Below, piece after piece: positions 1 to 64,000 of a stretch of 64,000 nucleotides of DNA. Made by a program: the position numbers and the translations under genes. Every line of letters starts with the position of its first letter. Within the stretch, counting starts at the first letter, position 1. Under the pieces are notes generated by a model. That model worked only from the letters and a program-made list of their open reading frames with translations, ran no database searches and was not told where the DNA came from. The stretch is from Skermanella pratensis (lineage in GTDB: Bacteria > Pseudomonadota > Alphaproteobacteria > Azospirillales > Azospirillaceae): contig NZ_CP030265.1 of NCBI RefSeq assembly GCF_008843145.1, forward strand, positions 5,201,001 to 5,265,000, written 5' to 3'.

Positions 1-1
1 C

Positions 2-322
2 TCCAACGCGATCAAGTACACCAGGCCGGGCGGCTCGGTCCGGATCGCGACCCGGATGCGGCCCGACGGCTGCCTGGACATGAGCGTGAGCGACACAGGC
101 TGCGGCATCGACGAGCGCGACCTTGCGACGGTGATGCAGCCCTTCGGCCAGATCGACAACGCCTACAACCGGATCAGCCAGGGCACCGGGCTCGGGCTGC
201 CCCTGGCCCGCCGCCTGGTCGAGATGCACGACGGCAGGCTGGCGCTGGAAAGCAAGGTCGGCGTCGGCACCACCGCGACGGTGACCCTGCCCGCGGTCCG
301 GGTGATCGAACCGGTCGCCTGA
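2..322 (+). CDS. Sensor histidine kinase, C-terminal ATPase part (truncated by window edge)
   Basis: This is the last 106 codons of a histidine kinase whose start lies before the window. The frame opens directly with the N-box (SNAIKYT), followed by the G1 box (DTGCGI), an F-box-like QPFGQ and the G2 box (GTGLGLPLARRLVEMH), so it is the HATPase_c domain that binds ATP and phosphorylates the conserved histidine. The GGSV stretch and the GVGTTATVTLP ending are typical of the family. The sensory and dimerisation domains are not visible, so the signal is unknown. No response regulator follows; the next gene is a chemoreceptor about 160 bp away. Confidence 0.93.
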   Translation, partial: SNAIKYTRPGGSVRIATRMRPDGCLDMSVSDTGCGIDERDLATVMQPFGQIDNAYNRISQGTGLGLPLARRLVEMHDGRLALESKVGVGTTATVTLPAVRVIEPVA

Positions 323-345
323 ACGGCCGGCCTGCCCCGGACGCC

Positions 346-384
346 ACGGCCGGAAGACACGGCCGGAAGACATGGCCGGAAGAT
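346..384. repeat. Three tandem copies of a 13-bp unit
   Basis: Copies begin at 346, 359 and 372 and read ACGGCCGGAAGAC, the same again, and ATGGCCGGAAGAT. The array lies in the gap between the kinase and the chemoreceptor, just after a GC-rich inverted stretch (GGCCGG). It is too short to suggest a function and may reflect replication slippage. Confidence 0.8.
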
Positions 385-483
385 ACGGGCGAAGGAAATT
401 CCTGCACTGCGACAAAGCGTTGTTAGGCCCGAGGAACACTTCATGATAGTTCGGGTCATCCAATATGATCGCGGTGATCGGCC

Positions 484-2730
484 ATGGCCTCGCTTTCCTT
501 TTCCTTCGGCAGGTCGATCGGCGCAAGACTGACCGTCCTGATTGTCATCATGGTGGTCGGCGCCGTCGCCATCGCCGGCTTCGGCCTTCGGGAACTTCGG
601 CTCACGCTGCTCGGCGACCGCCAGGACAAGACCCGGAACCTGGTCGAGATCGCCTACGGCATCGTCGAACATTACGGCAGCATGGCCGAGCGGGGCGAGA
701 TCGGCCTCGACGCCGCCCGGGACGGGGCCAAGGCGGCGCTGCGCCGGCTGCGCTACGACGGGAAGGAGTATTTCTGGGTCAACGACATGACCCCGAGGAT
801 GGTCATGCATCCGTTCCGCCCGGACCTGGAAGGCCAGGACCTGTCCACCAGCAAGGACCCGGCCGGCAAGCTCCTGTTCGTCGAGTTCGTCCGGACGGTG
901 GAGGCGCGGGGCGCCGGCTTCGTCGATTACCTGTGGCCGCAGCCGGGCGGCACCGATCCGGTGCCCAAGCTGTCCTACGTCAAGGGCTACCAGCCGTGGG
1001 GCTGGGTGATCGGCTCCGGCATCTACATCGACGACGTCGACGCCATCTTCGGCCGGCAGGCGGCGATCACCGCGTCCATCGCGGCGGTGATCTTCACGCT
1101 GGCGGTAGTGCTGGCGCTGCGCATCGTGCGCGGCATCGTGCGGCCGATCCGGGACCTCCGGAAGGCCATGGCCGACCTGTCCGACGGCCACCTGGACGTC
1201 ACCGTGCCCGGCACGGCGGCCCGCGACGAGCTGGGCGACATGGCCCGCACCCTGGACGCCCTGAAGGAGGTCGCGGTCGCGGCGGTGCGCTCCGGCAGCG
1301 GCCTGGACCATGTCGGCTCCTGCATCATGATGGTCGACGGCGCCGGCACGGTGTTCTACGCCAACCAGGCCGTCGCGGCGCTGTTCGGCGCCTGCGCCGG
1401 GGAGATCCGCCGGACGGTTCCCGGGTTCGATCCGGGCCGGCTGGCCGGCCTGCCGATCGACGGCTTCGGAAGCCCCTCCGCCGCGCCGGGGGCCGGCCTG
1501 CACGCGGCCTTGCTGGCCGGCGGAGAGGCCGGCCTTGAGCTGGGCGGCCGCACCTTCCTGCTGATCGCCCACCCGGTCGCGGGGCGCCACGGCGAGCCGC
1601 TGGGCACGGTGGTCGAGTGGCGCGACCGGACCGATGAGCGCCGGATCGAGGCGGAGATCAGCGGCATGGTGGCGACCGCGGTGCGCGGCGACCTGTCGGC
1701 CCGCATCGCGCTTGAGGGCAAGACCGGCTTCTTCCTGACCGTCAGCGAGGGGATCAACCGGCTGGCCGACACCATCGCCGTCGTGTCGGAGGAATTGGCC
1801 GAGATGCTCGGCCACCTCGCCCGGGGCGACCTGACCCGGCGCATCGGGTCGGACTACGACGGCGTGTTCCTGCGCCTCAAGAACGACTTCAACAGCACGG
1901 CCGATACGCTGTCCGACGTGGTCGGCCGGATCGAGACGGCGGCCTCGACCATCGCGTCGGCCGCGGGCCAGGTCTCGGCCGGAAGCCGCGACCTCGCGGA
2001 ACGGACCGAGCAGCAGGTCTCCAGCCTGCGCCGCACCGCCTCCACCATGGACGGGCTGACCGCGACCGTGCACGCCAACGTCGAAACATCGGTCCGGGTG
2101 GAAGAGGCGGCAGTCGCCGCCCACGGCGCCGCCGGGCGGGGCACGGGGGTCGCCGAGGACGCCGTCGCGGCGATGCGGCGGATCGAGGACTCGTCGGCCC
2201 GGATCGGCGACATCGTCAGCATGATCGACGAGATCGCCTTCCAGACCAACCTGCTGGCGCTGAACGCCGCGGTCGAGGCGGCGCGGGCCGGCGACGCGGG
2301 CCGCGGCTTCGCCGTGGTCGCGAGCGAGGTCCGCACCCTGGCCCAGCGTTCCGCCGCCGCGTCGAAGGAGATCAAGCGGCTGATCCAGGCCAGCGGCACC
2401 GAGGTCCATGACGGCGTCGTGCTGGTCCGGGCGGCCGGGACGGCGCTGACCGACATCACCGCGTCGGTCGGCCGGGTCGCCGACCTGATGGGCCGGATTT
2501 CCCGCGCGACGGCCGAGCAGGCCAGGGGCCTGGACGAGGTCAACGGCGCCATCACCTCCATGGACTCCATGGCCCAGCAGAACGCGGCCCTGGTCGAGGA
2601 AAGCTCCGCCGCCGCCGAGTCGCTGGAGTCCCAGGCCCGCGATCTGACCAGCCTGATCAGCTTCTTCGAGCTGGACGGCGAAGCCATGGCGTCGGACCGG
2701 CAGCCGCTTCGCCGGGCGGCGCCCCTCTGA
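484..2730 (+). CDS. Methyl-accepting chemotaxis protein with single Cache sensor, HAMP and PAS-like modules
   Basis: A 748-aa chemoreceptor of the inner membrane that would signal through CheW/CheA. A first membrane helix (about residues 14-36) precedes a periplasmic single-Cache (sCache_2-like) domain of about 155 residues containing the typical YFWVND and [14 protein letters not shown] motifs. A second membrane helix (about 197-217) leads to a HAMP domain, then a PAS-like region (about 270-390; ends [11 protein letters not shown]), a second HAMP-like segment and the signalling domain, whose hairpin tip contains [20 protein letters not shown]. The sCache_2 family commonly senses small organic acids, but the ligand here is unknown. 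There is no strong ribosome-binding site; the ATG at 484 fits the start of the N-terminal helix. Confidence 0.93.
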
Positions 2731-2737
2731 ACCCGAA

Positions 2738-2753
2738 AAAGTATTAATACTTT
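2738..2753. promoter_or_regulatory. AT-rich 16-bp perfect palindrome between chemoreceptor and RTX gene
   Basis: AAAGTATTAATACTTT is a perfect palindrome, followed by CTTAC. It stands out in GC-rich surroundings and lies 65-80 bp upstream of the RTX gene. It could be an operator or a weak terminator of the chemoreceptor gene. The overlapping TTAA-N7-TTAC is one base short of the CtrA consensus TTAA-N7-TTAA; this is suggestive only. Confidence 0.35.
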
Positions 2754-2818
2754 CTTACAGAAGATTTGCGCACCCGGATATGAAAGACTATCCTTTCGAT
2801 AACCGGGGACCGACGATA

Positions 2819-3787
2819 ATGGCGCTCATCCAAGGCACAAGTAATTCCGAGACACTGTACGGAACCACCGGCGCCGACAGCATGTACGGCCAGGGAGGGA
2901 ACGACAGCCTTTACGGCCGCTCCGGCGACGATCAGATTTGGGGCGGGGCCGGTGACGACAGGTTACTTGGGGAGTCGGGGAACGATACTCTGTATGGGGA
3001 GGACGGCAACGACACCCTCCATGGCGGCACCGGCGTCTCCCATCTCTATGGCGGCGCCGGAAACGACAGGCTCATCTACGATCCGAGCGCGGGAAACATC
3101 GCGACGATCCGGACCTCCCTGGCGGCCAGCCAGCTCAACGGCGATGCCGGCACCGACACCCTGGCCGTGATCAACCGGACGACCTACACCTCCGGAACGG
3201 CGGCCCAACCGGTCGAGGCGCCGGCCCAGACTTACGTCTATATCGACGCAAAGGGCTCCGGCCGCATCCTGTTCACCAAGCCCGACTCGCAGTGGGACGA
3301 GTCCAGCATCACCGTCGGCAACTTCAAGGGCATCGAGAAGATCACGGTGAGCGGCGCCGGCGGCCTCAGCTTCGCCGGCGGCTTCCACGAAAGCACGGGC
3401 ATCGACATCACCGGCACCTCGGGCGACGACACGTTCCGCAGCAACTACGGGTCCGACACCATGCGGGGCGGAGCGGGAGACGACGTCTTCCATATCGGCG
3501 GCGGAGGCAACGACAGGGTCTACTCGAACGCCGACGACGCCGACAGCTTCCACCTGAACTTCTTCGACCCGGGCTCCCACACCATCACCGGGTTCAACGG
3601 CGCCGGCGTCGCAGGAGGCGACCGCCTCTTCATCGACGCGGACGCCTCCCTCAAGACGTCGGTGTCCATCAGCGAACATGCCGGAAAAACGACGATGACG
3701 CTGACCAACCACGACTGGGGCACGGTCGGCACCTGCGTGATCGACAAGGTCGGCCTGGTCGAAGGGATCGACTACTTCTACGTCTGA
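2819..3787 (+). CDS. RTX (haemolysin-type calcium-binding repeat) protein, probably secreted
   Basis: About 322 residues from the ATG at 2819, preferred because GGGGA lies about 10 bases upstream; an in-frame ATG at 2780 lacks such a site. Residues about 5-75 contain at least six nonapeptide repeats of the GGxGxD type (for example GQGGND, GRSGDD, GGAGDD, GESGND, GEDGND, GGAGND), and a second small set lies near residue 210 (GTSGDD, GGAGDD, GGGGND). These repeats bind calcium and fold outside the cell after type I secretion. The remainder has no recognised catalytic motif. There is no N-terminal signal peptide, as expected for a type I substrate. No ABC exporter or membrane-fusion gene is nearby, so the secretion apparatus must be elsewhere. 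Confidence 0.85.
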   Translation: MALIQGTSNSETLYGTTGADSMYGQGGNDSLYGRSGDDQIWGGAGDDRLLGESGNDTLYGEDGNDTLHGGTGVSHLYGGAGNDRLIYDPSAGNIATIRTSLAASQLNGDAGTDTLAVINRTTYTSGTAAQPVEAPAQTYVYIDAKGSGRILFTKPDSQWDESSITVGNFKGIEKITVSGAGGLSFAGGFHESTGIDITGTSGDDTFRSNYGSDTMRGGAGDDVFHIGGGGNDRVYSNADDADSFHLNFFDPGSHTITGFNGAGVAGGDRLFIDADASLKTSVSISEHAGKTTMTLTNHDWGTVGTCVIDKVGLVEGIDYFYV

Positions 3788-3818
3788 TCCCGTCCGCCGG
3801 CTCCGACAAGCCCGACGG

Positions 3819-3937
3819 CGCGGAGTTCCGTAGGTCGGCCTTCGCCCGCCAGGGCGAACGCCGACACCGCGCAACGACGCTCCGGCCATGATGTCGGCGT
3901 CGGCCTTCGGCCGAGGCCGACCTACGGCGACTCCGCC
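3819..3937. repeat. Dispersed 119-bp repeat with inverted ends, copy 1
   Basis: Both ends carry inverted copies of a CCGTAGGTCGGCC core flanked by GCGGAGT. The interior has two hairpin-forming stretches (TTCGCCC...GGGCGAA and TCGGCC...GGCCGA). A copy in the opposite orientation is at 9319-9432. This copy lies between two convergent genes (RTX gene and esterase), where it might also help end transcription. Confidence 0.85.
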
Positions 3938-3942
3938 CCCGC

Positions 3943-4755
3943 TCAGCCGTCCAGAAAGGCCAGGACGCTGTCGACGAAGCGGTCGGGCTGCTCCGCATGC
4001 AGCCAGTGCCCCGCATCGGCGATTCCTTCGATCCGGGCGTTCGGGAACAGCCTCCGGATCTCCTCATGGTGGGACGGCCGGACATAGTCCGACCGTTCCC
4101 CGTGCAGGAACAGCGTCGGCTTGTCGAAGCTGTGCCCGGCAAGGTCACCGGTCGGGAAGGCCGTCAGTTCGTCCATCCGGTCGCCCAGCGCCTTCAGGTT
4201 GATCCGCCAGGAGAACGCGCCGTTCTCGGCCACCAGGTTCTGCAACAGGAAGCTTCGGATCGGCGCCTCCGGGATGGACGACGCCAGCTGCGCATCGACC
4301 TCCCCCCGCCGGGTGACTCCCGACAGGTCGACCGCCCGCATCGCCTCCACATAGGGCATCAGCGTGTGCCGGTAGCTGACCGGCGCGATATCGGCGACGA
4401 CCAGCTTGTCCACCAGGTCGGGCCGGGTCAGCGCCAGCACCATGGCGGCCTTGCCGCCCATGCTGTGGCCGAGCAGCGAAACCGGCCCGAGCCCCTTGCC
4501 CCCGGTCTTTTCCTCTATGTAGCCGCCCACGTCGTCGGCCATGTCGGCGTAGCTCATGTCGTCCGACCAGGGCGAGCCGCCGTGGTTGCGCATGTCGAGC
4601 GCGTGGACCCGATGCCCGGCGCCCAGCCGCTTCGCCACCGTGTTCCAGTTCCGGGCCGAGCCGAACAGCCCGTGCAGCACCACAAACGGCGCGCCCTCCC
4701 CGGCCTCGAAGCCTGTCAGCGTCACTCCCATGGGTCCGATATCCTTCCTGTCCAA
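3943..4755 (-). CDS. Alpha/beta-hydrolase, YbfF-like esterase
   Basis: A 270-aa single-domain alpha/beta-hydrolase. Visible elements are the oxyanion HGLFGSARNW motif near residue 28, the nucleophile elbow GHSMGG (serine near residue 98), an acidic residue after the FLHGERSDY strand and the C-terminal catalytic histidine in DAGHWLHAEQP. The order and spacing match the cytosolic YbfF/abhydrolase_6 esterases, acting on short acyl esters or thioesters. An internal methionine at residue 9 is an alternative start. The gene is convergent with the RTX gene. Confidence 0.88.
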   Translation of the reverse strand: MDRKDIGPMGVTLTGFEAGEGAPFVVLHGLFGSARNWNTVAKRLGAGHRVHALDMRNHGGSPWSDDMSYADMADDVGGYIEEKTGGKGLGPVSLLGHSMGGKAAMVLALTRPDLVDKLVVADIAPVSYRHTLMPYVEAMRAVDLSGVTRRGEVDAQLASSIPEAPIRSFLLQNLVAENGAFSWRINLKALGDRMDELTAFPTGDLAGHSFDKPTLFLHGERSDYVRPSHHEEIRRLFPNARIEGIADAGHWLHAEQPDRFVDSVLAFLDG

Positions 4756-5265
4756 GCCGGCACACCCGAATCGATCACCCCGGATGTATCCGCCGACGCG
4801 ACCAAGATCCAGAGCACCTTAACAACCGCTACACCTGTTATACATACCGGATCGATCTTCGGGGACACCTTCATGGGGTGGCTGAACGTCTTCTTCCTGA
4901 TCAACGGTGGCTGAGGAAAAACCGGGAAAACGGAGGAAAAACGGGGTCAGAGTCGTTTTCCGGTTCGGGGAAACGGGGTCAGAGTCGTTTTCCGGTTTGC
5001 GAATCGCTCCGAAACAGCAAGAGAAGCCCCGGTAAAATACTCTGACCCCATTTGGCACTTCATCCTTGAGTTGATCCGATGAGCCCAGGCGGCTCCGAAG
5101 AAGCAAGAGCAGCCTCGGTACAGGGAAGGATCAGGACCAGCTCCACCTTCATGCCATCCCAGGTCTGCCAAGATGAGCCTGCGGCGTCCTGACGCGCGAC
5201 ATTCAGACTGAGCGACAGCCATCTCATTAAATCTCATTATGTCTTTTGTATCAATGGGTTAGCGG
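4756..5265. other. Non-coding stretch before the IS element; includes the disconnected upstream region of the peroxidase gene
   Basis: About 510 bp without a convincing gene. The middle part is the repeat cluster described separately. Joining the last bases here to 6973 across the IS restores the original upstream sequence of the cytochrome c peroxidase gene, so the promoter of that gene is expected within about 5150-5265. No clear -35/-10 pair stands out. Confidence 0.6.
4940..5125. repeat. REP-like cluster built on GGGGTCAGAGT
   Basis: Two direct copies of CGGGGTCAGAGTCGTTTTCC begin near 4941 and 4974. An inverted copy (ACTCTGACCCCATTT) sits at about 5039. Two related longer segments (GCTCCGAA..AGCAAGAG..GCC at about 5007 and 5092) form an imperfect direct repeat. 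Sequences of this type are often found around REP-associated IS200-like transposases, from family knowledge, but no such transposase gene is present. Confidence 0.65.
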
Positions 5266-5273
5266 AATAATCT

Positions 5274-6964
5274 GTACCTGGAGCAAAAGGCCGGGCGTTC
5301 AGGCTGTTGCTGAGCGCATCCTAATGAGGTTGGGCAAGTACGGGGCATCGGCTCCGGGAACGCCAACGCGATGGCCGAGATAGTTCCAGAAGGAGACGCC
5401 GAGCTTCGTGCAGGACAGCAGCAGGCCGGCGAAGGCGTCCCGGCACTCGCGTCCCTGATCGGAGCGGGTACCGCCGGAGATCTTGCGCTTGATCACCTGT
5501 GGGCGCAGGTCGCGCTCCGAGCCGTTGGTATTGAGCGGCACCTCGGGGCGGTCGAGCACGACCAGCAGTTCATCCTTGTTCGACCGCAGCCGCTCCAATA
5601 ACCGGTCGAGCGTCGCGAACCCGGTGCGCCGTCGGAAGATCCGGTCAAAGCGTGCCCGTAGCTGTCCGCGCCGTCTTTTGTCGGGATCGCGACGATAAGC
5701 CTTGAGATCGGCGTAGAACCACCAGACCAGGCTGCGCAGGCGTTGCTGGGCCTGGAGGTGCTTGTCGGTGAAGGTGTCGAGCTTATGGATCAGCCGCTCG
5801 GCGTGGACCCAGCACAGGGCATGGCGCCCGACGGCGAACTGCCCCGCGTCGTCGGACAGGACCACGGTGTCGGGCAACAGGCCATGGGCCTTGATCGCGC
5901 CCCACACCGCTCCTTCGGTGGCGACCAGCACCGGATCGGGCGTCACAGCCAGCGTCGTGATCCCGAGCCGCTCCAGATGCCGGATCCACGCCTCCTCGTC
6001 GGCGAACCGATGCTCGGGATCGGCCTCCAGCCGGGCGACCACCGATCCCGCCAGCGCGCGCCGACGCATGTAGTCCAGCGCCTCGGCGTTGATCACGTAG
6101 TCGCCGTATCCGGCGCGCAGCACCGTCAGGAAATTCAGCCGGCTCTTGGAGCCTGTGGTGGCGAAGGCGGCAAAGTTGTCGTTGCCGATCTGGGTGCAGA
6201 AGCCGTTCCGGTGTTTGTGCCGCGCACCTGTGTCATCGACGCTGATCCAGGCGGCGGTTTCCAGTCCGGCCCGCAGCACCGCGCGGGCTTCGTCCAGAAA
6301 GGCGCCGTTGCCCGCGTTCAACAGGCGGACCACCTGACGCTTGGAAATGTCGATGCCAAATGCCCGGAGCTGGGTGACCAGCCGCGGCATCGTTACCTGG
6401 CCCTGATGATATTGCAGCAGCACGAAACGGCGCAGTTCCGGCCCAAAGTGGCCGGTGATCCCGGCCGGCATCGGCGCTGTCACCGTCCTGCCGTCCGGCG
6501 TTTTCCAGCGTTCACGGCGGATGCGAACGACATGCGGGCGCAGCTCGAGATCCTGGACGACGAAGTCCTCGTAACTTTTGAAGCGCGAGCCGGTCGGCAC
6601 GTCAGCCTTGATGATCCGGTCCTCGTGGATGACCAGCCGCTCGGTCTTACGGCGCTTCCTCCCGCGCCGACTGTCGGTGCCCTCCGGCTTAGGCTCGGTC
6701 TTCCGCTCCATGCCGCTCGGACGGATCGCCGGCCGACCCTTCACGCCCTTGAGTGCGGCGATCTCCGCTCGCAAGTCCGCAATCGCCTGCTTAAGCGCGG
6801 CATTCTCTGCCAGCAGGCGTTCGGTCAGGGCTTCAAGGTCGCCGCGCGACAGGCCGGAAAGTGAAAGTTTCTCAGGGGCGGACACATCAGGAAAGATGGC
6901 GCCAGCGCCGATCACAACCAACCCCAGCACGCCTCATGCCTGCCCGGCCTTTTGCCCCAAGTAC
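5274..6964 (-). mobile_element. Complete IS66-family insertion sequence, 1691 bp, with 8-bp target duplications
   Basis: The left end reads GTACCTGGAGCAAAAGGCC and the right end, read inward, GTACTTGGGGCAAAAGGCC; the inverted repeats match at 21 of 23 positions. Directly outside both ends is the same 8-bp sequence AATAATCT (5266-5273 and 6965-6972), the target duplication length typical of IS66 elements. The single internal gene is a full-length transposase without tnpA/tnpB helper genes, the arrangement I associate with the ISBst12 subgroup. Exact duplications and an intact gene indicate a recent insertion. Confidence 0.95.
5299..6930 (-). CDS. IS66-family transposase
   Basis: A 543-aa DDE transposase filling the element. 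The N-terminus has a leucine-rich coiled coil (about residues 30-62), then a basic segment rich in arginine and lysine. The catalytic core shows the first Asp in SVDDTGARH, the second in LSDDAGQF, and the glutamate in NTNGSERDLRPQ, as in IS66 TnpC proteins; CWVHAERLIHKL is also characteristic. Translation starts at a GTG (6930) close to the right inverted repeat. The frame is intact, so the element may be mobile. Confidence 0.93.
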   Translation of the reverse strand: MLGLVVIGAGAIFPDVSAPEKLSLSGLSRGDLEALTERLLAENAALKQAIADLRAEIAALKGVKGRPAIRPSGMERKTEPKPEGTDSRRGRKRRKTERLVIHEDRIIKADVPTGSRFKSYEDFVVQDLELRPHVVRIRRERWKTPDGRTVTAPMPAGITGHFGPELRRFVLLQYHQGQVTMPRLVTQLRAFGIDISKRQVVRLLNAGNGAFLDEARAVLRAGLETAAWISVDDTGARHKHRNGFCTQIGNDNFAAFATTGSKSRLNFLTVLRAGYGDYVINAEALDYMRRRALAGSVVARLEADPEHRFADEEAWIRHLERLGITTLAVTPDPVLVATEGAVWGAIKAHGLLPDTVVLSDDAGQFAVGRHALCWVHAERLIHKLDTFTDKHLQAQQRLRSLVWWFYADLKAYRRDPDKRRRGQLRARFDRIFRRRTGFATLDRLLERLRSNKDELLVVLDRPEVPLNTNGSERDLRPQVIKRKISGGTRSDQGRECRDAFAGLLLSCTKLGVSFWNYLGHRVGVPGADAPYLPNLIRMRSATA

Positions 6965-6991
6965 AATAATCTTTTGTTTGGGAGAAATAAA

Positions 6992-7993
6992 ATGTCGAAG
7001 CATGTCGCGTTCTCGTTGGTCGCCGCCATTATCCTGGCGCCGGCCGTGGGCGCCGCACCGGCGGGCGCCTCCGAACCGATCCAGCCGATCGAGCCGGCGA
7101 AGATCACGTCTCCCGCCATGGTCGAACTCGGCAAAAAGCTCTTCTTCGACCCCCGCCTGTCCAAGTCCGGTTTCATTTCGTGCAACTCGTGCCACAACCT
7201 GTCCATGGGCGGCACGGACAACCTCAAGACCTCGATCGGCCACAACTGGCAACAGGGGCCGATCAACGCGCCGACGGTGCTGAACTCCAGCCTGAACGTG
7301 GCGCAGTTCTGGGACGGCCGCGCGCTGACCTTGCAGGATCAGGCCGGCGGCCCGATCGCCAACCCCGGTGAAATGGCTTCCTCCCACGCGCTGGCCATCT
7401 CCGTCCTTCAATCGATCCCGGCCTATGTCGCCGAGTTCAAGGCCGTGTTCGGCACCGAGACGGTGACCATCGCCGAGGTCACCAAGGCAATCGCCACCTT
7501 CGAGGAAACCCTCGTCACCCCGAACTCGCGCTTCGACAAGTGGCTGAAGGGCGACAAGACGGCGCTGACCAACGCCGAGCTGGAAGGCTACGAACTGTTC
7601 ACGGACTCGGGCTGCACCGCCTGCCACAACGGTTCGGCGGCCGGCGGCAACACCTTCCAGAAGATGGGCGTGGTAGAGCCCTACCAGTCGACGAGCCCGG
7701 CCGAGGGCCGGGTCGCCGTGACCAAGGAGGAGGCGGACCGCTTCAACTTCAAGGTCCCGACCCTGCGCAACGTCGAGCTGACCTACCCGTATTTCCACGA
7801 CGGCGAGGCCGCAACGCTCACCCAGGCGGTGGACACCATGGGCCGCATCCAGCTCGGCCGGAAGTTCACCGAGGCTGAGAACGCCAAGATCGTGGCGTTC
7901 CTGAAGACCCTGACGGGTGATCAGCCGGACTTCAAGCTGCCGATCCTGCCTCCCTCGACGGACAAGACCCCGCGGCCCGAGCCGTTCAACTGA
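6992..7993 (+). CDS. Di-heme cytochrome c peroxidase (CcpA/MauG family), periplasmic
   Basis: A 333-aa protein starting at ATG 6992, preceded by GGGAGA at a good distance; the longer frame reading in from the IS is an artefact. Residues 1-26 are a signal peptide ending near AGAS. Two c-type heme motifs are visible, CNSCH (about residue 65) and CTACH (about 205), in the order of bacterial cytochrome c peroxidases that reduce hydrogen peroxide to water with electrons from small cytochromes. FFDPRLS, NAPTVLNSS and VPTLRNVELTYPYFHDG are family signatures. The IS66 element separates the coding region from its original upstream sequence, leaving 27 bp of native leader, so expression may be altered or driven from the IS. 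Confidence 0.93.
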   Translation: MSKHVAFSLVAAIILAPAVGAAPAGASEPIQPIEPAKITSPAMVELGKKLFFDPRLSKSGFISCNSCHNLSMGGTDNLKTSIGHNWQQGPINAPTVLNSSLNVAQFWDGRALTLQDQAGGPIANPGEMASSHALAISVLQSIPAYVAEFKAVFGTETVTIAEVTKAIATFEETLVTPNSRFDKWLKGDKTALTNAELEGYELFTDSGCTACHNGSAAGGNTFQKMGVVEPYQSTSPAEGRVAVTKEEADRFNFKVPTLRNVELTYPYFHDGEAATLTQAVDTMGRIQLGRKFTEAENAKIVAFLKTLTGDQPDFKLPILPPSTDKTPRPEPFN

Positions 7994-8024
7994 CCGCAGG
8001 GGCGGATGAAGGGTTTGAGACGAA

Positions 8025-8054
8025 GGGCCGGGCGGTAGCGCCGCCGCCCGGCCC
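8025..8054 (+). terminator. Strong GC hairpin after the peroxidase gene
   Basis: An 11-bp perfect stem (GGGCCGGGCGG with CCGCCCGGCCC) with an 8-base loop, about 30 bp after the stop codon and 50 bp before the cytochrome gene. The T-rich tail is weak (GGTTCTTCCC), so it may attenuate rather than stop transcription. Confidence 0.55.
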
Positions 8055-8102
8055 GGTTCTTCCCGGAGGCATTCCCGGGAGCATTCACAACGGACGTTCG
8101 GC

Positions 8103-9266
8103 ATGGATTGGCAGCGCTTTGGCGCCACGGGGATCGTCGTCGCGGCGGTCGGAGGCATCGTCGCCGGCATTATCGGCTGGGGTGGCTTCAACACCGTGAT
8201 GGAGGCCACCAACAGCATGGAGTTCTGCATTTCGTGCCACGAGATGCGCGACACCGTGTATGCCGAATACACGCAGACCATCCACTACCGGAACGGCTCG
8301 GGCGTCCGCGCGGTATGCGCCGATTGCCACGTGCCGCGCGACTGGATGCACAAGGTGGCCCGGAAGCTGGCGGCCACCAACGAGATCTACCATTGGCTGG
8401 CGGGCTCGATCGACACCCGGGAGAAGTTCGAGGCCAAGCGCCACGAGCTGGCCCGCCACGAATGGGACCGGATGCGGGCGTCCGACAGCCGCGAATGCCG
8501 CAACTGCCACTCCTTCGAGGCGATGGACCCGCACCGGCAATCCGCCAAGGCCGCCAAAGCCATGGGCGAGGCGGCCATGGGCAACGCGGCCAAGACCGCC
8601 AAGACCTGCATCGATTGCCACAAGGGCATTGCCCATAGCTTTCCCGACGTGACCGCGGGCCACCGGCGTGCTTTCACGGAACTTTCGGCCGAAGCGGCGG
8701 CGCTGGCGCTGAAGCCGGGCCAAAAGGCCTATGCGCTGACCACCCTTCCGTTTCGAGTCGAGCGCCGGGCTACGGGCGCGCCGGCAGACGGCGAGCTCGC
8801 CGCCGCGACGCCGGTCCGGGTGCTGGAAACGGCCGACGGACTGGTGCGGGTCGAGGTCGTCGGATGGCGGCGCGGGGATGCGGCAGGAACGCTCTACGCG
8901 GAGCCCGGCAAGCGCATCACGCTCGCCAAGCTCGGTGATGCCGCTGCCACTGGTACCGAGGCGCTGCGCACCGTGACCGACCCGGACACTGGCCAGGACT
9001 GGACGCAGGTACGCCTCGCCGTCTGGACGCGGGCCGACGGCTACGTTCCCGCGCCCGCGTCCCTGTGGACACAGGCTGCCCGCGTCTACGACGCGAACTG
9101 CACGCTCTGCCACGCGGCCCACCCGCCGACCGCCTACACCGCGAACGAGTGGATCGGCAACATCAACGCCATGAGGCGCCTGACCAAGCTCGACGACGAG
9201 GAGATCCGCCTGCTCCAGGCCTACCTGCAACTCCACGCCAAGGACATGGCCGCGACGCCGCGATGA
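8103..9266 (+). CDS. Pentaheme NapC/TorC-type quinol-oxidising cytochrome c
   Basis: A 387-aa membrane-anchored cytochrome. One N-terminal helix (about residues 8-28) is followed by the four NapC/NirT hemes: CISCH, CADCH, CRNCH and CIDCH. The C-terminal part ends in a fifth heme, CTLCH near residue 330, which is the TorC/TorY layout. TorC proteins pass electrons from the quinol pool to periplasmic S- or N-oxide reductases. No torA/dorA reductase or torD chaperone follows. The gene lies 109 bp downstream of the peroxidase gene on the same strand, so an electron link to the peroxidase is possible but unproven. Confidence 0.9.
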   Translation: MDWQRFGATGIVVAAVGGIVAGIIGWGGFNTVMEATNSMEFCISCHEMRDTVYAEYTQTIHYRNGSGVRAVCADCHVPRDWMHKVARKLAATNEIYHWLAGSIDTREKFEAKRHELARHEWDRMRASDSRECRNCHSFEAMDPHRQSAKAAKAMGEAAMGNAAKTAKTCIDCHKGIAHSFPDVTAGHRRAFTELSAEAAALALKPGQKAYALTTLPFRVERRATGAPADGELAAATPVRVLETADGLVRVEVVGWRRGDAAGTLYAEPGKRITLAKLGDAAATGTEALRTVTDPDTGQDWTQVRLAVWTRADGYVPAPASLWTQAARVYDANCTLCHAAHPPTAYTANEWIGNINAMRRLTKLDDEEIRLLQAYLQLHAKDMAATPR

Positions 9267-9318
9267 AGCGCAAGCTCGGCTGGAACACGAGTCGCCCGGC
9301 ACAGTAGTCTTGATCGAT

Positions 9319-9432
9319 CAGCCGTAGGTCGGCCTCGGCCGAAGGCCGACGCCGACAGCATGGCCGAAACATTGATGCAGGGTGTCGGCGTTCGCCCTGA
9401 CGGGCGAAGGCCGACCTACGGCACTCCGCTCC
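9319..9432. repeat. Dispersed repeat with inverted ends, copy 2 (opposite orientation)
   Basis: Reverse complement of the 3819-3937 element: it begins GCCGTAGGTCGGCC and ends GGCCGACCTACGGC-ACTCCGC. The central ~25 bp differs most, whereas the hairpin-forming flanks are nearly identical. It lies downstream of the pentaheme cytochrome gene. Confidence 0.85.
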
Positions 9433-9603
9433 ATCGAACTCATCAAAACCTCTGTGCAAAGACATTGGACCAAGGGTGTATCACAGCCCCTTCACGGCTC
9501 ACTGCGGCTGGCGCGCCGCGTCCGCCGAACGTGCTATGGTGGCTCCGCGAGGGAAATCCAGTCCCCCGTCCCGCAAGCGGACAGGCCGAAAGGAAGCCGG
9601 GTG

Positions 9604-9834
9604 ATGGAACAGCCGAACCGCCGATACATGACCCGCGAAAGTTTCCGGCGGTGGCTGGAGGAGCAGGCCGGCGGCACGCGCTACGAGCGGGTGGCGGGCG
9701 AACCGATCGCCATGGCCCCGGAGCGGATCATCCATGCCCGCCTGAAAGCCCGGGTCTGGCAGGCGCTCGACCGGGCGCTTTCCGGCCAGGATGCCGGCTG
9801 CGAAGCAGGGTCAAGCCCGGAGCCACCGCGTTGA
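9604..9834 (+). pseudogene. Truncated Uma2-family (DUF820) nuclease gene
   Basis: An ATG at 9604 with a good ribosome site (AAAGGAAG) opens a 76-codon frame starting MEQPNRRYMTRESFRRWLEE. It matches the N-terminus of Uma2-family PD-(D/E)XK-type proteins, including the YERVAGEPIAMAPE region. The similarity ends near residue 66, about 120 residues short of the family's length, and the catalytic core is missing. The frame then runs antisense into a dehydrogenase remnant, so this is a 5' fragment left by a deletion or rearrangement. Confidence 0.7.
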
Positions 9835-9868
9835 CCCGGATGCCGAACGGCGCCACCTCCGCCGCCAG
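9794..9868 (-). pseudogene. Fragment of a short-chain dehydrogenase/reductase gene
   Basis: On the minus strand the frame reads LAAEVAPFGIRVNAVAPGL, a textbook SDR segment located just after the catalytic Tyr/Lys region. Nothing SDR-like is recognisable on either side and no start or stop of its own is present. It abuts, head to tail on the opposite strand, the end of the Uma2 fragment, marking a rearrangement junction. Confidence 0.6.
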
Positions 9869-9982
9869 GGGTCGCAAAGGAACACGAGACTGGCCGTGCA
9901 ACCTCCGTCCCGTTCCGGCGGTTTATTGGCATGCGGCCGTCCCGACCGGCCGCGCCCACCCTTGCCGGAGACCGGAGCGACC

Positions 9983-10534
9983 ATGCTGAAGGGCCTAGAC
10001 CCGCTGCTCCACGCCGACCTGCTCTATGTCCTGGCCGCCATGGGCCACGGCGACGAGCTGGCCCTGGTCGACAAGAACTTCCCTGCCGTGTCGCTGGGCG
10101 CGCGGGTGGTCCGGCTGGACGGGGTGGATGCGCCGCGGGCGCTGGAGGCGATCCTGTCGGTCATGCCGCTGGACGACATGCTGGACACGCCTTACACCCG
10201 CATGGTCGACCTGACGATCGGCGAGATCGAGGAGTCGGAGATCTGCCGCCAGTTCGCGGACATCGTCGAGCGTTTCGAAGGTCCGCGCTGGACCATCGGC
10301 CAGATCGAACGCTTCGGTTTCTACGACCGGGCGCGGGCCGCCTTCGCCGTCGTCGTCACCGGCGAGACCCGGGTGAACGGGTGCCTGCTGCTGGCCAAGG
10401 GTGTCGTCCAACCGGCCCAGCCGGTCCCCGACCGACCATCCTCCGGGACCGGGGAGCCCGGCGCACGGTCATATTCCCGCCCTGATTTTCAGGGGGAATC
10501 ATCTTCGCGGGAGCGTCCGGTTCCTGTATCCTGA
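9983..10534 (+). CDS. RbsD/FucU-family sugar mutarotase-like protein with unusual C-terminal tail
   Basis: The start at ATG 9983 follows GGAG at proper distance. Residues 1-142 form a complete RbsD/FucU domain (LLHADLLYVLAAMGHGDE at the N-terminus, IERFGFYDRARAAFAVVVTGE, then CLLLAKGVV at the usual end). These proteins interconvert sugar anomers, typically of ribose or fucose. The reading frame continues for about 40 further residues rich in Pro, Ser, Gly and Arg, not seen in the family. A lost stop codon is the simplest explanation. No sugar transport or kinase genes are adjacent. Confidence 0.8.
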   Translation: MLKGLDPLLHADLLYVLAAMGHGDELALVDKNFPAVSLGARVVRLDGVDAPRALEAILSVMPLDDMLDTPYTRMVDLTIGEIEESEICRQFADIVERFEGPRWTIGQIERFGFYDRARAAFAVVVTGETRVNGCLLLAKGVVQPAQPVPDRPSSGTGEPGARSYSRPDFQGESSSRERPVPVS

Positions 10535-10583
10535 AACGGTTCTGCTGTGCCGATGCGGGTGGTTGTGGGGGTGGGAGACTGCC

Positions 10584-11060
10584 ATGATGGTGGGGCGCCG
10601 ATATCTGATCCGGCAAGCGACGGGCGACCTTGTCGAATTGTCCCGCCGGGATTTCGACCGTGCCGACGACCGGATCGCCCCGATCGCCGGGCTGGCCGGC
10701 CGTTGCGTCGAGATGGTCTCGGTCGTGGTGGTCGAATCGCCGCATCTGACGCCGGTGGTGTCCGATGTCGCCTTCACCAAGGTCTATTTCGACGATGACG
10801 GGTTCGTCGACGTCTCCAAGCGCGACCTGATGATCCGCCTGATGGTCGAAAGCTGCGCCGACCAGCGCTCGCAGGTGGCGCCGCCGCTCGACCAGAAATC
10901 GCTGGTGGTGTTCGCCCACCGGGCGCGCGGCCGGCTCGACCGCGAGTTCCGCTGGAGGCCCGATCCGGCCGTCGTGAACGAGGTGCTTCACCGGTTCGAC
11001 CTGCCGGTGTCCAACGGCCTCGGCCAGCCACTCCTCGCGATGAGCCGCACGCTCCATTGA
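10584..11060 (+). CDS. Conserved-looking protein of unknown function
   Basis: A 158-aa protein from ATG 10584 (GGGAG seven bases upstream); the longer in-frame extension overlaps the preceding gene and is less likely. It has mixed alpha/beta character, no membrane segment and no signal peptide. Motif-like stretches are VVVVESPHLTPVVSDVAFTKVYFDDDGFVDV and a C-terminal HRFDLPVSN; I do not recognise the family. Codon use matches that of the neighbours, so it is probably a real gene. Confidence 0.6.
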   Translation: MMVGRRYLIRQATGDLVELSRRDFDRADDRIAPIAGLAGRCVEMVSVVVVESPHLTPVVSDVAFTKVYFDDDGFVDVSKRDLMIRLMVESCADQRSQVAPPLDQKSLVVFAHRARGRLDREFRWRPDPAVVNEVLHRFDLPVSNGLGQPLLAMSRTLH

Positions 11061-11070
11061 GTCCCGTAGG

Positions 11071-11160
11071 TTGGCCCACGGACCCAACCTACGATCGACG
11101 GCCCGCATCACCGCCGCTCCGCGTCAAACCTTAGGTTGGGCCCGTGGTCCAACGCATCGC
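11071..11160. repeat. Two short inverted GTAGGTTGG-type palindromes
   Basis: The first hairpin pairs GTAGGTTGG(CCCACGGACC)CAACCTAC (about 11074-11101). The second half-copy, TTAGGTTGGGCCCGTGGTCCAAC, lies at about 11131-11153. They sit between convergent genes (unknown gene and pyrB) and may act as a bidirectional terminator. They resemble in style, but are not identical to, the longer CGTAGGTCGGCC repeats. Confidence 0.55.
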
Positions 11161-11213
11161 GGCGAGTGGATCGGCAGGCCGGGGGGAACGGAGCGAGTCC
11201 GCCGGGGCCGGTG

Positions 11214-12089
11214 TCAGCCCAGCAGGTACATCAGCAGGGCCATGCGGACATACAGCCCGTTCTGCATCTGGCGGAAATAGGCCGCGCGCGGGTCGGCGTC
11301 GAGCGACAGCGGGATCTCGTTGACGCGCGGCAGCGGGTGCATCACCGACATGGTCGGCTTGGCCCGCGCCATGTGGTCCTCGGTCAGGCCATAGTCATAG
11401 TCGCCGGTGGACTCGAACCGCTCCTTCTGGACGCGGGTCACGTAGAGCACGTCGGTCCCGGCCAGCACCTCGTCCAGTTCGACGACCTCCCGGTCGGCCG
11501 GGCGGACCAGGTCGGCCGGCATGCGCAGCTCGGGCGGCGAGACATAGTTGATCGTCACGTCGTACATGCGCAGCAGCCGCGACAGGCTGTGGACGGTGCG
11601 GCCATGCTTCAGGTCGCCCATCATGGTCACGCTCAGCCCGTCGATCCGGCCCTGTTCGGCCAGGATGGTGAACAGGTCGAGCAGCGCCTGGGTCGGGTGC
11701 TCGCCCACGCCGTCGCCGGCATTGACGATCGGCACCGGCGACACGGCGGCGGCACGGGCGGCGGCTCCCTTCTCGGGGTGGCGCAGCACGATGATGTCGG
11801 TATAGCAGGCCAGCGTCCGGATCGTGTCCTCCAGGATCTCGCCCTTGGACACGCTGGAGAAGGTGACGTCGTTGATCGGCAGCACGCGCCCGCCCAGCCG
11901 GCTCATGGCGGCGAAGAAGCTGGACGAGGTCCGGGTCGAGGCCTCGTAGAACAGGTTCGCCAACAGCTTGCCGCGCAGATGGCTGATGCTGTGCCCCTTC
12001 GCCTTGCTGATCCAGTTGGCGTGGTAGAACAGCTCTTCGATCAGCGCCTTGTCGAACTGGTCGACGGACAGGACGTGGTTAAGCTTCAT
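11214..12089 (-). CDS. pyrB: Aspartate carbamoyltransferase catalytic chain
   Basis: A 291-aa enzyme that joins carbamoyl phosphate and aspartate, the committed step of pyrimidine synthesis. The ATG at 12089 is chosen because GGAG..TCCTCCG precedes it and the sequence starts with the family-like MKLNHVLSVDQF; the longer frame is not supported. The carbamoyl-phosphate loop reads STRTSSSF, followed by the moving loop SSVSKGE, HPTQALLDLFTI and the C-terminal MHPLPRVNEI. It is slightly shorter than the E. coli enzyme (311 aa). No pyrC or pyrI is next to it. Confidence 0.93.
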   Translation of the reverse strand: MKLNHVLSVDQFDKALIEELFYHANWISKAKGHSISHLRGKLLANLFYEASTRTSSSFFAAMSRLGGRVLPINDVTFSSVSKGEILEDTIRTLACYTDIIVLRHPEKGAAARAAAVSPVPIVNAGDGVGEHPTQALLDLFTILAEQGRIDGLSVTMMGDLKHGRTVHSLSRLLRMYDVTINYVSPPELRMPADLVRPADREVVELDEVLAGTDVLYVTRVQKERFESTGDYDYGLTEDHMARAKPTMSVMHPLPRVNEIPLSLDADPRAAYFRQMQNGLYVRMALLMYLLG

Positions 12090-12304
12090 CGGAGGACTCC
12101 ACAGGACGCGCGCGGCACCTATTGCAGCATATCCGACCGGGATACAACCCGGATGTGATCTCCGAAGGAGGGATCGGTCTCCCCTCCGAAGGCGTGACAT
12201 GGATCACGCCGTTGCCATGGTCGGTACGCCATAGTGCGCTACATTCCGTGATGTGCTGATTCGAGTATTGCCATGACCCCCGCCTCGCCCTCCTCCCCGC
12301 CCTG

Positions 12305-13426
12305 GTGGCGCTGTTCGTGGTCGCCCTGGCCGCCGCCATGCCCGCGCCGGCGCGGGCCGGCGGGTTCGACCAGGAGATGGCGCGCTGGGTGGCGGCGCTG
12401 GAAACCCGCCTGGTCACGCTGGAGGAAGGAATGCCCGACGCGGCCCCGGCGACGCGGATCGCCCGCGGGCCGGTGCTCAAGCCCGGCATGATAGACAGCC
12501 GGGTGTTCGACCTGACCCGCCGGCTGGTCGAGCTGGGCTACCTGGAGCCGGGGTCGGAGCGCGATGTCTTCGACGAGCTGGTTAAGGTTTCAGTTGAAAC
12601 GTTTCAGGCCGAGCGCGGACTCAATCCCGACGGCAAGGTCGGCGGCGCCACCCTGGCCGCCCTCAACCTGACGCCGGCGGAGGAGGTCGCGTCGATCCGC
12701 GAGACCCTGTCGCGGATCGCCGAGTTCAGCGCCTCCGCACCCGCCACAGTGGTGCTGGTCAACCTGCCGGCGCAGGACCTGACGCTGGTGCGCGACGGCG
12801 AAACGGTGCTGACCATGGACACGGTGGTCGGCAGTCCGTCCCGGCCGACGCCGCTGCTGACCGACACGATCACCCATGTGGTGGTCAACCCGACCTGGAC
12901 CGTGCCGCCGACCGTCCTCAAGCAGGACAAGCTGCCCAGCCTCCGCCGGACCGGCTCGCCCGGCATCGACCATGCGACCGTCTGGCTCGACGGCGAACCG
13001 GTCGATCCCGCGGCGGTCGACTGGACCGGCGTGTCGTCCTGGCGCGTCCGGATCGTCCAGTCGGCCGGCGACCACAGTGCCCTGGGCCGCTTCCGGTTCA
13101 ACCTGACCAACGGCGACCACATCTACCTCCACGGCACCAACGCGCCGCGCGTCTTCAACCGGGACCGGCGGGCAGTCAGCTCCGGCTGCGTCCGGCTGGC
13201 CGACCCGGAAGGGCTCGCCGACGACCTGCTGCGGTCCGCCGGGTTCACGCCGGAGCGGATCACCTCCCTGGTGAATGCGGGGGAAACCCGGTGGCTGCGG
13301 CTGGCCGAGCCGATGCCCGTCCGGTTCGTCTATTGGCCGGCCGTGCTGCGCAACGACCGGGTCGTCGTCCTGCCGGACATCTACGGTATCGTTCCGCCTC
13401 CGGAACAGATTGCGGCGACCAACTGA
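12305..13426 (+). CDS. L,D-transpeptidase (YkuD) with N-terminal peptidoglycan-binding domain
   Basis: About 373 aa starting at a GTG (12305). Hydrophobic residues run upstream of the GTG too, but a stop at 12257 and lack of ATG limit the start choice. A signal peptide (ending near ARAGG) directs it to the periplasm. A PG_binding_1-like domain (about residues 55-115: LVELGYLEPGSERDVFDE, FQAERGLNPDGKVG) precedes the YkuD catalytic domain with HGTNAPRVFNRD and the active-site SSGCVRLADPEG. The enzyme makes or remodels 3-3 peptidoglycan cross-links. Confidence 0.9.
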   Translation: MALFVVALAAAMPAPARAGGFDQEMARWVAALETRLVTLEEGMPDAAPATRIARGPVLKPGMIDSRVFDLTRRLVELGYLEPGSERDVFDELVKVSVETFQAERGLNPDGKVGGATLAALNLTPAEEVASIRETLSRIAEFSASAPATVVLVNLPAQDLTLVRDGETVLTMDTVVGSPSRPTPLLTDTITHVVVNPTWTVPPTVLKQDKLPSLRRTGSPGIDHATVWLDGEPVDPAAVDWTGVSSWRVRIVQSAGDHSALGRFRFNLTNGDHIYLHGTNAPRVFNRDRRAVSSGCVRLADPEGLADDLLRSAGFTPERITSLVNAGETRWLRLAEPMPVRFVYWPAVLRNDRVVVLPDIYGIVPPPEQIAATN

Positions 13427-13495
13427 CACTGCGCGCTTGCCCTTCCCGGTCAGCCGGTTAACGTTGCGTCCGACAACGCAACGGGAGGAAATCCA

Positions 13496-14284
13496 ATGGA
13501 CCTCGGGCTTTCGGGCAAGCGCGCCCTGGTGCTGGGATCGAGCAAGGGCCTGGGCCACGGCATAGCCGAGATGCTGGCCGCCGAAGGCGCCCACGTGACC
13601 CTGGTCGGCCGCAACGGGGAACGGCTGGCCCAGGCGGCGGAGACGATCACCGCGCGCGGCGCCGGCGCCGCCCGCTTCGTCGCGGTGGACATGAACGGCC
13701 CCGGCGCGGTCGACCAGCTGATGGACGGGGTGGAGGGCGGCCCCGGCGCCGTCGACATCCTGGTCAACAATTCGGGCGGGCCGCCGCCGGGCAACATCTC
13801 CGCGGTGGGCGCGTCGGACTGGACCCGGCATTTCGAGACCATGGTCGTGACCCTGATCGAGACCGCCGGCCGGGTGCTGCCCGGCATGCGGGAGCGCAAG
13901 TGGGGCCGCATCCTGACCATCGCCTCGTCGGGCGTGATCCAGCCGATCCCCAACCTGGGCATCTCCAACACGCTCCGCGTGTCCCTGGTCAACTGGGGCA
14001 AGACCCTGTCGCTGGAAGTCGCCCCCGATGGCGTCACGGTGAACACGATCCTACCCGGCCGCATCCACACCGAGCGGGTCGACCAGCTCGACCAGGCGGC
14101 GTCGGACAAGCAGGGCAAGGACATCGAGGCGGTCAGATCGGCGGCGAAGGCCCAGATCCCGGTCGGCCGCTACGGCACGGTGGAGGAGTTCGCGTCGGTC
14201 GCGACCTTCCTGGTCAGCGCGCGGGCGAGCTACGTGACCGGCTCGGTCACCCTGGTCGACGGCGGCCTGGTCAAATCCTGGTGA
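13496..14284 (+). CDS. Atypical short-chain dehydrogenase/reductase (FabG-like)
   Basis: A 262-aa Rossmann-fold protein with a strong GGGAGG site before ATG 13496. The cofactor loop reads GSSKGLGHG, the NNSGG motif is present, and the C-terminus YVTGSVTLVDGGL is standard. The usual catalytic YxxxK is absent: the aligned segment is LGISN, so the Tyr is Leu and the Lys is Asn. A known FabG-like subgroup (cd05344-type, from memory) shares this loss; such proteins may bind cofactor or ligand without typical reductase chemistry. Annotation as a working ketoacyl reductase would be unsafe. Confidence 0.88.
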   Translation: MDLGLSGKRALVLGSSKGLGHGIAEMLAAEGAHVTLVGRNGERLAQAAETITARGAGAARFVAVDMNGPGAVDQLMDGVEGGPGAVDILVNNSGGPPPGNISAVGASDWTRHFETMVVTLIETAGRVLPGMRERKWGRILTIASSGVIQPIPNLGISNTLRVSLVNWGKTLSLEVAPDGVTVNTILPGRIHTERVDQLDQAASDKQGKDIEAVRSAAKAQIPVGRYGTVEEFASVATFLVSARASYVTGSVTLVDGGLVKSW

Positions 14285-14337
14285 CGAATCGGCACCCTTG
14301 GCTGTTGTCCCTGGCGTAAACCGACAGGAGAACGACC

Positions 14338-14502
14338 ATGGCAACAGAACCGATGGCACCCGGCGACGACGCCCCTCCCGGCACTCCCGGCACCGGCGAG
14401 AACATCTGCCCCGATTGCAAGGGCAGCGGCCGGCTGAACGACAAGTCCTGCCCGACCTGCTCGGGCACGGGCAAGATCATCGAGGGGGTCGGCGGCGCCT
14501 GA
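14338..14502 (+). CDS. 54-aa DnaJ-type zinc-ribbon mini-protein
   Basis: The ATG at 14338 has CAGGAG eight bases upstream. The protein has two CxxCxGxG units, CPDCKGSGR and CPTCSGTGK, the same motif as the zinc-finger domain of DnaJ, here as a stand-alone pair able to hold one zinc ion. The N-terminal 20 residues are Pro/Gly-rich and likely disordered. It follows the SDR gene by 53 bp on the same strand. A role in thiol or redox handling or chaperone assistance is conceivable but not shown. Confidence 0.78.
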   Translation: MATEPMAPGDDAPPGTPGTGENICPDCKGSGRLNDKSCPTCSGTGKIIEGVGGA

Positions 14503-14539
14503 CCCGAAGCGCCTGACCCGAGACGCCTGACCCGAAGCC

Positions 14540-15028
14540 CTAGGGGGTCGTCGAGGCGGCGACCATGGCGGTGCGGAGCTGGCGGTCCATCCGCCGGCCC
14601 AGCGCCTCGGTCATGCGGTTGAACTGGCCCCAGGTCAGCCGGCCGGACGCCAGGGCGGCGTAGAGCTGCTCCTGCTCGTGCCAGGTGGTCAGGATCGCCC
14701 GCCCGGCCGCTTGGTCGCGCGGGTTCAGGATCGCCTCGGTCCGGGGGGTGCAGGCGGCTATGGCCGAGAGGTAGCCGCGGGCCAGTTCCTGCTCCTCCGG
14801 GGTGGGCTTGGCCGTGTCGCCCAGGTTGGCCGGCGACATTTCTCCCAGGGGCGGGCTCTTGGCCCGCAGCGGCGCGAAAGCGGGCCGGCCCTCGACCTCG
14901 CCGACGCACGCGGCCGACGCTCCGACCTCCATCGCCAGGGGCGACGTGGACTGGGTGGTGCCGCAGCCGGCCAGAAGGGCCGCCAGGGAGAGATTTACCA
15001 GGATGCGGGAGCCGATGATGCCGCTCAT
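14540..15028 (-). CDS. Small lipoprotein of unknown function
   Basis: A 162-aa protein from ATG 15028. Its N-terminus has a hydrophobic core and the lipobox LLAGC, so it should be lipidated at Cys-19 or nearby and anchored to a membrane. The rest is predicted helical (PTPEEQELARGYLSAIAACTPR, then LTTWHEQEQLYAALASGR) with no recognised domain. It starts 14 bp after the stop of the SPOR-domain gene and is likely co-transcribed with it. Confidence 0.75.
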   Translation of the reverse strand: MSGIIGSRILVNLSLAALLAGCGTTQSTSPLAMEVGASAACVGEVEGRPAFAPLRAKSPPLGEMSPANLGDTAKPTPEEQELARGYLSAIAACTPRTEAILNPRDQAAGRAILTTWHEQEQLYAALASGRLTWGQFNRMTEALGRRMDRQLRTAMVAASTTP

Positions 15029-15042
15029 TGCGTGAACCAAGC

Positions 15043-15969
15043 TTACTTGCCCTTCATCGGGTTGCAGTACTGGCCCGATGCCTTCAGACCGCTGCAGAAT
15101 TCCGACACCTCGGTCAGTTGGGTGAACCCGTCGGTCATCAATCGCACGAAGGTTCCCTGCCCCGGAATGTCCGCCTTGACCATGATCGGCGCCCGGTTGA
15201 TCAAAAGGTCGCGGTACGACTTCTTCAGCGTCTTCCATCCGGCCATGGCGTGCTGCTGATCCCGGTAGGACGCGAGATGAGCCATGAATCCGCCGGGACG
15301 CGGCGTCTCCGCCTGAGAAACCGCCGGCGCCGGCTCGGCTGTCCGGTCGATCACGGCGGCCCGGACGACCGGCACGGCGGCCGGCGGCACCGCTTCGGGA
15401 ACCGCCGCGGGAGGAGGTGACGGGGGGGCCGGCTCCGGCGAAGGCTCCGGCGCCTCGGCGACCATGACCGGCGCGGGCGCAGGTGCGGGCTGAGCCGTCA
15501 CGGGACCGGTGATGTATCCCATGGACCGGTCGTCGCTGGTCAGCCAGGCACCGGTCCAGGGATTGACAACCATGTCGGAGGTGATCTGCATGTATCCACG
15601 GGAGAAACCGCCATCCGACGTGGGGGCCGACGCGGAAGCGGGCGCGGTGGCCGGCGGCGGCGGGGGAGTCGGCGGTGCGGTCAGCGGCATCACCGAGGCA
15701 GCGGCCGACGCCGGAGCCTCGGGCTGCGGCGGCGTGTCAGGCCCGGGGGCCGCGACCGGTGCCGGAACGGGAGCCTCGACAGGGGCCTGAGCCGGGCGTT
15801 CCGGCATCGGCGGGACCTCCAGCTTCGCGACCCGCTCCACCTTGGGCGGGTTGGCGGCGCGCCCGGCACCTCCGGCTCCCATGCCGCCACCGCCGCCCTG
15901 CACATAGTAACCGGTCGCCGCCGTGGCGCCGAGCATGCCATAGGCGACAGCGATAAACTTGAAGCTCAA
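15043..15969 (-). CDS. Proline-rich SPOR-like envelope protein
   Basis: A 308-aa protein with an N-terminal hydrophobic segment (residues 3-21, signal or anchor) followed by Gly-rich and long Pro/Ala-rich stretches (about 40-110 and 165-220), which are typical periplasm-spanning linkers. The C-terminal 75 residues (GGFMAHLASYRDQQHAMAGW...) resemble a SPOR domain, which binds denuded glycan strands at the septum. The final Cys pair (FCSGL, QYCNP) may form a disulfide. It lies upstream of the lipoprotein gene. Confidence 0.8.
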   Translation of the reverse strand: MSFKFIAVAYGMLGATAATGYYVQGGGGGMGAGGAGRAANPPKVERVAKLEVPPMPERPAQAPVEAPVPAPVAAPGPDTPPQPEAPASAAASVMPLTAPPTPPPPPATAPASASAPTSDGGFSRGYMQITSDMVVNPWTGAWLTSDDRSMGYITGPVTAQPAPAPAPVMVAEAPEPSPEPAPPSPPPAAVPEAVPPAAVPVVRAAVIDRTAEPAPAVSQAETPRPGGFMAHLASYRDQQHAMAGWKTLKKSYRDLLINRAPIMVKADIPGQGTFVRLMTDGFTQLTEVSEFCSGLKASGQYCNPMKGK

Positions 15970-16247
15970 GACGCCTCTCCCTCGAATTCAACACCGGGAG
16001 CCGCAGCGGAACGCAGGCCGCTGCGTCTTCACGGTACTTTCGACGGGGTTAACAATTCATAAGTGTCGCGTTCTTGTCCCAGGCGGGCGAGCGGCACGGC
16101 TCTTTTCCCGGAAACCTTCCAAGCCTGCCGGGGTTTCTGCCTTGTGATCCCTCAGATCGCCTTCCTCCGCCCGGACAAGGATCGTCCGTGAGCCGGCAGG
16201 CGCCTCCGACCCTACCAAGACGCACTCGAAGACAGGAAGCAACCACG

Positions 16248-18368
<2,121 letters not shown>

Positions 18369-18373
18369 AACCC

Positions 18374-19495
18374 ATGAAGAACAGGTCCAAGAGCCCGCTG
18401 CTGCTGGGCGCCGCGGCGGTCCTGGCGCTGGGCGCCTGCCAGCAGCTCTCCAACGCCGGCACCGCCGTGTCGAACGACCCGGCCGCCGCGGCCCAGGGCG
18501 CCCCGACCCTGGCCGCGGCCGACGCCGACATGCGGTCGGTTCTTCTGGCGTTCCAGGCGCTGGGTCCGAAGCCGATCGAGACCCTGTCCGCCGAGGAGGC
18601 TCGGCGACAGCCGACCATGGCCGACGCGGTCGCGAAGGTCCTGGGGGACGAAGGCCGCAGCGCCGCCCCGGAGACCGTGGCGTCCGTGCGCGACGTCTCC
18701 ATACCGGGACCGGGCGGCGCCCAGCCGGCGCGGATCTATGTTCCCGGTTCGGCCCGGAGCCCCCTGCCCGTCATCGTCTATTACCATGGCGGCGGTTGGG
18801 TGATCGCCGACCTGGACGCCTACGACGCCTCGGCCCGGGCGCTCGCCACCCAGGCCGGCGCTATCGTCGTCTCGGCCGAATACCGCAAGGCGCCGGAATC
18901 GAAGTTCCCGACCGCCCACGAGGACGCCCTGGCGGCCTATCGCTGGACCCAGGTGAACGCCCGCCAGTTCGGCGGCGATCCGGACCGTATCGCCGTGGCG
19001 GGCGAGAGCGCCGGCGGCAACATGGCGATCGGCGTGTCCCGGATGGCCCGGGAACAGGGCCTACAGCCTCCGGTTCACCAAGTCCTGATCTATCCGGTCG
19101 CGGGCAACGACATGGAGACGGAGTCGTACCGGGAGCAGGCGAACGCGAAACCGTTGAACGAAGCCATGATGGGCTGGTTCTTCGACAAGTACCTGCGCAG
19201 TCCGCGCGACGGCAACAATCCGCTGATCAATGTCGTCGATGCGCCGGACCTTGCCGGGCTGCCGCCAACCACGATCGTGACGGCGGAGATCGATCCGCTG
19301 CGGTCGGAAGGCGAGCTGCTGGCCCAACGGCTGCGCAATGCCGGGGTCGAGGTGGCGTCCAACGGCTACGAGGGCGTTACCCACGAGTTCTTCGGCGCGG
19401 CGCCGGTCGTGGAAAAGGCGAAGGAGGCCCAGGCCTATGTCGCCGGCCGGCTGCGCGAGGCGTTCGTCGGGGGCTCGGCCGGGTCGGGCTCCTGA
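18374..19495 (+). CDS. HSL-family (GDXG) esterase, predicted lipoprotein
   Basis: 373 aa from ATG 18374, six bases after the katE stop; a TTG at 18365 overlapping that stop is an alternative. The N-terminus carries a lipobox LALGACQ, so it is probably membrane anchored. The hormone-sensitive-lipase signature is complete: HGGGW oxyanion hole, GESAGGN nucleophile elbow, an aspartate in the EIDPLR segment and a histidine in VTHEFFG. It likely hydrolyses short-chain esters outside the cytoplasm. The Ala-rich linker after the lipobox is typical of anchored enzymes. Confidence 0.9.
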   Translation: MKNRSKSPLLLGAAAVLALGACQQLSNAGTAVSNDPAAAAQGAPTLAAADADMRSVLLAFQALGPKPIETLSAEEARRQPTMADAVAKVLGDEGRSAAPETVASVRDVSIPGPGGAQPARIYVPGSARSPLPVIVYYHGGGWVIADLDAYDASARALATQAGAIVVSAEYRKAPESKFPTAHEDALAAYRWTQVNARQFGGDPDRIAVAGESAGGNMAIGVSRMAREQGLQPPVHQVLIYPVAGNDMETESYREQANAKPLNEAMMGWFFDKYLRSPRDGNNPLINVVDAPDLAGLPPTTIVTAEIDPLRSEGELLAQRLRNAGVEVASNGYEGVTHEFFGAAPVVEKAKEAQAYVAGRLREAFVGGSAGSGS

Positions 19496-19526
19496 GATTA
19501 CACAGCGATCGGATTGAGGCGGGACG

Positions 19527-20548
19527 ATGAAGCGGACGGTACTGACTGCACTGGCCTTGGGCATGATCCTGACCGGGGGCCGCTGGCGCCGGTACGGTCC
19601 GCCTCGGCCGATCCGATGCTGGCGGACTTCGACTATCCCTACGAGGTGAAGCGGTTCGAGTTCACCTCGCAGGGCCAGCCGCTGTCCATGGCCTACATGG
19701 ACGTCCCGCCGGTCAATGCCGGGAACGGCGGGACGGTCGTCCTGCTCCACGGCAAGAATTTCTGCGGCGCCACGTGGGAAAGCGTGATCAAGCCGCTGAC
19801 CCTCGCGGGCTACCGGGTCGTCGTTCCCGACCAGGTGGGATTCTGCAAGTCGACCAAGCCGCGGGCCTACCAGTACGGCTTCCATCAGCTCGCCGCCAAT
19901 ACCCATGCCTTGCTGGAGCAGGCCGGCGTCCGTCGCCCCATCGTCATGGGGCATTCCATGGGCGGCATGCTGGCCATGCGCTATGCCCTGATGTACCCGG
20001 ACCGCACATCGGGCTTGGTGCTGGTCAACCCGATCGGGCTGGAGGACTGGAAGGCGGAAGGCGTGCCGGTGGTCACCGTGGACCAGCTCTACCAGTCGGA
20101 GCTGAAGACCGATTTCGGCAGCATCAAGGAATACCAGCGGACCACCTACTATGCCGGCGACTGGAGGCCCGGATATGACCGCTGGGTGGAGATGCTGGCC
20201 GGCATGTACCAGGGCGATGGCCGCGACCTGGTCGCCTGGAACCAGGCGCTGACCTCCGACATGGTGTTCATGCAGCCCGTGGTGCACGAGCTTCAGAACA
20301 TCCGGGTGCCGACCCTGTTGATGATCGGCGAGCGCGACACCACCGCGATCGGCAAGAACCGCGCGGAGCCCGACGTCGCCGCCCGCCTGGGCCGCTATGC
20401 CGATCTGGGGCGCCGGGCCGCGGAGCGTATCCGCGACGCGCGGCTGGTGACCTTCCCGGATCTCGGCCACTCGCCGCAGGTCCAGGCGCCGGAGGAGTTC
20501 AATGCCGCCCTGCTGGAAAACCTGGAGCAGGTGAGCGCGCTGGAATGA
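19527..20548 (+). pseudogene. Exported alpha/beta-hydrolase with signal peptide out of frame (one-base deletion in a G-run)
   Basis: ATG 19527 begins a good signal peptide (MKRTVLTALALGMILTG), but at 19575-19579 a run of five G is one base short. One more G would read straight into GPLAPVRSASADPML and the 310-residue hydrolase frame, which is intact to 20548. That frame has HGKNFCG, the nucleophile elbow GHSMGG, an aspartate in IGERDTT and the histidine in FPDLGHSPQ. In the sequence as given the enzyme could be made only from a start without the signal peptide (TTG 19514, or ATG 19616). This may be a sequencing error, a recent mutation or phase variation. Confidence 0.75.
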
Positions 20549-20558
20549 GAGGAACGTT

Positions 20559-20834
20559 ATGACGGAACAGGTGACCGACAACCCGGCCAGGAGCCGGTAC
20601 GAACTGGACGTGGACGGCAGGACCGTCTTCGCCAATTACCGCCGGGTCGGCTCCACCCTGCAGATTCCCTATGTGGAAGCGCCCCCGTCCCTGCGGGGAA
20701 CGGGGGCGGCCGGGAGGCTGATGCGCGGCGTCATGGAAACCGCGCGGAGCGAGGGGATGAAGGTCGTGCCGATCTGCAGCTACGCCGCGGCGTGGATCCG
20801 GCGCCACCCGGAGTTCCACGACCTGCTGGCGTAA
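20559..20834 (+). CDS. Small GNAT-like acetyltransferase (YjdJ/NATD1 type)
   Basis: A 91-aa protein of the short GNAT family. The acetyl-CoA-binding stretch reads PPSLRGTGAAGRLMRGVMETAR, followed by VVPICSYAAAWIRRHPEF, which is the hallmark of the YjdJ/NATD1 group with its central cysteine. The substrate of these proteins is not established. It starts 10 bp after the hydrolase stop with GAGAGGAACG as ribosome site, so it is likely translated from the same message. Confidence 0.9.
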   Translation: MTEQVTDNPARSRYELDVDGRTVFANYRRVGSTLQIPYVEAPPSLRGTGAAGRLMRGVMETARSEGMKVVPICSYAAAWIRRHPEFHDLLA

Positions 20835-20845
20835 CGGAACAGCCT

Positions 20846-21973
20846 TCAGATGTAGTACTGGGCCAGCGGCGCGAAGCCGTTGAAGTTGACCGAGGCGTAG
20901 GTGGTCGTATAGGCGCCGGCCGCGTGGATCCGGATGCGGTCGCCGATCGCCAGGTCGAGCGGGAGCTGGTAGTCGGCCCTCTCGTACAGCACGTCGGCGC
21001 TGTCGCAGGTCGGGCCGGCCAGGATCACGGAGTCGGTGGCGCCGGACCGGGTCGTGACGATCGGGTACTGGATCGCCTCGTCCATCGTCTCGGCCAGGCC
21101 GCCGAACTTGCCGATGTCCAGGTAGACCCAGCGGCGGTTGTCGTTGGCCGACTTGGTCGAGATCAGGACGACTTCGCTTTCGATCACGCCGGCATTGCCG
21201 ACCATGCTGCGGCCCGGCTCGACGATGGTCTCGGGGATGCGGTTGCCGAAATGTCGTCGGAGCGAGTCCAGGATGGCGTTGCCGTAGGCCTCCGACTCGG
21301 GCACGTCGCTGCGGTAGCGGGTCGCGAAACCGCCGCCGAGATTGACCATGCTGAGCGTGATGCCGAGCGCTTCCAGGTCATGGAACATCTCGGCCACGGT
21401 GCGCAGCGCGGTGTCCCACTGGGTCGGGTCCTTCTGCTGGCTGCCGACGTGGAACGACACGCCGTAGGGCACCAGCCCCTTGCCCGCGGCGGCGATCAGA
21501 AGTGCCCGCGCCATGGCGGGGTCGCAACCGAACTTGCGCGACAGCGGCCATTCGGCACCCTCGCCCGAAGTCAGGATGCGGCAGAATACCCGGCTGCCGG
21601 GAGCCGACTCCGCGATCTTGTCCAGCTCGCCGATGCTGTCGAAGGCGAACAGGCGGACGCCCAGCTCGTAGGCCTTGGCGATGTCGCGCTGCTTCTTGAT
21701 CGTGTTGCCGTAGGAAATCCGCTCCGCCGTGGCGCCGGCGGCCAGCACCATCTCGATCTCGGGCACGCTCGCGGTGTCGAAGGACGAGCCGCGCTCGACC
21801 AGCAGCGACAGGATCTCCGGCGCCGGGTTCGCCTTGACCGCGTAGTAGATCTTCGCGTCGGGCAGTGCGGCGGTCAGCGACCTGAAATTCTCGTCCACGA
21901 TATCGAGGTCGACCACCAGGCACGGAGTTGCAGGCTGCTGCTCCGCGAAAAAACGAGCAATCTTCTCGTTCAT
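20846..21973 (-). CDS. Ornithine (or lysine/ornithine) decarboxylase, alanine-racemase fold
   Basis: A 375-aa fold-III PLP decarboxylase that makes putrescine, entry to polyamine synthesis. The PLP lysine is Lys-47 in YYAVKAN; the glycine loop MVNLGGGFAT, the EPGRSMV phosphate-binding stretch and the catalytic Cys-323 in GPTCDSADVLYE are all present. Length and motifs match eukaryotic-type ODC rather than the long E. coli SpeC. Specificity for ornithine versus lysine cannot be read reliably. Start ATG 21973 follows GGGAG. The upstream leader holds a small ORF and alternative hairpins, so translation or transcription is probably regulated there. Confidence 0.93.
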   Translation of the reverse strand: MNEKIARFFAEQQPATPCLVVDLDIVDENFRSLTAALPDAKIYYAVKANPAPEILSLLVERGSSFDTASVPEIEMVLAAGATAERISYGNTIKKQRDIAKAYELGVRLFAFDSIGELDKIAESAPGSRVFCRILTSGEGAEWPLSRKFGCDPAMARALLIAAAGKGLVPYGVSFHVGSQQKDPTQWDTALRTVAEMFHDLEALGITLSMVNLGGGFATRYRSDVPESEAYGNAILDSLRRHFGNRIPETIVEPGRSMVGNAGVIESEVVLISTKSANDNRRWVYLDIGKFGGLAETMDEAIQYPIVTTRSGATDSVILAGPTCDSADVLYERADYQLPLDLAIGDRIRIHAAGAYTTTYASVNFNGFAPLAQYYI

Positions 21974-22026
21974 CTCAGTCTCCCGAGAACCAGAAAGGAG
22001 TGATGTGATGGGTGTGTGGAGTACGG

Positions 22027-22152
22027 TCAGGCCGCTGTCGGCGCCGATGCGCAGACTGAACCCTCAGACCCGGTGGGGTCTGCACACAATCGACCGAGAT
22101 GCGTGATATGAGGCGGATGGGCGTGCGGCCCACCGACAACAACATGAAACAT
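22027..22152 (-). CDS. Candidate 41-aa leader peptide of the ornithine decarboxylase gene
   Basis: The ATG at 22152 has an ideal GGAGG five bases upstream and ends at a TGA 53 bp before the decarboxylase start. The product is rich in His and Pro near its start (FHVVVGGPHAHPPHITHLGRL). The second half of the ORF encodes competing RNA hairpins. Enterobacterial speF is controlled by an ornithine-sensing leader peptide (SpeFL), from published knowledge; no homology is claimed, only the same layout. Conservation in related genomes has not been checked. Confidence 0.5.
   Translation of the reverse strand: MFHVVVGGPHAHPPHITHLGRLCADPTGSEGSVCASAPTAA
22051..22083 (-). promoter_or_regulatory. Mutually exclusive hairpins in the decarboxylase leader
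   Basis: CAGACCC (22065-22071) can pair perfectly with GGGTCTG (22076-22082). Alternatively GCAGAC (22051-22056) can pair with GTCTGC (22078-22083). Both use 22078-22082, so only one stem can form at a time, the usual architecture of an attenuator or translational switch. Both lie inside the small leader ORF, where a stalled ribosome could choose between them. Confidence 0.45.
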
Positions 22153-22319
22153 CGTATCCTCCAAGACGCCGCCTTGCTTAAGGGACGGTCGGGGGTTACA
22201 CGTTCGTCGTTGCATAACCCCACTTGGAAGAACCGTGGGGGCCAGGGGCACGTGCTAGCGCGGAGCGATCTGATACACTGAAACCCCTCCGCGCAAAAGG
22301 GTAAAATCGACCTCCGGAG

Positions 22320-22354
22320 AAAAAAAATTCCAGGGCGAAGCATCGCCGCCCCGG
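22320..22354 (-). terminator. Intrinsic terminator of the aminotransferase gene
   Basis: On the minus strand CCGGGGCG pairs with CGCCCTGG (one G-U pair) around a nine-base loop and is followed by AATTTTTTTT. It starts about 10 bp after the aminotransferase stop codon and separates that gene from the decarboxylase leader. Confidence 0.85.
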
Positions 22355-22363
22355 CCAAGGGTT

Positions 22364-23533
22364 TCAGGCCGAGGCCGCATGCTCCGCGATGCGCCGGGCA
22401 GCTTCCTCGATCCGCCCGTCGGGAGCGGCCAGCGAAATCCGAAGATGCCCGGCGGCGCTGGGGCCGAAGCCGTCGCACGGCAGGACCGCCACTCCCTGCC
22501 GCTCCAGCAGGCCCTGGGCGAAGGCGTCGGAGGTGCGGCCGGTGCCACGCACGTCCAGCAGGACGAACATGCCGCCCTCCGGCAGGGACGCGCGCAGGCC
22601 GGGGACGTTTTCCAACAGGGAAACCATGATGCCGGCGCGGCGCCGGTACGCCGCGGCCATTTCGCCCACCTCCGGGCAGTCCGCCGTGAGCGCCGCCAGC
22701 GCGCCGTCCTGGATGAAGGGCGGCCCGCCGTAGAGCATGCACAGCACCAGCCGCGTCAGGTGGCCGGCCAGCGCCGCCGGCCCGATGATCCAGCCGAACC
22801 GGAAGCCCGGCACCGCGTGCGACTTGGACAGGCTGGAGACCACCACGGTGCGCTCCGCCATGTCCGGAAGGCTGCGCGGGCTGACATGGGGTCCCGCATA
22901 GGCCAGGTCGGCATAGACCTCGTCCGACAGCAGCCACAGGTCGTGGCGCCGGCAGAAATCGGCCGCGGCCTCGACCTCGGCGCGGGTCATCACGGCGCCG
23001 GTCGGGTTGTGCGGGCTGTTGAGCCACAGCACCCGCGTGCGCGGCGTCACGGCGCGCTCCAGGTCTTCCGCGTCGAGATGGAAGCCCCGCTCCGGACGCA
23101 GCGCCACGTTGACGATCGCCGCCCCCGCGGCACCGGCGACCGCCTCGTAGGTCGCGTACATCGGCTCCGGCACGATCACCTCGTCGCCCGGCCCGGCCAA
23201 GCACTGCATCGCGCAATAGAGTCCGGCCTGGGCGCCGGGCACGACCACCACGTCGTCGGCCACGGTCGGCGTCCCGGTACGCTCCTGATGGCGGACGGCG
23301 ATCGCGGCGCGGACCTCGGGATAACCCACGATCGGCGAGTAGGTCGTGCGTCCCGCCTTCAGCGACTCGACCGCCGCGTCGATCACCCGGGCCGGCGGGG
23401 GCATGTCGGGGTCGCCGACGGTCAGCATGATGACGTCCCGCCCCTGCCGGGCCAGCTCGCGGGCGCGCCAGTGGATGCTCCAGGCGTCCGAGCCCTTGCC
23501 GGAAATCCGATCGACCAGGGGAGAGAACCGCAT
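22364..23533 (-). CDS. Class I/II pyridoxal-phosphate aminotransferase
   Basis: 389 aa from ATG 23533, preceded by AAGGAG; an upstream in-frame extension is unlikely. The fold type I features are complete: substrate loop near SPIVGYPEVR, NSPHNPTGAV, DEVYADLAY and the PLP-binding lysine in SSLSKSHAVPGFRFG; the C-terminal arginine is in HLRISLA. Family members transaminate aspartate, aromatic or branched amino acids, and some regenerate methionine from its 2-oxo acid. The substrate is not readable, but the divergent neighbour mtnK suggests the methionine salvage role as one option. Confidence 0.88.
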   Translation of the reverse strand: MRFSPLVDRISGKGSDAWSIHWRARELARQGRDVIMLTVGDPDMPPPARVIDAAVESLKAGRTTYSPIVGYPEVRAAIAVRHQERTGTPTVADDVVVVPGAQAGLYCAMQCLAGPGDEVIVPEPMYATYEAVAGAAGAAIVNVALRPERGFHLDAEDLERAVTPRTRVLWLNSPHNPTGAVMTRAEVEAAADFCRRHDLWLLSDEVYADLAYAGPHVSPRSLPDMAERTVVVSSLSKSHAVPGFRFGWIIGPAALAGHLTRLVLCMLYGGPPFIQDGALAALTADCPEVGEMAAAYRRRAGIMVSLLENVPGLRASLPEGGMFVLLDVRGTGRTSDAFAQGLLERQGVAVLPCDGFGPSAAGHLRISLAAPDGRIEEAARRIAEHAASA

Positions 23534-23691
23534 CGCCAACGCTCCTTCGCTTATCAATTCCAAGGCAGGCAAGACCAAACCGGGGGATTCATCAACCACT
23601 CATAGCGCGAAGCCGGGTTGCGGTTGCCAAGCTTGACCGGACGCCGGAAACTCTTCCCGAAAACAAGAAAAGCCGGATAGGAGATGGCCCC

Positions 23692-24999
23692 GTGACGCTG
23701 GACACCGACACCCCGACCAATCGCCCCCTGGAGACCCCGCCCGGATACCGCGCCCTGGACGATGCCGGCCTGCCCCGATACCTGGCGGGGATCGACGCCG
23801 TGACTGCCCGCCTGGGCGGCGGCCCCGCGGACTGGCGGGTCCGCGAGGTCGGCGACGGCAACCTGAACCTGGTGTTCATCGTCACCGGCCCGGACGGCGG
23901 GGTCGCGGTCAAGCAGGCCCTGCCCTATGTCCGGCTGGTCGGCGAGAGCTGGCCGCTGCCGCTGAGCCGCGCCTTCTTCGAGCACGAGGCGCTGGTGGCG
24001 CAGCGCGCCGCGGCGCCGGCGCAGACGCCCGGACTGTTTCATTACGATCACGAAATGGCCCTGACCGTGATGGAGCTGCTACGGCCGCACGTCATCATGC
24101 GGAAGGGCCTGGCGGCGGGCATCCGCTACCCGCGCTTCGCCGGCGACGTCGCCCATTTCATGGCCCATACGCTGTTCGGCACCTCCGACCTGGCGCTGCC
24201 CGCCGCCGAGAAGAAGCGGCGGATGGCGGTGTTCTGCGGCAATACCGCCCTGTGCCGGATCACCGAGGACCTGATCTTCACCGATCCCTACCGGGTCGCC
24301 GAGCTGAACCGCTGGACTTCCCCCCAGCTCGACGGGATCGCCGCCGAATTCCGCGCCGACACGGCCGCCAAGGCCGCCGTCTCGGAGCTGAAAGGAAAGT
24401 TCCTGACCTGTGCCGAGGCGATGATCCACGGCGACCTGCACACCGGGTCGATCATGGTGACCGAGTCGGACACCCGGGTGATCGACCCGGAGTTCGCCTT
24501 CTACGGCCCCATGGGGTTCGATGTCGGGGCGGTGATCGGCAACCTGCTGCTGGCCTTCTTCGCCCAGGCCGGCCACGAGACCGACTCCGACCGGCGCGAC
24601 GGTTACCGGGCCTGGATCCTCGACCAGGTGCGGGAAGTCTGGACCCGTTTCGAGGCGACTTTCCTGGAGCTGTGGCGGAACCAACCGACCGGCGATCTCT
24701 ATCCGGCCGGCCTGTTCGCCGACGCCGCCGGGCAGGCGGAGCTGGAACGCGTCCGGACCGCCTACATGGCGCGGCTGTTCTCCGATTCGGTGGGCTTCGC
24801 CGCCGCCAAGATGATCCGTCGCATCCTGGGCCTGGCCCATATCGAGGAGCTGGAGACCATCGCCGATCCGGACCTGCGCGCGGCCTGCGAAACCGGGGCG
24901 CTTCGGCTGGCGCGCGACATGCTGGTCAACCGAGGCAGCTACGGGACGATCGGCGACGTTACCACGGCGGCACCCTCCTTCCTGGAAAAAAGGAATTAA
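23692..24999 (+). CDS. mtnK: S-methyl-5-thioribose kinase
   Basis: 435 aa starting at GTG 23692 (GGATAGGAG upstream). This cytosolic kinase phosphorylates methylthioribose with ATP, a step in recycling the methylthioadenosine formed during polyamine synthesis. Visible motifs are the glycine-rich VGDGNLNLVF, the lysine in VAVKQALP, the catalytic HGDLHTGSIMV and the metal-binding DPEFAFYGPMGFD, which is specific for MTR kinases. It is divergent from the aminotransferase gene. No mtnA is adjacent. Confidence 0.92.
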   Translation: MTLDTDTPTNRPLETPPGYRALDDAGLPRYLAGIDAVTARLGGGPADWRVREVGDGNLNLVFIVTGPDGGVAVKQALPYVRLVGESWPLPLSRAFFEHEALVAQRAAAPAQTPGLFHYDHEMALTVMELLRPHVIMRKGLAAGIRYPRFAGDVAHFMAHTLFGTSDLALPAAEKKRRMAVFCGNTALCRITEDLIFTDPYRVAELNRWTSPQLDGIAAEFRADTAAKAAVSELKGKFLTCAEAMIHGDLHTGSIMVTESDTRVIDPEFAFYGPMGFDVGAVIGNLLLAFFAQAGHETDSDRRDGYRAWILDQVREVWTRFEATFLELWRNQPTGDLYPAGLFADAAGQAELERVRTAYMARLFSDSVGFAAAKMIRRILGLAHIEELETIADPDLRAACETGALRLARDMLVNRGSYGTIGDVTTAAPSFLEKRN

Positions 25000-25129
25000 T
25001 CCACTTGCGGAACGATCTGTTGCCTCACCGTAACCGCCTCTGGCGCAAAGGATTTTCCCCGAGCGCCGGTTTCAGGGACCCAAGTCGTTGTCACGGCACC
25101 TAAATTTCGCCACTTTCCGCCCCTATATC

Positions 25130-25278
25130 CGTCCCATGCGGAGGGCCCCTACAGCGCGGTCACCAAGACCGACGAAAAGCCCTTCACGCAGGCGCCCTCA
25201 TTAATGGGCGTCTCCAGCCCGGCCCCGGCTGGATCTATCGGCCACCGCATGAGCCCCCCGCGGTGGCCGTTTTCTTTT
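25130..25278 (+). ncRNA. Candidate structured RNA ending in an intrinsic terminator
   Basis: In the 307-bp gap between mtnK and xth three hairpins follow one another: CGCCC/GGGCG (25193-25210), CCAGCC/GGCTGG (25214-25232) and a 9-bp GGCCACCGC/GCGGTGGCC (25240-25268) followed directly by GTTTTCTTTT. A CTATAT box lies at about 25122, though no good -35 element is placed correctly. It could be an independent small RNA or simply the 3' end of the mtnK message. The 5' end given is arbitrary. Confidence 0.35.
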
Positions 25279-25306
25279 CCGGCTCCGGAAGCGGCCGCCG
25301 GCTTCC

Positions 25307-26098
25307 CTATACGTCCAGATCGATCAGCACCGGGACATGGTCGGACGGCTTCGGCTCCCAGCCGCGCGCCTCGCGCAGGACCTCGTGGCCCCGCAGGCTG
25401 CCGGCCAGCGGCTCGGTAACCCAGATATGGTCCAGCCGGCGCCCGCGGTCGGCGGCCGACCAGTCCTTCGCGCGATAGCTCCACCAGGTGTAGAGCTTCC
25501 GGTCGTCCGGCACGAAGCGGCGCACCGCATCCACCCAGCCGACCGACCGCTGCATCTCATTCAGCCGCTCGACCTCCGCCGGAGTGTGGGAGACGACGTC
25601 GAGCATCTGCTTGTGCGACCAGACGTCGTGCTCCAGCGGCGCCACGTTGAAGTCCCCGACCACGACCATCGGCCGGTCCGGCGTCCGCTCGGCCGCCCAC
25701 CATGCCGTCATCTCGTCCAGGAAGCGCAGCTTGTGCTCGAACTTGGGGTTGACCGCCGGATCGGGAACGTCCCCGCCCGAGGGGATGTAGACGCTGTGGA
25801 TCTCGATCCCGTCGACCACGGAGATGGCATGGCGGCAGTCCTGGCGCTCGCACCAGTGCCGCACGCATCCGCCGGCGAGCGGCCGGCGCGACAGGATCGC
25901 GACGCCGTTGTAGCCCTTCATGCCGTGGACCTGGGCATGGACGTAGCCGCGCTCCGCCAGGGGCGCCAGGGGAAAGGTCTCGTCGACCGTCTTGGTTTCC
26001 TGAAGGCAGATGACGTCGGGGTTCTTCTCGTCGATCAGGCGCAGCAGGAGGTCCAGCCGCAGCCGGACGGAGTTGATGTTCCAGGTGGCGATACGCAA
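25307..26098 (-). CDS. xth: Exodeoxyribonuclease III
   Basis: 263 aa beginning at TTG 26098 so that the protein starts with the family-typical (M)RIATWNINSVRLR; the longer frame upstream is not homologous. It is an AP-endonuclease/3'-5' exonuclease of base-excision repair. Catalytic landmarks are the N in WNINS, E in CLQETK, D and N in VVGDFNVAP, and the D-H pair in PSDHVPV. The length fits the family (about 260). It has no cotranscribed partner. Confidence 0.95.
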   Translation of the reverse strand: MRIATWNINSVRLRLDLLLRLIDEKNPDVICLQETKTVDETFPLAPLAERGYVHAQVHGMKGYNGVAILSRRPLAGGCVRHWCERQDCRHAISVVDGIEIHSVYIPSGGDVPDPAVNPKFEHKLRFLDEMTAWWAAERTPDRPMVVVGDFNVAPLEHDVWSHKQMLDVVSHTPAEVERLNEMQRSVGWVDAVRRFVPDDRKLYTWWSYRAKDWSAADRGRRLDHIWVTEPLAGSLRGHEVLREARGWEPKPSDHVPVLIDLDV

Positions 26099-26274
26099 GG
26101 CGGGCTCGGAACGGAAACGGGACGGGACGGGGTGGCGCGGCACCATACAGCATCGCGCCCCGGCCGTGCCGGAATAATCCGCACCCGGCGAGGCGCATCG
26201 AGCGCCGGCCCTTGACATTCCCTGTCGCAGACCCGAATTACCATCTCATTGGATGGTGAACGGATGGAGATGAG

Positions 26275-26694
26275 ATGGCGAACAATGTTCAGGACATCCG
26301 GCCGAAGGGGCCGGACAGCGAGAAGATCACGATCAACCTGGGCTACGTGGACCTGGGGCACGTCGATCTGCTGGTGCAGGAGGGGTTCTACTCCAACCGG
26401 ACCGACTTCATCCGGACCGCCATTCGCAACCAGATCGAGCGCCACGCCGACGTCGTCCGGCAGGCGGTGACCCGCAAGAGCGTGGATCTCGGCCTTCGGC
26501 ACTTCACCCGCGCGGATCTCGAAGCGGCGCGGGATGCCGGGCAGATGCTCGACGTCCGCATCCTGGGACTGGCGACCATCGCCCAGGACGTCACGCCCGA
26601 ACTGGCCCGCGCCACCATCGCCTCGCTCACCGTCCTGGGCGCCCTGCATGCCAGCGCCGCCGTCAAGTCGGCCCTGGCCGACCGCATCAAGTAA
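26275..26694 (+). CDS. CopG/ribbon-helix-helix transcriptional regulator
   Basis: A 139-aa protein whose first half is a ribbon-helix-helix domain: the strand EKITINLGYVDLG, then VDLLVQEGFYSNRTDFIRTAIRNQIERH. The second half (VRILGLATIAQDVTPELARATIASLTVLG) is the companion domain seen in the alphaproteobacterial regulators that precede PHB-depolymerase-type esterases. It is 41 bp upstream of such an esterase and probably controls it and itself. GGAGATGAG forms the ribosome site. Confidence 0.85.
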   Translation: MANNVQDIRPKGPDSEKITINLGYVDLGHVDLLVQEGFYSNRTDFIRTAIRNQIERHADVVRQAVTRKSVDLGLRHFTRADLEAARDAGQMLDVRILGLATIAQDVTPELARATIASLTVLGALHASAAVKSALADRIK

Positions 26695-26735
26695 CGCCTC
26701 CCCGGCCCGACTTCCGGGAACAGAAAGCACCCGAC

Positions 26736-28010
26736 ATGAACAGCAGATTCTCCTCCGCCATGCCTCCCGACTTCGCCGAGGCGACCCGCCTGACCGCCGC
26801 CGGCAAGCTTGCCGAGGCCACGACCCTGATCCAGCGACTGCTGAACGGCACCGGCGGCGAGGCGCCCGCCGCCTCCACGCCGGAACCCTCGTCCTCCACC
26901 GTGATCGACGTGGAGCCGGTGCATCTCGACGGGGAAAAGCCGCAGCCCGCTCCCGGGCCGTCCGCGAAGTTCGCGGGAAGGCTGCATCCGCGCCCGCGCT
27001 CCGGCCCCTTGCCCGGGCTGGGCGAGACCCTGCGCGATCTCGCCGCCCGGGGCATGCCGGCCGGCTTCGACATCGGCGGCGGGTTCCCCCCGCCGGCCTC
27101 CGATCCGCTGCCGGACGGCGCCTCCTTCGAGGCGAAATCCCATGCCGGCCCGGCCGGGACGCGGGACTACAAGCTCTACGTGCCCGCCAACCGCACCGGC
27201 CGGCCCATGCCGCTGGTCGTCATGCTTCACGGCTGCACCCAGTCGCCGGACGATTTCGCGGCCGGGACCCGCATGAACGCGGCGGCGGAGGAGCTCGGCT
27301 TCCTAGTGGCCTACCCGGCGCAGCCTTCCTCCGCCAACGCGCAGAAATGCTGGAACTGGTTCAAGCCGGAGGACCAGGGCCGCGACCGGGGCGAGCCCTC
27401 GCTGATCGCGGGGATCACCCGGCAGGTCATGCGCGACCATCCGGTCGATCCGGAACGCGTCTATGTCGCCGGGCTGTCCGCCGGCGGGGCGACCGCCGCG
27501 ATCCTGGGTTCGGCATATCCCGACCTCTACACCGCGATCGGGGTGCATTCGGGCCTGCCCAGCGGCGCCGCCCGCGATCTGCCCTCCGCCTTCGCCGCCA
27601 TGCGGCAGGGGGCGCCGGGGACCGCGCCGGGGATGGGGGCGGACACCGGGAGCAGCGGCAGGACGGTGCCCGCCATCGTCTTCCACGGCGACCGGGACGG
27701 CACCGTCCATCCCAGCAACGGCGACGCGGTCGCGGCCCAGGCCGTGGCGCATCCCGCGGCGGGCAAGGCGGGGCTGCGCGCGACGGTCGAGCGGGGCCAG
27801 GCGCCGGGCGGGCGAGCCTTCAGCCGCACCGTCCATGCGGACCCTTCCGGCCGCGTGCTGTGCGAGCATTGGACGATCGCCGGGGCCGGGCACGCCTGGG
27901 CCGGCGGCAGCCCGTCCGGGTCCTACACCGACCCGACCGGACCGGACGCGACGCGGGAGATGCTGCGCTTCTTCCTGTCGCACCGGAACGACCGGGCGGG
28001 CACCGCCTGA
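26736..28010 (+). CDS. PHB depolymerase-family esterase (LpqC type)
   Basis: 424 aa. Residues 1-130 form a low-complexity extension including helical LTAAGKLAEATTLIQRLL, commonly present in this subgroup; no signal peptide is visible, so it is probably cytosolic. The catalytic domain shows VVMLHGCTQSPDDFA, the nucleophile AGLSAGGATA, an aspartate in FHGDRDGTVH and a histidine in GAGHAWAGG. Such enzymes hydrolyse polyhydroxyalkanoate or similar esters. The CopG-type regulator upstream supports a role in storage-polymer turnover. Confidence 0.9.
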   Translation: MNSRFSSAMPPDFAEATRLTAAGKLAEATTLIQRLLNGTGGEAPAASTPEPSSSTVIDVEPVHLDGEKPQPAPGPSAKFAGRLHPRPRSGPLPGLGETLRDLAARGMPAGFDIGGGFPPPASDPLPDGASFEAKSHAGPAGTRDYKLYVPANRTGRPMPLVVMLHGCTQSPDDFAAGTRMNAAAEELGFLVAYPAQPSSANAQKCWNWFKPEDQGRDRGEPSLIAGITRQVMRDHPVDPERVYVAGLSAGGATAAILGSAYPDLYTAIGVHSGLPSGAARDLPSAFAAMRQGAPGTAPGMGADTGSSGRTVPAIVFHGDRDGTVHPSNGDAVAAQAVAHPAAGKAGLRATVERGQAPGGRAFSRTVHADPSGRVLCEHWTIAGAGHAWAGGSPSGSYTDPTGPDATREMLRFFLSHRNDRAGTA

Positions 28011-28023
28011 CGCGGGCGTAGGC

Positions 28024-29205
28024 TCAGCCGCGCAGGCGCAGGGCGACGATGGTCACGTCGCCCTTGGGCCCGCCCGCGCCGGCGAAGGCGGCGGCATCCT
28101 CGCGCAAGCCGGCGGCGACGGCTTCCGGCGGTGCGGACAGCACGCTCTCCAGCACGCCGCGCAGCCGCTGCTCGCCGAACGTGACTCCCGCGGGGTCGGC
28201 GGCATCCGCCAGCCCGCGGGTATAGACCACCAGCCCGTCGCCGGGCTGGAGCGAGATCTCGCCGCCCGAAGCTCCCTCCTCGCCGCCATCCCCGCCGAGC
28301 GGCGGGCCGCGGCGGCCGGCGAGCGGCAGGACGCCCAGCATGCCGCTCAGCACCACCGGGGCCGGCATGCCCGCGTTGGCGTGGCGAAGGGCGCCGCCCT
28401 TGGCCGGGAACAGGCCGACGAACAGGCCGACCGGAAAACCCCCGTGGAGTTCCCGTCCGACCGAGGCGACCACCTCCGCCGGGTTCCCGCCCTTCTCCAC
28501 GGCGGCGCGGGCAAGCGCCCGGACGCGCGCGGCGGTCAGCACGGCGGCGACCCCGGAGCCGGCAACGGTGCCGACCAGGAAACAGGTGCCGCCGCCGGGT
28601 GCCGGCAGGATGTCGTGGAAGTCCCCGCCCAGCCCGGGCTCCGCGCCGGCGGCGCCGGACGCCGGTTCCGCCAGGATCGCGGCGTCCACCGGGAAGCCGG
28701 GGCCGGGTGGCGGGAAGCCCTGCCGCGCCAGGGCCGCCCGCAGCGCCCGCGCGGCCCGCCGGTCGAGCGCCTGGCTCTCGCGGGCGACCGCCACCTCCTG
28801 ACGGAGCCGGCGCCGCTCCAGGCAGGCATCCACCCGCTGCTGCAGCTGCATCACGTTGAAGGGTTTCGCCAGATAGTCGGTGGCGCCCATCTCGATGCAC
28901 TGGATCGTGTCTTCCATGTTGGTGATCGCGGAGATCACCACGACGGGAGTGTTGGCCAGCAGGCCTTCCTTCTTAAGGCGGCGCACGACCTCGGTCCCGC
29001 CGATCCGCGGCAGGTTGAGGTCGAGCAGGATCAGGTCGAAGGTGTTGGCCTTGGCCAGGTCGAGCGCCTGGCGGCCGTCGTTGGCGACCGTCAGTTCGGT
29101 GAACCCGGCCTTGCGCAGGTATAGCTCGATCAGTTGCTGGCTGAACTCGTCGTCCTCGACGACGAGCAGGCGCTCGGTCCGGGATGCGGTGATGGCTTGA
29201 GCCAT
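28024..29205 (-). CDS. Response regulator with PP2C/SpoIIE-type phosphatase output
   Basis: 393 aa from ATG 29205, chosen because GAGG lies eight bases upstream; ATG 29223 is an alternative. Residues about 10-135 are a receiver domain with the acidic pocket VVEDDE, the phospho-acceptor in LILLDLNLP and the lysine in YLAKPFNV. After a coiled linker, residues about 190-393 form a PPM/SpoIIE phosphatase (GGDFHDI, HANAGMPAP, GDGLVVYTRG, GPKGDVTIVALR), though a first metal-binding D appears in GGDFHD only. Such proteins control anti-anti-sigma factors. No sigma-factor partner is nearby. It is convergent with the esterase gene. Confidence 0.9.
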   Translation of the reverse strand: MAQAITASRTERLLVVEDDEFSQQLIELYLRKAGFTELTVANDGRQALDLAKANTFDLILLDLNLPRIGGTEVVRRLKKEGLLANTPVVVISAITNMEDTIQCIEMGATDYLAKPFNVMQLQQRVDACLERRRLRQEVAVARESQALDRRAARALRAALARQGFPPPGPGFPVDAAILAEPASGAAGAEPGLGGDFHDILPAPGGGTCFLVGTVAGSGVAAVLTAARVRALARAAVEKGGNPAEVVASVGRELHGGFPVGLFVGLFPAKGGALRHANAGMPAPVVLSGMLGVLPLAGRRGPPLGGDGGEEGASGGEISLQPGDGLVVYTRGLADAADPAGVTFGEQRLRGVLESVLSAPPEAVAAGLREDAAAFAGAGGPKGDVTIVALRLRG

Positions 29206-29223
29206 TGGGGAGACCTCGATCAT

Positions 29224-29528
29224 GCATGATCACCGGCGGCATCGGGGCCTTTCCGTTGGCTTCGCCATCGGGGCGGCACGCCACCGGTTGCTGAAAAAGA
29301 CGCGAAGGAAATCGACGGTGTTGCGTCAAGGCGTCCGGAGCGGGAGACGTCTTGCAACCCAGGTTAATCAGCATTCTAAGTGATATTTCGTATAGGTGCA
29401 ATGATTATCGCCTCTGCCCCTTATATTGAGCACTACCATGCCAATGCAACCATGGCTAAGGTGCTGAACCCGGCAAGATTACCCGGAGCATCGCGTTGGG
29501 CCGGGACTGCGCGGAGAGGGGAACGGAA
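29224..29528. other. Intergenic region with a palindrome
   Basis: About 305 bp between divergent genes. GATCATGCATGATC (29218-29231) is a perfect 14-bp palindrome just upstream of the phosphatase gene and could be an operator. The AT-rich part at 29360-29430 is where promoters for either side would be expected. No gene is seen. Confidence 0.4.
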
Positions 29529-30467
29529 ATGAAGCGATTTGGACCGAGGTTTGCCGCCCTGGCAACCTCCATGGGATTGCCGTGCGGCGTCTGGGCCGGC
29601 GCCGCACTCGCCGCATGGCTCGCCGCGGCGCCGGCGCTGGCGGGCACCGTGCTCGAACAGAGCCTGGCCTCGCCGACGCTCGGCCGCGATTACCGTTTCA
29701 CGGTCTATCTGCCGGATGGTTACGCCGACGCGTGCCTGTCCTATCCGGTGCTGTACCTGCTGCACGGCGCCAATGGCGACGAACATGACTGGCTGGTCAA
29801 GGGCAAGGCCGAATCGACCCTGGACGCGCTGATCGCCGGGGGAGCCGTCCCCCCGACGGTGGTCGTGATGCCCGGCCACAAGCAGATGTGGTGGGTGGAC
29901 GCCAACGCGGAGAAATCCCAGACCGTGCTGATGACCGAACTGCTGCCGGAGGTCGAGCGCCGGTTCCGCACGATCGCCGACCGTTCCGGCCGCCTGGTGG
30001 CGGGCCTGTCGGCGGGCGGCCTCGCCGCGGCCCGCCTGTCTTTCCAGTATCCCGACCGGTTCGCCGCCGCCGGCGCGCTGAGCCCCGCGGTCTACGAACC
30101 GTTGCCGCCTTCCACCTCGTCGGCGATGAAGGACCCGCCCTTCCAGAAGGACGGCAAGTTCGATCCGGAGACATGGCAGAGCTTGAGCTGGCGCACCCTG
30201 TTCGACGGCTACCGCGCCCAACCGCTGGTGGTCCCCTTTTACATCAACAGCGGCGACATCGACCGGTTCGAGATCGCCTACCACGCGGCCGTCCTGTTCC
30301 GGGACCTGCACCGCCACCAGCCGGGCAAGGCGGTCTTCCGGGTGGTCGCGGGCGACCATGAATGGCCGGTCTGGGCGAGCACGCTGGGCGATGCGCTGAA
30401 GTACCTGTCGGGCCATGTCAGCGGGCCGGTCGAGTCTCCGCCGACGGCGTGCCCGCCGAAGAAGTAA
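29529..30467 (+). CDS. Exported esterase of the S-formylglutathione-hydrolase/esterase D fold
   Basis: 312 aa from ATG 29529 (GAGAGGGGAACGG before it). A signal peptide spans residues 1-38, ending APALA. The mature protein begins with a sandwich-like SLASPTLGRDYRFTVYLPDGY typical of the esterase D/antigen 85 group. It has VLYLLHGANGDEHDW, the nucleophile elbow AGLSAGGLAAA and a histidine in VAGDHEWPVW. An acidic residue in NSGDIDRFE would complete the triad. The periplasmic substrate is unknown. Confidence 0.88.
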   Translation: MKRFGPRFAALATSMGLPCGVWAGAALAAWLAAAPALAGTVLEQSLASPTLGRDYRFTVYLPDGYADACLSYPVLYLLHGANGDEHDWLVKGKAESTLDALIAGGAVPPTVVVMPGHKQMWWVDANAEKSQTVLMTELLPEVERRFRTIADRSGRLVAGLSAGGLAAARLSFQYPDRFAAAGALSPAVYEPLPPSTSSAMKDPPFQKDGKFDPETWQSLSWRTLFDGYRAQPLVVPFYINSGDIDRFEIAYHAAVLFRDLHRHQPGKAVFRVVAGDHEWPVWASTLGDALKYLSGHVSGPVESPPTACPPKK

Positions 30468-30612
30468 CGGCTGCTCGCCGGGGGGAATGGTCCGCCTTCG
30501 GCTCGCGGCCATTCCCCCGGTGCTCCGGCGGGGCGAAGGCCGGCCCCGGGCTTCCACGGCACCACGACCGGGTCCTTCAGGGAGTCGGTGTTCAAGCCTC
30601 TGAAAAGCAAAA

Positions 30613-30654
30613 CCCCATGGCCCGCCGGCATTCGCATGCCGGCGGGCCATGGGG
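30613..30654 (-). terminator. Perfect 19-bp hairpin, terminator of the substrate-binding protein gene
   Basis: CCCCATGGCCCGCCGGCAT (30613-30631) is exactly complementary to 30636-30654 with a TCGC loop. On the minus strand it is followed by TTTTGCTTTT and starts about 30 bp after the stop codon of the binding-protein gene. The plus-strand esterase message ends about 150 bp away and could also be stopped here. Confidence 0.88.
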
Positions 30655-30682
30655 CCAAGCCGTTCCGGTCTACGGGAGACGG

Positions 30683-31636
30683 TCAGTTGTCCAGGATGAC
30701 GTCGGGCGGCAGCGTGATGCCATGCTTTTCGGCCGCAGCCTTGGACATGAAGAATTTCGGCTTCGGCAGCAGGACCGGCAGGGTGGCGGGGTTGGCGCCG
30801 TTGAGCACCTTTGCCATCTGCTCGGCGGCGGTGATGCCCATGTCGGTTGCGGATGCCCCGTAGGCCGCGAGCCAGCCGGCCTTGGTGTAGGTCTGGGTGG
30901 CTCCAAACAGCGGCACCATGTTGCCGATCGCGGCATGGATCTCGCCCGCGACCGATCCGACATAGTTGTCGGCACCGGCATAGACTGCATCCACCTTGAG
31001 CTTGCCCGACGTGATTTCCGCCAGCACTTCCTTGAGCGATTCGTTGCCGGGGGTGACGCGGCGGGACGTGACATTGACGCCGTGCTTCTCGGCCCAGCTG
31101 CGGACCTCGTTCTCGATGATGTTGGAATTGGGCTCGCGGGAGTTGAACAGCACCAGAAGGGTCCGGACCGGCTTCAGCTTGGTCAAGGCGTCGAACTGGT
31201 CCGCGATCGGCACGCCGTTCGTGGCGCCGGTCACGGTACCGCCGGGCTCCTGAAGCGACTTGACGAGCTTGGCGCCCACCGGATCGACCACGATGTCGAA
31301 CACGACCGGGATGCGGTCGCGGACGACGCTGGTCGTGACCTGGGTGGCGGGCGTCCCATGGGAATAGGCCGCGTGGAAGGCCTTGGCCCCGATTTCAGCC
31401 TCGAGTGCCTGCAGGGCGGAAGCCAGCGCGCCGCGATCCTGGTTGCCGTTGATCTCGCGGTAGTTCGCCTTGATGCCCAGTTCCGCAAGCCTGACCTTGA
31501 AGGCCTCTTCAGAGGGGGTGAACCCCTTCCACAGTACGAACAGGATGTTCTTCTCCTGTGCCGCCGCGGGAACGGCGGAGAGCGGCAGTGCTACGAGCGC
31601 GCCCATCAGGGCGGCAAACAGGAAGCGAACCTTCAT
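30683..31636 (-). CDS. ABC-type substrate-binding protein (TrpX/PF04392-like), intact copy
   Basis: 317 aa with a signal peptide ending AAAQ (about residue 26). The rest is a two-lobe periplasmic binding protein of the family PF04392, seen in AYSHGTPATQVTTS, VVFDIVVDPVGAKLV, TGATNGVPIADQFD, and VYAGADNYVGSVAGEI. Family members bind aromatic amino acids or nucleoside-like ligands in some species; the ligand here is unknown. No permease or ATPase gene is adjacent. A paralogue lies next to it, and both share a conserved upstream block. Confidence 0.9.
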   Translation of the reverse strand: MKVRFLFAALMGALVALPLSAVPAAAQEKNILFVLWKGFTPSEEAFKVRLAELGIKANYREINGNQDRGALASALQALEAEIGAKAFHAAYSHGTPATQVTTSVVRDRIPVVFDIVVDPVGAKLVKSLQEPGGTVTGATNGVPIADQFDALTKLKPVRTLLVLFNSREPNSNIIENEVRSWAEKHGVNVTSRRVTPGNESLKEVLAEITSGKLKVDAVYAGADNYVGSVAGEIHAAIGNMVPLFGATQTYTKAGWLAAYGASATDMGITAAEQMAKVLNGANPATLPVLLPKPKFFMSKAAAEKHGITLPPDVILDN

Positions 31637-31639
31637 GAT

Positions 31640-31980
31640 ACAACCCTCGTTAACATATCTATGTATTTGGTGTTACTTTAAGTCGCATTCATGGTAACTT
31701 GACTACCATTTAGGAGCAATTCAAAAATCCTCGTTTTGGAAAAAATGGTTCAAGTCGCCAGAACACTCTTTTGTTGCAATGCAGTATTATTTCTACGACA
31801 ACCTTCGTATGGCTGCGTGGTCCTATGCATCTGCCAGACCTGACGCGCGGTCCCGTGCCTCGGGCGTGCGCTCGTCAGGGGTGAACGGCCGTGCGCTCCG
31901 TCACTCCTCACGGGATGCCAGGACCGGCAAGGCCCCCCCGCTCTCGATCCGACCCGCGGCCTGGTATTCAGATCTCAGAC
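31640..31980. other. Spacer between the two binding-protein paralogues with conserved upstream block and a hairpin
   Basis: About 340 bp without a convincing gene. The part next to the intact gene (31680-31727) is conserved with the upstream region of its paralogue. A hairpin with arms CCTGACG (31839-31845) and CGTCAGG (31873-31879) and a second inner stem lies about 100 bp after the end of the broken copy, without a T-run. Confidence 0.5.
31680..31727 (-). promoter_or_regulatory. Conserved upstream block of intact binding-protein gene
   Basis: The plus-strand sequence AAGTCGCATTCATGGTAACT and the next ten bases match 32979-33008 at 25 of 30 positions although the surrounding spacer is not conserved. 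It ends about 45 bp upstream of the start codon. It likely holds the promoter and/or an operator shared by both copies. Confidence 0.55.
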
Positions 31981-32937
31981 TCAATTCTCCAGAACCGCAT
32001 CGGGCGGCATGACGACGCCATGCTTTGCCGCAGCATGCTTGGAGATGAAAAATTTCGGCGTGGGCAGCACGACCGGCAGGGTGCCGGGATCGATGCCGTT
32101 GAGCACCTTCGCCATCAGTTCCGCGGCTGTGAATCCCATATCGTTGACCGCGGGTGTGTAGGCGGCAAGCTAACCCGCCTTCACGTAGGTCTGGGTCCCG
32201 CCGAACAGGGGCACCATGCCGCCGACCGCAGCTTGGATTTCACCGGCGACCGATGCCAGGTAGTTGTCGGCACCGGCGAAGACGGCGTCCGGCTTGACCT
32301 TGCCGGAAGTTATTTCCGCCATGACTTCCTTAAGGGAATCATTGCCCGGGGTGACTCGGCGGGACGTCACATTGACGCCATGCTTCTCGGCCCATGTGCG
32401 GACGTCATTCTCGACGATGTTCGAATTAGGCTCGCGGGAGTTGAACAGCACCAGCAGCGTTCTGATCTGCTTCAGTTTGGTGAAGGCGTCGAATTGCGCC
32501 GCGATCGGTACGCCGTTGGTCACCCCGGTAACCGTGCCGCCCGGTTCACCGAGCGACCTCACCAGCTTGGCCCCGACCGGATCGAACACGATGTCGAAGA
32601 CGATCGGCGCGCGGTCCCGTATCACGCCAGTGGCGACCTGTGTGGCGACGGTCCCATAGGTATAGACGGCATCGAAGGACTTGCTCGCGATGTCCGGTTC
32701 CAGCGCCTGCATGCCGGCCGCAAGAGTAGCGCGATCCTGGTTGGCGTTGACCTCGCGATACGTCGCCGTGATGCCAAGTTCCGTGAGCCTGGCCTGGAAA
32801 GCCCTCTCCGAGTCGGTCATCCCCTTCCAGAGCACGAGCAGAACGCTCTTATCGGCAGCCGCCGTCGAAGTGGCGCCGAATGGCGAGGAAAGAACTGCGC
32901 ACAGAAGCGCGGAAAGCAGGTATCTCACCTTCATCAT
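31981..32937 (-). pseudogene. Second substrate-binding protein paralogue, interrupted by an amber codon
   Basis: From ATG 32937 the frame encodes a close paralogue of the neighbouring binding protein for 255 codons, including the signal peptide (ending STAAA). A TAG at 32170-32172 replaces the Trp of the paralogue (KAGWLAAY becomes KAG-stop-LAAY). The same frame then continues intact for 62 codons to TGA at 31981-31983, ending with KHGVVMPPDAVLEN as in the paralogue. A single G-to-A change in TGG explains it. The conserved remainder indicates a very recent inactivation. Confidence 0.9.
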
Positions 32938-32978
32938 GCACCCTTTGCAATGCATACTTAGGCATGTAAGTTTACCAT

Positions 32979-33026
32979 AAGTCGCATACAACGTAACTTG
33001 ATGACCATAGAAGAGCAAATCCAAAA
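32979..33026 (-). promoter_or_regulatory. Conserved upstream block of the broken binding-protein paralogue
   Basis: AAGTCGCATACAACGTAACT and the following bases repeat the block at 31680-31727, placed about 42 bp upstream of the start. Conservation of position and sequence in both copies supports a regulatory role or a shared promoter. Confidence 0.55.
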
Positions 33027-33123
33027 CCTGAATCACGAAAAAATAGGTTGTAAGCCATAAAACTATCCTATAAATTTAAGTTAGAATATTTTACGGATGT
33101 AATCCTGTTTAGTTGTGAGATTC

Positions 33124-34494
33124 ATGACTCCGCAAAATCTTACGGGCTCTCTGCGGAATACCTCTCTACCGCAAGACGATCAGAGCACCGAAAGAGAGAG
33201 CCATGGCGCATCAGCCGCCGTGCAAGGGGCGCATAGACGGCAACTCCGCCTGATCCGGGGCGCTTTCTTCCTTTTCATCGCCGCGGATGCCTTCTCCAAT
33301 GCCTTTCTACCCGTGCATGCCCGCAACCTGCCGCTGGCATGGCCGGGCCTGTCGCCGGAAGTCGCCAGCGGCCTGCCGGTGTCGGCCTTCTGGCTGATGG
33401 TGGCGGCCGCCCAGTTGACCACCGGCCTGTGGGAACGGGGCCGTACCCACCGGACGCTGATCCTGGCCGCCATGGCCCTGTCGGGCACCGGCCTCGCGCT
33501 GGCCGGCCTGGCCGGAACCGTCCATGAACTCACCCTGTGGCGGGGGGTCGGCGGGTTCGGGTACGGCATCGTCATGATCCTGGTCCAGGACGGCATCCTG
33601 CGGATCATGGGGCCGGAAGCGCGCACCCAGGCCTCGGGGAAATATCTCAGCGCCTTCTTCGCCGGGACGATCTGCGGCACCCTCGCGGGCAGCGCCGTCG
33701 CCGACGCGGCCGGATTCGACAAGGCCTTCTTCGCCGCCGCCGCGGTCACCGCCTGCGCCCTTGTGCTGGCCCTGTTCCTGGAGGCGCACCGCGAGTCGGC
33801 CCCGCGCCTGCCGTTCCGACCGCAGGCGCTGCTGCGCAACCCCCTGCTGGTCGCCCTGGTCGCGTTCGCCGCCGTGCCGTCTCGCCTCGTGAACGGGGCG
33901 TTCCTTTTCTATGTGCTGCCGCTGTACCTCCACGACGCCGCGGCGTCGCCGACGGAGACGGCCCGCATCGTCATGATCTATTCGCTGATCCTGGCGCTGA
34001 CCGCGACGGCCTGGTCGCGGCTGGTCGACAGCACCGGCCGTCCGATGCTGTTCACGTCGGCCGGCATCGCCCTGTCGGCCGCGTCGATGATGATCATTCC
34101 CGTCTGGGGACCCGGGGGCGACCTGGCGGCCCTGTCCGGAACGGCGGCCGCGGTGGCGGCCGTGACGCTGCTCGGCACCTCGCAGGCGATCGGGATGTCG
34201 CCCCAGGTGACGGTGCTGTTCCGGGTGGCCCGCGCGGAGATCGACCGGTTCGGCCGGACCCCCGTGCTCGGCATCTACCGCGTGTGCGAGCGGGTCGGCC
34301 TGTTCGCCGGCCCGATGGCGGCGGCCTGGCTCGTCGGGGGCTACGGCTACGGTCCGGCGCTGACGGCGCTCGGCGCCATGGCGGCGCTTTCGGTGATGGT
34401 GCTGCTGGCCGCCTATGCGCTGATTCCCACTCCCCTGCCGGCGGGCCGCGCGGCCGGTCCGGACCAGGCATCAGAGCAGGAGACGACTGTATGA
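33124..34494 (+). CDS. Major facilitator superfamily transporter
   Basis: About 456 aa from ATG 33124. After a 45-residue hydrophilic N-terminus there are about 11-12 hydrophobic helices in two bundles separated by a basic loop (about residues 220-235, HRESAPRLPFRPQALL). WERGRTHR in the loop after the second helix fits the MFS motif A position. The substrate cannot be told. Its stop overlaps the next start (ATGA), and a hybrid histidine kinase follows, so the three genes form one operon. The upstream region is unusually AT-rich. Confidence 0.85.
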   Translation: MTPQNLTGSLRNTSLPQDDQSTERESHGASAAVQGAHRRQLRLIRGAFFLFIAADAFSNAFLPVHARNLPLAWPGLSPEVASGLPVSAFWLMVAAAQLTTGLWERGRTHRTLILAAMALSGTGLALAGLAGTVHELTLWRGVGGFGYGIVMILVQDGILRIMGPEARTQASGKYLSAFFAGTICGTLAGSAVADAAGFDKAFFAAAAVTACALVLALFLEAHRESAPRLPFRPQALLRNPLLVALVAFAAVPSRLVNGAFLFYVLPLYLHDAAASPTETARIVMIYSLILALTATAWSRLVDSTGRPMLFTSAGIALSAASMMIIPVWGPGGDLAALSGTAAAVAAVTLLGTSQAIGMSPQVTVLFRVARAEIDRFGRTPVLGIYRVCERVGLFAGPMAAAWLVGGYGYGPALTALGAMAALSVMVLLAAYALIPTPLPAGRAAGPDQASEQETTV

Positions 34495-35636
34495 CTTCGG
34501 CTATCCATGAAGGTTTCACCCCCGACGACCTCGCGGTGATCCCCGACGGCTCCGGCAACGACGGCGGTTTCTCCCTGCTGTCGTGGGGCGACGCGATGAC
34601 GTGGGACGAATACGAGCTGCTGGCCGGACGGACCGCGGCGCCGTTCGACGGCCGGTTCGACCAGTGCTTCTACAACTACATCCATCCCAAGCGGCTGCAG
34701 GGGCACTGGCCGGCCCATCAGGTCAAGGACACCCCGATCCGGCTGGCCTTCACCGACTGGGGCGATCCGGACGGCCCGCTGGTGATCTGCGTCGGCGGCA
34801 TCGCCAACACGGCGCGGCGCTGGGACTACCTGGCGCTGGGGCTGTGCGAGGATTTCCACGTGGTCTGCCTGGACTGGCCGGGACGCGGCATGAGCGGCTG
34901 GATGCCGAGCCAGGGCGACTACACGATCGAGACCAACGTGGAGGCGATGGTCCAGCTGCTCGATTACCTGGACTGCCCGCGCGCCAGCATCATCGGCTCC
35001 TCGCTCGGCGGCAGCGTCAGCATGGCCCTGGCGGCCCGGCGGCCCGACCTGGTGGAGCGGCTGGTGCTCAACGACATCGGCCCCTACATGCCGGCCGAGC
35101 GGCGGCGGCGGCGGGCCGAGGCGGTCGCCCGCCACTACGTCTTCCGGCGGCCGGCCGACCTGTTCCGGCGCCTGGGCGCCTCGGCCAAGAACGAGGGGCC
35201 GGTCACCGAGGACGAACTGCTGCACAACACCTTCTTCCAGACCAAGTGGTCCGACGGGCACGGCGGCCGGATCTACCGCCACGATCCGCGCGCGCTCCAG
35301 GCCTATGCCGAGGAGGCCCAGGTCAGCCTGGACCAGCGGGAGGACTGGGCCCGCCTGGAACTACCGGTGCTGGTGCTGCGCGGGATGGTGTCGGACGCGC
35401 TGCTGCCGGAGACGGTCGAGGAGATGACCGCCAAGCCCGACGTGACCGCCGTGTTCGTGCCCAACACCGGGCATACCCCGGCGCTCAGCGACGTCAACCA
35501 GATCCATTTCGTGCGCGAATGGCTGCTCGGGCGCGGCCCGGCGCATCATTTCACCTGCCTCAACCCGCCGGCGACCCCGCGCCACCTGTTCGCCGGCGCG
35601 CCGGTCCCCGCGGCCCAGCCGACCCAGAGGGCGTGA
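34491..35636 (+). CDS. Alpha/beta-hydrolase with long N-terminal extension
   Basis: 381 aa; ATG 34491 overlaps the MFS stop codon, with GCAGGAG upstream. Residues 1-75 are an extension with no recognised motif ([19 protein letters not shown]). The hydrolase part shows [10 protein letters not shown], the nucleophile elbow [12 protein letters not shown] and a histidine in [11 protein letters not shown]; an acidic residue is likely in [10 protein letters not shown]. The oxyanion region has [13 protein letters not shown] rather than HG. Family knowledge points to lactone, ester or C-C bond hydrolysis. Coupling to a transporter and a kinase suggests a shared ligand. Confidence 0.87.
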
Positions 35637-35641
35637 GCGCC

Positions 35642-39205
<3,564 letters not shown>

Positions 39206-39275
39206 TCCGAGCGGCGCAGCGTGGCCGGCCGGTCGATACCCCAACCTCCCGATCAATGCTGCGAAGGGAAGCGAG

Positions 39276-39851
39276 ATGGCCGACATCGTCGAGGCGGGGC
39301 GCGCCCTGCTCTTCATGCGTCACGGCGAAACCGAATTCAACCGGCGCAAGGTGCGCTGCGGCGGGGACGTGGACATCCCGCTGACCACGCTGGGCGAGGC
39401 CCAGGCCCGCGCGGCGGGCGAGCTGCTGCGGGCGTCGGCCGGCTCGATCGACGCCATCGTCGCGAGCCCGCTCCGGCGGACCCGCCGCACCGCCGAGATC
39501 GTCCGCGAGGTCGCGGGCATCGCCTGCACGGTCACCTTCCACGACGGGCTGGTCGAGCGCCGGCTGGGCGACTGGAACGGGCTGGACATCGCGGCCACCC
39601 AGCCGCTGCTCGACGCCGGGGAGGATCCTCCCGGAGGCGAAGCCGAATCGGATTTCCGCGACCGGGTCGGCGGCGCCCTGGCTGACATCCTGGCCCGCCG
39701 GAACAACCTGCCGCTGCTGATCGGCAGCAAGGGAGTGGCGCGCGTTCTTTCCCTGCTGCTTGCGGCGGATCAGCGCGGGCCGGCGCGCAATGCCGAGGTG
39801 CTCCGGTTCGACCTGCCCGCAGGGGGATGGTCGGCGATCCCGGTTCCTTGA
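39276..39851 (+). CDS. Histidine phosphatase (phosphoglycerate-mutase-like) with altered second motif
   Basis: 191 aa. The phospho-accepting RHGE motif is intact (FMRHGETEFNRR), as are the SPLRRTRRTAE and ERRLGDWNG stretches of the branch 2D/GpmB-like family. The second catalytic histidine, normally in a SHGG motif, is replaced: the sequence reads LIGSKGVARVL, so His is Lys. Activity may be reduced or changed. It follows the hybrid kinase by 70 bp on the same strand with its own ribosome site (GAAGGGAAG). Confidence 0.87.
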   Translation: MADIVEAGRALLFMRHGETEFNRRKVRCGGDVDIPLTTLGEAQARAAGELLRASAGSIDAIVASPLRRTRRTAEIVREVAGIACTVTFHDGLVERRLGDWNGLDIAATQPLLDAGEDPPGGEAESDFRDRVGGALADILARRNNLPLLIGSKGVARVLSLLLAADQRGPARNAEVLRFDLPAGGWSAIPVP

Positions 39852-40026
39852 CGATCCCGCGGAAAGCCGCGGGCTCCGGCCGCGCGATCCGGATGTGCGC
39901 CGATAATCGCATCACGGAACATTAACAATCATGATATTAAAATTTCAGTGGCAATTTCAGGTTTATGCTCTTTCGCGTACGATCTAGGCGCTCGGGACGC
40001 GCAAAGCGAGCAAGGGGATTCACGGC

Positions 40027-41592
40027 ATGCTGAGCTTCTACAACCGCAGCTTGATGATCAGGGTTATCGTGCCGATCATCATCCTGCTGACGGCCATCGC
40101 GCTCGGCACCACGGTCGGCGTCGCCTACATGAACATGACCAAGGCGCAGAACGCCCTGTCCGAGCGCGCCCAGATGGTCACCAAGGTGCTGGTCGGCGGT
40201 GCCGGCGAAGCGGTCTGGAACATGGACGTCGGCGCGGGCGAGGCGACCCTGGCGGCCCTCGAATCGGACCCCGACTACCTGGGCAGCGCCATCTCCGACA
40301 AGGACGGCCGGGTCTTCGTCAGCCACGGCGCCGCGGCGGCCGACGATGACGGCGCCATCGTCCGGCGGGCCGACATCGTGCGCGGCAGCGGCTCCCGCGA
40401 GGAGACGATCGGCTCGGTCGAGGTCCGCCTGTCCCCCCAGCGGATCTACGACGACATCCGCGACCAGACGATCCGCATCGCGGGCGTCTGCGCCGCGGCC
40501 CTCCTGCTGGTCTGCGGCGTGCTGGTGCTGATCGTCCGCGGCCTGACCCTGCCGATCGTCGACATGACCTCGGTCATGACGACGCTGGCTTCCGGCCGGA
40601 CCGAGGTCGAGGTGCCGGTGACCCACCGCAAGGACGAGCTGGGCCGCATGGCCGCCGCCGTCGTGACCTTCCGCGAGAACGCGATCGAGAAGGCCCGGCT
40701 GGAAGCCGAGCAGATCCGCCTGCGCGCGGAGGCGGAGGTCCAGCGCCGCCAGGCGCTCGCCTCGGTCGCGGAGAGCTTCGACACCGATGTCGGCCAGCTT
40801 CTGGCGAGCGTCAACCGGACCGCCGGGGAGATGAGCCACGCCGTCGGCGACGTCGCGTCCAGCGCCGGGGACAATGCCAACCTTACCCAGGAAGCCGCCT
40901 CGGCCACGACCGAGGTCACTTCCAACGTCGAGACGGTCGCAGCCGCCGTCGAGCAGCTCGCCGCCTCGATCTCCGAGATATCCACCCAGGCCCACGCTTC
41001 CCACAATGTCTCGGGCAGCGCCAACGAGCGCGTCGTCGGCACCGTGGAGCGCATGAAGAAGCTGGTGGACGACGCCAACCGCATCGGCGACGTGCTGACC
41101 CTGATCTCCAATATAGCGGGCCAGACCAACCTGCTGGCGCTGAACGCCACGATCGAGGCCGCGCGGGCCGGCGAGGCCGGCAAGGGTTTCGCCGTCGTCG
41201 CGACCGAGGTGAAGAACCTGGCCGGCCAGACCGCCAAGGCGACGGACGAGATCTCGCGGCTGGTCGGCGCGATCCAGGCTTCGACCGGCGACGCCGCCCG
41301 GGAGATCGACGGCATCGCCGGCGTGATCGTCAGCATCAGCGAGATCAGCGCCTCGATCGCCGGTGCGGTCGAACAGCAGAACGCCGCGACGGAGGAGATC
41401 AGCCGCGCCGTCCAGCAGGCGGCGGGCGGCACCCAGCGGCTCCGCAGCAACATGGAAGGTGTCGCCCAGTCGGCCCAGCGCAACGGCCAGGCGGCCCACC
41501 GGCTGCACGAGGGAATCCGCAGCCTGGAAGACAGCTTCAACGCGGTCCAGGTCCAGATCGACCGTTTCGTCGACCGGCTGACCGCGGGCTGA
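40027..41592 (+). CDS. Methyl-accepting chemotaxis protein with short periplasmic sensor
   Basis: 521 aa. One membrane helix (about 12-35), a compact periplasmic domain of about 120 residues ([20 protein letters not shown] is typical of DUF-like short sensors in Rhodospirillales), a second helix (about 158-180), HAMP (about 180-232) and the signalling domain. The hairpin tip reads [20 protein letters not shown]. An exact GCCGATAA box (flagellar sigma-28 type -10) occurs at 39899-39906 about 120 bp upstream, but without a matching TAAA at the -35 position. Confidence 0.92.
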
Positions 41593-41992
41593 CGGTCCGG
41601 CGTCCCGCGGGAACGCCCGGCCAAGGGGGTGGCCGGGCGCTGAAGCTCCGTTGCGGGAGCCCGGATGCGGCAGGGGAAACCGGTGGCCGGGCGACTGCCT
41701 CCAGGGGAAGAGGCCTCACTTCGTCCAGCAAGGTGGCGGACCGGCCGCTCCGGACCAATGCGATATACGCATATCTGCCATGCGTGAAAATCCGAACCCG
41801 CCCCTGCGACATGGTAGCGGTTGCCACCCCCGCGCAAGGTGCGTTACGAGGGGATCACCATTCTCTTACTTTAGGGATATGCGATAAACCATGCCCGAAG
41901 GCGTTTCATCCGACTGACGCGGGGACCGACTCGGCACCCCGCTCCGCGCACCGGCGCCTCGACGCGCCGGGAGCCACATCGAGGGAGCAAAC
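41593..41992. other. Intergenic region: hairpin after the chemoreceptor gene and palindromes before the MarR gene
   Basis: CGCCCGGCCA (41614-41623) pairs with TGGCCGGGCG (41630-41639), a likely terminator without a T-run. ATGCG-ATATA-CGCAT (41758-41772) is a palindrome, and ATGCGATA recurs at 41879-41886, nearer the regulator gene. These are candidate operators for the MarR protein. No gene is seen in these 400 bp. Confidence 0.45.
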
Positions 41993-42484
41993 TTGCCTGA
42001 CACCGCGAGACCACAAGTCCTGAAGCGTCCGCGCGCCCGGGATACCCGCCAGCCGAAGCTTGCCCTCGGCCTGCTGCCCGATCTGGTCGGCTACAACCTG
42101 CGCAAGGCCCAGATCGCCGTGTTCCAGAATTTCCAGGGCGCGGTCGCCCCCCACGACATCACGCCGGGACAGTTCGGCGTCCTGATCCTGATCTGCGAGA
42201 ACCAGGGCCTCAGCCAGTCCGAGCTGGGCACAGCGGTCGGTATCGACCGCTCGACCATGGTCGCCGTGATCGACCGCCTGGAAAGCCGCGGCTGGGTCGT
42301 CCGCGCGCCTTCGCCCAACGACCGGCGGTCCTACGCGCTGGAACTCAGCGCCGAGGGCGCCGCCCTGGTGGAGGAGCTGATCCCGCGGGTCCGGGCACAC
42401 GAGCGCGAGATGGTCAAGGATCTCAGCAAGGCGGAGCAGTCCGTCCTGATCGACCTGCTGACCCGGATCGCCCGGACCGGCTGA
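41993..42484 (+). CDS. MarR-family transcriptional regulator
   Basis: 163 aa starting at TTG 41993 (GAGGGAG before it). The winged helix is clear: LSQSELGTAVGIDRSTMVAVIDRLESRGWVVR, then PSPNDRRSYALELSAEG. Flanking helices form the dimer interface. MarR proteins usually bind a small aromatic ligand and repress themselves or neighbours. The upstream palindromes could be binding sites. The next gene is convergent, so the target is uncertain. Confidence 0.92.
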   Translation: MPDTARPQVLKRPRARDTRQPKLALGLLPDLVGYNLRKAQIAVFQNFQGAVAPHDITPGQFGVLILICENQGLSQSELGTAVGIDRSTMVAVIDRLESRGWVVRAPSPNDRRSYALELSAEGAALVEELIPRVRAHEREMVKDLSKAEQSVLIDLLTRIARTG

Positions 42485-42504
42485 TTCTTCAGGCCCGCGA
42501 CCGC

Positions 42505-43302
42505 TCAGGCCCGCGGACGATCCGCCTTCCGGCCGCGGGCGCGGTCCGCGCAGGCCGCGCCGAAGGCCCGGAACAGGGCGGTGCTGTCCGGACATTCCCG
42601 GAAGCGCCATTCCGGATGCCACTGGACCGCCAGCGCGAAGGCGGCGGCCCCGGTCACGCTGACCGCCTCGATGATCCCGTCGGGCGCCTCGGCCTCGACG
42701 CGCAGCCCCTCGGCGAGGCGGTCGATCGCCTGGGCATGGATCGAGTTGACGCGGATTTCCCCTGTCCCCGCCCGATCCCCCAGGATGCCCGCCAGCACCC
42801 CGCCGGGCGTCAGGCGCACCGGATGGACCTTGGCGTACTGCTCCTCCACGGGCCGGGTATCGTCGGCGCGGTGGTCGAGGCGGCCCGGCAGTTCCTGGAC
42901 CCGCTGGTGCAGCGTGCCGCCCAGCGCGACGTTCAGTTCCTGGATGCCGCGGCAGATCGCCAGCACCGGCACCGCCGCCGCGATCGCCGCACGGATCAGC
43001 GGCAAGGTGGTGGCATCCCGCGCGGGGTCGTGCAGGGTGCCGGCGACGCTGGCCGGTCCGCCGTAACGCGCCGGTTCCACGTTAGACGGACTGCCGGTGA
43101 CCAGCAGCCCGTCGAGCCGCGCCAGCAGATCCTCCAGGTCGAGCGAGCCGCCCAGCGCCGGGATCACCATCGGCAGCGCCCCGGCACCGTCGGAGACCGC
43201 GCGGATGTATTTGTCCCCGGCGATATGGAACGGGTGGTGCCCCAGAGGACGGACGCAGGCGGGAATGCCGACGAGCGGAACGGGCTGGAAAGCCGCTGAC
43301 AT
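42505..43302 (-). CDS. Class I glutamine-amidotransferase-like hydrolase (PuuD/gamma-glutamyl-GABA hydrolase family)
   Basis: 265 aa from ATG 43302 (GGAG upstream), the start of the conserved VPLVGIPACVRP. The catalytic Cys is in VLAICRGIQELNVALGG, and the His/Glu pair in FALAVQWHPEWR. HTLHQRV-type motif appears as LGGTLHQRVQELPG. The family cleaves gamma-glutamyl amides such as gamma-glutamyl-GABA in putrescine breakdown. No other puu genes adjoin, so the exact substrate is unknown. Confidence 0.9.
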   Translation of the reverse strand: MSAAFQPVPLVGIPACVRPLGHHPFHIAGDKYIRAVSDGAGALPMVIPALGGSLDLEDLLARLDGLLVTGSPSNVEPARYGGPASVAGTLHDPARDATTLPLIRAAIAAAVPVLAICRGIQELNVALGGTLHQRVQELPGRLDHRADDTRPVEEQYAKVHPVRLTPGGVLAGILGDRAGTGEIRVNSIHAQAIDRLAEGLRVEAEAPDGIIEAVSVTGAAAFALAVQWHPEWRFRECPDSTALFRAFGAACADRARGRKADRPRA

Positions 43303-43428
43303 GGGCGGATCACTCCGGGAAAAGCGACTCGAAAAAGGCACAGGTAGGGATCAATTGCAGAACGTGGTCCGAATCGGGAACCAAAACAGAATGACCGGCC
43401 CGTCCAATCGCGCTGGAATTGGTCACCC

Positions 43429-43845
43429 CTAGGCCTGCATCCTGAGCAGGTCGCGGGTCATGTCGTCGGTCGCGCGGACCATCGACAGGTTGGCGGAGTA
43501 GGCGCGCGCGCCCAGGATCTGCTGGCCGAACTCCGCGCCGACATCGACGTTGGGCACACCGACCATGCCCTTGGCGTCGGCGTCCGGCGACGACGGGTCG
43601 TATTCGGCGACCAGCGGGGTGGACAGCGGCTTCACCCCGCCCCGGACGCCGGCGCCCTGCCCTTCCAGACCGCGGACGTCGCCCTGGGTCGCCGCGACCG
43701 CCACATAGGGGGACCGGCCCCCGGCCGATCCCGCTTCCGGAAGCCTGCCGGTGGTCCGCGCGTTGGCGATGTTCGACGCGCTCGCGTCGATCCGCCGGGT
43801 TTCGACCGCCGCGCCCGAAAGCGCGATTCCCATGATGCCGCTCAT
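43429..43845 (-). CDS. FlgC-like flagellar basal-body rod protein, isolated
   Basis: 138 aa from ATG 43845. The N-terminus MSGIMGIALSGAAVETRRID and ASNIANARTTG match the rod/hook family signature, and the C-terminal VDVGAEFGQQILGARAYSANL plus a terminal helix match FlgC. Ala/Gly-rich middle part is less conserved. It stands 74 bp downstream of chvG with no other flagellar gene, and the canonical flgC of the organism would be expected in a flagellar cluster. It may be a divergent paralogue or have another role. Confidence 0.75.
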   Translation of the reverse strand: MSGIMGIALSGAAVETRRIDASASNIANARTTGRLPEAGSAGGRSPYVAVAATQGDVRGLEGQGAGVRGGVKPLSTPLVAEYDPSSPDADAKGMVGVPNVDVGAEFGQQILGARAYSANLSMVRATDDMTRDLLRMQA

Positions 43846-43919
43846 CGCCGCCGCCTTTTGCAACCATCGACACGATAATCCCGAACGGTCTCCCGCGGCA
43901 AGGTTCGGATGGGGGCGGC

Positions 43920-45656
43920 TCAAGCGCGCGGCAGGCGCACCGTGAAGACCGCGCCGCGGACCTCGTCCCGTCCGTCGCGGCGGTTGCGCGCGAAGATCTC
44001 GCCGCCGTGGGCGTCGACGATCTGCTTGGAGATGCTGAGCCCCAGGCCGGAATGGGTGCCGAACTTCTCGCCCGCCGGGCGCTCGGTGTAGAAGCGGTCG
44101 AAGATCGCGTCCAGCTTGCCGTCCGGGATGCCGGGGCCGTCGTCCTCCACCGTGACCTCGACCCGTTCGCCCTCCGGGGTTCCCCGGACCACGGCCGCCC
44201 GGACCGTCACGGCGCCGCCCGGCGGCGAGAAGGAGACGGCGTTGGCGATCACGTTCTGGAACACCTGCACCAGCCGGCCTTCCAGTCCGGGCACCGTCAG
44301 GTCGCCCGCCGGGGGAAGCTCCAGCTGGACGCGGGGGGCCTGGCGCTCCGCCGCCGTGGTCTGGTGGATGTCCGCCAGCATGCGCAGCATGCGGCCGATA
44401 TCCACCGGCTCCGCCTCGGCCCGGCTCAGCTCGGCGTCCAGCCGGGACGCGTTGGAGATGTCGCTGATCAGCCGGTCCATGCGCTGGATGTCGTCCTCGA
44501 TGATCGACATCAGCCGGCGCTGCTGATCCGGGTCGCGCACCCGCGCCACCGTCTCGACCGCGCTGCGCAGGCTGGTCAGCGGGTTCTTGATTTCGTGGGC
44601 GACGTCGGCGGCGAAGCTCTCGATCGCGTCCATCCGCTGCCACAGCGCCGCCGTCATGTCGCGGAGCGCGCCCGACAGGTCGCCGATCTCGTCGCCGCGC
44701 CGGCTGAAATCCGGGATCTCGTGGTGCCGGCCGTGACCGCGCCGGACATGGTCGGCCGCCACCGCCAGCTTGCGGATCGGCCGCGCGATGGTCCCGGCGA
44801 GATAGAAGGACAGCAGCACCGTCACCGCCAGCGCCACCGCGAACACCTTGAGGATGTCGAGGCGGACCGAACGGATCGCCGCGTCGATCTGGACCCCGCC
44901 GCGCGACAGCATGACCGCGCCAAGCACCTGCTTGAAGCGCTGCACCGGGACCGCGACGGTCAGCATCATGCCGTGGTCGTGGGTGGTCCAGACGCTGGCG
45001 CTGACGTCGCCGGCCAGCGCCCGGACGACGTCGGCGTACTTGTCCGCGACCTGGACCGGCCCCTCGCGGAACACCGGGAACTTGTCGCGCGACGGCAGCG
45101 CGTTGACGATCCCGTCGTACAGGTCGATCGCGATGCGGGACACCGGGCCGCCCTGCACCGGCGGCGGCAGCTCCTCGATCTGGACGACGCCGCCGGGTCC
45201 GATCAGCACGCGGCTGTCGGCGATCAGGGTGCCCGACGGGTCGAACAGCCGGGTCCTGGTGTCGGTCGTCTCGACCAGCCGGCGGACCATCTGGCGGGCC
45301 AGCTCGTGCGACAGCTCGTTGGTCTCGTCGCCGCCGCGGGTGACCGCGGCCTCGCCGATGGCGCCGGCGAAGATCCGGGCCTCGGTGCGCAGCGCCTCCA
45401 GCTCGCTCTCGATCAGCCGGTCCTGGTAACGGCCGAGATAGAGCAGCCCGCCCACCAGGATGGCGAGGGCCAGCACGTTGACGGCCAGGATGCGCAGGGT
45501 CAGCGGCGACAGCGTCCGCCGGTACCGGCGCGGCTGCGCCCGGTCGGCTCCGTCGCGCCGGCGGGCCTCCGCCGGGTCGGCCCGGGACGGGGAGCGGGAT
45601 CGCGGCCCGACCGGCGCCGCCGACCGCACCCGGGAGGCCACGCCGTCGTCAGGCAT
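43920..45656 (-). CDS. chvG: Sensor histidine kinase ChvG
   Basis: 578 aa. A basic, disordered N-terminus (about 1-48) precedes a membrane helix (about 50-72), a periplasmic sensor of about 200 residues, a second helix (about 268-290), HAMP and the kinase core with His-354 ([12 protein letters not shown]), N-box [10 protein letters not shown] and [14 protein letters not shown]. It overlaps the end of chvI by 8 bp, as is typical. ChvG/ChvI responds to acidity and envelope stress in alphaproteobacteria and controls exopolysaccharide, motility and central metabolism genes. Confidence 0.92.
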
Positions 45657-46350
45657 CGCGATATCGGTAGCCGACGCCGTACAGGGTCTCGATCTGGCCG
45701 AAGTCGCCGTCTATCGCCTTGAACTTCTTGCGCAGCCGCTTGATGTGGCTGTCTATCGTGCGGTCGTCCACATAGATGTGCTCGCCATAGGCGGCATCCA
45801 TCAGCTGGTCGCGGCTCTTGACATGGCCCGGGCGCACGGCCAGGGCCTTGACCAGCAGGAACTCCGTGACCGTCAGCTCGATCGGCTGCCCCCTCCAGGT
45901 GCAGGCGTGGCGCGCGGGGTCCAGCACGAGGTCGCCGCGCACGATCACCGCGCTGGGCTCGCCGCCCGCCGACTTGTCCCGCCGCATCTGCTCCCGGCGC
46001 AGCAGCGCCCGGATGCGCTCGATCAGCAGGCGCTGGCTGAACGGCTTCTTGATGTAGTCGTCGGCGCCCATGCGCAGGCCCAGCACCTCGTCGACCTCGT
46101 CGTCCTTGGAGGTCAGGAAGATGACAGGCAGCCCGCTGACCTGGCGCAGGCGCGACAGCAGCTCCATGCCGTCCATGCGGGGCATCTTGATGTCGAGCAC
46201 GGCAAGGTCGACCGGCTTCGCGGTCAGGCCCCGCAGGGCCTCGTCGCCGTCCGTGTATGTCCGGACCTCGAAGCCTTCGGCTTCCAGCGCGATCGACACC
46301 GACGTCAGGATGTTGCGGTCGTCATCAACCAGCGCGATAGTTTGCGGCAA
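45649..46350 (-). CDS. chvI: Response regulator ChvI (OmpR family)
   Basis: 233 aa starting at TTG 46350, preceded at the right distance by GAGGAG; the ATG at 46383 would add a poorly conserved extension. Receiver domain with DDD at residues 9-11 and phospho-acceptor Asp-53 ([11 protein letters not shown]), the conserved YIKKPF, then a winged-helix DNA-binding domain ([37 protein letters not shown]). The N-terminal [17 protein letters not shown] is the ChvI signature. It is divergent from the HugZ-like gene and near pckA. Confidence 0.93.
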
Positions 46351-46518
46351 CGTCAGTCTCCTCTGCGCCTCGAAGTGGAGCATCCGTCGGGATGCGGAAA
46401 ATCCCTCTTCCGCGCCGGCACTCTGGTTTGCCAATATGGCACCATTGCGGCGCAAAAAAGGGCTGGTTCACCCCATCGACAGGGGTTGGACCGGCCCGGA
46501 AAAAGGCGGGTGGCTTCG

Positions 46519-47307
46519 ATGAACAACGGCACTGGACCGGGCGCGGCCCCGGACCCCGCCCCGAATACCGGAACCAGTCCCGGTCCCGCCGTCACGGCCC
46601 GCCGCGTGATGCGCGCGGCAGACCGCGCCACCCTGTCCACCGCCCAGCGCGACGCGGGCGGCTGGCCCTATCCGTCGCTGGTGCTCACGGCGCTCGACCA
46701 CGACGCCTCTCCCCTGCTCCTCATCTCTGATCTGGCGGACCACACCGCCAACATCAAGGTGGACCCGCGCGTCGGGCTGCTGTTCGACGGGACGGCCGGC
46801 CTGGAAGAGCCGCTGGCCGGCTCCCGGGTGTCTGTGCTGGGCCGGGCGGAGCGCAGCGGGGACCCGCGTCATCGTGTCCGTTTCCTGGCGCGACACGAAA
46901 GCGCATCCTTGTACGCAGGATTCGGCGATTTCGCGATCTACCGGGTTGCGGTCGAGAGTGCCCATCTCGTGGCGGGGTTCGGCCGGATCCGCTGGATCCC
47001 GGGCGACGACCTGCTTTTTCGTCTCCCAGATATCGAGACACTGGCTTTGCGGGAGGCGGATATCGTACAGCATATGAACGAGGACCACGCCGACGCGGTC
47101 GAACTGTACGCGACCGTGCTGCTGGGCCGTGAAGGCGGCGGCTGGAAGCTTACCGGCATCGATCCCGACGGATGCGACCTGCGTCTGGCGGGGCGGACCG
47201 CCCGGCTGGATTTCAGCAGCCCCGTGTTCGATGCGGAGAGTGCCCGGAGGGAACTCGTCGATCTGGTCCGGCAGGCACGCCGGACTCGAGGGGAAACTCA
47301 GGCCTGA
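46519..47307 (+). CDS. HugZ-like flavin/heme-binding split-barrel protein
   Basis: 262 aa from ATG 46519. After a Pro/Gly-rich 28-residue leader comes a pyridoxamine-phosphate-oxidase-like split barrel (TLSTAQRDAGGWPYPSLVLTAL, SDLADHTANIKVDPRVGLLF, HESASLYAGFGDFAIYRV). The C-terminal DUF2470-like domain starts at about residue 180 (EADIVQHMNEDHADAVELYA). Family members such as HugZ bind or degrade heme. It is divergent from chvI and 50 bp upstream of pckA. Confidence 0.88.
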   Translation: MNNGTGPGAAPDPAPNTGTSPGPAVTARRVMRAADRATLSTAQRDAGGWPYPSLVLTALDHDASPLLLISDLADHTANIKVDPRVGLLFDGTAGLEEPLAGSRVSVLGRAERSGDPRHRVRFLARHESASLYAGFGDFAIYRVAVESAHLVAGFGRIRWIPGDDLLFRLPDIETLALREADIVQHMNEDHADAVELYATVLLGREGGGWKLTGIDPDGCDLRLAGRTARLDFSSPVFDAESARRELVDLVRQARRTRGETQA

Positions 47308-47358
47308 CGACAAGGCCGACTGTAATCCGGCAAACCGGACAGAAAATACGTGGAGAGA

Positions 47359-48972
<1,614 letters not shown>

Positions 48973-48990
48973 GGCTGGCGCTGTCCCAGG

Positions 48991-49036
48991 GACAGAAAGA
49001 AGGCCGGGGAACGTACTCCCCGGCCTTCTTTCTGTC
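48991..49036. terminator. Perfect 19-bp bidirectional terminator between pckA and the defence island
   Basis: GACAGAAAGAAGGCCGGGG (48991-49009) is exactly complementary to 49018-49036 with an 8-base loop. A-rich and T-rich arms (AGAAAGAA, TTCTTTCT) allow use in both directions, so it separates the convergent pckA and helicase-nuclease messages. Confidence 0.9.
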
Positions 49037-49053
49037 GAAGGGCATTGCAGTGG

Positions 49054-52000
49054 TTACGGTGCGTGCTGCGGCACGGTGATCTTCTCGATCAGCTTTCCGA
49101 TGTAGCCGATATCCGCCTTGCTCTGGAAAATGACGTTCTTCTGTTCCAGGTCTGCTAGTGCAGTTCCGCCCGCCCACCAGTCCACATCCTCGATCGCGGT
49201 CGTGGAAAGGATAAACGAATTCAGCACGACGGACGGGTCACCCAGGTGTCGCTCCAGAACCTTGATCCGCTGGTACAATTGAATTTTCGGATCGGTTTCC
49301 CCGCGAAGGTTGCGAATGCCTTTGGGATCGATGAAGCTGACGTACTGGGTATTCCTGGTCACCAGCCACAGAATGAAGTCCGGATAGAAATTGTCGGCGA
49401 TCAGGAACGACACACCGCGACCACGACTGCGGTTCCTGAGAAGGTACAGTTCGGCATCGGCGAATTCCTTCGGGTGCGTGCGATGGTATTCCCGTAGATC
49501 GGTCACGAAATCCCGTTCACCCTCGTTCAGGGGAACGGGTTGCACCTGCACCACGGCACCGGCATAGAGCAGCGGTTGATAGAGATGGCGGTCGAAGCAC
49601 ACCGTGCCCAATACACCCATCTCCACGTCCCGCAGGACGCCCCGGTCGATGGCTTCCCGGGTCTGGCGCAGCATGGAGATCAGGGCGGTTTCGGTCCGAT
49701 CCACGATGATTTTATGAGCCACAAGGAAGTTGGGATCATCGGGTTGCAATGTGCGCAGCTCGACGAAGGGAGCCTCGAACTCCGCCTTCCGGAAGCCATA
49801 CAGCCTTTCGCAATACAGTTTCAGCAGCGTTCCCGCGATTTCCTGCCACTCGTGAACACGCTCCATCTGATCGAACGCAAGCCGGTCCGGAGGGATATAG
49901 AGCGTATACCAGTTGGGATTCTCCAACAGCGGCAGGATGTCGGCAGCCGCCATGTCGAAGTTGAACCAGGATCGCTCGGCCTTGAACTGCTGCAACTCGA
50001 AGTACAGTGCCTCGACATCCAACAGCGCCAGATGATCGCCGGTCAGCACGCCGGTCCTGAGATCGCCGTTCCGTTCGACCTCCGATAGCCCTCGACTCCG
50101 TTCCGCCTGAAGGCGCGGATACCAGTTGAGCGAAACCCGGTTGCGCGGCAGGAAGCCGGCCGGCGGCGGCCCCAGCCGAGGATGCGCGGCGCGGGGATCG
50201 CGCTTGAAATCGATGCCGGCCGGCAAACCGATCAGCTTGAGCGGCTTTTCCGGGAGTTTGGCAACGACGGGGAGCAGGATCTCGAACGGCTCCTCCCCCT
50301 CCCCGACCCCTTCCGCCGCCAGATACTCCTGAAACTGCTTCATGTAGTCGGCGCGGATGCCGAAGATGTTCAGAGTCTCCAGAGTCCCCAGGTAAGCGTT
50401 GTACGGCAGCCCCATTCCCGGAGCGGTATGCCGCTTCAGCCCATGGTCGAACCCCTTCAGCCGGACGCCGCGGCCGAACAACTGGATGGCCCCCGGACCT
50501 TCCCCTTTGGCGAAGTTCATCAGCCCGAGGGTGCTGACCCGCCAACTGCTCCAGCCCTCCGTGAACTTGCGGGACCCGATCAACAGGTTGACCGTAGTAT
50601 CCTGATTGTTGAGCCCTTGGAAAAGCGAACCCGTGAAGGGCCTGTCCTCGACCGTCAGTTCCGGATGTTCCCGGCAGAGCTTGGCGAGTTGCGCTGCATC
50701 GCCGACATTGATGACGCCGAACGGATCGTAATCCCCTAGCCTCAGCGCCAGTTCCCCATCGCTGCCCTTAAGTTCCTCGACATGCAATGAGGCTTGGCGT
50801 TCCGCGTTGAAGACGACCCGCAAGACATCCTGATAGACCGCTTCCGGCGTGAACAGATGGTCCGCGAGGAACGGAAAGGCGTTCGCGAAGACCTCCCGCC
50901 CGGTAGCATCGAGCAGGCCGGGACTGCCGGAGATCAGCCGCCCGATTCGCCGGATATTGGTTGCCTTGTCGCGGTCGCTGACGAAGCGGGCAAGGAACAG
51001 GAGTATGTCCACGACGTCCGAAACTTTGCGCCCCTGCTGCGTCCGAACGGCATTGACGCTGCCGCCGACGAAGATCCACAAGGGGCGTTCGATGAGGAAG
51101 GGCTTCAGCGCCACACGCTGTTCGCCGTAAACCTTCGCCTGCTGGTAGAAGGCGAGGAGGCAGGCTGTCAGATACAGCGTCCGAGTCTCCTCGTTCCTGT
51201 CATCGGCGAGGTTGAGGACTCGGAAATCCTTGCCGTAACCGTCCTCGTAGAAGAACCGGTAGGAATAGTCGAATAGGATCGCCTTGCCGTACTCGTCGGT
51301 CAGGTCCCTCTGGCGGGTCCCCGTAGCGGATTTCACCGCCTGCCCGAACGTTGCGGAATACTCGAAGGTGAAGCCGTCTGCCGCTAGGCGCCGACGCATT
51401 TCCCGCCACTGGTCACCGCCGGCGCCCTGATGTCCCTCATCGACTAGAACCAGGTTGTTGCTCTCGAAGGCGTCGACCGAAACCGTTTTCTCCTTGCCGT
51501 CTTCCCGCAACTTACCGATCTCGATGATCTCGATCGCCTTGCCGGTGAACAGGCTCGCGCCGTCCTTCGTGAACAGGTCCGCTTCCATGCGGGACAGCCG
51601 GAACTCCTGAAGGTGCTGGCGCGACAGGCCCTCGTTCGGCGTGACCAGGATAACCCGGTTGAAATCGCGGCTCCTGTTGTGACGGTCGAGGTAGTGCCGG
51701 AACTGAAGGATGTTGACATGCATCAACAAGGTCTTGCCGGACCCGGTGGCGTTCCAGAAAGCTAGCTTCCGCAGATCGTCGGCCGTCCAGGGCGATAGGC
51801 GGTCACCTGCGCCGACACCCCGGTTGAAAACGTCCAGATAGCGGTTCAGCACCGTCAGCCAGCCATCGGGGTTCTTCAAGTAATTGTCGAGATAGATTTC
51901 GGTGAACAGCAGGGCTAGATACTGGAAATACTTCCATGTGACGGGCCGCTCGCGCCGGCCGTGGATCGCGGCCGTGTGGCGCACGATGTTGCGGTCATAG

Positions 52001-52245
52001 GCCAGAAGGGTTCCGGCATCCAAGACGGCCTTGCCCGGCAGAGCGGCCACCAGCGCGTGGTGCAGACGGGAGACATTGTCTTCCGTCGCCCCCTCCTCGG
52101 CCAATGCCAGCCGTTCGGAAATGTCACGGAAGCGGCGGAAACCCAACATCTCCAGCATCAACCGGTTGAGCACCAGCTTATGGGAAAACGGCACCAGGGA
52201 AGCGGCGGCTGAGGCCGTGCGGGCGGTTTTGGCGCGGGGAGGCAT
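49054..52245 (-). CDS. DEAD/DEAH helicase with C-terminal PD-(D/E)XK-like nuclease (type III Res-like)
   Basis: 1063 aa, last gene of the island. Helicase motifs are complete: Walker A NATGSGKT (165-172), DEGH (269-272), SATFG (motif III) and QLFGRGVRLKG (motif VI). The C-terminal segment DNFYPDFILWL...VSFIDPKG gives a nuclease-like PD-(D/E)XK arrangement with Asp-956, Asp-973 and Lys-975, as in type III restriction Res subunits. It would translocate on and cut DNA. The start lies 3 bp after the stop of the 194-aa gene, so the two are translationally linked. Its GC-rich codon use fits the host better than that of the two preceding genes. Confidence 0.88.
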   Translation of the reverse strand: MPPRAKTARTASAAASLVPFSHKLVLNRLMLEMLGFRRFRDISERLALAEEGATEDNVSRLHHALVAALPGKAVLDAGTLLAYDRNIVRHTAAIHGRRERPVTWKYFQYLALLFTEIYLDNYLKNPDGWLTVLNRYLDVFNRGVGAGDRLSPWTADDLRKLAFWNATGSGKTLLMHVNILQFRHYLDRHNRSRDFNRVILVTPNEGLSRQHLQEFRLSRMEADLFTKDGASLFTGKAIEIIEIGKLREDGKEKTVSVDAFESNNLVLVDEGHQGAGGDQWREMRRRLAADGFTFEYSATFGQAVKSATGTRQRDLTDEYGKAILFDYSYRFFYEDGYGKDFRVLNLADDRNEETRTLYLTACLLAFYQQAKVYGEQRVALKPFLIERPLWIFVGGSVNAVRTQQGRKVSDVVDILLFLARFVSDRDKATNIRRIGRLISGSPGLLDATGREVFANAFPFLADHLFTPEAVYQDVLRVVFNAERQASLHVEELKGSDGELALRLGDYDPFGVINVGDAAQLAKLCREHPELTVEDRPFTGSLFQGLNNQDTTVNLLIGSRKFTEGWSSWRVSTLGLMNFAKGEGPGAIQLFGRGVRLKGFDHGLKRHTAPGMGLPYNAYLGTLETLNIFGIRADYMKQFQEYLAAEGVGEGEEPFEILLPVVAKLPEKPLKLIGLPAGIDFKRDPRAAHPRLGPPPAGFLPRNRVSLNWYPRLQAERSRGLSEVERNGDLRTGVLTGDHLALLDVEALYFELQQFKAERSWFNFDMAAADILPLLENPNWYTLYIPPDRLAFDQMERVHEWQEIAGTLLKLYCERLYGFRKAEFEAPFVELRTLQPDDPNFLVAHKIIVDRTETALISMLRQTREAIDRGVLRDVEMGVLGTVCFDRHLYQPLLYAGAVVQVQPVPLNEGERDFVTDLREYHRTHPKEFADAELYLLRNRSRGRGVSFLIADNFYPDFILWLVTRNTQYVSFIDPKGIRNLRGETDPKIQLYQRIKVLERHLGDPSVVLNSFILSTTAIEDVDWWAGGTALADLEQKNVIFQSKADIGYIGKLIEKITVPQHAP

Positions 52246-52248
52246 GTT

Positions 52249-52833
52249 TCAGGTACTCTCGGACGGCTGCAATTCCGATTGAGCACTACTGGCGCTGGCC
52301 GCGTCGCAGACCGACCATCCTGCCGTAGTGGGAATCTGATCTGGCCGAACCACCATGCACTTCAACTTCAGACCAGATAGGAGTTGGGTCGCCCGCAATG
52401 ACATATCGCTGTGGACTTTCTGAAACAAATTGCTGCCAACACGGTCAGGATGATCGACAAAGACGAGAATTGCAACCAAGGGAATGTTATCCGGCGTACC
52501 AAAGACAACCTTTGTCAAATGGGCACATGAATCATCCGAGAAGCGGTGCGCTGCATACAGGGAGGCCGTCGTATCGAATACTTTGTGAGCAAATTCTAGA
52601 GCTTCCATCTGGTTAGATCTCAATTTCAGCTTATCGTCGTTTCGTGCCTTCCGAAGATCTGACAACTCTATCATTAAAATGCCAGTTTCATAGATAGCGA
52701 CTATATCGACAACTTTCTGATTTGGAATTCGATTGATGAGTTTCTTGAAAAAGCTTTGTTCAGCATCCATCTTGACGGGAAGCCATTCATCAGGCAGTGA
52801 AACCTCCAAGTCTTTTTCTATGATTTTTTTCAT
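52249..52833 (-). CDS. 194-aa protein with possible degenerate nuclease fold, coupled to the ATPase
   Basis: Starts inside the stop region of the ATPase gene (4-bp overlap) and ends just before the helicase-nuclease gene. Visible are NQKVVDIVAIYETGILMIELSDLRK, which has the strand pattern D...E-x-x of PD-(D/E)XK nucleases with the lysine replaced by Ser, and a later NIPLVAILVFVDHPDR strand. No family is recognised with confidence. AT-rich codon use contrasts with the host. The coupling suggests it works with the ATPase, perhaps as nuclease or specificity partner. Confidence 0.7.
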   Translation of the reverse strand: MKKIIEKDLEVSLPDEWLPVKMDAEQSFFKKLINRIPNQKVVDIVAIYETGILMIELSDLRKARNDDKLKLRSNQMEALEFAHKVFDTTASLYAAHRFSDDSCAHLTKVVFGTPDNIPLVAILVFVDHPDRVGSNLFQKVHSDMSLRATQLLSGLKLKCMVVRPDQIPTTAGWSVCDAASASSAQSELQPSEST

Positions 52834-53927
52834 TTTTGCATACCCTCAAAGAATAATTTAGTCATTTCTTCGTCTTGCTGCAATACAGCATCAAGAGAGG
52901 CCAAAGTAGGAATCTCATCAAGATTACCTCCGGCCTGCGCTATCACTCCACTCTCACTCGGAGAAAGCGATAAATACCTTTGGTCTATGATCTCATCGCG
53001 CCTAGCAGTGCTAAGGTGCAACTGTCTCATGAAGAATAGACTATGGCTTGCCATAACAATTTGTACGCCTAAACCTGCCACTGCAGTTACCGCGTCGGCC
53101 AACAACTGCTGAAGCTTAGGATTTAGATGCGCATCCGGCTCATCCCAGAATAAGCTGCAACCAGGATGTAGCAGTCCGTTACTTAACAAATGCCATATGG
53201 TAGCTAACTTGCGATAGCCATCTGCGGCAAGCGTGATCGGCCGTCCACCGATCTGCGGAATTTCACCTCTTTTGAAATTAATGGCACCCATTGTTTGAGC
53301 TAACTGCGCCAGTACTTTGTCCACACCCTCTGCAGCAAATGGATCGCTGGCAAGTTGCTTTGGATCAGCCCGCTGGACACTGGTTTCGGCAAGATCGGCG
53401 GCAGAGGCGTCCATCGACATCGGGTAAGCGCGGTAGATCGGCTGTAGGTCCGGGTACATCCCGAATACATCCAGAATCGGAATGCAAATGGGACTGCGTT
53501 GCGCACCTTCAACTACGCCCGGGGATTGATTTATCCTTACTTTTTTACTGCTGTGAGTAAAAGAGAAGCTCAACGTTCTCCCAGTTGCATAGCTGATGGT
53601 GACAACCGCTTTCGTCTCCCCACCCCTTACCAATGCGCCAAGCGTCGCGCAGCGAAAAACGCTACGCAATTTATCAGCAATTAAGTCGGGAAAATCATGT
53701 TCGGAAACACTGCATTCAGGCACCCCTGGAAGGCTGTCGGGATAAATAGCCTTGGTCGCAGCATAGCAGAGCTTGATCAGATGGCTTTTGCCGGTACTGT
53801 TTTCACCAGCAATGACATTAATCCCCGGTGAGAATTTCTCATCGAATCTTGCAAATACGGTGAAATTCTCCAGAAATAGGCTCGAAATTACCCCTAATGG
53901 ACTAGAAGAGCTTGTTGACCCAACCAT
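52830..53927 (-). CDS. AAA (OLD/RecF-like) ATPase
   Basis: 365 aa from ATG 53927 (TAGGTG site; the longer frame is unlikely). Walker A GENSTGKS at residues 41-48, an ABC-like Walker B in LFWDEPDAHLNP (about 262-273) and the switch histidine in IVMASHSLFFMRQL define the AAA15/OLD-type SMC-like ATPases often found in phage defence. The Q-loop region follows KLCYAATKAIYP. There is no Toprim or HNH domain in the same chain. The gene is strongly AT-rich compared with the chromosome and overlaps the following 194-aa gene. Confidence 0.87.
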   Translation of the reverse strand: MVGSTSSSSPLGVISSLFLENFTVFARFDEKFSPGINVIAGENSTGKSHLIKLCYAATKAIYPDSLPGVPECSVSEHDFPDLIADKLRSVFRCATLGALVRGGETKAVVTISYATGRTLSFSFTHSSKKVRINQSPGVVEGAQRSPICIPILDVFGMYPDLQPIYRAYPMSMDASAADLAETSVQRADPKQLASDPFAAEGVDKVLAQLAQTMGAINFKRGEIPQIGGRPITLAADGYRKLATIWHLLSNGLLHPGCSLFWDEPDAHLNPKLQQLLADAVTAVAGLGVQIVMASHSLFFMRQLHLSTARRDEIIDQRYLSLSPSESGVIAQAGGNLDEIPTLASLDAVLQQDEEMTKLFFEGMQK

Positions 53928-54012
53928 TATATTACACCTACCGGTTCGAATGTTCGAGGTTGCTGGAACGATCGAGATAAAGATCATCCATCCGGGGATC
54001 CTGCTTCAAGGC

Positions 54013-54150
54013 TTATTCCAATGCCGCGATTTCCGTCAGGTCGTTCAGGTCGGTTCCCTGCTCTACCTCGACACCATGCTCGTCCAGTACAAAGGAGAAG
54101 AAAGCCAGCTGAAGCGCGTTCGATTGGCTCAAGCGGGTTGGCGCAATCAC
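54013..54150 (-). CDS. Possible 45-aa protein between methyltransferase and ATPase
   Basis: The GTG at 54150 opens a short frame (MIAPTRLSQSNALQLAFFSF, then VLDEHGVEVEQGTDLNDL and TEIAALE) ending in TAA at 54013-54015. The composition looks like a true soluble alpha/beta protein rather than random frame. The ribosome site is weak, and upstream in-frame codons overlap the end of the methyltransferase gene by a few bases, so the real start may differ. It fills an otherwise empty 245-bp gap of the operon. Confidence 0.4.
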   Translation of the reverse strand: MIAPTRLSQSNALQLAFFSFVLDEHGVEVEQGTDLNDLTEIAALE

Positions 54151-54172
54151 AAAAGTACATCCACTTGGCTTT

Positions 54173-57100
54173 CTACAAGCTTCGCGTGTCGAACATCAGG
54201 CGTTTGAAATCCCGTTCGATCAGGCGGACTTTCCAAAGCGCGCCGTTGTCCTCCTGCCCTCCCTCCGCAATGCCGGGACGCCGAAGGTTTTCCAGGTTGT
54301 TGTCGCCGTTGACCCAGATGGTGTGGAACTCCAAGTCGAGCGTGGAGTAGTGCGATCTGCGGAACCACTCGTCCAGGTCAGCGTTCGATACCTCCGATAG
54401 CGAGCGCCAGAGAATCAGAACCTTGCCGCCGTCGGGCAAGGTGCCGAAGATGGAGAGTACGCCGCGCACGCGCTGGCGCGCGGTCACCTTCAGCCCGAGA
54501 AGATAGTTGAAGGTTTCCGGCAGATCGACTGCCAGCTCCCGCGTCTCGTCGTCGCGGGTGATGCGCAGGGTGTGGCGAAACGGCTCGGCGAATGCGTCGA
54601 TGTTCAGCAGCGACGGGCTACCGGCGATATCGCCGCGCTGCGTATCGAGCAAATAGCGCAGCATATAGCCTTCCCGCATTGCCGGCTGCCGGTCGAACAG
54701 GCCCTGGCGCTCCGGCGAACGTTGGACTTCGAGGTTGTCTAGGGTGTCTTCATAAGATTCAAGGCGAATGTATTTAATAATATGTGAAATTCCATCGCTG
54801 GACAGCGGAACTCCCCCCTTCCAGTTCGAAGAATAAACTGCCTTGCATATCCGAGGTTTGAGCACATAATCGAAATGTTTTTCAACTTCGACCAAAACAA
54901 ACTTTCTTGACCCGCCATCCTTGCGATTCATATTGATAATCACCTGTCCGGTTGTACCGGAGCCACCAAAAAAATCAAGGCAATAGCTATTATCATTTTT
55001 CATGCCTGACACTTGAAGGCAGTCTTCCACTGCAAAGACAGATTTAGGATAGGAGAATACGTTGTACTCACGAAACATTTCTCTTAATGGCGCGGTTCCA
55101 TGCTCGGTTGCAGAATACTTTGCGTCAATCCAAAGGGTAGGAGGTATAATCTCTTGTCCAGGCGAATACTTATAGTAGACAGTATTAATTCCTCCTGGAC
55201 CGGTCTTTGCTAAGTAGCGATCTGGATCATCCACAACCGATGCTGGTTTCCCCCTCCATCGCCTTTCCACCCCATTTTCATCTATCGGTAGAATTACAAC
55301 TTCATCGGCATCTGGCTCCTCCAGAATCTTCCATTCGCGCTTAACTGAACTCCATTCCATAGCCGGAATTCTGACGGATTCTCCTTTTGCATAAATGGGA
55401 TAGAACAACGTTGGCCGGTCATGCCGTTCAGATCCAGATCCTCTCTTCCTAAACAACTCCCACATGTACGCTTTACCATCTTCATCCTGCTCTTTGTAGC
55501 GGCGCGACTGCTCCACACTTCGAGTTAACTTGCCAACAGGCGCAGAGTCTGAGTTCTGTAGGAAAATCGCATACTCGTGTGCTTGACCAAACCCGGTTGG
55601 AGTTGGTCGTCCAGATGGATTCGATCGAATAGGTACAGTAGCAGCCACTCGACCACTAGAGAAAATCTCGGAACACAGGAAAGCTAATTCCTTATACTGG
55701 AAATCGTCTATTGTAATACATGCAATACCGTCTTGGGAAAGCATTAACTTTGACAGAGCTACTCTATCCCTAAGCATTGAAATCCAAGAAGATGATTTGT
55801 AACCATTCTTATAATTTATTGGCTCCGCATCAGTGTTATACGGCGGATCAGCGTATATTGATTGAATTTTATTTCTATATCTTTCCAGAAGCAAATTCAG
55901 CGCCCCGAAATTCTCCCCATGGACCAGTAGCCCGTCGGTCTGCTCGTCCAGATCATCGAATAGCCCCAGCAGTCGATCCTTGAACCCCGGAAAGGTCTCT
56001 TCCGGGAACCATTTGGTATCCAGCACCAGAAAGGGGTTAGCGCACAGGAACTCCACCGTTAGCGGTACGGCATAGGCCACGGTGCCCGCCGGAGCATCGG
56101 CAATCCTGTCGATGGCGAACAGCTTCACCCAATCTTTCCGCTGGTTGTTGTTGCCGGCGATGTCTGCCAGCAGGCCGTCGATCTCCGCGCGTTCCTTTTC
56201 GCTTTTAGCATTTTCGCGGACCGCGAAGATGCGGTCCAGGGTGATACACCACTGAGTTTCGAGGACGAACTTCTTTTTCAACCACAGGACTTTCTGCGCG
56301 TCTTCGATGTGCATCAGGAAATCGATGATCTTGTGCGCCACCCGCCGGATGGCCCTGATGGCGCTGAGCTGCTGTTCCGCCACTGGGGCCGTCGCCTGAT
56401 CGATGTCGTCCAGGTAAAGGACTTCATTCTTGATGTAGAAGTCAAGCTCCCGGCGCAGGAAGCCTCCCAGGTCCTTGTGGATGAAATAGTCAAAGGTCCA
56501 GCGTGCGGTGTATTCCGCCAGATGCTTGCCCAACAGCGTCCGGCCGGCATTGGCCTCCGTCGGCGCCGGGGCGAACAGGGCCGCCCGCCAGCCTTCGATA
56601 TCCTCCCGCGCGTGCAGCGTGGCGATGGCGTCGGCGGAAAGCTCTTCCTGCTTGCGGTCCTGGTCGTCCGGTCGGTACTCGAACAGAATCGTCAGTGTCG
56701 GGACGTCCTCGTCCGCCCTTTCCTGGATCGGCGCGGCCACGTGCAGGTGGAATCGCCGCTCCCTGCCGGTCGGCGCCTTGACGTTGTCTTGTTCCGTGCC
56801 CGCCAAAGCCAGTTCGAACCGAACCCGCCGCCCGTCCCCGGTACGGAAAGCATAGGTCCGGAGATTTTCCGCCGACTTGACGTAGTACTGATCGTGATTC
56901 GCCCAGTGGAGCTTCACCTCCTCCCCCTCGTAGGGGATGGCGTAGACCCCTTCCTTGTAGCGGCGGAGCGACAGGAAATCGCCGTCCTTGTAGTAGCGGC
57001 TGAAGAAGCTGTGCAGATGGCCGTAGACCGCCTCCTCCAGCGCGCCCAGATCGGGAGCCTCCGCCAGCTTCGTCCGCAGGTCCCTCACGCGCGGCGACTG

Positions 57101-57385
57101 GTTCGGATCGATCCCGTGCTCCAGGGCCCCGGCGATGGCTTGGTCGAGTTGGCGTTGCAGTTCCGCCTTGTCGGCGGGCTGGTACTGGCTGAGCGCGTCG
57201 CGTACCTGCGGCAGCAGGTCATTCGCCAAAAAGCCGCGCACCTCTTCGCGCCGGAGGTTGATGATCCGATAGATGCCGAAATCCAGGTCGCCCCGGTCAA
57301 GCTGGAACAGCTCGTCCAGCTTGTCCCGCAACTGCTTCAGGCGCTTGGACTGGCGAAGGGCGGCGTCACTGACGGCGAGGCTCAT
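54173..57385 (-). CDS. Large beta-class DNA adenine methyltransferase
   Basis: 1070 aa. Residues 1-490 form a long N-terminal part (opening with LDFGIYRIINLRREEVRGFL) not present in small type II methylases. Motif IV DPPY is at 513-516 and motif I DFFGGSGTTG at 804-813; the order IV-recognition domain-I is the beta class of N6-adenine (or N4-cytosine) enzymes, as in type III Mod proteins. The C-terminal 190 residues are helical/beta and unassigned. The segment encoding about residues 496-880 is much AT-richer than both sides. Neighbouring helicases suggest a restriction or defence complex. Confidence 0.9.
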   Translation of the reverse strand: MSLAVSDAALRQSKRLKQLRDKLDELFQLDRGDLDFGIYRIINLRREEVRGFLANDLLPQVRDALSQYQPADKAELQRQLDQAIAGALEHGIDPNQSPRVRDLRTKLAEAPDLGALEEAVYGHLHSFFSRYYKDGDFLSLRRYKEGVYAIPYEGEEVKLHWANHDQYYVKSAENLRTYAFRTGDGRRVRFELALAGTEQDNVKAPTGRERRFHLHVAAPIQERADEDVPTLTILFEYRPDDQDRKQEELSADAIATLHAREDIEGWRAALFAPAPTEANAGRTLLGKHLAEYTARWTFDYFIHKDLGGFLRRELDFYIKNEVLYLDDIDQATAPVAEQQLSAIRAIRRVAHKIIDFLMHIEDAQKVLWLKKKFVLETQWCITLDRIFAVRENAKSEKERAEIDGLLADIAGNNNQRKDWVKLFAIDRIADAPAGTVAYAVPLTVEFLCANPFLVLDTKWFPEETFPGFKDRLLGLFDDLDEQTDGLLVHGENFGALNLLLERYRNKIQSIYADPPYNTDAEPINYKNGYKSSSWISMLRDRVALSKLMLSQDGIACITIDDFQYKELAFLCSEIFSSGRVAATVPIRSNPSGRPTPTGFGQAHEYAIFLQNSDSAPVGKLTRSVEQSRRYKEQDEDGKAYMWELFRKRGSGSERHDRPTLFYPIYAKGESVRIPAMEWSSVKREWKILEEPDADEVVILPIDENGVERRWRGKPASVVDDPDRYLAKTGPGGINTVYYKYSPGQEIIPPTLWIDAKYSATEHGTAPLREMFREYNVFSYPKSVFAVEDCLQVSGMKNDNSYCLDFFGGSGTTGQVIINMNRKDGGSRKFVLVEVEKHFDYVLKPRICKAVYSSNWKGGVPLSSDGISHIIKYIRLESYEDTLDNLEVQRSPERQGLFDRQPAMREGYMLRYLLDTQRGDIAGSPSLLNIDAFAEPFRHTLRITRDDETRELAVDLPETFNYLLGLKVTARQRVRGVLSIFGTLPDGGKVLILWRSLSEVSNADLDEWFRRSHYSTLDLEFHTIWVNGDNNLENLRRPGIAEGGQEDNGALWKVRLIERDFKRLMFDTRSL

Positions 57386-57480
57386 GTCGGACTAGTACTC
57401 TGCTGAACCGAAACGGGTCCGCGCAAGGCGGACTCGCTGGATAGCATGGCTCTTCGATCCAGGGAAGCGTACGGCTTGGC

Positions 57481-57861
57481 CTATGGGAACAGCGTCAGCC
57501 ATTCCGGCGACTCACGAGCCTCGGGGGTATCCTCGGCCGGCCATGCATAAGCATTTGGAAGCTGATCGTCGTCGGCGTCCAACTGCGTTATGATGGCACT
57601 TCCTTTGGAAAGATCGAGAGACATCCATACGAAGGTTTGAACTTGAGCGAGAGTCACTCCGTCACTTGCCTCTAACTTCAGAGTTGTCCTTGGTGGACTC
57701 GGCATCGGTTTCGGTTCGCCAATCCCTCTTAGGGCTTCTGCCATGGACATATTGCTGCTGGACATCTGTTCTAATCCCAGTTCAGTCACCTCGCTTAATA
57801 CTTCATTATCCCTAATATACTCGACTGGATTGTGGAAGGTGATCACAAATCTCTTAGACAT
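57481..57861 (-). CDS. 126-aa island protein of unknown function
   Basis: Lies between the SNF2 helicase and methyltransferase genes, with AAAGG ribosome site. The sequence starts MSKRFVITFHNPVEYIRDN and has a Pro-rich middle (GEPKPMPSPPRTTLKLEAS) and acidic end; no domain is recognised. AT-rich flanks (57862-58018) suggest a promoter or a border of a transferred segment. Whether it belongs to the defence system or is a passenger is unknown. Confidence 0.6.
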   Translation of the reverse strand: MSKRFVITFHNPVEYIRDNEVLSEVTELGLEQMSSSNMSMAEALRGIGEPKPMPSPPRTTLKLEASDGVTLAQVQTFVWMSLDLSKGSAIITQLDADDDQLPNAYAWPAEDTPEARESPEWLTLFP

Positions 57862-58018
57862 ATTTTACCTTTCCGGAGCGGGATTATCGAAATGAAACAT
57901 GCCTTACAATTAATTCAGCTACACGTTCTGTACGCACTCGCGATAGATTAAGTTACCGCATAAGATATGGTAACGGGCTTTCGTTGATGCAAGCTATCAG
58001 GTTTGGACTCAATCTCAT

Positions 58019-60880
58019 TCACCTTATCTCCCACTGGATCGTGAACAGCCGCTCCTCCGTCACCTGCCGACGTATCTGAACTTCCAGCGCGGCGATCAGG
58101 CGGTCGCGCTCGGCGATGATCTCATCCTCCACGTCGAAGATGCGTTGCCGTAAGCGGCGCTTGCTTCGCTCAAGCTCCTGAATACGGTTCTGGATCTCCA
58201 TCTGCTCCGTCGGGGCTGTCGTCTGGCGAGCTTGGCGGGTCAGGGCCTTGACCTGATTCTTCACGTCGGCCAACTCCTTCTCCGCCGCGTGCAGCTTGTC
58301 GTCGGCCCAGGCTTCAAGACGGGACCGCTGTTCGTCGAAATGCCTGCGGTTGCGGGCAGCGGCCTCTTCCGCCACGGTGTCCAGGGCTTTCCGTTCCGTC
58401 TCCTCGAAGATATGCCGGATGACCTCATGCATGGGCGGAGCCTGCCCGGACCATGTGGCATCGCACAGCAACAGCTTCTCGCACATTTCCTGGTCCAAAG
58501 GACGCTGCTTGTCGTCGATCGCGCCGAAGACCAGGAACTCCTCCCGCTCGAAGCTGTCCAGCGTCAGCTTGTGCAGCGACAGCCATCCCTTCCGGCGCAT
58601 CAGGGGCTCAAGGACGGAAATCCGCGCGGGATGGTCGGAAAGGTGAAAGGTGACCTTGGCCCCGTCGGTCACGGGCAGGGCGCGCCCCTGCTCCAGGATC
58701 CAGGCTCCCAAAGGATGATTCAGCCGGAAGGGAATGCCGGATGCTTCCGCTCCCTGATCCCTGGTCATCAGGTGGTAGGAGCCCGGCCGGGCTTCCGGCA
58801 CCGGCGAATCGGCCAGCCGGAAGACGGTGCGGGAGTCCTCGAACTCGGCCCGCCCCACGAGCATGTGGCGCGTCAGCTTCCAGAACAGCCGCGCGGTGCG
58901 GTCGAGATGGATCCGGGCGTCGTCCAGGCTCAGGCGCAATCGATTGTGGACATCCTCGTCGAAATGGGCCAGCAGGTTCAACCGGGTGTCGCTGACGCGC
59001 GCCCGGATCGCCTCGTCCATCTCCGCCCGCAGCTTCGCGAAAGCCGAGTCGATCTCCGCTTCGGTCCGGCACTCCTGATGGATGCGCAGGATGCGCTTTT
59101 CGAAATCGATGCCCGACTCGATGGAGCCGAGCACTTCGTCCGACGCGCCGAACACGCCCTTGAACAGCTTGAACTTCTCTTCCAGAAGCTCCAGCACCCG
59201 CCGGTCGGCGGCGTTGCGCTGATTGAGGAAGTTGATCACCACGACATCGTGCTGCTGGCCGTAGCGGTGGCAGCGGCCGATCCGCTGCTCGATCCGCTGG
59301 GGGTTCCAGGGCAGGTCATAGTTGATGACCAGGGAACAGAACTGAAGGTTCACGCCTTCCGCCGCCGCCTCGGTAGCGATCATGATCTCCGCCTCGTCGC
59401 GGAACGCCTCGACCAACGCCATCCGCATGTCCACCGGGTGCGAGCCGGTCACCCGTCCGGTCTCCCGGTTGCGGCGCATCCAGTCGCTGAGCAGGGCTTG
59501 GGATTCAGGATCGGCATTGTTGCCGTTGAACATGACGACTCGGCCTGAGAAGCCAGCCTCGCTCAGGATGGCGCGGAGGAACTCCTGGGTGCGGCGCGAC
59601 TCCGTGAAGATAAGCGCCTTGCGCTTGGCGCCTAACTTCGCCATCTGACGGAACCCGATCTCCAGCGCCTTCAGAAGGGCATCCGCCTTGCTGTCGCGGT
59701 CGATCGAGCGGGCCAGCGACGCCAACTCGTCCAGAACCATGATTTCCGCCTCGAGCTGCCGCCCATCTGGAGCGGCCGTGCCGGACGGCGAATCCTCATC
59801 CGGCGGGTCCGGGGTTTGGTCCAAATAGTCCGGATCAATGTCTTCGCTGTCGGCGAGAACGTCCAGAAGGTCCTGGTCCGATGGGCGCCTCGCCCGCAGC
59901 CGTTCCCGCAGGGTATCAAGGGTACTCGCGATGGCACGGGACGACGACGCCAGAAGCTTGTAAAGCACCAAGGTCGTCAGTTGCCTCTGCGCGGCGGGGA
60001 CGGCGAAGGAAGTCTCGCGCAACAGGAAGCGGGAGACGCTCTCATACAGGGTCTGCTCGGCGTCAGACGGCATGAAGGGAATCGTCAGGGCCTGACGATC
60101 CGTGAACCTGATGTATTCCTGGACTTCCGAGCGCAGGGTCCGCTTGCAAAACGACATCAGCCGGCCGCGCAGGATCTCCAGGTCCGAGTCCTTACCCATG
60201 AATTGTGAGCGGAAGCTGGCGGCGTCGCCGAACAGGTGTTCGTCGATCAGCGTGCTCAGCCCATAAAGCTCTATCAGGGAGTTCTGAAGCGGAGTCGCCG
60301 TCAGCAGAACTTTACGGCGCATCGTCAGGGCCTGCCTGATGCGCTGGCCGATGACGTTTCCGCTCTTGTAGACATTACGCAGTTTATGAGCCTCATCAAT
60401 CACTGCGAGGTCCCAGGGAATTCGGTAAAGCGATTCGTGGATCTTGGCCGCGAAATTGTACGAGACGATGATGACCGCATCGGCATGTCCCAGTGGGTCG
60501 GCGTTCGTCGCCTGCTGCGCCCTCGCATGGGAGCGGGCATCCATTACCCGGGTCGGCAGGCCGAACTTCTCCTCCAACTCGGAAGCCCATTGCTTGCGAA
60601 GGGAAGCCGGACATACCACCAGCAGCCGGCGCCGCCTCTCCGCCCAGAACTGGCAGAGGAGGACGCCCGCTTCGATGGTCTTGCCCAAACCAACCTCGTC
60701 GGCCAGCAGGACGCCTTTGGCGGCCGGAGACCGCAGCGCGAAAAGCGCCGCATCGATCTGGTGGGGGTTGAGATCGACATGGGCATCGAAAAGGGACTGG
60801 GCCAGCCGGCCGACGCCGTCGGCGGCGCGCAGCCGGGTCAATTCATGGGCGAAATAGCAGGCCTGGATATCCGTGATCAT
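58019..60880 (-). CDS. SNF2/RapA-type helicase
   Basis: 953 aa, first gene of the island. Walker A DEVGLGKT (catalytic Lys-67), DEAH at 162-165, TATPLQNS (motif III), then the second RecA lobe with FTESRRTQEFL, and RIEQRIGRCHRYGQ (motif VI). An acidic insertion (about 340-375, SEDIDPDYLDQTPDPPDEDS) separates lobes. The last 100 residues are a long coiled coil. This architecture resembles DrmD-like and RapA-like DNA translocases in defence loci. It moves along duplex DNA and may remodel phage DNA or recruit the methylase. Confidence 0.92.
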   Translation of the reverse strand: MITDIQACYFAHELTRLRAADGVGRLAQSLFDAHVDLNPHQIDAALFALRSPAAKGVLLADEVGLGKTIEAGVLLCQFWAERRRRLLVVCPASLRKQWASELEEKFGLPTRVMDARSHARAQQATNADPLGHADAVIIVSYNFAAKIHESLYRIPWDLAVIDEAHKLRNVYKSGNVIGQRIRQALTMRRKVLLTATPLQNSLIELYGLSTLIDEHLFGDAASFRSQFMGKDSDLEILRGRLMSFCKRTLRSEVQEYIRFTDRQALTIPFMPSDAEQTLYESVSRFLLRETSFAVPAAQRQLTTLVLYKLLASSSRAIASTLDTLRERLRARRPSDQDLLDVLADSEDIDPDYLDQTPDPPDEDSPSGTAAPDGRQLEAEIMVLDELASLARSIDRDSKADALLKALEIGFRQMAKLGAKRKALIFTESRRTQEFLRAILSEAGFSGRVVMFNGNNADPESQALLSDWMRRNRETGRVTGSHPVDMRMALVEAFRDEAEIMIATEAAAEGVNLQFCSLVINYDLPWNPQRIEQRIGRCHRYGQQHDVVVINFLNQRNAADRRVLELLEEKFKLFKGVFGASDEVLGSIESGIDFEKRILRIHQECRTEAEIDSAFAKLRAEMDEAIRARVSDTRLNLLAHFDEDVHNRLRLSLDDARIHLDRTARLFWKLTRHMLVGRAEFEDSRTVFRLADSPVPEARPGSYHLMTRDQGAEASGIPFRLNHPLGAWILEQGRALPVTDGAKVTFHLSDHPARISVLEPLMRRKGWLSLHKLTLDSFEREEFLVFGAIDDKQRPLDQEMCEKLLLCDATWSGQAPPMHEVIRHIFEETERKALDTVAEEAAARNRRHFDEQRSRLEAWADDKLHAAEKELADVKNQVKALTRQARQTTAPTEQMEIQNRIQELERSKRRLRQRIFDVEDEIIAERDRLIAALEVQIRRQVTEERLFTIQWEIR

Positions 60881-61085
60881 GGAGAGACGCTATACAGCAG
60901 CGGAGGGAATTGGTGAACATGCCTGCTTGAGCATGCAGATCGCACAGAGGCCGAAATGGGGCCAAGGCGACGCTTGCAGAGCTCTGCGGCGGACGCCATC
61001 GACTGGCTTTCGATAACGTCCTGTGACTCTAGTCTAAGGAGCATCTTCGTGTAATGACGCCGGCCGAATGCCTGGAGCTTTTGCC

Positions 61086-61307
61086 ATGAGCACGCTGACG
61101 ATCCGATTGACCGACGACACCGCCGAACGGCTGGAGGCGCTTGCCCGCAGCCGTGGACTCAGCGTGAACGGCTTGATCGAGGAGATGAGCGTCCAGGCGC
61201 TGGCGGCCTGGGACGCGGAACGCCGTTTCAGATCGATGGCAGCCGAAGGAGATACCGCCCAGGCTCTTTCGATCCTGGAGCGGCTTGATCGTCAGTCCGC
61301 CGAATAG
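61086..61307 (+). CDS. Ribbon-helix-helix antitoxin-like protein without visible toxin
   Basis: 73 aa from ATG 61086. The first 45 residues are an RHH fold (STLTIRLTDDTAERLEALARSRGLSVNGLIEEMSVQAL), as in CopG/ParD-type antitoxins and regulators. The tail is helical. No toxin gene is adjacent: a lipoprotein gene follows. It may regulate another locus or be the survivor of a toxin-antitoxin pair. Confidence 0.75.
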   Translation: MSTLTIRLTDDTAERLEALARSRGLSVNGLIEEMSVQALAAWDAERRFRSMAAEGDTAQALSILERLDRQSAE

Positions 61308-61383
61308 GTGATGGCCGGCCCCCGGAACAATTGCACCCCCCACGTGTTCATGAAGCAACGCAGACAATTTGAAAGGTTGCTTT

Positions 61384-61626
61384 ATGTTTTCCCTGACCGG
61401 TTCGGGTCTTCGACGCGTCGCCCTGGGTGCCTTCCTGGTCCTGGGCGTTCCCATGCTCGCGGCTTGCGACAACGAGGGCCCGGCGGAGCGTGCCGGGGAG
61501 TCGATCGACAACAGCGTCAGCAACGCAACCAAGCAGACCGGCGAGGCGATGGAGAATGTCGGCAACGCCATCCAGGACAAGAGCCGGGAAGTGCGCGACG
61601 ACATGAACGACGGCAAGCCCAACTGA
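61384..61626 (+). CDS. Small lipoprotein
   Basis: 80 aa from ATG 61384 (GAAAGG upstream). A signal sequence with lipobox PMLAAC at about residue 29 predicts lipidation. The mature part is a short amphipathic helix with repeated NAxxxxGEAMENVGNAIQDKS pattern similar to entericidin-like or YtxH-like small proteins. Function is unknown; similar ones respond to envelope stress. A hairpin terminator follows. Confidence 0.8.
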   Translation: MFSLTGSGLRRVALGAFLVLGVPMLAACDNEGPAERAGESIDNSVSNATKQTGEAMENVGNAIQDKSREVRDDMNDGKPN

Positions 61627-61663
61627 CCGGCTGAAAACGTCCGGCCCTACCCCGGAAAACGTG

Positions 61664-61687
61664 AAAGCCCGCCGAACGGCGGGCTTT
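61664..61687. terminator. Intrinsic terminator between the small lipoprotein and infC
   Basis: AAAGCCCGCC pairs with GGCGGGCTTT around a GAAC loop, followed by CTT. Both arms are T/A flanked, so it can serve the plus-strand lipoprotein and the minus-strand infC. Confidence 0.85.
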
Positions 61688-61741
61688 CTTGCGTTGCGGC
61701 CTGAGGGAGCTGATCTGCCCAGGCCCTATCCGGTCAACGCG

Positions 61742-62278
61742 TCATTTGGGAGCCAGGACCATGATCATCTGGCGACCTTCCAGCTTGGGCATCTGCTCGA
61801 CCTTGGCCATTTCCTGGAGATCGTCGCGCACCTTGACCAGCACGTTCATGCCAAGGTCCTGGTGAGCCATCTCACGGCCGCGGAAGCGCATGGTGACCTT
61901 CACCTTGTCGCCTTCCTCAAGGAACCGACGGGCGCTGCGCATTTTGACGTCATAGTCGTTGTCATCGATGTTAGGACGCATCTTGATTTCCTTAACTTCG
62001 ATGATCTTCTGCTTCTTGCGCGCCTCGTTGGCCCGTTTCTGCGCCTCGTACTTGAACTTGCCATAGTCGAGGATCTTGCACACCGGCGGATCCGCATTCG
62101 GGGAGACCTCGACGAGGTCGAGCCCTGCTTCCTCCGCGGCGATCAGCGCGTCGCGGATCGAAACGACTCCGACCATTTCGCCGGCGGCATCCACCAGGCG
62201 GACGGAGCGGACATTGATTTCCCGATTGACCCGCGGCCCATCACGGGACGGTGTGGAGTCGGCATTTGGTCTGGCTAT
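61742..62278 (-). CDS. infC: Translation initiation factor IF-3, apparently starting at AUA
   Basis: The conserved protein begins (M)[20 protein letters not shown] at codon ATA 62278, giving 178 aa, close to E. coli IF-3 (180). GAGGGAG sits eight bases before this ATA, while the ATG at 62320 has its only SD-like sequence directly touching it. infC genes are known for rare start codons (AUU in E. coli) that let IF-3 repress its own translation. Conserved motifs are [32 protein letters not shown] and KIKMRPNI-like [17 protein letters not shown]. It follows thrS in the same direction. rpmI and rplT do not follow. Confidence 0.93.
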
Positions 62279-62417
62279 GGAATAGTCTCCCTCGTTGGAA
62301 CCGGCGCCTGGTGTTTCCATCCTGTCCCGGTCGGGGGCTCAGAACCCGCCGGGACCCAGGCGACCGGAATTGTAATCATCCCAGGCCGCGAACGACCCGA
62401 CCTGAATCACTCCAGGA

Positions 62418-64000
62418 TTAGAATGGTGATTCCGGCGCGAGATTGCCAAGGGGCGACCTCGCTTCGGCCACAATTGTATTGACAGCGGCGTCGAGAGCAA
62501 GAACTTCCTGATCCTTGCCGCCCAGACGGCGTAATGCCACAGTCCGCTCCTCGGCCTCGCGCTTGCCCACCACCACCATCAGCGGCACCTTCGCGAGGCT
62601 GTGTTCGCGGACCTTGAAGTTGATCTTTTCGTTCCGGGTGTCAAGCTCGACCCTGACTCCGGCCCGCCGAAGCTCGTTCGCCACCTCGGCGGCATAACCG
62701 TCCGCCTCGTTGGTGATGGTCGCGACCACCGCCTGGAGCGGCGCCAGCCAGAGCGGGAACTTGCCGGCATAGTGCTCGATCAGCATGCCGATGAAGCGTT
62801 CCATCGAGCCCAGGATGGCCCGGTGGAGCATGACCGGCCGGTGCCGCTGGCCGTCCTCGCCGACATATTCCGCATCCAGCCGCTCCGGCAGGACGAAATC
62901 GACCTGGAGGGTGCCGCACTGCCAGTCGCGGCCGATCGCGTCGCGCAGCACGAACTCCAGCTTCGGGCCGTAGAAGGCGCCCTCGCCGGGGTTCATGGTA
63001 TAGGGCAGGCCCGCGGCCTCGATCGCCTCGCGCAGCGCGGCCTCGGCCCGGTCCCACACCTCGTCGGTGCCGGCGCGGGTTTCCGGACGGTCGGAGAACT
63101 TCACCGACACGTCGGTGAAGCCCAGGTCCTTGTAGACGCTCAGCAGCAGGTCGCAGAACGCGATGCTCTCCGACGTGATCTGCTCCGGCGTGCAGAAGAT
63201 ATGCGCGTCGTCCTGGGTGAAGGCGCGCACCCGCATGATGCCGTGCAGGCTGCCCGACGGCTCGTTGCGGTGGCACGAGCCGAACTCGGCCATGCGGAGC
63301 GGCAGGTCGCGGTAGCTGGTGATCCCCTGCTTGTAGATCTGGACATGGGCCGGGCAGTTCATCGGCTTCAGTGCCAGCACCTTCTCGTCGTCGGCGTTGG
63401 CGGTGAACATCGCCTCCCGGAACTTCTCCCAGTGGCCCGAGGCCACCCAGAGCGCCCGGTCGATCAGCTGCGGCGTCTTGACCTCGACATAGCCGGACCG
63501 TTGCAGCCGCGACCGGACATAGTTCTCCAGCGTACGCCACAGGGTATAGCCCTTGTCGTGCCAGAAGACGCTGCCGACCGCCTCCTCCTGGAGGTGGAAC
63601 AGGTCCATCTCCCGGCCGAGCCGCCGGTGGTCGCGCTTCTCCGCCTCCTCCAGCTGGTGCAGGTGTGCCTTCAGCTCCTTCTCGTCGCGCCAAGCCGTCC
63701 CGTAGATCCGCTGGAGCATCTCGTTGCGGTGGTCGCCGCGCCAGTAGGCGCCCGCCACCTTCATCAGCTTGAAGCCCTGGCCGAGCCGGCCGGTGGACGG
63801 CATATGCGGTCCGCGGCACAGGTCCAGCCACTCGCCCTGGCGGTAGACCGTGATGGTCTCCGTCTCGGGAAGGTCGCGGATGATCTCGGCCTTGTACTTC
63901 TCGCCCCGCTCCTCGAAGAAGCGGATCGCCTCGTCCCGGTCCCACGCCTCGCAGGTGAAGGGAGCGTCGCGCGCGACGATCTCGCGCATCTTCGCCTCGA
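62418..64000 (-). CDS. thrS: Threonyl-tRNA synthetase, C-terminal part (truncated by window edge)
   Basis: About 527 codons of thrS ending at 62418; the N-terminal TGS domain lies beyond the window. Present are the editing-domain end ([13 protein letters not shown]), catalytic motifs [12 protein letters not shown] (zinc Cys), [19 protein letters not shown] (motif 2), [18 protein letters not shown], and motif 3 [18 protein letters not shown], followed by the anticodon-binding domain. It charges tRNA-Thr. infC lies 139 bp downstream, probably on the same transcript. Confidence 0.97.

Follow-up and report, generated by a model that had tools for sequence, protein, structure and literature searches.

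The block of minus-strand genes analysed here is probably a Type III restriction-modification operon from the Eco86II/BspHIV group, acquired recently and with an HEC-02 pair, a second defence module, in the junction between mod and res. Its core is ordinary and the nesting unusual; most of the interest lies in two family-wide patterns, one in the centre of mod and the other at the mod-res junction. The original prediction, made from the letters of the window (the whole 64,000-nucleotide stretch that was analysed), had described six or seven minus-strand genes in one block, and the ORF listing of the window indeed holds seven such frames there. The features are as follows:

48980..61046, no strand: island, apparently acquired, empty site in relatives (blastn against four same-genus genomes)
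49054..52245, minus strand: Res, SF2 helicase with a C-terminal PD-(D/E)XK motif; 38% identity to NCTC86 Res, PADLOC REase_III E 7.8e-208
52249..52833, minus strand: the 194-aa member of the embedded pair, PD-(D/E)XK-like; small HEC-02A model of PADLOC E 1.2e-9, Pfam Hjc
52830..53987, minus strand: OLD-like ATPase of the embedded pair; PADLOC HEC-02A E 3.1e-56, Walker A, Walker B and H-loop
54013..54150, minus strand: 45-aa ORF, probably left over from the C-terminus of an older HEC-02-type ATPase; PADLOC HEC-02B positions 294-329, E 0.0014
54173..57385, minus strand: Mod, beta-class methyltransferase, 1070 aa; 35% identity to NCTC86 Mod, PADLOC MTase_III E 3.6e-202
54740..55897, minus strand: low-GC cassette within mod, aa 497-882, catalytic and recognition domain; GC3 0.39 versus 0.82 outside
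57481..57861, minus strand: orphan gene of 126 aa in the helicase-mod junction, without family match
58019..60880, minus strand: SNF2-family helicase, 5' of mod; 48% identity end to end to the NCTC86 helicase, PADLOC DrmD E 5.7e-198

The last three genes are packed as tightly as had been described, with a 4-bp overlap between the ATPase and 194-aa genes and a 3-bp gap between the latter and res. The unusual composition ascribed to the block is real and uneven: GC3 runs from 0.29-0.49 in central Mod (aa 501-900, taken in 100-aa blocks) through 0.47-0.54 in the ATPase, 194-aa and 126-aa genes to 0.78-0.82 in Res and the SNF2 helicase, and the rest of the window, outside 49-61 kb, has a GC of 0.68. 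Well away from the block, positions 34583-39205 encode an ordinary signalling protein, a hybrid sensor kinase of 1540 aa in which PAS, GAF, receiver and Hpt domains are combined.

The suspicion of a defence island was borne out in the form of a restriction-type locus whose core, on comparison of its proteins, belongs to a kind already described, the Eco86II-like Type III restriction-modification operons with an extra helicase. An SNF2-Mod-Res locus was found in E. coli NCTC86 (in one among four 49-kb stretches), and the helicase, Mod and Res of the window align with its proteins over their full lengths, with gene order conserved, at 48, 35 and 38% identity, respectively. NCTC86 is the source strain of Eco86II, and because it is credited with one putative Type III system, of helicase-mod-res architecture (PMC8259958), we infer that the locus is Eco86II. 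The same study (Murray et al. 2021, PMC8259958) assigns Eco86II and BspHIV to an m4C Type III group with an extra helicase-like ATPase 5' of mod, finds such an ATPase near Mod and Res in >500 genomes, reports that Mod methylates and that Res cleaves about 25 bp from its site, and records the absence of the Eco86II helicase from the detected components of an enzyme preparation active in vitro. In our searches, the Mod and Res pair, usually with a helicase gene nearby, was found on plasmids of Bacteroidota, Pseudomonadota, Bacillota, Thermotogota and halophilic archaea; in Conchiformibius the helicase gene lies 3' of res. Genome contigs held at least 550 relatives of Res, of which the best 80 by similarity to Res were kept, and the family was present at E <= 1e-80 in 6 of 398 genomes of the window's own phylum.

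All the motifs on which the original prediction rested were located. The SNF2 helicase has GLGKT at 64 and DEAH at 162. In Mod, which matches Pfam N6_N4_Mtase, DPPY at 513 precedes FGGSG at 806, the beta-class order (motif IV before I); its three matches among solved structures are Mbo45V (E 1.2e-25), an adenine-specific Mod (E 4.5e-22) and the EcoP15I Mod (E 1.9e-16), and the best-matching stretches lie after residue 468. Res carries GSGKT at 168, DEGH at 269 and, in keeping with the Res-like nuclease that had been proposed, PD at 955 and D-x-K at 973-975; where this PD-(D/E)XK end was aligned in ten sequences, the last lysine is a histidine in three. The helicase position may itself be exchangeable, as suggested by loci from Priestia (L022) and Athalassotoga (L026) that have a different helicase gene upstream of Mod-Res (15-16% identity in the alignment), to both of which the SNF2 profile is blind.

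The block had been likened to the Hma category of defence systems, and helicase, methylase and ATPase do occur together here, the helicase matching HmaA at E 7.5e-54. This likeness was not upheld: DrmD is by far the better fit for the helicase (E 5.7e-198), Mod belongs to the amino-methyltransferases of the beta class, whereas HmaB is described in PMC8565338 as an m5C methylase, and the ATPase matches AAA_21/OLD-like models in Pfam with no match to DUF499, the ATPase type given for HmaC in PMC12839542. We consider an Hma system or Hma variant highly improbable. Much the same holds for a reduced DISARM or BREX system, which would account for the matches of the helicase to the DrmD and BrxH models and is equally hard to credit. 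The misfit noted at the outset was confirmed, in that DrmB, DrmC, PglZ and BrxC are absent among the matches listed for the proteins of the block, where DrmA appears only as a cross-match of the helicase. Although DrmD models are the closest to this helicase in PADLOC, its NCBIfam NF038318 score of 657.6 bits falls under the cut-off of 950.

Comparison with relatives suggests that the Eco86II-like operon arrived recently. The 12-kb island is absent from all four same-genus genomes fetched: blastn alignments, whose flanking pieces have 81-96% identity, end at 48970-49032 and restart at 61045-61054 (61343 in the fourth genome). In the relatives search, Res was found in one of 29 genomes, the own genome. 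The island is flanked by pckA (PEPCK) and by a short Arc/CopG-like gene near infC (PHROG Arc-like repressor, E 0.0076), and the 130-bp stretches at its ends share no direct repeats of 8 bases or more. At the empty site of two relatives (L199 and L200) there is the start of a reading frame, which in L200 runs into Arc/CopG-like sequence (compare positions 61083-61307 of the window); in the window, the island stands in place of the part of that frame seen in relatives. To the eye, the empty-site frame looks PIN-like. The 126-aa protein of the helicase-mod junction had no Pfam match over the cut-off, none in PADLOC, NCBIfam or PHROG and none in 72,556 plasmids; in 299 genomes, the search returned the protein itself and one match at E 2.8e-4 with two stops.

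By their matches, the ATPase and the 194-aa protein would be the PADLOC candidate pair HEC-02 (HEC meaning Hma-embedded candidate, PMC12988326), a second ATPase-nuclease module inside the core operon. Both proteins, encoded by adjacent genes, match HEC-02 models (E 3.1e-56 and 1.2e-9). The motifs of the ATPase are intact (Walker A at 61, DEPDAH at 282, ASHS at 313); compared by sequence with solved structures, it gave no match at E <= 0.01. Its true start may lie inside the annotated ORF, since relatives align only from residue 34. The family is present in 30 of 200 sampled genomes of the phylum, the own genome counted, and 32 loci, 28 from genomes and 4 from plasmids, were examined. In 22 of these a same-strand ORF of 112-197 aa overlaps by exactly 4 bp, like in the window; an ORF of partner size abuts or otherwise overlaps in three, and seven have no ORF of that size. 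On a Sphingobium plasmid (L171, 5414-18780) the HEC-02 pair lies amid large genes, followed by genes annotated as alkaline phosphatase and Lon protease; from the gene names we take these surroundings to be BREX-like.

One could envision that all six genes form a single machine, with the ATPase and the 194-aa protein as subunits that load the Res nuclease or regulate it, and the way in which the genes overlap and abut on one strand would fit such an arrangement. The distribution of the parts makes this quite improbable, as numerous core loci lack any gene between mod and res, others hold unrelated cargo in the same junction, and none of the 32 other ATPase loci has a core gene among its listed neighbours (some contigs end close by). 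The original prediction looked for a six-gene set repeated in other genomes and for conserved co-occurrence of its members; the core does recur, in many genomes, and matches the named Eco86II group, but the full set was found in the window only, and where the ATPase-nuclease pair occurs in other places, no core gene is among its listed neighbours. HEC-02 within this core was seen in a single case, so this particular pairing could be accidental.

The 194-aa protein is a weakly predicted PD-(D/E)XK-like nuclease. Its Pfam Hjc match lies right at the cut-off (E 2.9e-4). The consensus of the small partners, E..D..VD..ExK..K, is PD-(D/E)XK-like, with E56 and K84 as the only invariant columns among 24 proteins. 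Since the ExK lysine is replaced by Ser58 in the window and by Arg or Thr in some relatives, K84 may supply the missing lysine. Foldseek with the AlphaFold model (pLDDT 79.5) gave no match at E <= 0.001; its weak, low-TM rows include MUS81, XPF, HamA, McrC and Hjc, mixed with unrelated folds (phosphorylase, thymidylate kinase). The 194-aa protein had no plasmid match, and a single-sequence scan of viral contigs returned no relative of it or of the ATPase.

Between mod and the annotated start of the ATPase gene lie 185 bp that contain a 45-aa frame; in cargo-free relatives there is almost nothing in that place. The original prediction had listed the frame as a possible protein. We dropped this in favour of a probable remnant of the C-terminus of an older HEC-02-type ATPase: the HMM score of 6.6 bits was reached by 2 of 5000 shuffles and is the best among 527 short open frames in the window, the counterpoint being that it is just 6.6 bits. 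Such a scar of earlier cargo would imply cargo turnover at this junction. It might also be taken, together with the low GC of the pair and the serine in place of the ExK lysine, as a sign of a pair that is decaying or acts as a selfish addiction module and is retained through its position, not through a role in defence. We think this rather unlikely given that Walker A, Walker B and the H-loop are intact, that both frames are open with E56 and K84 retained, and that the ExK lysine is missing in some other family members too (Arg or Thr).

Apart from the window, the mod-res junction appears from gene layouts to be a recurrent docking site for cargo genes, many of them from known defence families. 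The junction sample comprised 74 loci with Mod upstream of Res; its genome loci were the best 80 of 550, picked by Res similarity, so that the cargo frequency is not a random-sample estimate. L042 and L045 were dropped as identical to L030 in layout and coordinates, and 13 of the 89 loci L019-L107 were dropped for lack of a Mod upstream of Res by profile, which reflects cut contigs or misses (L019 and L022, both with an annotated Mod, are misses). Cargo was defined as a same-strand ORF of at least 90 aa between mod and res; genes were called mechanically, and some short cargo ORFs (L036, L079 and L094, for example) are possibly not genes. On this basis 45 of the 74 loci lack cargo, with a mod-res gap of -20 to +12 bp in 43 of them, and 29 contain a cargo ORF, often abutting both sides. 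At least one cargo protein was scanned against PADLOC for 22 of the 29; L065, L066, L068 and L090 were joined to a scanned protein by phmmer clustering only, and the cargo of L046, L079 and L094 was neither scanned nor clustered.

Among the 22 scanned loci, 15 have cargo with a PADLOC match at E <= 1e-20: HEC-01 in L020, L030, L043, L083 and L107, HEC-03 in L051, HEC-04-like in L054 and L072, SoFic in L033, L085 and L099, PDC-S02 in L089, PDC-S05/RhuM in L040, Ppl in L098 and PD-Lambda-2-like in L032. The seven below the threshold include L031 and L102 (Schlafen-type by Pfam) and L037 (DUF3800); cargo of L036, L048, L056 and L061 had no PADLOC match. Control genes, a small set for which ten of these loci each gave the first ORF of at least 150 aa downstream of Res, yielded two matches, both with E below 1e-20 (15/22 vs 2/10, Fisher p 0.02). 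Cargo is held by three of six own-phylum genomes with the Res family: HEC-02 in the window, a RhuM-type protein in G138 and HEC-01-type proteins in G053, the last two typed by similarity to scanned cargo. Viral loci differ. Of 27 with Res, 19 have an adjoining Mod and none of the 19 a gene in between, which speaks against a general cargo pattern there.

Three modules are seen in one core locus of a Saprospiraceae MAG (L083, 1250-10008), with a PDC-S02-type gene, identified by clustering, before mod, and an HEC-01 pair plus a 935-aa Ppl-type protein, so labelled by its clustering with L098, between mod and res.

The principle of embedding is already known and rests on BREX and Type I examples. 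PMC12839542 describes OLD-ABC and PD-(D/E)XK backup effectors embedded in BREX and related systems, and PMC12255303 a toxin-antitoxin system within a Type I system. In the published literature searched, we found no statement of embedding for the Eco86II-type Type III group.

The second family-wide pattern concerns Mod. On composition, the window Mod is a mosaic with a foreign catalytic and recognition cassette. Its GC3 falls from 0.82 to 0.39 within aa 497-882; placing these breakpoints gains 98.6 in log-likelihood, against at most 9.5 in 40 shuffles, and the same fit gains 5.4 for Res and 8.8 for SNF2. The low-GC cassette spans motifs IV and I, and because the predicted structure (pLDDT 78.5) places the strands and helices round these motifs between about 485 and 851, the block corresponds roughly to the catalytic and recognition domain. 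Across 59 Mod relatives, GC3 is lower in the block than at the ends in 55, with a drop greater than 0.1 in 47, and identity to the window Mod is lower in the centre than at both ends in 53; in the Res control, under the same fractional split, the difference is negative in 34 of 85 and goes beyond -0.1 in none. A Hymenobacter plasmid Mod has the same GC3 profile (0.86/0.40/0.89) and a central block 54% identical to that of the window, and the two enzymes may have a common target.

In E. coli, six complete loci have Mods that agree closely at both termini (98-100% in the N-terminal and 96-100% in the C-terminal part); between breaks near aa 380 and 901-905 lie four different central cassettes of 24-33% mutual identity, one of which is common to three loci. 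Helicase and Res, where compared, in three of the six loci, are 98.5-99.8% identical. Both DPPY and FxGSG belong to the exchanged part in five loci; in the sixth, L172, the pattern search found the second motif only. Two further E. coli loci with incomplete or split Mods, L242 and L243, were left out of this comparison. The Mod of an E. coli plasmid locus (L021) had a match, mostly partial, in 165 of 5426 E. coli genomes. In E. coli EA2 (L243, 5001-8105) the annotation splits an Eco86II-type Mod into two genes, apparently a case of natural inactivation.

How might the operon work? Mod would methylate one strand of a short asymmetric site, presumably as m4C, the modification of characterised relatives, and Res would cleave DNA that lacks the modification, once sites have communicated in an ATP-driven manner. 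The conserved helicase could aid in vivo by remodelling DNA or by translocation. Presumably made from the same message as mod and res, the embedded pair would supply a sensor, the ATPase, and a nuclease effector, the small partner. This layer might serve as a PARIS-like backup, triggered by failure or inhibition of restriction, with death or arrest of the cell as the outcome. The cassette probably replaced the specificity of Mod and kept the rest of the protein.

A tentative generalization, possible rather than probable, is that Eco86II-type systems are a defence chassis, with a Mod scaffold that accepts swappable cassettes and junctions that dock backup modules against anti-restriction proteins. 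Should this be true, one recombination could change the target, and possibly the methylated base, and leave Res and helicase unchanged. Helicase-bearing Type III restriction, embedded backup effectors and mod cassette exchange come together in a single type of locus, frequent enough for testing. E. coli loci that are nearly identical, with the Mod cassette as the main difference, amount to a natural experiment on Type III specificity change, gene junctions are a place to seek further defence modules, and the role of the extra helicase, a question dating from 2021, becomes easier to address.

Set beside known systems, the locus is closest to Eco86II/BspHIV in the helicase-mod-res order, in the end-to-end homology of all three proteins to the NCTC86 locus, in motif IV preceding motif I in Mod and in the PD-(D/E)XK motif at the Res end; it departs from them in having extra genes in both junctions and a foreign central mod cassette. 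The embedded pair has the HEC-02 gene order and the 4-bp overlap seen in 22 of 32 family loci, but sits in a Type III core, with a small protein whose match is weak and whose ExK lysine is replaced. Like PARIS (AriA-AriB) and the OLD-ABC effectors of BREX (PMC12839542), it places an OLD-type ATPase and a partner inside a modification-based system; the partner here is PD-(D/E)XK-like, unlike the TOPRIM protein AriB of PARIS, and the 194-aa protein has no TOPRIM match in Pfam or PADLOC. Finally, the mosaic Mod recalls the allele exchange of modA, in which a central mod block is swapped between conserved ends. In modA (PMC3311624), the conserved ends hold DPPY and FxGxG and the recognition domain alone varies, whereas in the operon described here both motifs lie within the exchanged block.
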